From positions 1 through 36,262 of IMG/VR virus record IMGVR_UViG_3300046001_001167: 36,262 nt of DNA. One strand, 5' to 3'. How positions within the stretch are numbered: the stretch's first letter is position 1; every line of letters starts with the position of its first letter. This document shows, piece after piece, positions 1 through 36,262 of this stretch. The notes below the pieces were generated by a model, which did no database searches, had not been told where the DNA came from, and saw only the letters and a program-made list of their open reading frames with translations. Origin of the DNA: a virus. A program made the position numbers and the translations under genes.

Positions 1-87
1 GACGCTTGGACGCACATCAGCATCAGCCCCTACCCTCGCCGTCAGGCGCTGATCATTGACCGCGCTGGGACTCGACCTTTCGCATAA
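1..87 (+). CDS. Endolysin (peptidase M15), 3' fragment
   Basis: The frame open from base 1 encodes the last 28 residues of the M15 peptidase that is complete at the other end of the window. It includes the metal-binding histidine in WTHIS. It is incomplete only because the linear window starts inside the gene, so it is not a pseudogene. Confidence 0.9.
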   Translation, partial: DAWTHISISPYPRRQALIIDRAGTRPFA

Positions 88-145
88 GCGCTCGGTACGC
101 CTCAATGGCGTCCTTGAGGTCGCACTGAAGCTGCTGAATCCGGTC
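1..145. repeat. Terminal direct repeat, left copy
   Basis: These 145 bases are identical to the last 145 bases of the window. They cover the 3' end of the endolysin gene and most of a small minus-strand gene. Because the repeat lies inside coding sequence, it looks more like the overlap of a circular or circularly permuted assembly than a packaged terminal repeat. P22-type phages package by headful and give such assemblies. Confidence 0.95.
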
Positions 146-226
146 GTCTTGCTCAACCATCTTTGCGTTCGCTTCTTGGGCGAACTGTGCTAGGTTTTCT
201 TGAGTCCAAGTTTTGAAGTTTGACAT
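53..226 (-). CDS. Small coiled-coil phage protein (57 aa)
   Basis: This 57-residue frame begins MSNFKTWTQENLAQF and is preceded by GGAAG five bases before the ATG, a good ribosome-binding site. The sequence is rich in Q, E, D and K and carries a heptad-like stretch (about residues 8-45), so a short coiled coil is likely. Its start overlaps the end of the zinc-ribbon gene by 74 bases in another frame. Its 3' end overlaps the convergent endolysin gene by 35 bases. It is the last gene of the leftward early operon. No function is recognised. Confidence 0.7.
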   Translation of the reverse strand: MSNFKTWTQENLAQFAQEANAKMVEQDDRIQQLQCDLKDAIEAYRALMRKVESQRGQ

Positions 227-341
227 GTTCTTCCGTTATGAATTTATGGCCGTTGCCGCACTCTCGGCGGCGTAGTGTATAGCCTTCCTTGTTTCGCGTG
301 TCGCTGACAGTTGTCCATGTGTTGCAAGTTGGGCACTTCAA
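153..341 (-). CDS. Zinc-ribbon protein (62 aa)
   Basis: A 62-residue protein starting at TTG. GAGGAG lies eight bases upstream and the start overlaps the previous stop codon as TTGA, so coupled translation is likely. The N terminus has MKCPTC followed by RRRECGNGHKF. The pattern C-x2-C, then C and H about 22-25 residues later, suggests a single zinc ribbon similar to the N-terminal ribbon of transcriptional regulators such as NrdR. It may bind nucleic acid or RNA polymerase. The C terminus is basic and probably disordered. The specific role is unknown. Confidence 0.75.
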   Translation of the reverse strand: MKCPTCNTWTTVSDTRNKEGYTLRRRECGNGHKFITEEHVKLQNLDSRKPSTVRPRSERKDG

Positions 342-970
342 GCGTTCTTCTCCTCAATCGTGTAAAACCAGTCATCGCCAGCGCTCCACTTGCGTGTGCC
401 GTCAACGGTGTAGAAGAACTTAAACGCTTGGAAGTCGGGGAACTTTGTCTCGGCGGGGATCAGGCTCTGGTCGTACCACAAGCAGCGGTTGTTGGGCTGG
501 CAGGCAAACTGACCATTGTCCAACATGATCCAGTTGAACGACTTGTGTTCTTCGGCCTGTTCGGTAAAGCCAGTGTCCAGCGCCATTTCATCAGCGCAGA
601 AGTCTACAGTGAACATGTACCGCCCAAAGTGCCACTGCTTGTCTTTGCCCAAGAATTTGACGCCTAGATTGCGTAGCCCGATCTTTTCCACGATGGTAAA
701 CCGATAGCCCATGCAGTCCCAAAGCTGGAGCGCATCAATCGGTAGGTCGCCGTAGTCATCCTTCCAGACATACGCATGGATGGGCAGCTTGTCGTACAAC
801 GCCCCGTAGTTGGGCAGTAGCGACTCAATGCGGAACACCTGGCCGCGCAGGGCTTTCAGGCTGACCCAGATGGCTGGCTCCAACTCGCCATGCCCCTTGG
901 TGAAGTTGTACAAAAACTCGCGCTTGACAAAGCATTTGATGGGTGGCAGCGATGCAATGATGTAGCTCAT
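338..970 (-). CDS. Conserved-looking phage protein of unknown function (210 aa)
   Basis: The ATG at 970 overlaps the upstream stop as ATGA, so I prefer it to an in-frame ATG eight codons earlier. The product is a 210-residue soluble protein rich in aromatic residues (many W, F and Y). It has no signal peptide, no membrane segment and no motif that I recognise. It is the largest protein of the leftward cassette apart from the helicase. The aromatic content and lack of low complexity suggest a compact globular fold. Its place among early genes suggests host takeover or replication support, but this is inference. Confidence 0.8.
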   Translation of the reverse strand: MSYIIASLPPIKCFVKREFLYNFTKGHGELEPAIWVSLKALRGQVFRIESLLPNYGALYDKLPIHAYVWKDDYGDLPIDALQLWDCMGYRFTIVEKIGLRNLGVKFLGKDKQWHFGRYMFTVDFCADEMALDTGFTEQAEEHKSFNWIMLDNGQFACQPNNRCLWYDQSLIPAETKFPDFQAFKFFYTVDGTRKWSAGDDWFYTIEEKNA

Positions 971-1272
971 GTGTTCCCCTGCGGTGGTGTGCATGTGTGA
1001 ATTGTGGTCGGGTCAGCAGTGCGCTTGCCGCACCTTGGGCAGAAGTTGCGCTCCTCTGGCTGTGCTGCGGGTGGATAGTTGTTGCTACTGCAAGCCACAC
1101 ATTCGTAAAGTACTGCTGCTTTGCATTCGGGGCAGGTAGGCTCCTGCTCTGGCTGTGCCGAGGCTTCTTTAATTGCCTTGATGGCTTCGTTTACATGGCG
1201 GTTTTGTGTGTACTGTAATTTCACAACATCAAGCGCCTCCAGCGCCAGCTTCAGTGCTTCGTCTTTAGTCAT
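967..1272 (-). CDS. Two-zinc-knuckle small phage protein (101 aa)
   Basis: A helical N terminus (about residues 1-40, with repeated ALxLALEAL and AIKAIKEA segments) is followed by two cysteine clusters. The first is C47-x2-C50 with C58-x2-C61; the second is C78-x2-C81 with H92 and C94. Each could bind one zinc ion. The start overlaps the upstream stop as ATGA. The layout resembles small early proteins common in phages of Proteobacteria, for which I know no established function. Interaction with nucleic acid or a host protein is possible. Confidence 0.8.
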   Translation of the reverse strand: MTKDEALKLALEALDVVKLQYTQNRHVNEAIKAIKEASAQPEQEPTCPECKAAVLYECVACSSNNYPPAAQPEERNFCPRCGKRTADPTTIHTCTPPQGNT

Positions 1273-1493
1273 GCTTGTCCCCTTGCTCGGATGGCATACG
1301 CACGATTTTCACAGGCTTGATCCCATGCGCTACTGTCCCAATCGGTTGCGTTGTTAATTCCGTCATCACACACCTTCGCACACGCCTCACGCTCTGCTGC
1401 TGCGACAAGGTCGGCAAACTTAAACATAGATTCGGCTGTTTCAAAACTTGCATTCGCCTCTCGCGCCATGCGGATGATGTCTTCTTGTTTCAT
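1269..1493 (-). CDS. Small phage protein, EACAKVC type (74 aa)
   Basis: The start at 1493 (MKQEDIIRMAREA) overlaps the upstream stop as ATGA; the longer open frame upstream belongs to the neighbouring gene's antisense space. The product is alpha-helical and contains AAAEREACAKVC near its middle and AIRARGQ at the C terminus. That combination recurs in many small proteins of Proteobacteria phages. No enzymatic motif or membrane segment is visible. The function is unknown. Confidence 0.8.
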   Translation of the reverse strand: MKQEDIIRMAREANASFETAESMFKFADLVAAAEREACAKVCDDGINNATDWDSSAWDQACENRAYAIRARGQA

Positions 1494-1744
1494 ATCAGTA
1501 AACTCCAAATCCAAACGCCAGTGAAGAACAGCGCCAAGCAGATCGTCAACAGCACTGCAAAAATACACCAGAGCATGAACGCGCCAATCTTGTGCCATGT
1601 GTCCGACACCGGCTCGATGTCCTCCGGCACCACGGGCCACGGCCTAACCTTGCGGGTTTCTAGTTCCGCATCTGTGAATTGGCAACTCCACAAGCACTGT
1701 GGGCTATGGGGGCAAATTCCCCCTGCATCGCATGTTCTGTTCAT
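1490..1744 (-). CDS. Cysteine-rich N terminus with C-terminal membrane segment (84 aa)
   Basis: The N-terminal 21 residues carry four cysteines (C5, C11, C17, C21) and a histidine, a possible metal site. Residues about 52-82 are strongly hydrophobic (GAFMLWCIFAVLLTICLALF) and predict one long or two short membrane helices. Translation is coupled to both neighbours through ATGA overlaps. This is a tail-anchored inner-membrane protein of the early cassette. Superinfection exclusion or a membrane takeover role would fit but cannot be shown from sequence. Confidence 0.75.
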   Translation of the reverse strand: MNRTCDAGGICPHSPQCLWSCQFTDAELETRKVRPWPVVPEDIEPVSDTWHKIGAFMLWCIFAVLLTICLALFFTGVWIWSLLI

Positions 1745-1947
1745 GTTGGCTCCTCAGTTTTACCCAAGTACGCCTTCAGGCGCTTGACTCGGTTCTTGTT
1801 ATAAGTCACCATCGACTGCGCGTACTCGACGCCTGTTTCAGCCCTCAACAAATCATGTTCGGCATGGATTAGTTCATGCGCTATAGCTTGTGCTGGCGTC
1901 ACCGTCTTCAACATTAGCCTCAACTCTGTCCATAGGTACTTGATCAT
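1741..1947 (-). CDS. Small helical phage protein (68 aa)
   Basis: A 68-residue helical protein with ATGA overlaps on both sides. The middle and C terminus (EYAQSMVTYNKNRVKRL) form a basic amphipathic helix. A HELIH pentapeptide at residues 24-28 resembles the HExxH zinc-protease motif, but the protein is far too short for a protease fold and the surroundings look like a simple helical hairpin. The function is unknown. Its neighbours are an equally small helical gene and a membrane protein. Confidence 0.75.
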   Translation of the reverse strand: MIKYLWTELRLMLKTVTPAQAIAHELIHAEHDLLRAETGVEYAQSMVTYNKNRVKRLKAYLGKTEEPT

Positions 1948-2135
1948 GGTTGCTTTGCCTCCTGTAGTAGTTCGATCCGTTCGCGGCTGACCCGCAGCGT
2001 GTTGTAGCGTTGGTGCAGGCGCTGCAAGACCGACACGCGGCGCTGGTTCTTGCGCTCCTCGGTCAACATCTCCAGCACCCGCGCCTCGTCCAGCGTCCGC
2101 AGTTCTGCGTTAAGACTTCGCCATGTGTTTGTCAA
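1944..2135 (-). CDS. Small basic helical phage protein (63 aa)
   Basis: The frame starts at TTG, with GGAG seven bases upstream inside the end of the previous gene, which it overlaps by 26 bases. The product is charged, arginine-rich and entirely helical in character (ELRTLDEARVLEMLTEER, then QRLHQRYNTLRVSRER). No cysteine cluster or membrane segment is present. It resembles short coiled-coil proteins of phage early regions. It could be an RNA- or protein-binding adaptor, but that is not supported by a motif. Confidence 0.7.
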   Translation of the reverse strand: MTNTWRSLNAELRTLDEARVLEMLTEERKNQRRVSVLQRLHQRYNTLRVSRERIELLQEAKQP

Positions 2136-2271
2136 TTTTGTACTCCAGTTGAATAATCGTTTTTGTTAATCTGAAGACAGTTCGCACCGCCGCGTTTGCT
2201 TCCCTGTCCCGTATCTTTAACTCAGCCCGCGCCGCCTTTAGCTGCGCCTTCCATAAATCAATCCGTCTCAT
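2110..2271 (-). CDS. Small basic helical phage protein (53 aa)
   Basis: The ATG at 2271 overlaps the helicase stop codon as ATGA, so the 53-residue reading (MRRIDLWKAQLKAAR) is chosen over a longer frame starting upstream. It is rich in K, R, A and E and likely forms one long amphipathic helix. It is probably translated by ribosomes that finish the helicase. No known family is recognised, but the tight coupling suggests a helicase partner. Confidence 0.7.
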   Translation of the reverse strand: MRRIDLWKAQLKAARAELKIRDREANAAVRTVFRLTKTIIQLEYKIDKHMAKS

Positions 2272-3548
2272 TTCAAAGCCTCCAATGCAATGTCCGACAA
2301 TGTGCGCTTGTCGTGTAGCGCGCCCCAAATCTTCTCGTCAACCGTCTTGTGCGTCAGCAAGATGTAGCACCAGACCGCATTCTTCTGGCCGCTGCGGTGC
2401 AGCCGCCCGATGGTCTGCTCGTAGAGTTCTAACGACCACGGCAGCGACAAGAACACGATGTGGTGCCCGCCGTGCTGTAGGTTGAGGCCGTGGCCGGCTG
2501 ACTTCGGATGCACCAGCAGCAACTCGACCTGGCCGGCGTTCCAGCGCTCAATGGCGCTCTCGTCGTCCAGCGTCTGCGCGTGCGGAAACCGGCGCTTGAG
2601 TTCGGCCAGTTCTTCTTTGTACTGGTACACGACAATCGTGTTGGCCCGCTGGTTCTCGGCCAGCAAGTCCTCCAGCCGGTCAAACTTGTGCGGCGATAGC
2701 CAAACGGGGCCATTGTCGGTGTACAGAAACCCGCTGGCCATCTGTTGCAGCTTCTGCGTCACGACAGCCGCGTTGACGGCCACCACATCGTTCAGCACAA
2801 AGTCTTTCTTCATGGTGTTGTAATCAAGCATGTCCATGTCGCAGCGCAACTCGACCGTGTTTAGCGGCGGCAACTTGTCTTTGTAGTCGCCTGGCTCCAG
2901 TAGGTAGGTGGCCGGCTTGATGCGCTCCATGACTTGCGCCAGTGAGCCAGGGCGCGGCGCCCAATCGCCGTACTCTTTGTTGATCAGGATGAAGTACTGC
3001 TGCTGGAACGCGCCCTTTGACCGCCCCAATAGACTTTGATCAACGATCTTGCACTGGCCGAACACGTCCTCCAAGCCGTTGCTGGTGAAGCTGCCGGTCA
3101 AGCCCCAGCGGATGTTGATCTTGTCGATGACCTTGTTCAGCGCCTTGAACCGCGCGCCTGACGGGTTCTTCAGCTTGGTCAACTCGTCGTAGACGATGCC
3201 GTCAATGTGCGCTAGGTTCTGTGTCGCCAGCCACTGGATGTTGTCGTAGTTAGTCACGATGATCTGCGCGCCGCCGCCGAGCGCTGCTGCCCGTTGCGCC
3301 GGTGTGCCCACCGCCACGGCCAGCGTGATGTTAGGCGCCCATTTGGGCTGCTCGACCGGCCACACGTCCGTGCAGACGCGCTTGGGCGCCAACACTAAGA
3401 AGCGCTCGACCACACCCGCCTCTAGCATGTCTTGCATGGCTGTGAGCGTGATGGCCGTCTTGCCCGCGCCCACTGGCGCCAAGATCATGGCGCGGTCGTG
3501 TTCGTACAGGAAGTCAGCCGCCTGTTCTTGGTAGTCACGCAACTTCAT
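2268..3548 (-). CDS. SNF2-type superfamily 2 DEAD-like helicase (426 aa)
   Basis: An ATP-dependent DNA translocase. Visible motifs, in order, are LRDYQ (Q-like) at the N terminus, Walker A PVGAGKT with K30, motif II YDEL (DE-L rather than DEAH), LTGSFTSN (motif III), HGLNLQHGG (motif V) and QTIGRLHRSGQ (motif VI). Both RecA-like lobes are present and the length is that of a minimal SNF2 core without accessory domains. I chose the ATG at 3548 because GGGTGG lies just upstream; an ATG four codons earlier lacks a site. The gene overlaps the VRR-NUC gene by 14 bases, so helicase and nuclease are probably made together and may act jointly on branched or host DNA. Confidence 0.92.
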   Translation of the reverse strand: MKLRDYQEQAADFLYEHDRAMILAPVGAGKTAITLTAMQDMLEAGVVERFLVLAPKRVCTDVWPVEQPKWAPNITLAVAVGTPAQRAAALGGGAQIIVTNYDNIQWLATQNLAHIDGIVYDELTKLKNPSGARFKALNKVIDKINIRWGLTGSFTSNGLEDVFGQCKIVDQSLLGRSKGAFQQQYFILINKEYGDWAPRPGSLAQVMERIKPATYLLEPGDYKDKLPPLNTVELRCDMDMLDYNTMKKDFVLNDVVAVNAAVVTQKLQQMASGFLYTDNGPVWLSPHKFDRLEDLLAENQRANTIVVYQYKEELAELKRRFPHAQTLDDESAIERWNAGQVELLLVHPKSAGHGLNLQHGGHHIVFLSLPWSLELYEQTIGRLHRSGQKNAVWCYILLTHKTVDEKIWGALHDKRTLSDIALEALK

Positions 3549-3810
3549 TAAGCCACCCATTGATTTGTTCTTTGTTCCATAGGCATACGTAGTTCTGTTT
3601 CATGCGTGCCATGTCCGACATGAAAACTTTCTGCAAGGGCGACAGCCTGCCGCCTTCGGTCTTGACCTCAACAAACCATGTCTGGCCGTCTGGTAAGCAA
3701 ACGATGCGGTCAGCCACACCACGGTGCGCGGGGCTGGTGAATTTGTAAGCTACACCGCCAATCGCTTTGACACGATCAACAAGGTAGCGTTCGATTTGTT
3801 TTTCAAGCAT
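3535..3810 (-). CDS. VRR-NUC domain nuclease (91 aa)
   Basis: A single-domain PD-(D/E)xK nuclease. The catalytic pattern is visible as GVADRI (D34), WFVEVK (E48 and K50) and LSPLQ (Q60), the arrangement of the VRR-NUC family. Phage members are stand-alone domains of about 90-100 residues, as here. The family is linked to cutting branched DNA such as replication or recombination intermediates. It is the first gene of the leftward operon and overlaps the SNF2 helicase gene, a pairing known in phages. Metal-dependent endonuclease activity is inferred from the intact motif. Confidence 0.92.
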   Translation of the reverse strand: MLEKQIERYLVDRVKAIGGVAYKFTSPAHRGVADRIVCLPDGQTWFVEVKTEGGRLSPLQKVFMSDMARMKQNYVCLWNKEQINGWLNEVA

Positions 3811-3878
3811 GTAAAAAAGTTTAGCACACTTTTATTTTTTATGCTACACTGAACGCCTCATCAACTAAAGGACAGTAC
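3811..3878. promoter_or_regulatory. Divergent early promoter region
   Basis: This AT-rich 68-bp gap separates the heads of the leftward and rightward early operons. On the plus strand TTAGCA (3821-3826) and TACACT (3845-3850), 18 bases apart, fit a sigma-70-like promoter. AGTTTAGCAC and ATGCTACACT form an imperfect inverted repeat (8 of 10), so the leftward promoter mirrors the rightward one. The plus-strand gene has a weak Shine-Dalgarno site (AAAGGA) 11 bases before its ATG. Confidence 0.55.
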
Positions 3879-4976
3879 ATGCAACACTCAAAGATCGTAG
3901 GCGGTAGCACCGCCAAGCGCGTCATCAACTGCCCCGGCTCAGTGGCCTTGGTAGCCGAGATGCCGCCGCAGCCCAGTAGCAGCTACGCCGAAGAAGGCAC
4001 ACTACTGCACGATGAGATCAGCCGCTTTTTAGGTGATCTCGACTACAGGTTTACTTGCAGCCAAGAACTTATTCAAGACAAACTCTGGCCCGCCTTAGAC
4101 TTGCTTGATGAAATAGACCCCGACAAGACGATGGAATACGCAGTCGAAACCCGTGTCGGCTTTGGTGATCTGCTGCCAGGTGTCTTTGGCTCGACCGACC
4201 TCATGGGCCGCATCGGCAACAAGGCGATCATTCTGGATTGGAAGTTTGGCGCTGGCGTGCCGGTGCCCGCCGAGGAGAACGAGCAGCTTATGTTCTACGC
4301 TGCTGCTGCCATGCGTACGCCCGAGGCGAAGTGGGTGTTTGATGGCGCAACAGAAGTTGAGTTGGTCATCATTCAGCCACCTACCATTAAGCGCTGGACG
4401 ACCACCATTGAGCGCATCAAGCAATTCGAGCAAACCCTTATAAGGGCTGTCAAGATTGCAGAGCAGCCTGACGCGCCCCTGAAGAACGGCGACCACTGCC
4501 GCTGGTGCGCGGCCAAGCCAGTGTGCCCCGTGATGACTGGCGCCGTTGATAGGGCCGTTGCAATTAAGATGGATAAGATCGACGTTGACAAGATCGGCGC
4601 GTATCTACACAATGCAGACCTCTTGGAAGCGTGGATCAAAGACCTTCGCACTTTGGCCGAGGAGATGATGAAGAAGGGCAAGCCCGTTACGGGCTGGAAA
4701 GTAGTGCCTAAGCGTGCGACAAGATCGTGGGTCAAGGAAGAAGACGCGGTGCATTGGCTTGACGGCAAAGGTTTCGAGTCCAAAGACATCTACAGCAAAG
4801 AATTACTCAGCCCTGCTCAAATGGAGAAGTTGCTGAAAAAGAGCAAGTTGACACTGCCGCCCGAACTTGTGGTGGCGGTGTCTTCAGGCACCACAATTGC
4901 ACCGGAGAGCGATCCTCGGCCAGCAGTTGTACTAATCGGGCAGCAGTTAAACGCCGCTCTTTCTAAATTAATGTAA
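3879..4976 (+). CDS. DUF2800, Cas4/RecB-like PD-(D/E)xK nuclease with Fe-S cysteines (365 aa)
   Basis: The N terminus has C18 (INCPGS) and EEGTLLHD (H44). TDLMG (D107), ILDWKFG (D120, K122) and EQLMFY (Q136) give the RecB-type nuclease core. HCRWC with a further CPV supplies C207, C210 and C216, completing the C-x~190-C-x2-C-x5-C arrangement that binds a 4Fe-4S cluster in Cas4 and AddB proteins. This matches the DUF2800 family found beside phage polymerases. It is the first gene of the rightward operon and lies opposite the VRR-NUC gene. The likely role is DNA end processing in phage replication or recombination. Confidence 0.9.
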   Translation: MQHSKIVGGSTAKRVINCPGSVALVAEMPPQPSSSYAEEGTLLHDEISRFLGDLDYRFTCSQELIQDKLWPALDLLDEIDPDKTMEYAVETRVGFGDLLPGVFGSTDLMGRIGNKAIILDWKFGAGVPVPAEENEQLMFYAAAAMRTPEAKWVFDGATEVELVIIQPPTIKRWTTTIERIKQFEQTLIRAVKIAEQPDAPLKNGDHCRWCAAKPVCPVMTGAVDRAVAIKMDKIDVDKIGAYLHNADLLEAWIKDLRTLAEEMMKKGKPVTGWKVVPKRATRSWVKEEDAVHWLDGKGFESKDIYSKELLSPAQMEKLLKKSKLTLPPELVVAVSSGTTIAPESDPRPAVVLIGQQLNAALSKLM

Positions 4977-4986
4977 AGGTAAAATC

Positions 4987-5652
4987 ATGTCACTGACCGT
5001 TTTCAAATCCGCTGGCCTTCCAGCAGTCTCCTCCCTCGCTACTTCCCTGCGTTCTATCGCCACTGATGTTGGCCCAGCCGGCGTTGTCATCCTCAAGATG
5101 GATAAGACCGGGCATTGGGTGTTCGGTGCCGATCAGACCGAAGTCGAAGATGACGCCACATGGGCCGTCAATCCTTTCTCGTTTGTCCACGGCTTCATCG
5201 CTTGGGGTGACGGCGAAGTGCTTGGCGAGAAGATGGCAAGCGTTAGCCAGCCACTGCCTGAACTTGACATTGCACCGCCTAGCGCCAAAAAGGGCTGGGA
5301 GACGCAAGTCGGCATGTCGCTCAAGTGCTTGACCGGCGAAGACAAGGGCATGGAAGCGCGGTTCACCACCACATCCGTGGGCGGCAAGCGCGCCGTGCAA
5401 GCCTTGGCAGTTGCCTTGGCCGAACAAGTCGAGAAGGATCAGACCAAGCCTGTGGCCATCGTCAAGCTGAAGAAAGACCACTACGCGCACAAGTCCTACG
5501 GCAAGATTTACACGCCGGTCTTTAGCGTGGTCGAGTGGGTCGGCATGGACGCCGATGCTGAAGTAGAGCAAACGCCTGAAAGCGCGTTGACTGCTAGCGT
5601 AGTGGCTGATGAAGCCCCTGCGCCAGCCGGACGCCGCCGCCGCGCAGCGTAA
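4987..5652 (+). CDS. Unrecognised replication-block protein (221 aa)
   Basis: A 221-residue soluble protein, ten bases after the DUF2800 gene, with AAAGGT upstream of its ATG. I recognise no catalytic motif. The middle part alternates short beta-like stretches with charged loops (residues about 30-190); the C terminus is a flexible A/E/P-rich tail ending in RRRRAA. In phages with the DUF2800-PolA-SNF2-VRR-NUC set, the gene at this position is often a single-stranded-DNA-binding protein (DUF2815 type). By position this one may do that job, though I cannot match it to the family by sequence. Confidence 0.8.
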   Translation: MSLTVFKSAGLPAVSSLATSLRSIATDVGPAGVVILKMDKTGHWVFGADQTEVEDDATWAVNPFSFVHGFIAWGDGEVLGEKMASVSQPLPELDIAPPSAKKGWETQVGMSLKCLTGEDKGMEARFTTTSVGGKRAVQALAVALAEQVEKDQTKPVAIVKLKKDHYAHKSYGKIYTPVFSVVEWVGMDADAEVEQTPESALTASVVADEAPAPAGRRRRAA

Positions 5653-5662
5653 GCCTTTCCTG

Positions 5663-5686
5663 ATGCCCATTCGCAAGAGTGGGCAT
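5663..5686. other. Inverted repeat between 221-aa gene and polymerase gene
   Basis: ATGCCCA (5663-5669) and TGGGCAT (5680-5686) form a perfect 7-bp stem with a 10-base loop, just before the polymerase start at 5693. No T-run follows, so it is not a normal terminator. It would sit close to the polymerase ribosome-binding site and could modulate its translation. Confidence 0.4.
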
Positions 5687-5692
5687 TGGAAA

Positions 5693-7639
5693 ATGCTCTA
5701 CCTAGACTTCGAAACCCGCAGCCACTGTGACCTTAAAAAGCACGGCGTCTACAACTACGCCCAACACGCATCGACCGAGGTGCTGTGCATGTCCTACGCC
5801 TTTGGCGACGAACCTGTACAGACATGGGTGCCTTTTTATACAGATGCTGATGGACGTGTACAAAAAACGGCGTTTCCTGTACAGGTTGCCAACCATACCG
5901 GCCTGATCTACGCCCACAACGCCGCGTTCGAGCGCCTGATCTTCTGGTACGTCTTGCAGATAGACTTTAAGTTGGAGCAGTTCTACTGCACCGCCTCGCA
6001 GGCCAGAGCCAACTGCGCGCCAGGATCACTTGAGGACGCTGGCCGGTTTGCCGGTGCCAGCATGAAGAAAGACCATCGCGGTAGCCAATTGATCCGGCTG
6101 CTGTGCGTGCCGCCGTTTCGTGAGGACGCCGCCCTGATGGCCGAGATGGTGGCCTACTGCGAACAGGACGTGCGCGCCATGCGGGCCATCAGCCAAGCCA
6201 TGCGGCCACTGTCAGATCAAGAACTGTCTGACTATCACGTCAACGAGCGTATCAACGACCGTGGCGTGTTGGTGGACGCCCCGCTGTGCGCCGCTGCCGT
6301 GCGCTTTGCCGCTGCGGAAACAGAAGAAATCCAGCAGATCGTGGCCGAGGTGACCGAGGGCCAGATCACCAGCGTTCGCTCTCCTAAAATGCGCGAGTGG
6401 GTGCTAGAGCGTGTAGGCGACGAGGCCAAGAAGCTGATGTGGAACGGCGAGAAGTATTCGATCGACAAGACTGTGCGGGCTAACTTGCTTGCGATGGAGA
6501 ACCACGATGAGATTCCGGCCCATGTTGCGGACGTTATTCAATGCGCGGACGACCTCTGGGCGTCTTCGGTTGCGAAATTCAGCCGCCTTGAGCAACTCGC
6601 CGATGAGGAGGATCACCGAGTCCGAGGCGCTTTCGTTTTTGCTGGAGGGTCTGCCACCGGACGTGCATCAAGCTATGGCGCACAGGTTCACAACTTTACC
6701 CGCAAATGCGCCAAAGACCCTGATGAAGTACGCAACGCTATGGTGCGCGGACACACAATCACTCCAAGATTTGGAAGACGCATTACTGATGTTCTCAAGT
6801 CAATGCTCCGGCCCTCACTGATAGCCAAGCCCGGTCATGTCCTGATTGCCTACGACTGGTCTGCCATTGAGGGCCGCGTGCATCCGTGGCTGTCTAAGTG
6901 CGCCGCCGGCGAGGCCAAGCTGGACGTGTTCCGCTCCGGCCTTGACCCGTACAAAGTCAATGCCACGGCCACCTTTCGTGTACCTTACGAGGCAGTGACC
7001 GGCGATCAGCGCCAGGTCGGCAAGGTGCAAGAGTTGGCCCTTGGCTTTTTAGGTGGTGCTGGCGCCTTTGAGGTATTCGGGCGCGCCTACGGCATACACC
7101 TGTCCGGCTCAGAAGTCCAGCGCGCCGTGGATGGCTGGCGTAGGGCAAACCCTTGGGCCATGCAGCACGGCAGCGCCTTGGAGGGCGCCTACATGCGCGC
7201 CATGCGAAATAAAAACCATGAATTTAGCGCGGGTCGGGTTACCTACATGTTTGACGGCCAGATGCTCTGGTACAGTCTTCCTTCCGGCAGGGTGCTGTGC
7301 TATCCCAACGCCAAATTTGACGACGAAGGCAATGTGACCTACACCAAAGCTGCTTGGAAACCCGCCGCCGATGCCAAAGAATGGCCGCGTGCCCGTTTAT
7401 GGCGCGGCTTGGCTTGCGAGAACATAACGCAGGCCGCAGCCCATGACATCTTGCGCCATTCCATGCGTCAGATTGACGGAATAGTTTTACACGTTCACGA
7501 TGAACTGGTTGTCGAGTGTCCGGCTCACGAGGCCGAGGCGACTGCTGCGGCTATGCACCGCGTCATGTGCGAACCACCAGCCTGGGCCGATGGCCTGCCG
7601 CTGGCGGCTGAAGGTGTGATCACAACAAGGTATTCGTAA
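5693..7639 (+). CDS. Family A DNA polymerase with 3'-5' exonuclease (648 aa)
   Basis: The replicative polymerase. A DnaQ-like exonuclease comes first: YLDFETRS (D5, E7), HNAAFE (75-80) and YCEQD (D159) are its three motifs. The polymerase domain follows: motif A AYDWSAIEGR (D388, E393), motif B RQVGKVQELALGF starting at R440 with K444, and motif C HVHDELVVE (H602, D603, E604). All catalytic acids are intact. I chose the ATG at 5693 because the exonuclease fold starts with MLYLDFET; a start at 5663 would add ten residues. No uracil- or 5'-nuclease domain is present. It probably acts with the downstream primase-helicase. Confidence 0.95.
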   Translation: MLYLDFETRSHCDLKKHGVYNYAQHASTEVLCMSYAFGDEPVQTWVPFYTDADGRVQKTAFPVQVANHTGLIYAHNAAFERLIFWYVLQIDFKLEQFYCTASQARANCAPGSLEDAGRFAGASMKKDHRGSQLIRLLCVPPFREDAALMAEMVAYCEQDVRAMRAISQAMRPLSDQELSDYHVNERINDRGVLVDAPLCAAAVRFAAAETEEIQQIVAEVTEGQITSVRSPKMREWVLERVGDEAKKLMWNGEKYSIDKTVRANLLAMENHDEIPAHVADVIQCADDLWASSVAKFSRLEQLADEEDHRVRGAFVFAGGSATGRASSYGAQVHNFTRKCAKDPDEVRNAMVRGHTITPRFGRRITDVLKSMLRPSLIAKPGHVLIAYDWSAIEGRVHPWLSKCAAGEAKLDVFRSGLDPYKVNATATFRVPYEAVTGDQRQVGKVQELALGFLGGAGAFEVFGRAYGIHLSGSEVQRAVDGWRRANPWAMQHGSALEGAYMRAMRNKNHEFSAGRVTYMFDGQMLWYSLPSGRVLCYPNAKFDDEGNVTYTKAAWKPAADAKEWPRARLWRGLACENITQAAAHDILRHSMRQIDGIVLHVHDELVVECPAHEAEATAAAMHRVMCEPPAWADGLPLAAEGVITTRYS

Positions 7640-7667
7640 AAAAAGCCCCCGTGGTTAGACGGGGGCT
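7638..7667 (-). terminator. Intrinsic terminator facing the minus strand, inside the rightward operon
   Basis: AGCCCCCGT (7644-7652) and ACGGGGGCT (7659-7667) form a perfect 9-bp stem with a 6-base loop. The A-run at 7638-7644 makes a T-run on the minus strand, so the structure terminates leftward transcription. On the plus strand the stem is followed by ACAACTTC, with no T-run, so rightward transcription of the polymerase-primase operon should continue. Confidence 0.75.
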
Positions 7668-7689
7668 ACAACTTCAAGGAGAGAACAAC

Positions 7690-9972
7690 ATGATCGAGTT
7701 TATAGCATCTTTGGCCCCAGAGGGCGAAACAGCCCTGATAGTCAGGCAAAAACCCAAATTAAAAGACGGAGCGTTGGATTTTCACGCCGATGGGGCTGTC
7801 AAGGCCACCTGGCCGGCGTTCCTGCCCAGCCACCGAATTAAGCAGGGCGAGTCATGGTACGGCAACACCGCCAGCTTTATCGTGGAGCGTTTCAAGGACG
7901 GCCATGTCAGCGCCAGCGCGGCCAACTGCGAGTACATCCTAGTGATGATGCTGGACGACATAGGCACCAAGAGCAAGACGCCGCCCCTGCCGCCGACATG
8001 GATCATGGAGACATCAGCCGGCTCGTTTCAGTGGGTCTACGCCTTCAACGAGCAGCCCACCAAGGCCGAGTTCAGCGCGGCCATCAAGGCCATTGCAGAC
8101 GCCGGCTACACCGACCCTGGCTCCATCAACGCTGTGCGTAACTTCCGTCTGCCTGGTTCGGTCAACCTGAAGCCTGGGCGTGATAACTTTGAAGCCCGTC
8201 TGGTTGAGTTCCACCCAGAGCGCGACTACAGTTTGCCCGAGATATGCGCCGCGTTTGGCGTGACGCCGGCGGCTGCCGACACCCTGACCCTGCGCCCGAT
8301 CCGTATCAGCGACGACGGCGCTGACGATGTGCTGGCGTGGCTGTCAACCCAAGGGCTGCTGCTGTCCAGACCCAACGCCGAGGGCTGGGCTGGGGTCATC
8401 TGCCCCAACAGTGAGCAGCACAGCGATGGCAACCCTGAGGGGCGCTACATGCCGGCCAATCGGGCGTACTGTTGCCTTCACGGCCACTGCGTTGATCTGG
8501 ATTCCCGCACCTTCCTAGAATGGGTCGGCGACAACGGTGGCCCCAAGCACACGCCCGGGCTGCGTGAAGAACTGTTCACCGCTGCGATGGAGGGTGCGCT
8601 TGCCAAGCTGACGCCGAACGATGTCTTTACAGACGAAGCCGCCGAGCGCATTGCCGAGGTCGAGCGCAAAGAACTAGGCCGCGTCGAAAAGGCCGAATGG
8701 TACGACCGCTTCGCCTACATTCAAGACGACGAGTCCTATTTTGACATGCGCGACCGCCGCGAAATTTCCCGCCAGACCTTCAACGCCCTGTTCAGGCACA
8801 TCAGTTGCAAGTCGATCCACACCGGGCGCAAGATCGAAGCGTCTGTCTGCTTCGACGAAAACCGGCAAGAAAAAGGCGCTAAGGCGTTGGTCGGCATTAC
8901 CTACGCGGCCGGCGAGTCGGTCCTAGTTACCCGTGACGGCGACATCTACGGCAACCGCTGGCGTGACGCCCGCCCGCCGGTGGCCGCTGGCGACATCACC
9001 CCGTGGCTGGACCACTGCCGCAAGCTGGTGCCCGACGCCAAAGAGTTAGCGCATATCCTGGACGTGATGGCATTCAAGGTGCAGCACCCCGAGATAAAGA
9101 TCAATCATGCCGTGCTGCATGGCGGCGACCAGGGGTCAGGCAAAGACACCATGTGGGCGCCGTTTATCTGGTCGGTGTGCGGCCCCCACCTAAAGAATCG
9201 GGGCTTGTTAGATAACGACACCATGTCGTCGCAGTTCGGGTATGCCCTTGAGTCTGAAATTTTAATTTTGAACGAGTTAAAAGAGCCGGACGCCAAGGAA
9301 CGCCGCGCCCTAGCCAATAAACTAAAGCCCGTCATCGCAGCGCCGCCCGACATGCTGTCCGTCAATCGTAAGGGTTTACACCCGTACCAGATGGCCAACC
9401 GCATGTTCGTGCTGGCGTTTTCTAACGATCAAGTGCCGATCAGTTTGGACAGTCAGGACCGCCGCTGGATGTGCGTGTGGTCGCACGCGCCCATGATGGC
9501 GCCCGCCGCCGCCGCTAAGATGTGGGCATGGTACAAGGCCGGCGGTTTTGCCGCCATAGGGGCATGGCTGTACGCCCGCGACGTGTCCGCGTTTAACCCC
9601 GGCGCCGCCCCAATGATGACCGAGTTCAAGCTAAACCTGGTTGAGCACGGCCTATCAATGGCCGAGTCTTTTTTGGTCGAGGCCATGCGCCTGAAGGTCG
9701 GCGAGTTCTCCCGGGGCGTTATCGGTAGCCCGTTTCACGCGGTTTGCGACCGGCTGGCAGGGTCAGCGCCCGCCGGCGTTAAAGTGCCCCAGCAGGCCCT
9801 GCTGCACGCGTTTAAAGAGGCCGGTTGGGTTGATTGTGGCCGGCTCAAGTCCCGGGACTACGACACTAAAAAGCACATTTACTGCGCGCCCGACATGGCC
9901 GACAGACCCAAGTCAGAACTGCGCCGGCTGGTCGAGGACGCGCCGCCGTCCGCACTGGTCCGGGTGAAATAA
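7690..9972 (+). CDS. Primase / superfamily 3 helicase fusion (760 aa)
   Basis: A bifunctional replication protein. The N-terminal part has MMLDD (D89, D90), IMETSAGSFQ and NFRLPGSVNLKPG, typical of archaeo-eukaryotic-type (RepB/PrimPol-like) primases. A cysteine/histidine segment (C238, H244, C261, C262, H264, H266, C267) is a likely zinc site. The C-terminal helicase has Walker A GGDQGSGKDT (478-487), Walker B EILILNEL (523-530) and the FSND sensor (577-580), as in D5/DUF5906 helicases. The ATG at 7690 has AAGGAG eight bases upstream, so an earlier in-frame GTG-type start is rejected. It probably opens and primes the origin for the polymerase. Confidence 0.92.
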   Translation: MIEFIASLAPEGETALIVRQKPKLKDGALDFHADGAVKATWPAFLPSHRIKQGESWYGNTASFIVERFKDGHVSASAANCEYILVMMLDDIGTKSKTPPLPPTWIMETSAGSFQWVYAFNEQPTKAEFSAAIKAIADAGYTDPGSINAVRNFRLPGSVNLKPGRDNFEARLVEFHPERDYSLPEICAAFGVTPAAADTLTLRPIRISDDGADDVLAWLSTQGLLLSRPNAEGWAGVICPNSEQHSDGNPEGRYMPANRAYCCLHGHCVDLDSRTFLEWVGDNGGPKHTPGLREELFTAAMEGALAKLTPNDVFTDEAAERIAEVERKELGRVEKAEWYDRFAYIQDDESYFDMRDRREISRQTFNALFRHISCKSIHTGRKIEASVCFDENRQEKGAKALVGITYAAGESVLVTRDGDIYGNRWRDARPPVAAGDITPWLDHCRKLVPDAKELAHILDVMAFKVQHPEIKINHAVLHGGDQGSGKDTMWAPFIWSVCGPHLKNRGLLDNDTMSSQFGYALESEILILNELKEPDAKERRALANKLKPVIAAPPDMLSVNRKGLHPYQMANRMFVLAFSNDQVPISLDSQDRRWMCVWSHAPMMAPAAAAKMWAWYKAGGFAAIGAWLYARDVSAFNPGAAPMMTEFKLNLVEHGLSMAESFLVEAMRLKVGEFSRGVIGSPFHAVCDRLAGSAPAGVKVPQQALLHAFKEAGWVDCGRLKSRDYDTKKHIYCAPDMADRPKSELRRLVEDAPPSALVRVK

Positions 9973-10000
9973 AAAAAGGGGCCGTGTGGCCCCTTATAGT
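9971..10000. terminator. Bidirectional terminator between convergent operons
   Basis: GGGGCC (9978-9983) and GGCCCC (9988-9993) form a perfect 6-bp stem with loop GTGT. Seven A bases on the left give a strong T-run for minus-strand transcripts. TTATAGTTTT on the right gives a weaker tail for plus-strand transcripts. It lies exactly between the ends of the rightward replication operon and the leftward small-gene operon. Confidence 0.85.
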
Positions 10001-10053
10001 TTTAGAATAATTGCGAGTAGTGCGGCAGCTAAGACCGCCAGCGCTACGGCCAT
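9994..10053 (-). CDS. 19-residue hydrophobic peptide
   Basis: A very small frame encodes MAVALAVLAAALLAIILKL, a single uncharged helix long enough to cross a membrane and ending in lysine. GAGGAA lies eight bases before the ATG, inside the end of the upstream gene, with which it overlaps by ten bases. Its stop codon touches the operon terminator stem. It is too short for standard gene finders. It could be a holin-like or regulatory membrane peptide. Composition alone cannot prove expression. Confidence 0.45.
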   Translation of the reverse strand: MAVALAVLAAALLAIILKL

Positions 10054-10247
10054 CGGGCGCGTTCCTCAAGTTCTTGCACAACCGCAGGGTCAATAATCGC
10101 CGTCACATTGACGCCGTTCAACCATGCACCGGTGAGCGTGTAAATGTCCGGCCAGCCCGGTTCATCCCATGTCGCCGGTTCGCCAGCTTCGAATTCAAAG
10201 TTGCATTCGAGGGTTAACCCCCGTACGGTGTAGGGTACGCCTTTCAT
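10044..10247 (-). CDS. Small acidic phage protein (67 aa)
   Basis: A 67-residue acidic protein. The middle (TWDEPGWPDIYTLTGAWLNGVNVT) looks like a short beta-sheet unit, and the C terminus (VVQELEERARWP) is helical. The start overlaps the upstream stop as ATGA. Similar short beta-sheet plus helix proteins are frequent in phage early regions, but no function is known to me. Confidence 0.75.
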   Translation of the reverse strand: MKGVPYTVRGLTLECNFEFEAGEPATWDEPGWPDIYTLTGAWLNGVNVTAIIDPAVVQELEERARWP

Positions 10248-10366
10248 ATCACTACACCCCTTATCGCGTCGTCCCAGCCCCGGTTATATTCGCGGTTTTT
10301 AGCGTGGCGCGCGTCATACCCGGCGCCGCCGTACGCGTCCTCATAGCCCATTAAATAGTAGTTCAT
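10244..10366 (-). CDS. RMF/CrpP-like small protein (40 aa)
   Basis: A 40-residue protein (MNYYLMGYEDAYGG, then YNRGWDDAIRG), with ATGA overlaps on both sides. The spacing of GYxDA, a glycine, a conserved tyrosine and GWxDA is like the core of ribosome modulation factor and the related CrpP family, where GYxAG and GGWxxA frame the fold. RMF dimerises 70S ribosomes. The resemblance is short and unscored, so the assignment is tentative. A role in modifying host ribosomes or in binding small molecules would be new here. Confidence 0.6.
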   Translation of the reverse strand: MNYYLMGYEDAYGGAGYDARHAKNREYNRGWDDAIRGVVI

Positions 10367-10512
10367 ACGTCAACCCCTAAACTTTCCAGCAGCGCGCGCG
10401 CCTGCTCAATGGTGGCCGTGGCTTCGTCGGTTTCCCCGTGCGATAACTCGCAAAGGGCCGCATTCAGTAGCTGCAAAACTAACCCGTAGGACGGGACCCG
10501 CATATCAATCAT
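10363..10512 (-). CDS. Small helical phage protein (49 aa)
   Basis: A 49-residue frame (MIDMRVPSYGLVLQLLNAAL) linked by ATGA overlaps to the genes on both sides. The composition suggests two short amphipathic helices (residues 10-22 and 30-46), the second acidic then leucine-rich (QARALLESLG). This is a typical helical-hairpin small phage protein with no known role. Position inside the unbroken overlap chain is the main evidence that it is translated. Confidence 0.7.
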   Translation of the reverse strand: MIDMRVPSYGLVLQLLNAALCELSHGETDEATATIEQARALLESLGVDV

Positions 10513-10721
10513 GGCGCCACCTCCACAATTCGGTAATCGTCGGGGCTGTAGTCCGTTAAATCGCCCGTTTTGACAAAATGCGCGAGGTCCACCAAGTAGT
10601 CCGCTAATTCTGCGCGCGCGGCTTCGTAGGTTTCAAACGTGATTAAAACGTCGTCGTCGTCGGCGTCGGTCCAGACATTTTCCCAATTGGTGCACATGCG
10701 GGTTTGTACTTCGTAGGTCAT
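10509..10721 (-). CDS. Small acidic phage protein (70 aa)
   Basis: A 70-residue, strongly acidic protein with a DADDDDV cluster at about residues 19-25, then FETYEAARAELADYLVDL and a C-terminal YRIVEV strand. The beta-acidic loop-helix-beta order resembles a family of short phage early proteins without known function. ATGA overlaps tie it to both neighbours. The negative charge would suit a DNA mimic, but size and fold are not diagnostic. Confidence 0.75.
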   Translation of the reverse strand: MTYEVQTRMCTNWENVWTDADDDDVLITFETYEAARAELADYLVDLAHFVKTGDLTDYSPDDYRIVEVAP

Positions 10722-11053
10722 GCTTCCACCTCTTCCAATACTTCGGGAATGGCCGGGTCCAGCCCGGCCGGCGTGCGATTTAACGCGGGTTCAATGGTGC
10801 AGGGCATTAGGTGCAGGCGCGAATGGTTCAGGGCCGTATAGGCCGTTATGTAGTCACTGGTGAGCATGCATTCAGGGTTAAACCGGGGATAATCCCGCTT
10901 GCTGCTGTCGTGTTTTGCTTCGCCCTTGGGCCGATCCAGCTTGGCGCCGCGCCGGCCCTTGGACTTATCTATTTTGGCCAATAGGTCCCGGATCGGCTCT
11001 GCATTCTCAGGCCGGACCGTGAACGAGCTTCGGCCGTGTTTAATTACTATCAT
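10718..11053 (-). CDS. Basic phage protein (111 aa)
   Basis: The first gene of the five-gene ATGA chain. AGGGGC lies before its ATG. The N terminus (MIVIKHGRSSFTV) is strand-like; the centre is very basic (KSKGRRGAKLDRPKGEAK), as in nucleic-acid-binding linkers; the C terminus is acidic (EVLEEVEA). No cysteine cluster or catalytic motif appears. It could bind DNA or RNA, but I do not recognise a family. Confidence 0.75.
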   Translation of the reverse strand: MIVIKHGRSSFTVRPENAEPIRDLLAKIDKSKGRRGAKLDRPKGEAKHDSSKRDYPRFNPECMLTSDYITAYTALNHSRLHLMPCTIEPALNRTPAGLDPAIPEVLEEVEA

Positions 11054-11072
11054 GTGTTGCCCCTATCGTTGC

Positions 11073-11114
11073 CGGACGGATTGTCCGCACATGCGCCCGC
11101 TTGGCCGGCGCATG
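11073..11114. other. Two hairpins in the gap after the GP88-like gene
   Basis: CATGCGCC (11090-11097) and GGCGCATG (11107-11114) form a perfect 8-bp stem. Beside it CGGAC (11073-11077) and GTCCG (11083-11087) form a 5-bp stem. Neither is followed by a T-run on the minus strand. They fill the only real gap of the leftward small-gene operon. RNA processing or attenuation could be their role. Confidence 0.45.
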
Positions 11115-11123
11115 CACTGAAAA

Positions 11124-11768
11124 TCAGATTTGCTTGAGCCGGATAACTTTTGCCATGGTTTTGCCATGGGCCGGGTAAGCGATAACAGGGACCGCCTTGT
11201 CGTAGCAGGCCCTGCAGCCACTACATTTACCGTCGTTTTCATAGGCCCGGCATAGTGTGACCATGGCCGGATCGACGCGCGAATCGGGCACGATGACGGA
11301 TCCGTGCAGGCCCGGGGTAAAAACCCCGACAATAGAATCGGACGACGGCCGGACCACGACGTTAGGCAGGGCCTGCATGGCCTGCAGGACCATGGCAAAT
11401 TTTGGAAACTTGTGCATGCGTGTGGGTAACCAATGCTTTACCCATGGCGTGCGGATCATAACGTCCAGCATTTTTTCCGCTAATGCTAAGCTGTACATGT
11501 CACCAGAATCAAACCACCGGAAATACCGGTCCCGTTCTAATTCTTGGACCATGTCGTCAACCCATTCGAATCGTTGCCAGTCCGTCCGGTTAAATTCCCG
11601 GGGCGCCTTAACATTGGCAAACCGATAATTTCCCGTCGTGGCGTAGCAACCTTTGCATGCGTCAACCAATACGCCCGGACTTTCGATCGATCCCGGGCAC
11701 GTGTCCAAGGCCTGCAGGGACCAAGAGCGGATCCCGTCCAATTTTGACGTTACGCTAATTTTTGGCAT
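11124..11768 (-). CDS. GP88-like cysteine-cluster protein, possible Fe-S / radical-SAM-like (214 aa)
   Basis: Seven cysteines fall in two groups: C24 with C38-x2-C41 (KGCYATTGNYRF), and C173 with C182-x2-C185-x2-C188 (GKCSGCRACYD). RWFDSGDMYS and the surrounding order (CxxCYA, then a SGD motif, then PTR) recall TIM-barrel radical SAM proteins and the phage GP88 family. The C-terminal group resembles an auxiliary Fe-S cluster motif. The canonical CxxxCxxC is not present, so a standard radical SAM assignment is not secure. AAGGGG precedes the ATG. An enzymatic, iron-sulphur role is inferred; substrate and pathway are unknown. Confidence 0.8.
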   Translation of the reverse strand: MPKISVTSKLDGIRSWSLQALDTCPGSIESPGVLVDACKGCYATTGNYRFANVKAPREFNRTDWQRFEWVDDMVQELERDRYFRWFDSGDMYSLALAEKMLDVMIRTPWVKHWLPTRMHKFPKFAMVLQAMQALPNVVVRPSSDSIVGVFTPGLHGSVIVPDSRVDPAMVTLCRAYENDGKCSGCRACYDKAVPVIAYPAHGKTMAKVIRLKQI

Positions 11769-11769
11769 G

Positions 11770-12045
11770 CTATGCCCCTTTCAATAATTGATTGACCCCG
11801 GCCACAAGTGATTCCATATCGCGCGCGAACCGGTTCGGTCCGCCCGTGTAGTCTTTCAAGTGTTCGGCCGTACGGTACAAATAACCAAGCGAGCCGCATC
11901 GTTCAGTGTTGACGTAAACAATGGCGCCGTTCAGTGATATAAACCCGCTACAGCCCCTTTTGTCGTCATTCACGCGGATATTTTTAAGTGCTACGGCATG
12001 CGCCGGGGAAAATTGGTTTTTTAGCTTGGTGGACAAAATTAGCAT
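11770..12045 (-). CDS. Small phage protein upstream of the GP88-like gene (91 aa)
   Basis: A 91-residue soluble protein with AAGGGGC before the ATG, ending one base before the GP88-like gene. The centre (GFISLNGAIVYVNTERCG) suggests a beta-hairpin; the C terminus (AEHLKDYTGGPNRF, then a leucine-rich tail) is helical. Only two cysteines are present. I do not recognise it. The one-base spacing suggests that it is made together with the GP88-like protein and may support it. Confidence 0.75.
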   Translation of the reverse strand: MLILSTKLKNQFSPAHAVALKNIRVNDDKRGCSGFISLNGAIVYVNTERCGSLGYLYRTAEHLKDYTGGPNRFARDMESLVAGVNQLLKGA

Positions 12046-12055
12046 GCCAGGCCCC

Positions 12056-12187
12056 TTATTTGGTTAAAACGTCAAAATATGCGAGTGCTAAAACAAGGCC
12101 GGCCCCGGCAATTGCTAGCGCTAAGATTAAATCCAAAACGCCGTTATCGCGAATGTCGCACTTGGTGAAAATGTTGCGTTTGATCAT
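12056..12187 (-). CDS. Single-pass membrane peptide, first gene of the leftward small-gene operon (43 aa)
   Basis: A 43-residue product with a polar N terminus (MIKRNIFTKCDIRDNG) and a hydrophobic segment (residues 17-38, ILALAIAGAGLVLALAYF). AAGGG lies six bases before the ATG at 12187. A longer frame runs upstream to 12421 but passes through the repeat region and has no site, so the short version is chosen. Like the 19-residue peptide at the other end of the operon, it is a probable inner-membrane peptide of unknown role. Confidence 0.65.
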   Translation of the reverse strand: MIKRNIFTKCDIRDNGVLDLILALAIAGAGLVLALAYFDVLTK

Positions 12188-12263
12188 GGTTTGCCCTTTG
12201 TTGAAAACTGTAGTGTAAACGATTTTGTTGCACTTGAACGGGTTTATTTTTACTACCCCTTCA

Positions 12264-12291
12264 CATATATAGCATGAAAGAAACGTGCCAA
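12264..12291 (-). promoter_or_regulatory. Putative promoter of the leftward small-gene operon
   Basis: On the minus strand TTGGCA (12286-12291) and TATATG (12264-12269), separated by 16 bases, fit a sigma-70-like promoter. Transcription would start near 12257 and give a leader of about 70 bases before the 43-aa gene. The assignment rests on sequence likeness only. Confidence 0.35.
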
Positions 12292-12308
12292 CGCTCGTAA
12301 GTGATTGA

Positions 12309-12339
12309 TTTACATAGGGGCTCCAAAACCCTATGTAAA
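12309..12339. repeat. 11-bp perfect inverted repeat
   Basis: TTTACATAGGG (12309-12319) and CCCTATGTAAA (12329-12339) form a perfect 11-bp inverted repeat with a 9-base spacer. There is no T-run on either side, so an operator or a cruciform is likelier than a terminator. It lies just upstream of the putative leftward promoter. Confidence 0.6.
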
Positions 12340-12357
12340 CGATTAGCTTACAAAAAT

Positions 12358-12722
12358 GTGGACCATGTGGGCAAATTTGCGGACTACGCGCGCGCCACAA
12401 TTTGTCCACGTGGCGCGCCACTGAAAAAGGGGTTTGTGGACCATGTGGACAATGAAAAGAAGAAAAGTATTTAAGTCAGATATTGTATACAATACGTGTA
12501 TACAATGTTATAGCCGACGGATTTAAAACCATGGTCCAAAGTGCCCACATTGTCCACACTTCGCCCACGCCAAAAAGCCCCGGCGCATGCATGTGGACCA
12601 TGTGGACAATTTGCTTTTGCTTGGTCCACATTGTCCACGCATGCCCGGCCATGTGGCCACGCATGCCGGCCGTATGGCCATGTGGCCGGCCGACATGTGT
12701 GGACAAGTCCACATTGTCCACA
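12358..12722. promoter_or_regulatory. Cluster of DnaA-box-like and paired GTGGAC elements (putative origin)
   Basis: TTGTCCACA occurs five times: plus strand at 12550-12558 and 12714-12722, minus strand at 12444-12452, 12601-12609 and 12698-12706. TTGTCCACG occurs at 12402-12410 and 12631-12639. The E. coli DnaA box is TTATCCACA; TTGTCCACA is the favoured form in actinobacteria. Six places show the hexamer twice at a 9-bp step (12358, 12436, 12543, 12593, 12624, 12707), three in each orientation. Such phased pairs also resemble plasmid iterons. Binding by DnaA or by the phage's own initiator is inferred. Confidence 0.65.
12483..12504. promoter_or_regulatory. Twin TTGTATACAA-type palindromes, putative operator
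   Basis: TTGTATACAA (12483-12492) is a perfect 10-bp palindrome, and TGTATACA (12497-12504) repeats its core. Their centres are 13 bp apart. Two tandem palindromes of this kind look like a dimeric repressor site within the control region. No repressor gene is recognised in this window. Confidence 0.5.
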
Positions 12723-12726
12723 CATG
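12694..12726. repeat. 13-bp perfect inverted repeat with two DnaA-like boxes
   Basis: CATGTGTGGACAA (12694-12706) and TTGTCCACACATG (12714-12726) are perfect inverted copies separated by GTCCACA. Each arm contains one TTGTCCACA box. The structure could extrude as a cruciform or bind a dimeric protein. Confidence 0.75.
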
Positions 12727-12734
12727 CCGGACCG

Positions 12735-12802
<68 letters not shown>

Positions 12803-12817
12803 CCCGACATACATGTT

Positions 12818-12857
12818 AGTAAGTGCTTACATACCCTAGCTGTAAGTAAGTGCTCAC
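12818..12857. repeat. AGTAAGTGCTYAC direct repeats
   Basis: AGTAAGTGCTTAC (12818-12830) and AGTAAGTGCTCAC (12845-12857) are 13-bp near-identical copies 27 bp apart. Each contains a GTAAG/CTTAC-like half palindrome, and GTTAGT and ACTAAC flank the pair as an inverted repeat. They sit before the late operon and could be operator sites for late gene control. Confidence 0.5.
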
Positions 12858-12864
12858 TAACTTA

Positions 12865-12895
12865 GGGGGTGGGGGTAGGGCCGAGCGCCAGTGGG
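12865..12895 (+). other. Possible G-quadruplex
   Basis: Four G-runs occur on the plus strand: GGGGG (12865-12869), GGGGG (12871-12875), GGG (12878-12880) and GGG (12893-12895), with loops of 1, 2 and 12 bases. The last loop is long, so the structure would be weak. It lies between the direct repeats and the late genes. Confidence 0.35.
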
Positions 12896-12973
12896 CCACG
12901 GTAGCGTAGGGGCTGCAAACAAAATTTTTTTTAATATAGAATCCAAGCACACGTACCAGTGGCTGGAGAATCC

Positions 12974-13420
12974 ATGTTTTACTCGCTTCCATTTGAGGCG
13001 CGCAAAGTCGAAGCGACAGAGGCGCGCTTAAACCGAATCTACGATGCTGCCAAGTTGGGCCTCAAGGGCGACAGCTTGGCTATGGCTGCAGGCATGTTGC
13101 CCACCGAGTACCGCCAACTGTGCCAGCTTGACCCGATTGCCGAGGTCGCCGCGTTAAAGGGCAAGGCCGATGGCGAGATAGAAGCCTCACGCCAACTGCA
13201 CAAAGCCGCCGCCGAGGGAGACGCCAAAGCCAGCCTGGCGATACTGCAGCATGTTCACGGCTGGGTCGCCAAGCAGGCCATCACCATCGACGTAGATCAG
13301 CGCATCTCGATCACCGCCGCCTTGGCCGAAGCCGAGCGGCGCGTCATGGACGTTATCGAGAACAACCCAAGTGAATACCTCACGCCAAAACTAGATGCAG
13401 TCCACCAAGTACAGCGCTGA
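12974..13420 (+). CDS. terS: Terminase small subunit (148 aa)
   Basis: This 148-residue protein lies directly before the large terminase, which it overlaps by 26 bases. The N-terminal region (ATEARLNRIYDAAKLGLKGDSLAMAAGML) reads like a helix-turn-helix that would recognise the pac site. The middle (GEIEASRQLHKAAAEGDAKASLAIL) is helical and suits oligomerisation. I chose the ATG at 12974 because GGAG lies just upstream; an in-frame GTG at 12959 is less likely. As the first late gene it would guide the large subunit to phage DNA for packaging. Confidence 0.85.
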   Translation: MFYSLPFEARKVEATEARLNRIYDAAKLGLKGDSLAMAAGMLPTEYRQLCQLDPIAEVAALKGKADGEIEASRQLHKAAAEGDAKASLAILQHVHGWVAKQAITIDVDQRISITAALAEAERRVMDVIENNPSEYLTPKLDAVHQVQR

Positions 13421-14924
13421 AGACGAACAAGAGTTGATGGCGCGGCTTTGGTCGCCAGCGATCAAGGACAACCCGTTTGCGTTTGTAATGTTGACATTCC
13501 CGTGGGGCGTCAAGGGCACGCCGCTGGAGCATTTCACTGGCCCGCGCAAGTGGCAGCGCGAGGTCTTAACGGACATCGCAAACCACATCAAGCAGAACAA
13601 CGGTAAGGTTGACTTTGATACCCTGCGAGAAGCGGTCGCGTCAGGCCGTGGTATTGGCAAGTCGGCCCTCGTCTCATGGCTGGTAATCTGGATGCTGTCC
13701 ACGCGGATCGGTTCGACAACCATCGTGTCGGCCAACAGCGAGTCGCAGTTGCGTAAGGTGACCTGGGCCGAGATCACCAAGTGGCTGGCGATGGGGCTGA
13801 ACAGCCACTGGTTCGAGGTGTCAGCCACCAGCCTGCAACCGGCCAAGTGGTTGACCGAGTTGGTCGAGCGCGATCTGCGTAAGGGCACCAGGTACTGGGG
13901 CGTTGAGGGCCGGCTTTGGTCGGCTGAGAATCCAGATGCGTTTGCCGGCGTACACAACATGGACGGCGTGTTGGTTATCTTCGACGAGGCCAGCGGTATT
14001 GATGACGCCATCTGGGCGGTGACGGCGGGTTTCTTTACGGAGAACACGCCCAACAGGTTCTGGTTTGCGTTCTCCAACCCGCGCCGCAACACGGGGTACT
14101 TCTACGAGACGTTCCACTCCAAGCGCGACTTTTGGGATACCAAGGTGGTGGACGCCCGCACGGTCGAGGGGACGGACAAGGCGGTCTATCAGCAGATCAT
14201 TGACGAGTACGGGCCGGACTCAAGTCAGGCGCACGTCGAGGTGTACGGCCAATTCCCAAGCGCGGGCGACGATCAGTTCATCGGCGCCAATACGGTGGAC
14301 GAGGCCATGAAGCGGGTCAAGTACCAGGACTTGAGCGCGCCGATTGTGATCGGGGTCGACCCGGCGCGGTTTGGCGCAGACGCGACAGTTATCGCCGTGC
14401 GGCAGGGGCGCGACATCGTGAAGATCATCAGGCACCGAGGCGACGACACTATGACCGTGGTGGGGTATGTGATTGACGCCATTGAGGAATACAAGCCCAC
14501 GCTGGTGGTCATCGACGAGGGCGGGCTGGGGGCGGGTATTGTGGACAGGCTCAAAGAACAGCGCTACAAGATCAAGGGCGTAAACTTTGGCAACAAGTCC
14601 AAAAACCCGATAATGTACGGCAACATGAGGGCGCAAATGTGGGGCGACATGCGGGAGTGGCTGAAAACGGCCAGTATTCCAAACGACAGGTTCTTGAAGA
14701 CGGACTTGATTTCGCCTATGATGAAGCCTGATTCACGTGGAACAATCTTTTTGGAGTCAAAAAAGGACATGAAGGCGCGTGGTTTAGCCTCGCCAGACGC
14801 TGCGGACGCTATTGCAGTGACGTTTGCGTTTCCCGTGGCCCATCGGGGCGAGTACAATGCGCGCACAACCACCCGCCGGACGTATTCAGACACTTCGGCC
14901 AACACATCTTGGATGGGAAGCTGA
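13395..14924 (+). CDS. terL: Terminase large subunit (509 aa)
   Basis: The packaging motor. ATPase motifs are Walker A SGRGIGKS (83-90) and Walker B LVIFDEAS (193-200). The nuclease domain has D322 (VIGVDPARFG), D374/E375 (VVIDEGG) and the SPDAADAIAVTFA block (D468, D471). Together they give the usual ATPase plus RNase H-like nuclease layout at full length. It overlaps the small subunit gene by 26 bases, without a clear Shine-Dalgarno site, so coupled translation is likely. An alternative start at 13437 would remove 14 residues. With a P22-type portal, headful packaging is expected. Confidence 0.95.
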   Translation: MQSTKYSAEDEQELMARLWSPAIKDNPFAFVMLTFPWGVKGTPLEHFTGPRKWQREVLTDIANHIKQNNGKVDFDTLREAVASGRGIGKSALVSWLVIWMLSTRIGSTTIVSANSESQLRKVTWAEITKWLAMGLNSHWFEVSATSLQPAKWLTELVERDLRKGTRYWGVEGRLWSAENPDAFAGVHNMDGVLVIFDEASGIDDAIWAVTAGFFTENTPNRFWFAFSNPRRNTGYFYETFHSKRDFWDTKVVDARTVEGTDKAVYQQIIDEYGPDSSQAHVEVYGQFPSAGDDQFIGANTVDEAMKRVKYQDLSAPIVIGVDPARFGADATVIAVRQGRDIVKIIRHRGDDTMTVVGYVIDAIEEYKPTLVVIDEGGLGAGIVDRLKEQRYKIKGVNFGNKSKNPIMYGNMRAQMWGDMREWLKTASIPNDRFLKTDLISPMMKPDSRGTIFLESKKDMKARGLASPDAADAIAVTFAFPVAHRGEYNARTTTRRTYSDTSANTSWMGS

Positions 14925-14925
14925 C

Positions 14926-15186
14926 ATGGCAACGAAAAAAACTGTTTCTCTGAGCGTAGGCCGAGGCGAAAAGTTGCCTGTATCCAAGGGCGCTGGCCTG
15001 ACCGAGAAGGGTAGAGCCAAGTACAACGCTGCGACTGGCTCAAACCTCAAAGCGCCAGCCCCGAACCCCAAGACCAAAGCAGACCAAGGCCGCAAGGATT
15101 CATTTTGTGCAAGAATGGGCGCCGTAGCGGCCAACGCCAAAGACGGCGAACGCGCTAAAGCAGCCCTTAAACGATGGAAGTGCTAA
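14926..15186 (+). CDS. DUF6321-like basic phage protein (86 aa)
   Basis: A strongly basic 86-residue protein (SVGRGEKLPVSKGAGLT near the N terminus, SFCARMGAVAANAK near the C terminus, ending RWKC). The motif order matches a conserved phage family (DUF6321) usually found beside terminase and portal genes. GGGAAG precedes the ATG one base after the terL stop. The longer frame starting at 14824 overlaps terL and is not used. The function is unknown. The basic charge and glycine-rich segments could bind DNA during packaging. Confidence 0.85.
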   Translation: MATKKTVSLSVGRGEKLPVSKGAGLTEKGRAKYNAATGSNLKAPAPNPKTKADQGRKDSFCARMGAVAANAKDGERAKAALKRWKC

Positions 15187-15188
15187 TC

Positions 15189-15341
15189 ATGGCAACAAAA
15201 CCTGGCCTTTATGCCAATATTCACGCTAAACAAGCTCGTATTGCCGCTGGCTCCAAAGAGAAGATGAACAAGCCTGGCAGTAAAAACGCGCCAACGGCCA
15301 AAGACTTCAAAGAGTCGGCTAAAACTGCAAAGAAAAAATAA
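15189..15341 (+). CDS. Small basic phage protein before portal (50 aa)
   Basis: A 50-residue basic protein beginning MATKPGLYANIHAKQARIA and containing NAPTAKDFKESAK. Similar small proteins commonly sit between terL and portal in related phages. It starts two bases after the previous stop, and its stop codon overlaps the portal start as TAATG, so the three are probably coupled. No function is established. Confidence 0.8.
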   Translation: MATKPGLYANIHAKQARIAAGSKEKMNKPGSKNAPTAKDFKESAKTAKKK

Positions 15342-17527
15342 TGGCAGACCCAACAGGCATTGTCGCCGCCGCAGCAGTGGCTGTTGGTGGTTCGGCCAAA
15401 GACAAAACCGACGCTAGCGTTCTGGCTACCGCCCGCGCCCGTCTGGACATGGCCGTGTCGGCGCTGTCTGAGTCGCGTGAGGATGAGGTCGATGACCTGA
15501 AGTTTTATGCCGGTTCGCCTGATAACCATTGGCAGTGGCCTGCTGATGTGCTGGCGACTCGCGGCGCGGTGCAGGGCCAGACAATCAATGCACGCCCGTG
15601 CCTGACAATTAACAAGTTGCCGCAACACGTGCGCCAAGTGACAAATGACCAGCGGCAAAACCGCCCTGGCGCTAAAGTCATTCCCGTGGACGACAAGGCT
15701 GACGTGCAAGTCGCTGAAATCTTCAACGGCATGATCCGGCACATTGAGTATCTGTCGGACGCTGATGTGGCCTACGACACGGCCTGCGAAAACCAAGTGT
15801 CCTACGGCGAAGGCTACTTGCGCCTGCTCACAGAGTACTGCGACGACAACACGTTTGACCAAGACATCAAGATTGGCCGCATCCGCAACTCGTTTTCGGT
15901 CTACATGGATCCGATGATCCAAGACCCGACTGGCGCGGACGCCAAGTATTGCTTCATCACCGAAGACCTGACCCGCGCAGAGTACGAGCGTCAGTACCCA
16001 GACGCAGCGCCTATTACCACCTTGCAGTCTTTGGGTGTGGGCGATCAGTCGATCAGCAACTGGCTTAACGAAGACACGATCCGTGTCGCTGACTACTACT
16101 ACATCGACTACGACCGCGCTACGCTGAACTTGTACCCAGGCAACATCACCGCGTTTGACGGTAGCCCCGAGGACAAGCAGCTAAAAGCTATCTACGGCAA
16201 GCCCAAGAAAAGCCGCGAGTCTGACCGCCAAAAGGTCAAGTACTGCAAGATCAACGGCTACGAAATTCTCGAGCAACGCGACTGGGCGGGCAAGTACATT
16301 CCCGTGATCCGCATCGTTGGCAATGAGTTTGAAGTCGATGGCCGCTTGTATGTGTCGGGCTTGGTGCGTAACGCCAAGGACGCCCAGCGCATGTACAACT
16401 ACTGGGTCAGCCAAGAAGCCGAGATGCTGGCTTTGGCCCCCAAAGCGCCATTTATTGGCTATGGTGGGCAGTTTGAGGGCTACGAAGACAAGTGGAAGAC
16501 CGCCAACACGACCAACTGGCCGTATCTGGAGGTCAATCCAGACGTCACAGACGGCCAAGGCGCTGTTTTGCCACTACCGGCTAGGGCACAGCCACCAATG
16601 GCTTCTAGCGGCCTGCTGCAAGCCAAAGCGGGCGCTTCTGAGGACATTAAGTCCACAACCGGCCAATACAACGCTTCTTTGGGCATGGGCAGCAATGAAC
16701 GCTCTGGCAAGGCTATTCTTGCGCGTCAGCGCGAGGGCGATGTGGGCACCTACCACTACGGCGACAACTTGGCCCGTGGTGTTCGGCACGTAGCCCGCCA
16801 GCTTGTGGACTTGATCCCAAAGATTTACGACACCCAGCGCATTGCCCGCATTATCGGTGAAGATGGCGAGACTGAGATGATCAAGATCAACCCTGATCAA
16901 GAGCAACCGGTCAACAAGATCGTGGACGAGCAGGGCATTGTGATCGAAAAGGTCTACAACCCAAGCGTGGGCAAGTACGATGTGGTGGCTACCACTGGCC
17001 CAGGCTACGCAACCAAGCGTCAAGAGGCGCTGGAGGCGATGGCTCAACTGCTGCAAGGCAACCCGCAACTGTGGGCAGTGGCTGGCGATCTGTTTGTCAA
17101 GAACATGGACTGGCCTGGTGCCCAAGAGATGGCAAAACGCTTTGCCAAGACCATTGATCCAAAACTGATGAGCGATGGCGAGGACAATCCAGAACTGCAA
17201 GCCGCGCAGCAACAGATGCAGGCGATGGGCCAAGAGATGGAGCAGATGCACCAGATGCTTACCAATGTCGGCAAGTCCATTGAGATGCAAGACATGGAGC
17301 GCAAAGACTTTGAGGCTGAAGTCAAGCTGTACGAGGCCGAAACCAAGCGCATTGCCGCTGTGCAAGCGGGCATGACTGAGCAGCAGATTCAGGACATTGC
17401 TATGGGCGTTGTAGCTGCGGCGATGGAGTCACAAAACACAGTGAACCAGATGCCTGAGATGCGTGAGCAGTCTGAGATGATGCCGCCCGAACAAGAAATG
17501 ATGCCACCACAAGGAATGCCACAATGA
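15341..17527 (+). CDS. Portal protein, P22 type (728 aa)
   Basis: The 728-residue length and sequence (KFYAGSPDNHWQWPADV near residue 50, AMLQ/AQLL helical repeats later) fit the P22-like portal family. The protein forms the dodecameric ring through which DNA enters the head. The C-terminal 130 residues are rich in Q, M and E (QQQMQAMGQEMEQMHQM), as in the long helical barrel of the P22 portal. TAATG overlap with the upstream gene and ATGA overlap with the downstream gene indicate coupling. Together with the coat gene it is the main evidence for a P22-like particle. Confidence 0.9.
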   Translation: MADPTGIVAAAAVAVGGSAKDKTDASVLATARARLDMAVSALSESREDEVDDLKFYAGSPDNHWQWPADVLATRGAVQGQTINARPCLTINKLPQHVRQVTNDQRQNRPGAKVIPVDDKADVQVAEIFNGMIRHIEYLSDADVAYDTACENQVSYGEGYLRLLTEYCDDNTFDQDIKIGRIRNSFSVYMDPMIQDPTGADAKYCFITEDLTRAEYERQYPDAAPITTLQSLGVGDQSISNWLNEDTIRVADYYYIDYDRATLNLYPGNITAFDGSPEDKQLKAIYGKPKKSRESDRQKVKYCKINGYEILEQRDWAGKYIPVIRIVGNEFEVDGRLYVSGLVRNAKDAQRMYNYWVSQEAEMLALAPKAPFIGYGGQFEGYEDKWKTANTTNWPYLEVNPDVTDGQGAVLPLPARAQPPMASSGLLQAKAGASEDIKSTTGQYNASLGMGSNERSGKAILARQREGDVGTYHYGDNLARGVRHVARQLVDLIPKIYDTQRIARIIGEDGETEMIKINPDQEQPVNKIVDEQGIVIEKVYNPSVGKYDVVATTGPGYATKRQEALEAMAQLLQGNPQLWAVAGDLFVKNMDWPGAQEMAKRFAKTIDPKLMSDGEDNPELQAAQQQMQAMGQEMEQMHQMLTNVGKSIEMQDMERKDFEAEVKLYEAETKRIAAVQAGMTEQQIQDIAMGVVAAAMESQNTVNQMPEMREQSEMMPPEQEMMPPQGMPQ

Positions 17528-17886
17528 AACCCGCTGACTTTATAGGAATCTTGTTTCTAGCCCGTGATGTGACGCACAGCGTTCACTTGAACACCCGCAG
17601 CTTTAGCAAGCACGAAGCGCTTAACATTTTCTATAACCGCATTGTTGGTGCGGCTGATGATTTTGCCGAAGCCTACCAAGGCCGAAATGGTCTGATCGGC
17701 CCGATTACCCTGCGTTCGGCAAAAAAAACCACCAACGTGATTGAGTTCTTAGAGGAATCGTTGGCTGAAATTGAAGGCGCTCGGTACAATGTCTGTGATA
17801 AAGCAGACTCATCGCTACAACAGTTGATAGATAATATCGTTGAGATTTATCTTCGCACTTTGTACAAATTGAAATTCTTGGCATAA
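17524..17886 (+). CDS. DUF5856-like helical protein (120 aa)
   Basis: A 120-residue protein (FLARDVTHSVHLNTRSFSKHEALN, then DDFAEAYQGRNGLIGPI) that I match to the DUF5856 type found in several tailed phages. It reads as a four-helix bundle with several histidines, acidic residues and tyrosines near each other, so a ferritin-like or metal-binding fold is possible. It overlaps the portal stop as ATGA. The function is unknown. Its place between portal and head genes suggests a particle or assembly role. Confidence 0.75.
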   Translation: MKPADFIGILFLARDVTHSVHLNTRSFSKHEALNIFYNRIVGAADDFAEAYQGRNGLIGPITLRSAKKTTNVIEFLEESLAEIEGARYNVCDKADSSLQQLIDNIVEIYLRTLYKLKFLA

Positions 17887-17895
17887 GGAAACATC

Positions 17896-18204
17896 ATGGA
17901 ACTTCTAAACCCGATGAGCAAAGCGGATTACCCCTCTTACACTGCAACTGCCGGTGCTAGCGCTGGAAACACAACCGCATGGCCCCCCGGCCCGCAAGGC
18001 GTAATGGTTTGGTGCGACCAACCTTGCTATGTTGAGGTAGGTGTTGGGGCCGTAGCCACCAGCGCCAGCACACCAATTCCAGCTTTTACGCCCATCCCGT
18101 TTGTTGTACCAATCAATTCAACCGGCGCCCCTTGGCGCGTCAGTGTGATACGAATTGGCAGCACTGATGGCACCGCGTATTCCAAACCCATCAACAAGCA
18201 ATGA
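17896..18204 (+). CDS. Beta-rich phage protein (102 aa)
   Basis: A 102-residue protein rich in A, G, T, P and S, with the pattern of a small beta-sandwich (VMVWCDQPCYVEVGV, then PFVVPINSTGAPWRVSVIRIG). AAGGAAA precedes the ATG. Similar proteins occur near portal genes of podoviruses; a capsid decoration or head-closure role would fit. The C terminus overlaps the next small gene as ATGA. No motif decides the function. Confidence 0.7.
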   Translation: MELLNPMSKADYPSYTATAGASAGNTTAWPPGPQGVMVWCDQPCYVEVGVGAVATSASTPIPAFTPIPFVVPINSTGAPWRVSVIRIGSTDGTAYSKPINKQ

Positions 18205-18362
18205 GCTTCGGTGTAGCTTTTCGCAACGCAGTAGGTCTTGGCCTAGGCGGTGTTATTTCGATTTTTGGTGGTCGCAACAGCGAACAAGCCCAAAGCAACC
18301 TTCTTACCGAGTCCTCCGACAACCTCGTGCAAGAGGACGGCGGCTTGATTTTGCTGGAGTGA
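18201..18362 (+). CDS. Small phage protein with LLxEDGGxLLLE-type tail (53 aa)
   Basis: A 53-residue protein (MSFGVAFRNAVGLGLGG, then NLVQEDGGLILLE at the C terminus). The glycine-rich N terminus with an acidic, leucine-rich end recurs in short structural proteins of phages. The start overlaps the preceding stop as ATGA, and the stop lies three bases before the fibre gene. It is too short to appear in a standard 60-residue list. The function is unknown. Confidence 0.75.
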   Translation: MSFGVAFRNAVGLGLGGVISIFGGRNSEQAQSNLLTESSDNLVQEDGGLILLE

Positions 18363-18365
18363 CGC

Positions 18366-18863
18366 ATGTCAGTTTTCCTCTCTCCCGTGGGCGGCGCAGC
18401 AGCCCAGTTTTTTGACAACAACGGCAATGTGCTGACGGGTGGCAAGCTGTATGCGTATGCCGCAGGCACCACCACACCAAAAACAAGTTATACGTCTTCT
18501 AGCGGCAATACGGCGCATACCAATCCAATTATTTTAGATTCCGCAGGGCGTGTGCCTGGCGGTGAAATATGGTTGTTGGCGTCGCCGTATAAATTTGCTT
18601 TGTACACATCAGTAAATGTGCTTATTGCAACTTACGACAACATTTCTGGCATCGGCACCGCAAGTTACCAAGTACAAAATTTTACGGGCACAGGATCACA
18701 AACTGTATTTACGTTAAGCGCAGCATCGCTAGGTGAAAATTTTACATTTGTGTATATTAACGGCGTATACCAACAAAAAAACACGTACAGCATTGCTGGC
18801 GCTGTTATTACCTTTTCAGAAGCACCTCCAGTTACTTCAACAATTGAAGTCAACTACGTTTAA
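18366..18863 (+). CDS. Tail fibre / tailspike N-terminal adaptor protein (165 aa)
   Basis: The N terminus (MSVFLSPVGGAAAQFFDNNG, then GGKLYAYAAGTTTPKTSY and LDSAGRVPGGEIWL) is the head-binding-like domain often seen at the start of phage tailspikes. The C-terminal part (TGSQTVFTLSA, then VYINGVYQQKNTYSI) matches a short beta-sandwich repeat found in fibre stalks. The protein ends after this, so it is an adaptor without its own receptor-binding tip. It probably links the particle to the two fibre genes that follow. The region is visibly more AT-rich than the replication block. Confidence 0.8.
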   Translation: MSVFLSPVGGAAAQFFDNNGNVLTGGKLYAYAAGTTTPKTSYTSSSGNTAHTNPIILDSAGRVPGGEIWLLASPYKFALYTSVNVLIATYDNISGIGTASYQVQNFTGTGSQTVFTLSAASLGENFTFVYINGVYQQKNTYSIAGAVITFSEAPPVTSTIEVNYV

Positions 18864-18872
18864 GGAACAATC

Positions 18873-19877
18873 ATGGCAGATACCAAAATCTCAGCACTTA
18901 CCGCAGTAACGACTCCTGTTGCGGGAACGTCTGTATTGCCTATCGTTCAAACCGGTACGACTAAAAAAATCACTATTACTGAATTGACCGGTACTCAAGT
19001 GTCTGCTGCTGGCGAGGTGGGTATTGGTGGTGATACGACAGGCGTTGTTGCTGGCGTGTCTGTGACCAGCAAATTCTGCGTGAAGAACGAAGGCGCTAAC
19101 CCAGTGGCTGGCTTTGTTCATGTGAATGACACTACGGCGAACTCCGGCTCTAATACGTTTGCTTGCCGTTCACGTGGCACGCTTGCTGTGCCCACTGTGG
19201 TGCAAAACGGTGACAGCTTGTGGAACATGTACATCGCTGGCAACGATGGCACTGACCTAGCTTTGGCTGCTGAAATTCGCGTTGAGGTGGATGGCACACC
19301 AGGAAGCAACGATATGCCTGGGCGCATCTTGCTCAGAACCACACCTGACGGAAGCCAAGCGCCAGTGGATGCGGTCAAGATTGACAGCGCACAGAACGTC
19401 ACTGTCTCTGCTGGCAACCTTGTCATCGGCACATCTGGCAAAGGCATCGACTTTTCTGCCACATCGGGTTCAGGCACAAGCGAGTTGTTGGCTGACTATG
19501 AAGAAGGTACTTGGACACCTACCGTTGCAACTGGAATTACATCGCCCACATATGCAACCCAAACCGGCACCTATACAAAAATTGGCAACACGGTATTTCT
19601 ACGTTGCTATTTGAGTGTCAATGGAGGCACAACGACTGGAGGGGCGCTGACCATCGGTGGGCTTCCGTTTACCGCTGGTAGCTATGACGGGCCATCAGGT
19701 AGCTTTGCTTATGTTGGCGGAGGTATGCAACAACTTCTTTCTACAAGTGCTTTGCCAATTATTCAAGTTTCTTCGACTGTAATTTATTTTTACAAAACAA
19801 CCGGCGCAACATTCGTTGGAACAGATTTAAGTTCGTCTACTTTCCGTGTGGACTTTACCTGCTCCTACGCAGTTTGA
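18873..19877 (+). CDS. Tail fibre protein (334 aa)
   Basis: A 334-residue fibre-like protein. The N-terminal 40 residues (ISALTAVTTPVAGTSVLPIVQ, then GTTKKIT) form a short adaptor also present in the protein at 25674. The rest is rich in G, T, S and V with beta-type periodicity, and the middle carries a trimeric-stalk-like segment. The C terminus (YATQTGTYTKIGNTVFLRCY) resembles receptor-binding beta-sandwich tips. AAGGAAC lies before the ATG. It is a likely receptor-binding protein. Confidence 0.8.
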   Translation: MADTKISALTAVTTPVAGTSVLPIVQTGTTKKITITELTGTQVSAAGEVGIGGDTTGVVAGVSVTSKFCVKNEGANPVAGFVHVNDTTANSGSNTFACRSRGTLAVPTVVQNGDSLWNMYIAGNDGTDLALAAEIRVEVDGTPGSNDMPGRILLRTTPDGSQAPVDAVKIDSAQNVTVSAGNLVIGTSGKGIDFSATSGSGTSELLADYEEGTWTPTVATGITSPTYATQTGTYTKIGNTVFLRCYLSVNGGTTTGGALTIGGLPFTAGSYDGPSGSFAYVGGGMQQLLSTSALPIIQVSSTVIYFYKTTGATFVGTDLSSSTFRVDFTCSYAV

Positions 19878-19888
19878 TGGAGTAAAAA

Positions 19889-21400
19889 ATGGCGCTTACA
19901 AAAGTAACCTACTCCATGATTGCTGACGCTGTTGTCAACGTCATGGATTTTATTCCTGCTGGAACCAATATTTCAGCAGTGGACTGCCAGCCGTATTTTG
20001 CTGCTGCCATTGCTGCTGGAAGTTCTGTCTACATTCCAGATGGGACTTACCGTACAGACACCACAATTTTTGTGCCGAATAAAAAGATTTTGTTTGGGGA
20101 AAGTCGTGATAACTCGGTAATTCAGTACGTTGGGACAGGAAACGGTATTGAAGTCGGCAACAACCCAGTGAACGGCTCCGGTTACGGGATGTCGCAACTA
20201 AAGAACTTTAAGATTCGATGCGTTAACGTTGCAAACACTGGCGCAGGTATCGCCATGAACTCCGGTGGCTTTTCGTATTACGAAGTTGATTTGGTGTGGA
20301 GTACTGGTTTTTTCTACGGCATTGTCATTGATCAGACAGAGATTTCGCACTTTCATCGCTGCCTTTTTGAAGGCATCGACCAAGAAAATGGCGCTCCAAT
20401 GTGGATCACCAACGGCGCTGACTGGCGTGCTGGAGGATTTGTCAGATTTACAAACGGACTCACTATTCAGGATTGCCAGTTCAATGGGGGCAAATACAAC
20501 ATCATTGACGATGGGGGCAATGTCCATGTCTTTATTGAAAACAACCTAAACGGGGCCAAACTAGGCGGCGCATATTTTGCGGGCGTTACGGGCCTGACGT
20601 TTACTGGGCAAGCCTACGAAACATCTTATGGCGTAGGTGAAGTTAATTTATTTTTCAGTGTAGTCAGCGGCGTAAGTGGAACTTTAAAAGGCCCATGCAG
20701 AGGCGCAACCATTTCGGGAAATACTTTTTCAGCACAAAACAACACTTCAAATGCAATGATTGCATTTCCTGTTGGAAATTTGCCGTTGTACCACAGCGGA
20801 TTTTCTATAACTGGCAATTACTTTGTTCCTGTTTTGGGCGGAGCACCTGCCGCAATCGATGTAACGGCGCTAAGTCAATCTTTCTGCGGGTTCAATTTTG
20901 ATTTTGGGCCTGCTGGTGACCCACGGCCTCACTACGCTGGCATCCATAACGATGCCAATGGCAACGTGTTGTATCCACCGACAGGCGAAAACAACAGCGA
21001 CTCAACGCTTCCATATTCGTTTGGTGATACACAAAATGAGGTGCGGTTTGCTGGTGGGTTTGGGTATGACACAGGCGCTGGCGGGACAGTCACACAGGCT
21101 ACTAACAAAAGCACCGCAGTTACTTTAAACAAAATGTGCGGAAAAATTACAACAAATAATGCTCCACTTGGCGCTAATACGACTGTAACTTTTGCCTTAA
21201 ACAACACGCAAATTGGCGTTAATGATTCTATTTTAGTAAATGTAAATAGCCCAGGACTTGCAACTGACGGAACATATCAAGCATGGGCTAATGTTGGACT
21301 TTCTAATCAAACAGTTATTTGTTTACGAAACATATCTGGCGGTTCGCTGTCTGAGGCTGTTGTTTTGACATTTAATGTAATCAAAGGCGTAGTAGCTTAA
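19889..21400 (+). CDS. Tailspike with parallel beta-helix, possible depolymerase (503 aa)
   Basis: The N terminus (NVMDFIPAGTNISAVDCQPYFAAAI, then VYIPDGTYR) is the start of a pectate-lyase-type right-handed beta-helix (Pfam Pectate_lyase_3 style). Turn repeats rich in N, G, D and F follow (LTIQDCQFNGGKYNIIDDGG). The C-terminal part (TTVTFALNNTQIGVNDSIL) is a beta-sandwich. Such spikes bind and often cut host surface polysaccharide. Catalytic acids cannot be picked by eye. The gene is AT-rich compared with the head genes, in line with frequent exchange of tailspikes. Confidence 0.85.
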   Translation: MALTKVTYSMIADAVVNVMDFIPAGTNISAVDCQPYFAAAIAAGSSVYIPDGTYRTDTTIFVPNKKILFGESRDNSVIQYVGTGNGIEVGNNPVNGSGYGMSQLKNFKIRCVNVANTGAGIAMNSGGFSYYEVDLVWSTGFFYGIVIDQTEISHFHRCLFEGIDQENGAPMWITNGADWRAGGFVRFTNGLTIQDCQFNGGKYNIIDDGGNVHVFIENNLNGAKLGGAYFAGVTGLTFTGQAYETSYGVGEVNLFFSVVSGVSGTLKGPCRGATISGNTFSAQNNTSNAMIAFPVGNLPLYHSGFSITGNYFVPVLGGAPAAIDVTALSQSFCGFNFDFGPAGDPRPHYAGIHNDANGNVLYPPTGENNSDSTLPYSFGDTQNEVRFAGGFGYDTGAGGTVTQATNKSTAVTLNKMCGKITTNNAPLGANTTVTFALNNTQIGVNDSILVNVNSPGLATDGTYQAWANVGLSNQTVICLRNISGGSLSEAVVLTFNVIKGVVA

Positions 21401-21472
21401 TCCGTACCAGTTCGGACAACTGGAAACCTTAATGTGTAGCGGGATAGCTACTCTGGAAACAAGGAAATTATC

Positions 21473-21721
21473 ATGCTAGAAAAAATTGTATCTGTCGATC
21501 TGATTGAAGTTGTTGAAAACGGCTCAATTCAAGTTCGCACCAAGACCGCTATCAAAGAAGATGGCGTTGAAATCAGCAGCAAGTTCCACCGCCACGTTGT
21601 CGTGCCCGGTGCTGACGTGAGTGGTGAAGATGCCAAGGTGCAAGCCATTGCAGCATCCATTCACACGGCTGGCGTGATTGCGGCGTATGTCGCTTCACAA
21701 ACCCAAGAATCTGCCGCATAA
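21473..21721 (+). CDS. Small protein after the tailspike (82 aa)
   Basis: An 82-residue acidic protein with AAGGAAA before the ATG. The first half (EKIVSVDLIEVVENGSIQVRTKTAI) is a beta-sheet-like unit, and the centre (SSKFHRHVVVPGADVS) contains a compact HRH stretch. Similar proteins lie beside fibre genes in many tailed phages, where they are annotated without function. It could be a chaperone or an accessory fibre part. Confidence 0.7.
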   Translation: MLEKIVSVDLIEVVENGSIQVRTKTAIKEDGVEISSKFHRHVVVPGADVSGEDAKVQAIAASIHTAGVIAAYVASQTQESAA

Positions 21722-21753
21722 TAGCGGCACAACCGTATCGGCCAGGTTGACCG

Positions 21754-21771
21754 AGGAATCCAAGGATTCAT
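21754..21771 (+). promoter_or_regulatory. Inverted repeat over the scaffold ribosome-binding site
   Basis: GAATCC (21756-21761) and GGATTC (21764-21769) form a perfect inverted repeat that contains the Shine-Dalgarno AAGGA (21762-21766) of the scaffold gene. A two-base loop is too tight for a stable hairpin, so a protein-binding site in RNA is more likely than a simple hairpin. Confidence 0.35.
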
Positions 21772-21773
21772 AA

Positions 21774-22544
21774 ATGTTAGAAGAAGTACCAGCGGAGTCA
21801 CTACCCGTGCCAGAACAGGAAGCAACGGCTGCGCCTGCGACTGATGTTCAAACGCCGGAAACGCCAGAAGCAGTAAGCAAGACATTCTCGCAAGAGGAAC
21901 TTGACGCAGCTATTGGCAAACGCCTCGCAAGAGAGCAACGTAAGTGGGAACGAGATCAAGCACAGCGTCAGTCTGAACAACAGACGCTGAGAGCCGCCCC
22001 GACAGCATCCGCTGATCAGTTTGAGTCTACCGAAGCGTATACGGAAGCGTTGACGCTACAGAAGGCTGAAGAACTGATTGCAAAGCGTGAAGCTGCCAAG
22101 CAGCACTCTGCTATTCTTGAAAGCTATCAAGAACTTGAGGAAGCAGCGCGGGACAAGTACGATGACTTTGAACAAGTCGCCTACAACCCAAAACTGCCGA
22201 TCACGAACGTGATGGCCGAAACGATTCAGTCTTCGGAAATTGGCCCTGAGTTAGCTTACTATCTCGGCTCTAACCCCAAGGACGCGGAACGTATTGCCCG
22301 CATGACGCCGCTCGGTCAGGCAAAAGAGATTGGAAAGATTGAGGCCAAATTGGCCGCAGAACCTCCGGTCAAACGAACAACGTCAGCGCCAACGCCGATT
22401 TCACCTGTTACCGCCCGAGCCACTGGTTCGCCAGCACTTGACACTACAGACCCACGCTCCATCAAGAGCATGACGGCCTCGCAGTGGATTGAAGCTGAAC
22501 GTGTAAGGCAGATGAAGAAGTGGGAAGCACAACGTATCCGCTAA
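21774..22544 (+). CDS. Scaffolding protein (256 aa)
   Basis: A 256-residue protein just before the coat gene. The N terminus is acidic and disordered (about 35 residues rich in E, P and T). KTFSQEELDAAIGKRL starts a long basic/acidic helical core typical of scaffolds, and the C terminus (SQWIEAERVRQMKKWE) is a basic helix like the coat-binding end of P22 gp8. The order scaffold then coat matches P22. It is needed for procapsid assembly and leaves before maturation. AAGGA lies seven bases before the ATG. Confidence 0.88.
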   Translation: MLEEVPAESLPVPEQEATAAPATDVQTPETPEAVSKTFSQEELDAAIGKRLAREQRKWERDQAQRQSEQQTLRAAPTASADQFESTEAYTEALTLQKAEELIAKREAAKQHSAILESYQELEEAARDKYDDFEQVAYNPKLPITNVMAETIQSSEIGPELAYYLGSNPKDAERIARMTPLGQAKEIGKIEAKLAAEPPVKRTTSAPTPISPVTARATGSPALDTTDPRSIKSMTASQWIEAERVRQMKKWEAQRIR

Positions 22545-22565
22545 CTTTTTTTAGGAAATTTACAA

Positions 22566-23777
22566 ATGTCTAATTCGATTCTTACCATCGACATGATCAC
22601 GCGCAAAGCGCTTGAGATTCTCGAAAACAATCTGGTTCTTACCCGTAACGTCAATCGCCAGTACGACGACAGCTTTGCTGTTGAAGGCGCTAAGATTGGC
22701 TCCACACTGCGTATTCGCCTGCCTGACCGCGCTCTGGTTACTGACGGTGCCGCCCTGCAAGTTCAGGACGACAACGAGCAGTTCACCACTCTGGCTGTTT
22801 CTACCCAAAAGCACATCGGTGTCAACTTCACATCTGCTGAATTGACCATGCAATTGGACGACTTCGCAGAGCGTGTTCTTAAGCCGCGTATCAGCCAGTT
22901 GGCCTCCAGCATTGATGCTGACGTTGCCAATGCGTACAAAACCATCGGTAACACCGTTGGCACGCCTGGCACCACTCCTTCGACTTCGCTGGTGCTGCTC
23001 CAAGCCCAACAGAAGCTGAACGAGAACGCTGCTGTGATGAACCCACGCTACGCCACCGTGAACCCAGCGGCCAACGCTGGTCTGGTTGAAGGTATGAAAG
23101 GTCTGTTCAATCCGACCGACACTATCTCCAAGCAGTTCAAGAACGGCATGATGGGCACTGGCGTGTTGGGCTTTGACGAGATCAACATGTCTCAGTCGAT
23201 CAAGCAGCACACCACTGGCTCACGTAGCGCAAGTGCTTCCACACTGGTCAAGACCCCCGGCGTTACTTCCGAAGGTTCAGAAACTATTCTGTTGGAGCAA
23301 GGCTCTGTAGTCACCACGATTAAAGCTGGTGATGTGTTCACAATCAGTGGTTGCAATGCTGTTAACCCACAGACCCGTGAGTCAACTGGTTCTCTGTTCC
23401 AATTTGTTGCGTTGACTGACTCTACTGCCGTGGGTGGTACTTGGACTGTGACCGTGGCTGCTATGTACTCTGCTAGCCACGCTTTGGCTACTATGAGCGC
23501 ATTGCCTGCAACTGGCGGTGTCGTAACCTTTGTAGGCTCTGCTTCTACTCAGTACGCTCAGAACTTGGTTTACCACAAGGATGCCATCACGTTCGCCACT
23601 GCTGACCTGTTGCTGCCACAAGGCGTTGACATGGCTGCGCGTGCCGTTCACAACGGTATCAGCCTGCGCGTTGTTCGTCAGTACGACATCAACAACGACC
23701 GTATGCCTTGCCGTATTGACGTTCTGTACGGCTTCAGCACCATCCGTCCACAAATGGCTTGCCGCATCTGGGGCTAA
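22566..23777 (+). CDS. Major coat protein, P22 gp5 type (403 aa)
   Basis: A 403-residue protein with a P22-type coat signature: SNSILTIDMITRKALEIL at the N terminus, then GSTLRIRLPDR and AVSTQKHIGVNFTSAELTM. Length and position after the scaffold match P22 gp5, which has an HK97 fold with an inserted I-domain. It forms the icosahedral shell. AGGAAA precedes the ATG. A strong intrinsic terminator follows the gene, in line with the high level of coat mRNA needed. Confidence 0.92.
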   Translation: MSNSILTIDMITRKALEILENNLVLTRNVNRQYDDSFAVEGAKIGSTLRIRLPDRALVTDGAALQVQDDNEQFTTLAVSTQKHIGVNFTSAELTMQLDDFAERVLKPRISQLASSIDADVANAYKTIGNTVGTPGTTPSTSLVLLQAQQKLNENAAVMNPRYATVNPAANAGLVEGMKGLFNPTDTISKQFKNGMMGTGVLGFDEINMSQSIKQHTTGSRSASASTLVKTPGVTSEGSETILLEQGSVVTTIKAGDVFTISGCNAVNPQTRESTGSLFQFVALTDSTAVGGTWTVTVAAMYSASHALATMSALPATGGVVTFVGSASTQYAQNLVYHKDAITFATADLLLPQGVDMAARAVHNGISLRVVRQYDINNDRMPCRIDVLYGFSTIRPQMACRIWG

Positions 23778-23784
23778 ACCTAAT

Positions 23785-23805
23785 GCCCCTTCGGGGGCGT
23801 TTTTT
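23785..23805 (+). terminator. Intrinsic terminator after coat gene
   Basis: GCCCC (23785-23789), loop TTCG, GGGGC (23794-23798), followed by GTTTTTT. The UUCG tetraloop and T-run make this a strong rho-independent terminator. It lies just after the coat stop, so coat mRNA can end here and downstream genes receive read-through. Confidence 0.85.
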
Positions 23806-23828
23806 AAATCTTTTTTAAGGAAATTATC

Positions 23829-24227
23829 ATGGCACTCCCTAATGGCGCTGGTGGCTACCAGCTTGGTGACGGCAATATCGGTGAAGCTGTTCTGTCGGTT
23901 CAAGGCGCTCCTACGGCCCTGACTGTTGACGTAACTTTGACCGCTGCCCAACTGTCAAACGGTCTGTTTACCAGCGATTCTGCTGCTGACATTACCGCCA
24001 CACTGCCCACCGTGGCATTGGTAGAAGCTGACATCACGGCGGCGGCAAAAGTAAACGCTGCTTTTGAGTTTGTTATTGTGGTGGTTGACGCTTCTTTCCA
24101 AGTCACTTTGGCTGTTGGTACTGGCTGGACAATCGTTGGCAACCCTGTCGTGCTGGAAAGCACTTCAGGCCGGTTCCTCGCTCGTAAAACCGGCGATGGC
24201 ACTTGGACTGCATACCGCATTGCCTAA
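23829..24227 (+). CDS. Capsid-associated beta-rich protein (132 aa)
   Basis: A 132-residue protein directly after the coat gene, rich in T, A, V and G, with beta-strand-like spacing (NAAFEFVIVVVDASFQVTLAV, then TWTAYRIA at the end). Proteins in this position with such composition are often decoration or head-stabilising proteins. AAGGAAA precedes the ATG. A hairpin follows the stop. I cannot name a family. Confidence 0.75.
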   Translation: MALPNGAGGYQLGDGNIGEAVLSVQGAPTALTVDVTLTAAQLSNGLFTSDSAADITATLPTVALVEADITAAAKVNAAFEFVIVVVDASFQVTLAVGTGWTIVGNPVVLESTSGRFLARKTGDGTWTAYRIA

Positions 24228-24231
24228 ATCT

Positions 24232-24256
24232 GATGGGGCTTCGGCCCCATCTTCTT
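24232..24256 (+). terminator. Hairpin terminator, weak
   Basis: GATGGGGC (24232-24239), loop TTCG, GCCCCATC (24244-24251), followed by TTCTT. It has the same tetraloop as the coat terminator but a poorer T-run, so termination would be partial. Confidence 0.7.
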
Positions 24257-24267
24257 AAAGGAACATC

Positions 24268-24735
24268 ATGCCAAATACTAAAGCTGTAGGCGTTGCGTAT
24301 AGCGACCCTGAATTTGATAGCGTAACCGTTACCGGCGCGTCAGCGTTGCAAGCGGTGACCGCTACGACCATAACTGCTACAACCATAGCTGCTACAACCA
24401 TAGCTGGCACTTCAACCGGCGCCATTCGTCTTCCTGTTGCTGCTGTTGCGGCGGCGGGCAGTACTCAAGGCAATGCTGCTGCACTAGCTGAGGGTATCAA
24501 TGTCGTTTCGGCGGCAGATGGTACTAAAGGCGTGATTTTGCCTACCGCAGTAGCTGGTATGGTAATTATTGTTAAAAACACCGCTGCCGGAGCGCTGAAT
24601 ATTTATCCCGCCACTGGCGGGGCAATTAATGCAGTTGCGGCTAACGGTGCGTATAGCATTACAAACCTTACTAGTTCGTTGTTGGTGGCATCTTCCACTA
24701 CCCAGTGGTACTCTGTTCCATTGGTAGCATCCTAA
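24268..24735 (+). CDS. Capsid-associated protein with ATTI repeats (155 aa)
   Basis: A 155-residue protein rich in A, T, G and V. Near residue 30 it has three copies of ATTI(T/A) encoded by a 15-bp tandem repeat. The C-terminal part resembles the preceding gene product (SSTTQWYSVPL, with similar beta-spacing), so the two may be distantly related. AAGGAAC lies before the ATG and a strong terminator follows. A decoration or vertex protein is a fair guess from position only. Confidence 0.7.
   Translation: MPNTKAVGVAYSDPEFDSVTVTGASALQAVTATTITATTIAATTIAGTSTGAIRLPVAAVAAAGSTQGNAAALAEGINVVSAADGTKGVILPTAVAGMVIIVKNTAAGALNIYPATGGAINAVAANGAYSITNLTSSLLVASSTTQWYSVPLVAS
24361..24405 (+). repeat. 15-bp tandem repeat, three units
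   Basis: Units GCTACGACCATAACT (24361-24375), GCTACAACCATAGCT (24376-24390) and GCTACAACCATAGCT (24391-24405). The last two are identical. They encode a short ATTI-type beta/turn repeat in the capsid-associated protein. Confidence 0.9.
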
Positions 24736-24741
24736 CCAAAT

Positions 24742-24764
24742 GGGGGCTTCGGCCCCCGTTTTCT
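24742..24764 (+). terminator. Intrinsic terminator after ATTI-repeat gene
   Basis: GGGGGC (24742-24747), loop TTCG, GCCCCC (24752-24757), then GTTTTCTT. The stem is G-C only and the T-run is fair. It ends two bases before the next gene's ATG, so that gene may be translated mainly from read-through mRNA. Confidence 0.8.
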
Positions 24765-24765
24765 T

Positions 24766-24954
24766 ATGAACATTTATCTCCAACACCCTGTTCACGGACG
24801 CAAAGTTGCCACTATGGAACTTGAAGCCGTTTACGATGAAACACACGGCTGGACGCGCTACAATCCAGACATGCCTTCAGAACCTGAAGAAGCAGTCAAC
24901 GCGCTAGAAGTTAAGCGCAAATACACACGCAAGGCTGTAGCCGAAGGAGTCTGA
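24766..24954 (+). CDS. Small phage protein (62 aa)
   Basis: A 62-residue protein (MNIYLQHPVHGRKVATMELEAVYDE). A beta-type N-terminal half with GWTRYN is followed by a basic C-terminal helix (VKRKYTRKAVAEG). The start lies directly after a terminator stem with no obvious Shine-Dalgarno site, which is odd; an ATG at 24814 is possible. Short proteins of this type lie next to head genes in other tailed phages. No function is known. Confidence 0.65.
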   Translation: MNIYLQHPVHGRKVATMELEAVYDETHGWTRYNPDMPSEPEEAVNALEVKRKYTRKAVAEGV

Positions 24955-24955
24955 G

Positions 24956-25672
24956 ATGGCCGTTTACACTGCTGGCGATCAAATCAATCGGGCACTTCGT
25001 TTGATCGGCGTGTTGGCCGAAGGTGAAACAACCTCTGCATCAGTGTCGCAAGACAGCCTGATGGCGATGAATCAGATGATCGACTCATGGAATACTGAGC
25101 GCCTGTCTGTATTTTGCACACAAGATCAAACCTTTACTTGGCCTGCTGGCGAGTACATCCGCACACTTGGCCCTTCGGGTAACTTTATTGGCCTGCGCCC
25201 CGTGTTGCTGGACGAGGCAACGTACTTTCGTGACCCTGGCACAAACGTGTCGTTTGGCATCAAGTTCATCAACCAGCAACAGTACAACGGCATCGCCGTT
25301 AAAACCGTAACGTCAACGTATCCGCAAGTCATTTTTGTAAACATGACTTACCCAGACGTTACGATGTCTATCTACCCACGCCCCACACGCGACTTGGAAT
25401 GGCACTTTGTCTCGGTGCAAGAACTGAGCAACCCCGCCACCTTGGCGACTGACTTGTTCTTCCCACCAGGCTATTTGCGGGCGTTCACCTACAACTTGGC
25501 GATGGAGATTGCGCCTGAGTTTGGCGTTGAGCCAAGCCCTCAAGTGCAGCGCATTGCCATGACTAGCAAGCGCAACTTGAAGCGCATCAACAATCCAGAT
25601 GACGTGATGTCTATGCCTTACGCCATTGTCGCCACTCGTCAACGCTTTAACATTTACGCAGGGAATTACTAA
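24956..25672 (+). CDS. P22 gp4-like head-closure protein (238 aa)
   Basis: A 238-residue protein (AGDQINRALRLIGVLAEGE near the N terminus, TRDLEWHFVSVQEL in the middle, SKRNLKRIN at the C terminus). The two-helix start plus beta-core resembles the P22 gp4 family, which binds the portal ring after DNA packaging and starts the tail. The gene order gp4-like, then gp10-like after one intervening gene, supports the call. AAGGAG precedes the ATG. Confidence 0.85.
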   Translation: MAVYTAGDQINRALRLIGVLAEGETTSASVSQDSLMAMNQMIDSWNTERLSVFCTQDQTFTWPAGEYIRTLGPSGNFIGLRPVLLDEATYFRDPGTNVSFGIKFINQQQYNGIAVKTVTSTYPQVIFVNMTYPDVTMSIYPRPTRDLEWHFVSVQELSNPATLATDLFFPPGYLRAFTYNLAMEIAPEFGVEPSPQVQRIAMTSKRNLKRINNPDDVMSMPYAIVATRQRFNIYAGNY

Positions 25673-25673
25673 C

Positions 25674-26408
25674 ATGGCAACCATTGCAATCACAGCCCTC
25701 CCATCCGCTACTGCTGCGGCAACAACTGACGTTTTGCCAATCGTGCAAGGGGGCACGACAAAACAGCTTACTAACGCGCTGCTGTTTACCGGCGCAACAA
25801 TGGTAGCGCCCGCGCTTGGCACGCCAGCAAGCGGTGTTTTGACCAACTGCACAGGCTTGCCTGTTGCGACTGGCGTTTCTGGTTTGGCTGCAAATGTGGC
25901 GACATTCTTGACAACCCCATCAAGCGCAAACTTGGCGGCAGCACTCACAGATGAGACAGGCACGGGCGCAAATGTATTTGCCAACACGCCGACATTGGTG
26001 ACACCAATTCTTGGTACGCCGACCTCTGGAGTGCTTACCTCATGCACTGGGTTGCCGCTTACGACTGGCGTGACTGGTGCTTTACCAGTTGCAAATGGCG
26101 GCACTGGTGCATCCGGTGCAGTGCAGGCATTGAGTGGCCCCGGCGCAGTAAATATCACCAGCCTTGCCACCGCGTTTACGTCAACCGCTGCGGGTAATGC
26201 ACTGACGCTTGCAGATGGTGCTCAAGGACAGATCAAGACAGTTATTTATGTTGCAGAAGCCGCTGGTGGCGATACGGGTGTTTTGACTCCGACCAATCTT
26301 GGCAGTGCAACCACAATCACATTTAATGCTATTGGCGATTCGGTGACTCTCCAGTTTGCTGGTACTGACTGGTGGGTCGTTGGATTGCGCGGCGCGGCAG
26401 TCGCTTAA
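25674..26408 (+). CDS. Fibre-like repeat protein between gp4- and gp10-like genes (244 aa)
   Basis: The N terminus (AITALPSATAAATTDVLPIVQ, then GTTKQL) is related to the adaptor of the fibre protein at 18873. An internal duplication follows: LGTPASGVLTNCTGLP (48-63) and LGTPTSGVLTSCTGLP (113-128), then ANGGTGASG. GTG repeats of this sort are common in phage fibre stalks. The ATG at 25674 follows a GGGA site; a longer frame starting at 25626 overlaps gp4. It is probably an accessory fibre. Confidence 0.75.
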   Translation: MATIAITALPSATAAATTDVLPIVQGGTTKQLTNALLFTGATMVAPALGTPASGVLTNCTGLPVATGVSGLAANVATFLTTPSSANLAAALTDETGTGANVFANTPTLVTPILGTPTSGVLTSCTGLPLTTGVTGALPVANGGTGASGAVQALSGPGAVNITSLATAFTSTAAGNALTLADGAQGQIKTVIYVAEAAGGDTGVLTPTNLGSATTITFNAIGDSVTLQFAGTDWWVVGLRGAAVA

Positions 26409-28051
26409 TGAAAACACCGATTCTTGGATCAGCCTATGTTGCCCGCAGTATCAACGCTGCGGATAACCGCATGGTCAATCTGTTCCCAGAAGTCATTCCA
26501 GAAGGCGGCAAAGAGGCGGCGTTTCTTAACCGCGCTCCGGGTTTAAACTTTCTTCAGACTGTAGGCACCGGCCCAATTCGAGGCCTGTGGGCGCATCAGA
26601 CTAACGGCAGCGATTTTTTTGTTGTCTCTGGCAATGGGTTCTATAAGCTGACCGGCTTAAACGCAACGCCCACATTGCTGGGCGCCGTGGCTGGCACCGG
26701 CCCCGTGTCCATTGCAGATAACGGCACGCAATTGTTTATTGCGGCCAATGGGCCAAGTTACATCTACAACGAAGTCACCAACGTATTTGCCCAGATCACC
26801 GACCCCGACTTTGCCGGTGCGGTGACAGTGGCCTACCTTGACGGCTATTTTGTCTTCAACCAGCCCAACAGCCAGATCATCTGGGTGACGCAACTGCTGG
26901 ATGGCACATCCGTTGACCCGCTGGACTTTGCAAGCGCTGAAGGCTCTCCAGACGGCGTGGTGGGCCTTATTGCCGACCACCGCGAACTGTGGGTGTTTGG
27001 CACTGATTCGGTGGAAGTCTGGTACGACTCTGGCGCTGCTGACTTCCCCTTGCAGCGCATCCAAGGTGCGTTTAACGAAATTGGCTGCGTGTCAGCGTAC
27101 ACCATTGCCAAGATGGACAACGGCCTGTTCTGGCTAGGCACAGACGCCCGTGGGCAAGGCATCGTCTACCGCGCCAATGGCTACACTGGTGTTCGCATTT
27201 CAACGCATGCAATAGAGTACGCCATAGCCCAATACGGCAATATCTCGGACGCTATTGCTTACACCTACCAGCAAGAAGGCCACGCTTTTTACGTGCTGAC
27301 CTTTCCTAGCGGCAACGCCACTTGGGTGTATGACGTAGCCACGCAAGCATGGCATGAACGTGCTGGCCTTGACAATGGCGAATTTATGCGGCACCGCAGC
27401 AATTGCCAGTGCAACTTTGGTGGCAACATTATTGTTGGCGACTTTGAGAACGGCAACATCTACACGTTTGATTTGGATGTGTACGCTGACAACGGCGACA
27501 TCCAAAAGTGGTTGCGGTCATGGCGGGCGCTGCCCACCGGCCAGAACAACCTCAAGCGCACCGCGCAGCACAGCTTGCAATTAGACTGCGAAACTGGCGT
27601 TGGCTTAAATTTGTACCCTGCCTATGACAGTGAAAATATTGACACCGAGTCAGGGCTAGACCTTGTAGCCGAATACGTGCAGACGTTTTTGGCTACTCAA
27701 TCAGGCGACACCCTGACCACCGAGGCAGGCGATGGTTTTGAGCCGCTTGGGCAGTACGAGCTGTCAGATGAAGACATTAGCGGCTACAACTTGGTAACCA
27801 ACTCTTATCTTGCCGCGCCAGGCTACAACCCTCAAGTCATGTTGCGCTGGTCGGATGACGGCGGTCACACATATTCAAACGAACACTGGGCATCAATTGG
27901 CAAAATTGGCGCGTATGGGCACAGGACTTTCTGGCGTAGGCTGGGCATGACCCTAAAGCTGCGCGATAGGGTCTATGAACTTTCTGGCACTGATCCGGTA
28001 AAAATTGCCATCGTGGGCGCAGAATTGATACTTAGCCCAACGAATGCCTAA
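26408..28051 (+). CDS. P22 gp10-like packaged-DNA stabilisation protein (547 aa)
   Basis: A 547-residue protein. It begins MKTPILGSAYVARSINAADN, followed by RMVNLFPE and a series of beta-propeller-like blades. This matches the phage stabilisation family that includes P22 gp10, which joins gp4 and the needle and prevents DNA leakage. The start overlaps the preceding stop as TAATG. A conserved tail adaptor is expected in a P22-like particle, so the functional call is good. No catalytic motif is needed. Confidence 0.9.
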   Translation: MKTPILGSAYVARSINAADNRMVNLFPEVIPEGGKEAAFLNRAPGLNFLQTVGTGPIRGLWAHQTNGSDFFVVSGNGFYKLTGLNATPTLLGAVAGTGPVSIADNGTQLFIAANGPSYIYNEVTNVFAQITDPDFAGAVTVAYLDGYFVFNQPNSQIIWVTQLLDGTSVDPLDFASAEGSPDGVVGLIADHRELWVFGTDSVEVWYDSGAADFPLQRIQGAFNEIGCVSAYTIAKMDNGLFWLGTDARGQGIVYRANGYTGVRISTHAIEYAIAQYGNISDAIAYTYQQEGHAFYVLTFPSGNATWVYDVATQAWHERAGLDNGEFMRHRSNCQCNFGGNIIVGDFENGNIYTFDLDVYADNGDIQKWLRSWRALPTGQNNLKRTAQHSLQLDCETGVGLNLYPAYDSENIDTESGLDLVAEYVQTFLATQSGDTLTTEAGDGFEPLGQYELSDEDISGYNLVTNSYLAAPGYNPQVMLRWSDDGGHTYSNEHWASIGKIGAYGHRTFWRRLGMTLKLRDRVYELSGTDPVKIAIVGAELILSPTNA

Positions 28052-28898
28052 CCTTAATACCCAGATCACACCGCCTCGCGTGCCGCTTACTGACGAGCGC
28101 ACGGGGGCGGTTTCGCGTGAGTGGTATCGCTGGCTTTACAACATTTACAACATTACTGGTGGGGCGCTTGGCATCACGCCGGTTATCAATGGCGGCACAG
28201 GTTTAGGTACTATCCCTACAAACGGCCAATTGCTGATTGGCAATGGCACAGGGTACACCCTTAACACGCTTGGTTTTGGTGCTGGCATCTCAGTCACCAA
28301 TGGGGTTGGCACTGTTACGGTAGCCAACACGGGCGTTTTGTCGTTTTCAGGTGGCACTACTGGCCTGACCCCTGCAACGGCCACCACGGGCGCTGTGGTA
28401 CTGGCTGGTAGGCTAGCTATTGCCAATGGCGGCACAAACGCTACGGCTACGCCAACGGCTGGCGCTGTGGCCTACGGCACGGGCACGGCTTATGCCTTTA
28501 CCTTGGCTGGTACGGCGGGTCAGATACTGACCAGCGCTGGTACGGGGTCGCCCACATGGACAACGCCAGTGGTCAACACGGTGTCTGCGCCGGTTACCAA
28601 GACGGCTAACTTTACCGTGGCTGTTGGCGAAGCCTGGCTGATCAACAACAAGTCAGGCTCGACCTGTACGGTCACCCTGCCCACCGCATCTGCATGGGTT
28701 GGGCGGCAGTTGATTTTTAAAAACATGCAAGCGCAGCTTTTGGTGTCGGCGTCCAGCAATGTCGTGCCGCTTGACAGCACTTCGGCTGGAACGGCAATCC
28801 TTTTGGATGTTGTGGGAAATTGGGCGACAATGGTGTCAGACGGCACAAACTGGGTCATCATGCAAGCTGCGTCCAACAACAACCTGCTTTTGGAATAA
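28044..28898 (+). CDS. Fibre or tail-needle candidate (284 aa)
   Basis: The N terminus (NTQITPPRVPLTDERTGAVSREW, then YRWLYNIYN) is a particle-binding motif found in many podovirus fibres. The middle contains repeated GTG and NGGTG units, and the C-terminal part is beta-rich. It overlaps the gp10-like gene by eight bases. In P22 the needle gene 26 follows gene 10, so this gene is at the needle position, though the sequence looks more like a fibre. Both readings are possible. Confidence 0.75.
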   Translation: MPNLNTQITPPRVPLTDERTGAVSREWYRWLYNIYNITGGALGITPVINGGTGLGTIPTNGQLLIGNGTGYTLNTLGFGAGISVTNGVGTVTVANTGVLSFSGGTTGLTPATATTGAVVLAGRLAIANGGTNATATPTAGAVAYGTGTAYAFTLAGTAGQILTSAGTGSPTWTTPVVNTVSAPVTKTANFTVAVGEAWLINNKSGSTCTVTLPTASAWVGRQLIFKNMQAQLLVSASSNVVPLDSTSAGTAILLDVVGNWATMVSDGTNWVIMQAASNNNLLLE

Positions 28899-28902
28899 TC
28901 TG

Positions 28903-29367
28903 ATGCAAGTCACATACGGCGAAGGTTTTGAGGTTGAAAAGCCCATGTCAATGATTGACAGGGTAAAATCCTTGCAAATCGAGGTGTCAAAGCTGCCCCA
29001 GTATGAACCTGAGACAAAGCACTATTTCCACGGAGGAATGTATTGCCGTGAGGTGTTTCGCCATGCTGGAGTGCTAGTAGTTGGTGCAGTCCATAAAAAA
29101 GAGCATTTTTATCTAATCGTGTCGGGAACGGTGGCGATTACCACAGATGACGGCGTTCAAGAGGTTACCGGGCCGCACTTGTTTTCAAGTAAACCGGGCA
29201 CAAAACGTGCGGTCTATGCCGTGACTGATGCGCGTTGTATGACTTTTCATGCAGTTGAAGAAAAATCAATTGAAGAAATTGAAGCAGAATTAGTTGAAGT
29301 TGAAGATAATTCGATGTACTCATCTGGCAATTTAGTTAAGCAAGAAGTTTTGGAGGCGTCATCATGA
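28903..29367 (+). CDS. Cupin-fold protein (155 aa)
   Basis: The ATG at 28903 is chosen; the longer frame from 28759 overlaps the fibre gene. Residues about 60-118 carry a cupin-like core: H64, H68 and FYLIVSG, then GPHLFSSKPG with H92, then H116. The N terminus adds H40, H43 and E50 close by. Single-domain cupins bind metal or small ligands. The acidic C terminus (residues 122-150) is probably flexible. It sits between the tail adaptor and the ejection genes, an unusual place for a small enzyme-like fold. Role unknown. Confidence 0.75.
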   Translation: MQVTYGEGFEVEKPMSMIDRVKSLQIEVSKLPQYEPETKHYFHGGMYCREVFRHAGVLVVGAVHKKEHFYLIVSGTVAITTDDGVQEVTGPHLFSSKPGTKRAVYAVTDARCMTFHAVEEKSIEEIEAELVEVEDNSMYSSGNLVKQEVLEASS

Positions 29368-30074
29368 CATTCTGGGTAGCCGGAGCTACAGTAGCTAGCT
29401 CTTTAATTGGTGCTAGCTCGGCTAGAAGCGCGGCAAGCACACAAGCCGCTGCGGCTGACCGTGCGGCTAAACTGCAAAGAGAACAGTTTGAGCGGCAAGT
29501 TGAACTGCAAGCCCCGTTCCGTGAGGCGGGTGTTCGTGCGTTACCAGAACTAGAAACAGCGTCTAGGTACACGCCGTTTGGCATGCAGCAGTTTACTGCT
29601 GACCCTGGCTACGGTTTTCGGTTGGCGGAAGGCCAAAAAGCGCTTGATCGTCAAGCCGCTGCCCGTGGCGGGTTGATCTCTGGCGGCGCTCTCAGGGCCG
29701 CGCAACGCTACGGCCAAGAGATGGGTAGCCAAGAGTACACCAACGCTTTTAATCGCTACCAGACTGAGCGTCAGGCTCGTCTTAATCCGTTGCAATCTTT
29801 GGCCGGTATGGCTCAAACTTCTGTAGGCCAGTTAGGCCAAGCCGGTCAAGCAATGGCGACTGGTGTAGGCGAGGCTGGCGGTCAAGCAGCGCAGGCCCGT
29901 GCCTCGGGTTACATGGGCGGCGCTAACGCGCTGTCGCAGGGCTTGAATCAATATTTGAACTACAGCCAAGGCCAAGAGCGCAACGCCTTGCTGTCGCGTG
30001 CTATTGGTAGCGGTGGTGGGTACACAAGCACAGAGCCTTACCCCGGCTACAACGCTTCCGTTGGACTTGGTTAA
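29364..30074 (+). CDS. Ejection (DNA injection) protein, gp7-like position (236 aa)
   Basis: A 236-residue protein (ASSARSAASTQAAAADRAAKL near the N terminus, RQAAARGGLISGGALRAAQRY in the middle). Long stretches are rich in A, G and Q with few hydrophobic faces, as in internal virion proteins that leave the head with the DNA. It overlaps the cupin stop as ATGA. The three genes 29364, 30084 and 31437 together match the P22 gp7-gp20-gp16 set by order and size trend. Confidence 0.75.
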   Translation: MTFWVAGATVASSLIGASSARSAASTQAAAADRAAKLQREQFERQVELQAPFREAGVRALPELETASRYTPFGMQQFTADPGYGFRLAEGQKALDRQAAARGGLISGGALRAAQRYGQEMGSQEYTNAFNRYQTERQARLNPLQSLAGMAQTSVGQLGQAGQAMATGVGEAGGQAAQARASGYMGGANALSQGLNQYLNYSQGQERNALLSRAIGSGGGYTSTEPYPGYNASVGLG

Positions 30075-30083
30075 GGATTGATC

Positions 30084-31427
30084 ATGGCACTTGTAAACCC
30101 CAACATTGCAATGAGTTATCGCGGCATTGAACTTCCGCAACAGAACGCGCTGGCTGACTATGCCGCCATACAGCAGATTCAAGGTGGACGGCAAGCGCAA
30201 GAACTGAACGCGCTGAAGATGCAAGAGGCGCAACGAACGGCAAAATCGCAGAACGTGTTGGCTGACGCATACGCGCAATCAATTGACGAAACAGGCAAAA
30301 TTGACTACAACAAACTGACCGGCCTTGTTGCTGCTGGCGGCGGCGGCGCTCAATTGCCGGGTATTCAAAAGTCACGCTTTGAACAAGAAAGTGCAAGCAC
30401 TAAGCTGTTGGCTGATAAATTAGCGTTGCTTCCAGAAGCATATAAAAGAGCTGACACGCCAGAAGCATACTTAACCTTGCATCAGTCTGTACACGCCGAT
30501 CCCATTCTTGGGCCTTGGCTTAAAAGCACAGGCGCGACGCCTGAAAAAGGGCTGGCGACTTTGCAAAATGCTGTTAAAACAGGTAAGTTTGATGAATTGC
30601 GTATGGGGTCAATGCAAAGTGTTGCCCAGTTGCTTGAAGGCATGAAGCCTATAACGGTTTCGCCAGGCGCCAGTGTGTTCCAAGGTGGGAAGTCTGTATT
30701 TACCGCGCCTGTTGCGCCTGTAGTACCAAAACAAACCGATCTTCAATTAAATTACCAAGCCGCCAAAGAACAGGGGTTTGTAGGCTCAATATTTGATTAC
30801 GAGAAAAAACTTAAAGAAGCTGGCCGCCCGCCCGCGCAGGCTCGCGCGCCCGCGATCACAACGGTTGAAGACCCGAACAACCCAGGTAAATTTTTGCAAG
30901 TTGATGCTAACCAATACAGAGGCGGCGGCGCAAATGCACCGGGCGTAATCGGTGGGGCTAGACCATCTGCCGCCGCTGAAAAAGTAGCGGCACAAAAAGT
31001 TCAGCTAGGCAAAGACCTTGGCTTTGCGATTACACAGTTAGATGAAGTCACAAAAGACGGGGGTTTAATTGACCAATCCACCGGCAGCGGGGCGGGGCGG
31101 TTAGTTGACATTGGCGCAGGTTTTGTTGGCAAGGCTACACCAGGCGCAATTGCCATTGGTAAGCTGGCGCCGATTGCCGATCTAGTGTTAAAAATGGTTC
31201 CTCGGTTTGAAGGCCCGCAGTCTGACAAAGACACAAAGTCATACAAGGAAGCTGCCGGTCAATTGGCCGACCCTACGCTGCCAACAGAAATTAGAAAAGC
31301 AGCGGGCAAGACTGTTCTTCGTTTAATGCGCGAACGCAAAAATCAGTTTGTGACCACTGATATGGCTACTGAAGGCACGCCCGCAGCGGCAAGCGTTGCG
31401 CCGCCCCCTGGGTTTAATCCAGATTAA
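30084..31427 (+). CDS. Ejection protein, gp20-like position (447 aa)
   Basis: A 447-residue helical protein (YRGIELPQQNALADYAAIQQ near the N terminus, AGGGGAQLPGIQKSRF later). It has many A, Q and K residues, no signal peptide, and a proline-rich C terminus. Composition and order suit an internal virion protein that forms part of the DNA-delivery channel. I chose ATG at 30084, because AAGG lies seven bases upstream, over a TTG two codons earlier. The assignment to the gp20 role rests on position. Confidence 0.75.
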   Translation: MALVNPNIAMSYRGIELPQQNALADYAAIQQIQGGRQAQELNALKMQEAQRTAKSQNVLADAYAQSIDETGKIDYNKLTGLVAAGGGGAQLPGIQKSRFEQESASTKLLADKLALLPEAYKRADTPEAYLTLHQSVHADPILGPWLKSTGATPEKGLATLQNAVKTGKFDELRMGSMQSVAQLLEGMKPITVSPGASVFQGGKSVFTAPVAPVVPKQTDLQLNYQAAKEQGFVGSIFDYEKKLKEAGRPPAQARAPAITTVEDPNNPGKFLQVDANQYRGGGANAPGVIGGARPSAAAEKVAAQKVQLGKDLGFAITQLDEVTKDGGLIDQSTGSGAGRLVDIGAGFVGKATPGAIAIGKLAPIADLVLKMVPRFEGPQSDKDTKSYKEAAGQLADPTLPTEIRKAAGKTVLRLMRERKNQFVTTDMATEGTPAAASVAPPPGFNPD

Positions 31428-31436
31428 GGACGCAAA

Positions 31437-33926
31437 ATGCCTTTGCAAACAGCGACAAATCCTACAACTGGCGAACGTGTCGTTTTGGTAGGCGACCAAT
31501 GGCAGCCCATTACGCAATCGGCCACCAATAAACAAGGTGCAAAAGCGTATCTTGTGGGCGGCAATTGGCTTACCGATGACACGCCCGCCGCGCCATCTAC
31601 TCCAAGTGAAATTCCTGCGGCTAGACAGCGCGGCTTTCTGAGCACTATTGGCGCGCCTATTGAGGCTGTGTCGCAAGGCATCATAAGTGCCGGCGGCAAC
31701 ATCATGTTTGGCGGCCAGCAACTTGTCGGCAAAGGCTTGAAACAACTTGGCGCGCAAGAAGCCGGCACAGCTTTGATTGAAGACGCTGCTCGGCGCCGTG
31801 CGGAATCGCAGGCTACTGTCGCGCCGTTTAAGCAAGAATTTCCTATTGCCACCGGCACAGGTGAACTAGCCGGCGAAATCATAGCTACCTTGCCAGTGGG
31901 CGGGGCGATTGCCGCACCTGTTAAAGCAGGCGCAAAAATGGCCCCTTCGCTGGCTAAGTTTTTGACGCCGTTAGCTACTTCAATTAAAACGTCTGGTTTT
32001 CAAACCGGCATGGCGCCTGGCGCGGCCAGCGTAGGCACGCGGGCGCTAGGTGGCGCTGTCACCGGCGGCGCAGCCGCCGCGCTTGTCAACCCAGAAGACG
32101 CGGCCACAGGCGCTGCAATTGGCGCGCTGGTGCCTACAGTTGGCCAAGCTGCTGTCAAAGGTGGGGCCAAGTATGTTCGCAAATTGTCTGACCTTAAATC
32201 GGCTACTTACCTAGACGCCGTTGAAGGTAAGGGCGACGACATTGTTAACGCGCTGACTAGCAAAGGCGCGGTCATTACACCTGGCTCTGCGCCGACAGCC
32301 GCTGAAGTTGCAGCAACAGCGGGCAGCACCAAGTTTTCGGCTTTTGGAAAGTCATTGGCAGAACGCCCTGAAATGGCCACCGAATACGCCGCCGTTGCTT
32401 CGCAATCAAATCAAGCTAGGCTGGCGCAAGAAGCCCGCGTACAGCAAAAATTTATCGAAGACGCAGCAAAAGTAAAAGCGCAGATTAATCGCGGATTAGT
32501 TGATGTAAGCCCGACACAAGTTGGCGATACGTTGACGGCAGCCGCCAAAGCTGAAAGACAGTCAGTTAAAAAAGGTGTAATTGAACCAGCATACAAGGCC
32601 GCGTTTAACGCAGCCGGCGATGCAAAAATTGATGTGTCAAATGTGGTGCAAGAAGCCGAAACTATTCTTGGCCGTAAACTGTCCGATTTTGCTATTGAAA
32701 CCGCGCCAGACACTGTTCGCAAACTTCGGGGCTTTGCGCCTGCCGCGCCTGACACAGGCCTTGCAACCGTAGGTAAGGCAGGCTTTAAAGTAGCAAAGCC
32801 CGCTGCCGCGCCCGCTGCGGCACCTGAAGCAACTTTGGCGCAGCTTGATGACGTTCGTAAAGCCATCAACGCAGACATCGCTGCTGCTTCGGCTAGCAAT
32901 GCGCCTATGGCCGCCACAACGCTAAAAAACTTGCGGTCTTTGCACACTGCGATAGACGACGCAATTGGCAAAAGCACTACGCTGTCTGATGACGCTAAGT
33001 CTGCTTATGCCAACGCCGTTAACACGTACCGCACGCAATACGCGCCGCGATTTAAAGAAGGTGTTAACGCCGATCTGTTTAAGCGCACCAGCGGCGCTGA
33101 AGGCAAAATTCGGCCCGAAGATGTGGTAGGCAAATATTTCACGCCTAACGGCGAGTCAGAGGCGCGGCAGTTTACCCAACTGTTTGGCAACAACCCTGAC
33201 GCGCTTGTGGTAGCGCGGGCGGGTATTGAAGACTTGTTCCGCAAAAAAGTGGTGGACGCTGCGACCGGCGATGTTAGCCAAACTAAGCTGGCTAACTTTA
33301 TGCGTGATCATGGCCGCGCCATTGACATTTTTGACCAGTCCGGCATGAACTTGCGGGCGCGGTTTGACGCCATCAGCAGCGACGCGCAGCGACTGGCACA
33401 AATTGAAGCTACGGCAAAAGCTAGTGGCAACAAACTTAGCCCACCGCTGCCACCAGGCGCAAACGCTTTGGCGATAGAAAAACGAATTGGTGACTTGACA
33501 TCCAAACTAACGCCTGATCAATTGACAGCGGTTAATGCTGTGCGCGATGACTTGGCCCGTGAGGCCGAATTTCAATCGCTAGCGGCTGCTGGCCGTGCAG
33601 GCGGCAAAGACATTAAAGGCATTGCAACCGCAATGGGTAAAGAAGCTGGCGTGGCGCCGCTGCCGTCTATTTTGTCCCTGCCAATTACTGTTTACAACGC
33701 GGTTGTCAAAAAGCTGCTGGGTATTGTTGATGACAAGCTGGCGCTGGAATTGGCCCGCGAAATGACAAACCCTGCTGTTGCAGCGCAATCTATTAAAAAT
33801 GCAATGGCAAAACAAGCAGAGCAAAAAACGGTAAACTTGTTGGGGCAAAGAATAGGCGCTCGTATCACACCTGGCTTGGCGCAAATACCGGCGCAACAAA
33901 ATCAAAACGCGCTAGCGGGGCAATAA
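31437..33926 (+). CDS. Large ejection protein, gp16-like position (829 aa)
   Basis: An 829-residue protein, the largest of the late region. A proline-rich N-terminal part is followed by a glycine/alanine-rich, moderately hydrophobic stretch (residues about 130-260) that could insert in the inner membrane. A long helical, K/A/E-rich part makes up the rest. In P22, gp16 is the last of the three ejection proteins and acts in the membrane. Length, order and composition all fit. No lysozyme motif is visible. Confidence 0.8.
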   Translation: MPLQTATNPTTGERVVLVGDQWQPITQSATNKQGAKAYLVGGNWLTDDTPAAPSTPSEIPAARQRGFLSTIGAPIEAVSQGIISAGGNIMFGGQQLVGKGLKQLGAQEAGTALIEDAARRRAESQATVAPFKQEFPIATGTGELAGEIIATLPVGGAIAAPVKAGAKMAPSLAKFLTPLATSIKTSGFQTGMAPGAASVGTRALGGAVTGGAAAALVNPEDAATGAAIGALVPTVGQAAVKGGAKYVRKLSDLKSATYLDAVEGKGDDIVNALTSKGAVITPGSAPTAAEVAATAGSTKFSAFGKSLAERPEMATEYAAVASQSNQARLAQEARVQQKFIEDAAKVKAQINRGLVDVSPTQVGDTLTAAAKAERQSVKKGVIEPAYKAAFNAAGDAKIDVSNVVQEAETILGRKLSDFAIETAPDTVRKLRGFAPAAPDTGLATVGKAGFKVAKPAAAPAAAPEATLAQLDDVRKAINADIAAASASNAPMAATTLKNLRSLHTAIDDAIGKSTTLSDDAKSAYANAVNTYRTQYAPRFKEGVNADLFKRTSGAEGKIRPEDVVGKYFTPNGESEARQFTQLFGNNPDALVVARAGIEDLFRKKVVDAATGDVSQTKLANFMRDHGRAIDIFDQSGMNLRARFDAISSDAQRLAQIEATAKASGNKLSPPLPPGANALAIEKRIGDLTSKLTPDQLTAVNAVRDDLAREAEFQSLAAAGRAGGKDIKGIATAMGKEAGVAPLPSILSLPITVYNAVVKKLLGIVDDKLALELAREMTNPAVAAQSIKNAMAKQAEQKTVNLLGQRIGARITPGLAQIPAQQNQNALAGQ

Positions 33927-34148
33927 ATGGACTACCAAGTCTTGTTCAACGGCGCGGTTGTTCTGGCATCTTTCTTTGGTGGGTGGACGCTCAACAGCAT
34001 CACTAGGTCGCTAGAACGCTTGGACGCGGACGTGCGGGCGATGCCCACCATTTACGTGGCCCGCAACGACTACCGCGAAGACAACCGCGAGATCAAAGAG
34101 ATGCTCAGTAAAATCTTTGACAAACTAGAAGCCAAGGCCGACAAGTGA
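33927..34148 (+). CDS. Small membrane-anchored coiled-coil protein (73 aa)
   Basis: A 73-residue protein with an N-terminal hydrophobic helix (residues 7-24, FNGAVVLASFFGGWTL) and a charged coiled-coil C terminus (DYREDNREIKEMLSKIFDKLEA). The start directly follows the gp16-like stop. Short proteins of this shape frequently lie near lysis genes. The topology fits a regulatory or accessory membrane protein. No identity to a spanin or antiholin is visible. Confidence 0.75.
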   Translation: MDYQVLFNGAVVLASFFGGWTLNSITRSLERLDADVRAMPTIYVARNDYREDNREIKEMLSKIFDKLEAKADK

Positions 34149-34151
34149 TAT

Positions 34152-34307
34152 ATGGACGCCTTACCTCCACCACCACCGGCAACGGTACAAGCACCCGCGC
34201 CCGTATTTGAGTGCGTGAGGTGGAGTTGGTCATCTGATCGCAAAGAGGTCTGGTGTTTAAAGTGGCGAGAAAAAGGCAAACCAGCGAAGGTAGCCGAAAG
34301 TGATTGA
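34152..34307 (+). CDS. Small proline-rich / tryptophan-rich protein (51 aa)
   Basis: A 51-residue protein (MDALPPPPPATVQAPAPVFE, then CVRWSWSSDR and VWCLKWREKG). The proline-rich linker precedes a small tryptophan- and cysteine-rich segment (C21, C35). It overlaps the following gene by eight bases. Similar short proteins occur before lysis genes in other phages of Proteobacteria. No signal peptide is seen, so it is not a typical outer-membrane spanin lipoprotein. Confidence 0.65.
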   Translation: MDALPPPPPATVQAPAPVFECVRWSWSSDRKEVWCLKWREKGKPAKVAESD

Positions 34308-34779
34308 CCCGCTTACCGCGCTAGCAGGCATACAAGCAGCGGTCGCGCTGATCAAGAAGGTCAGCAAAACCGTTGACGATGTGTCGTCTCTTGGGCCGGT
34401 GCTGGGCAAGTACTTTGACGCCAAGTCCACCGCCACCAAGGCTGTAGTCCAAGCCAAGAAATCCAAGTCAAGCATGGGCACGGCCATTCAGATCGAGATG
34501 GCCTTGGATCAGGCCAAGCGGTTTGAGGACGAGTTGCAACTGCTGTTCATGCAGTCCGGCAAGATAGACGTCTGGAACAAAATTAAGGCCAGAGCAGCAG
34601 CGCTGGACGCGGAGTCTGCCCACGATGCGCGGCGCGAAAAAGAAATCAATGCAAGGCGCAAAAAAGAAATTGATGAAGTCATTGAGTTGGCCTTGCTCGG
34701 TGTGGTGTTTACCGCCATGCTAGGAATCATTGCATACTTCACTTTTGGCATACTTGAGCAATGCGGAGGTAAGTGCTGA
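34300..34779 (+). CDS. Helical protein with C-terminal membrane helix (159 aa)
   Basis: The start is GTG at 34300 with GAAGG nine bases upstream. The N-terminal half is helical (LAGIQAAVALIKKV) and the middle is a charged coiled coil (ARREKEINARRKKEIDEV). Residues 131-150 (LALLGVVFTAMLGIIAYF) form a membrane helix. A tail-anchored protein in the lysis region could support holin function or serve as an inner-membrane spanin-like part, but there is no partner outer-membrane lipoprotein. Confidence 0.75.
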   Translation: MIDPLTALAGIQAAVALIKKVSKTVDDVSSLGPVLGKYFDAKSTATKAVVQAKKSKSSMGTAIQIEMALDQAKRFEDELQLLFMQSGKIDVWNKIKARAAALDAESAHDARREKEINARRKKEIDEVIELALLGVVFTAMLGIIAYFTFGILEQCGGKC

Positions 34780-35390
34780 TGGCAACTGACGAACGCCTCA
34801 ACCTAGTTGACAAAGTGCTGGCGTATGTCAGCAGCCCGTTCCGGCTGTTTGCAATGGTGCTGATGGCTGTCCTGACCTTTGCTGGCTACTTTGTATATAC
34901 AAATCAAGAGCTGCTAATCGGGGCGTACAAAGAATCCAAAAAGATACCAAGCATTGCAGAGGACAGGGTAGAGGACGCTGCTGCCCATCTGTTCAAGCAG
35001 TCTGGCGCCATCATTGTGGCGGTGTTCAAGGTGAACTCAATGTTTGGAACGCGCATCTTGCACAGGGCGTACACCCGAGAGGGGCGGGACAAGACCAACG
35101 ATGGGCTGGACGTTGGCCTGTTCACCCAGAACGCATCGAACAACGCTGACGTAGTGCGCTTGATGGCAAACGAGATTCCCTGCGGCGAATACACCAGCGC
35201 ACAGAGTGAAATGGGCATCTGGTACATTGAAAAGGGTGTGGGCTATACGTGCCGAATTTCAGTGCCGCCAGAGCCTGGACGCTTTGTAGGCCAGATCACA
35301 GTAGGCTGGGCATCACCGCCAGATAATTTAGAGAAGACCCGCGCAATGCTTCAAATCGCAGCAACCATGTTATCAAGGAGTAAACAATGA
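34779..35390 (+). CDS. Membrane protein with extracytoplasmic domain (203 aa)
   Basis: A single membrane helix (residues about 23-41, FAMVLMAVLTFAGYFVY) is followed by a soluble domain of about 160 residues, likely on the periplasmic side because the N terminus is basic and cytoplasmic. The domain has three cysteines and a beta-rich C-terminal half. GGAGG lies nine bases before the ATG, which overlaps the previous stop. It precedes the holin gene. Lysis timing or superinfection sensing is possible but not shown. Confidence 0.75.
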   Translation: MATDERLNLVDKVLAYVSSPFRLFAMVLMAVLTFAGYFVYTNQELLIGAYKESKKIPSIAEDRVEDAAAHLFKQSGAIIVAVFKVNSMFGTRILHRAYTREGRDKTNDGLDVGLFTQNASNNADVVRLMANEIPCGEYTSAQSEMGIWYIEKGVGYTCRISVPPEPGRFVGQITVGWASPPDNLEKTRAMLQIAATMLSRSKQ

Positions 35391-35797
35391 TTGGACTCGA
35401 CGCGCTCTTAAACGTGGGCGGTAAGCTCATTGACAAACTGATCCCTGACCCAGAAGCCAAAGCCAAGGCGCAATTTGAATTGACCAAAATGGCGCAAGAC
35501 GGCGAGTTAGCCAAGATGGCAAACGACACGGACTTGTACAAGACCGAGCAGAACAACCTGACTGACCGCTTGAAATCGGACATGAGCAGCGACTCTTGGC
35601 TGTCCAAGAACATCAGGCCCATGACGCTGGTCGCCATCTTCATCGGCTATTTCGTGTTTGCCATGATGAGCGCCTTCAAACTGGACGCCAACGAGGTCTA
35701 CGTCACCCTGCTGGGCCAGTGGGGCATGCTTGTGATGAGTTTCTACTTCGGTGGCCGCACGCTTGAAAAAATTATGGATATGAAAGCTAAGAAATGA
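35387..35797 (+). CDS. Holin, GTA_holin_3TM-like (136 aa)
   Basis: A polar N-terminal half with IPDPEAKAKAQFELTKM, then WLSKNIRPMTLVAIFIGYF and two membrane helices (about 79-97 and 103-122). The pattern ending in GGRTLEKIM is typical of the GTA_holin_3TM family. Holins form the pores that release endolysin. The gene overlaps its neighbours on both sides (ATGA), and the endolysin gene follows directly. This is the most secure lysis gene besides the endolysin. Confidence 0.9.
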   Translation: MIGLDALLNVGGKLIDKLIPDPEAKAKAQFELTKMAQDGELAKMANDTDLYKTEQNNLTDRLKSDMSSDSWLSKNIRPMTLVAIFIGYFVFAMMSAFKLDANEVYVTLLGQWGMLVMSFYFGGRTLEKIMDMKAKK

Positions 35798-36204
35798 CAC
35801 CACACTTTACTCTCGCGGAACTGACCGCCACCAGCCACCGCCAGTTTGACAATACGCCAAACGACGCTGAACTAGCCAACTTGCAAAAGCTGGCTGAGTT
35901 TTTGGAGCAAGTCAAGACGCTGCTGGACGGCAAGCCAATTATGATTAACAGTGCCTTCAGGTCTAAGCAAGTCAACGACAGCGTAGGCAGCAAGGACACC
36001 AGCCAGCACCGTCTGGGCTACGCGGCTGACTTCAAGGTGCCGGGCATGACGCCAGACCAAGTTGTGCGGGCCATCATTGACTCTGACTTGCAGTTTGACC
36101 AGATCATCCGTGAGTTTGACGCTTGGACGCACATCAGCATCAGCCCCTACCCTCGCCGTCAGGCGCTGATCATTGACCGCGCTGGGACTCGACCTTTCGC
36201 ATAA
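35794..36204 (+). CDS. Endolysin, M15 peptidase family (136 aa)
   Basis: A D,D-carboxypeptidase-like zinc enzyme that cuts peptidoglycan cross-links. SAFRS, HRLGYAADFKV and WTHIS hold the metal ligands H72, D79 and H113, and the catalytic core matches peptidase M15_3. It has no signal peptide, so it depends on the holin just upstream. Its ATG overlaps the holin stop as ATGA. The 3' end overlaps a convergent minus-strand gene by 35 bases when the circular map is closed. This is the last gene of the late operon. Confidence 0.93.
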   Translation: MTPHFTLAELTATSHRQFDNTPNDAELANLQKLAEFLEQVKTLLDGKPIMINSAFRSKQVNDSVGSKDTSQHRLGYAADFKVPGMTPDQVVRAIIDSDLQFDQIIREFDAWTHISISPYPRRQALIIDRAGTRPFA

Positions 36205-36262
36205 GCGCTCGGTACGCCTCAATGGCGTCCTTGAGGTCGCACTGAAGCTGCTGAATCCGGTC
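36118..36262. repeat. Terminal direct repeat, right copy
   Basis: Exact copy of the first 145 bases of the window. Removing one copy gives a circular map of 36,117 bp in which the endolysin gene runs directly into the convergent minus-strand early operon. Confidence 0.95.
36170..36262 (-). CDS. Small coiled-coil protein, C-terminal fragment in the right terminal copy
   Basis: The minus-strand frame that is complete at 53-226 reappears here as its last 30 codons and stop codon, because the window repeats its first 145 bases. It is cut by the window end only. Confidence 0.85.
   Translation of the reverse strand, partial: DRIQQLQCDLKDAIEAYRALMRKVESQRGQ

Follow-up and report, generated by a model that had tools for sequence, protein, structure and literature searches.

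The DNA analysed here (the window, 36,262 bases at full length) is a complete circular phage map in which bases 1-145 are identical to 36118-36262, and its source is an uncultured freshwater phage. The left side carries replication genes recognized by Pfam/PHROG matches (helicase, nuclease, polymerase A and primase-helicase), and the right side carries terminase and podovirus-like structural genes, assigned by synteny with phage DSL-LC05. Three matches were found in MAG contigs binned as an actinobacterium, as Betaproteobacteria and as Rhodoferax, and binning is therefore an unreliable guide to the host. The phage collection searched contains no isolate of this phage group, and the only match in it to the wing domain described below is a metagenome genome.

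The 9-bp unit TGTGGAC(A/C)A is repeated about 12 times at 12357-12722, with a leftward operon on one side and the terminase operon, which runs rightward, on the other; the array ends about 240 bp before terS. A previous examination of the letters of this DNA (the sequence-only reading) described the region as gene-free, and it is indeed intergenic, except for overlapping mechanical ORFs. The five copies of TTGTCCACA and two of TTGTCCACG reported there are all present, the former at 12444 (-), 12550 (+), 12601 (-), 12698 (-) and 12714 (+), the latter at 12402 and 12631. Four copies of TGGTCCACA (12357, 12435, 12592 and 12622) and one of TTGCCCACA (12366) had been missed; together with other sites, these form exact 9-bp head-to-tail pairs. 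Read on the opposite strand, TTGTCCACA is TGTGGACAA, and TGTGGACAA, TGTGGACCA, TGTGGGCAA and CGTGGACAA together make up 12 sites, mostly in 9-bp head-to-tail pairs (Table 1). The confinement of the unit is strict: a search of all 36,262 bases found no TTGTCCACA outside the array, and the five copies within it compare with 0.28 expected in the window and with a maximum of 2 in 100 shuffles.

The AT-rich tract that had been pointed out to the right of the array is present at 12919-12941. A stretch in a more suitable position, also AT-rich, lies inside the array, between inward-pointing iterons, and is a candidate unwinding element; the pairs closest to this spacer are the ones that face inward. 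The window array has the make-up expected of an iteron origin, namely direct repeats confined to one site beside an AT-rich region. The cumulative GC-skew minimum agrees with the check that the sequence-only reading had proposed, as it is located 114 bp from the array, and the maximum is at 35310; this minimum falls at a change of gene direction, by which GC skew is confounded. The proposal that the region is an origin of replication is well supported by the confined iterons, the conserved layout with an AT-rich spacer, the skew minimum and the co-variation with a replication protein, and very probably it is from these repeats that the phage replicates.

Table 1. Coordinates of the array, its surroundings and the proposed initiator in the window
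Feature	Coordinates	Strand	Basis
Primase-helicase, 773 aa as called, RepB_primase-like N part, DUF5906/SF3-type helicase; proposed initiator	7651..9972	+	Pfam/PHROG
C-terminal winged-helix domain (predicted), residues 670-762	9658..9936	+	AlphaFold2
Wing segment CGRLKSRDYDTKKHI, residues 729-743, proposed to set iteron specificity	9835..9879	+	co-variation
Iteron pair 1, TGTGGACCA then TGTGGGCAA, 9-bp head-to-tail	12357..12374	+	
Single iteron CGTGGACAA (TTGTCCACG on + strand)	12402..12410	-	
Iteron pair 2, TGTGGACCA then TGTGGACAA	12435..12452	+	
AT-rich spacer within array, 67-70% AT, between inward-pointing iterons; candidate unwinding element	about 12453..12520	.	
Iteron TGTGGACAA (TTGTCCACA on +), degenerate partner 12541-12549	12550..12558	-	
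Iteron pair, TGTGGACCA then TGTGGACAA	12592..12609	+	
Iteron pair, TGGTCCACA then TTGTCCACG as read on + strand	12622..12639	-	
Iteron TGTGGACAA	12698..12706	+	
Iteron TGTGGACAA (TTGTCCACA on +), degenerate partner 12705-12713	12714..12722	-	
Cumulative GC-skew minimum (raw 12836, detrended 12864)	12836..12864	.	
Terminase small subunit gene (terS)	12959..13420	+	right neighbour of array, by position

Repeat arrays in related phages

Two scans for relatives provided 131 usable loci with the region upstream of terminase, and clusters were detected in these by an unbiased count of repeated 9-mers, scored against shuffles. A repeat cluster is found in nearly all relatives, in more than 100 of them at the equivalent position, with scores mostly of 5-15 as compared to 2-4.5 for shuffled sequence. 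The units are likewise concentrated in one cluster in 14 whole related records. The unit itself differs among relatives. The main classes, by number of loci, are TTTGGGTCA (47), TGTGGACAA (46), TGTGGGTCA (7), TGTGAGTCA (4) and TGTGGGCAA (3); TGTTAGTCA and TGTAAGCAA are also found, and the units seen in a single case include TGTAAGTCA, TGTAGGCAA, TGTGGGCTA, TGTTGGCTA, TATGGACAA and ATTGGGTCA. All of the units share the frame TNTNRRNNA, with an occasional A at the first position.

Whatever the unit, the relatives have inward-facing pairs around an AT-rich spacer, with recurrent intervals of about 78, 42 and 21 bp. Neighbouring sites at exactly 9 bp have the same orientation in 443 of 444 cases, and the AT-richest 40 bp is located between iterons in 102 of 120 relatives. 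Relatives whose TerL and TerS are 98% and 99% identical to those of the window have a different unit, in TTTGGGTCA arrays. The distant MW202483, which has another wing, carries 9-bp tandems of TTGGTAGTG around an AT-rich spacer, again upstream of terminase. No clear iteron array of the frame TNTNRRNNA was found in three relatives that are close by terminase (L021, L023 and L037), and these may use another replication module.

One relative (L119) has what looks like a half-converted origin, from -1166 to -614 relative to terL. The left part of this array consists of TTTGGGTCA, matching the wing of the same phage, and the right part of TGTGGACCA/TGTGGACAA, with the layout unchanged, as if the origin had been caught mid-switch or had recombined internally.

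Co-variation of the unit with the primase-helicase wing

The two main unit classes were compared, column by column, with seven conserved phage proteins by mutual information (MI). The primase-helicase is the sole protein of the seven that tracks the unit, and it does so via residues 729-743 alone. Columns 729, 732, 733, 735, 738 and 743 split the unit classes without exception (MI 1.00 of 1.00, n=84). Outside the C-terminal stretch, no primase-helicase column exceeds an MI of 0.67, and the best column is at or below 0.42 in the exonuclease, the protein encoded at 4987-5652, the polymerase, TerS, TerL and portal. The MI is near 0 in the flanking scaffold (residues 712-728 and 744-749), and linkage of gene and array is therefore an insufficient account of the association. 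The association could be inflated if the primase-helicase gene and the array were transferred together as one module; such a joint transfer would not restrict the signal to some 15 residues, nor would it produce a pairing of residues with bases.

The same association is seen on phylogenetic trees. On the TerL tree the unit class switches 15 times, and independent pairs are concordant in 9 of 9 cases (p=0.004); a tree of primase-helicase residues 1-690 has 6 switches with 5 of 5 pairs concordant, a number of pairs that cannot reach significance by itself. Primase-helicases with 97% identity over residues 1-690 are paired with different units. What the sequences demonstrate is an array that is conserved, keeps its layout and co-varies with the wing. 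Judged by co-variation alone, the element encodes a protein whose specificity appears to match the repeats. Because the unit follows its wing, the primase-helicase is the likely initiator for the array, and its binding specificity for the unit is strongly supported. The earlier view that the phage has no recognisable initiator is not supported.

The helicase part of the protein (residues 458-661) is homologous to the C-terminal ring of NrS-1 polymerase (6k9c, 6k9e, 6lrb; E 3e-10), the DUF5906 match exceeds the cut-off, and the key positions of the Walker A motif GGDQGSGKDT are invariant. The protein therefore has the homologous domain with Walker A that marks an SF3/D5 helicase of the NrS-1 polymerase type. 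A model of the full-length protein is poor (pLDDT 56) and usable for the C-terminal part alone; an AlphaFold2 model of residues 646-773 has a mean pLDDT of 83.6, with core blocks at 90-96. The predicted topology of this part is helix-strand-helix-helix-strand-loop-strand-helix, and residues 733-740, which include those of the putative code, would lie in the hairpin loop of the wing. Its PDB neighbours are mostly winged-helix proteins (including AhrC, RTP and RFX5), at modest Z scores of 4-6. Foldseek and VIA searches returned neighbours of a generic winged-helix kind, with Z scores of 6.3 at most and no confident Foldseek PDB match for the wing domain, and a PDB sequence search with this domain as query gave chance matches only.

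A pairing table of 46 distinct unit/wing combinations, largely the same data that suggested the pairs, shows which residues go with which bases. All 46 combinations agree in pairing Arg or Lys at residue 735 with G at position 2 of the unit (36 with and 10 without, p=2.5e-10), and Arg-G pairing is chemically ordinary. Asp or Glu at 738 is found with A at unit position 6 in 18 of 20 combinations, as against 0 of 26 otherwise, and the two exceptions have G6. Lys733 accompanies G at position 4 (23 of 23), and Arg740 accompanies A at position 5 (4 of 4). The held-out test, which covers the KxR..D rule only, was based on two further scans for more distant primase-helicases plus three genome contigs, which together gave 81 distinct new C-termini. 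The combination Lys733/Arg735/Asp738 predicts a GTGGAC-rich array, and such an array was found in 14 of 15 cases with the rule versus 7 of 66 without it (p=9e-10), the 7 apparent false positives being mostly GC-rich relatives. The held-out set includes the Rhodoferax-binned contig, which is 67% identical and has a KSR..D wing with 12 TTGTCCACA-type sites surrounding an AT-rich spacer. It seems likely, if well short of certain, that the whole group has a diversified modular code for origin recognition, in which a wing loop of about 15 residues would read the 9-bp iteron largely residue by base. The array would then be rewritten when the wing changes, yielding many mutually orthogonal initiator/origin pairs.

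Possible readers of the sites and a proposed mechanism

The sequence-only reading had suggested that the phage recruits host DnaA, which would bind the TTGTCCACA cluster as DnaA boxes and open the origin for the phage. A single base separates TTGTCCACA from the DnaA box of E. coli, and TTATNCACA boxes are also found in 15 of the 46 TTGTCCACA-class relatives. However, 46 of the 47 TTTGGGTCA-class clusters are without a TTATNCACA box, and TTWTNCACA does not occur near the window array, the genome total being 1 (at 25112) versus 3.5 expected. DnaA boxes (TTWTNCACA or close) are not conserved across relatives, which swap all of their sites for non-DnaA-box sequences (TGACCCAAA, TGACTAACA and others), with units switching to TTTGGGTCA, TGTTAGTCA and others, even when the terminase proteins are nearly identical, and the unit follows residues of a phage protein. 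Since the unit differs among relatives, host DnaA is excluded as a general reader, and its action on the window array is very unlikely; the case shows that what look like clustered DnaA boxes in the genome of a phage may be misleading. Packaging sites are often near terS, and this array stops about 240 bp before that gene, an arrangement that would suit a packaging signal (pac/cos) recognised by TerS, the terminase small subunit, whose gene lies immediately to the right. The sequence of such a signal should track TerS, but TerS has no predictive value for the unit (best column MI 0.24, n=93), and the class switches 21 times on the TerS tree. Different units are found beside TerS proteins that are 99% identical, TerS is therefore not the reader, and a packaging signal is most improbable.

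The position between divergently transcribed genes would also be appropriate for operators, through which a phage transcription regulator would control the two divergent operons, and iteron binding could additionally regulate transcription. Nevertheless, no gene in the stretch from the primase-helicase to terS is conserved across relatives, which leaves no conserved regulator available, and the protein that co-varies with the unit is a replication enzyme. A set of about 12 sites with an internal AT-rich spacer is also an unusual layout for operators, and a purely regulatory role is scarcely credible. Somewhat less remote, though still improbable, is the idea that the units are single-strand template sites at which the primase domain starts primers, as NrS-1 polymerase does at TTTGGTTA, and not double-strand binding sites. 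Of the proteins with a solved structure, NrS-1 polymerase is most closely related to the helicase part, and TTTGGTTA, which is required for NrS-1 priming (PMC8718748), resembles the TTTGGGTCA unit. Against this, recognition by NrS-1 polymerase is credited to an N-terminal helix bundle, whereas the signal here is in the C-terminal wing, and the units point in either direction and pair at a constant 9 bp, as expected of double-strand iterons.

The reading favoured here, with a probability of roughly 0.86, is that the array is an iteron origin to which the primase-helicase of the phage binds and which this protein probably melts, its specificity residing in a swappable wing. The inferred course of events, from binding to priming and origin activity, is as follows. 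The C-terminal winged helix would bind iteron pairs as double-stranded DNA, and the primase-helicase would assemble on the array at the inward-facing pairs. The assembled protein would melt the AT-rich spacer, load its own SF3-type helicase ring at the opened spacer and prime synthesis for the phage DNA polymerase, so that a fork starts. A change in the wing would be accompanied by a change in the array's copies.

In phage P4, the alpha protein combines in one polypeptide a primase, a helicase and, at the C-terminus, a winged-helix domain for origin binding; it binds repeats and then unwinds and primes (PMC4234260, citing Yeo 2002). In the window protein, primase and helicase are fused as well, and the model predicts, with high local confidence, a winged helix near the C-terminus. 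The type 1 repeats of P4 crr likewise include a 9-bp-spaced direct pair plus inverted copies beside an A/T tract. The two systems differ in that P4 has a Toprim primase and the primase here is of a different type, and in that one array here serves the whole phage chromosome, with unit and wing varying together across the group. Sequence homology to P4 alpha was not detected by hhalign (probability 0.7% for the whole protein and 0.1% for the C-terminal part). The P4 origin-binding domain is absent from the listed PDB neighbours of the wing domain, an absence that is no evidence against the likeness. The simplest model, by analogy, is that the window primase-helicase would work like P4 alpha, with no membership in the same family implied.

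Other known systems share parts of this arrangement. SaPI Rep recognises origin iterons with its C-terminal domain (PMC7581432), and both SaPI Rep and SCCmec Cch2 are D5/SF3-type helicases recognising short origin iterons. Their primase is usually separate and the elements are chromosomal islands, whereas here the genome is that of a phage, the primase is fused and the specificity switch is traced to the wing. NrS-1 polymerase, a PrimPol-helicase, has a homologous helicase part and is also a phage replication protein with sequence-specific initiation. Its site, however, is an 8-nt single-strand priming site present in just two copies (PMC7102993); an iteron array is not described there, and the wing domain found here is unmatched. 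Bacterial oriC also has clustered 9-bp boxes (for DnaA) beside an AT-rich stretch, but here the unit varies freely among close relatives, following a phage protein. A literature search found no paper on this array or recognition code.

Both iteron origins and the initiators that act on them have been described before, but a joint change in the specificity of an initiator and a dozen sites is poorly understood. These natural sequences supply dozens of matched pairs on nearly constant scaffolds, so that a code relating residues to bases in origin recognition can be tested directly, and the matched wing/unit pairs are candidate orthogonal replicons. The question is also raised of what drives the switching, for example whether co-infecting phages might interfere with one another, or satellites might hijack the initiator.

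Other repeats near the array

A perfect (GCCT)17 microsatellite is located between the iterons and terS, at 12734-12801. There are 17 units in relatives L082/L083, 14 in L117 and none in the other relatives; the run was dropped as an origin component because it is present only in near-identical relatives. A second type of repeat, GTTAGTAAGTGCTTAC, lies at 12814-12865, with an imperfect copy 27 bp further, and CTAACTTA/AAGTTAGT motifs have several occurrences each in many relatives. Both sets of repeats are possibly operators of a phage regulator. To the left of the array, at 12297-12351, is a large inverted repeat with 23-nt arms that are 78% complementary. It includes TATGTAAAC, which occurs about 11 times upstream of terminase in MW202483 (L162). 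The annotated primase-polymerase of phage DSL-LC05 (L001) has no detectable similarity to the window primase-helicase; at the equivalent place in that phage, about 3300-4300, lies a cluster of GTGGGTCA/CCCACTGGG repeats.
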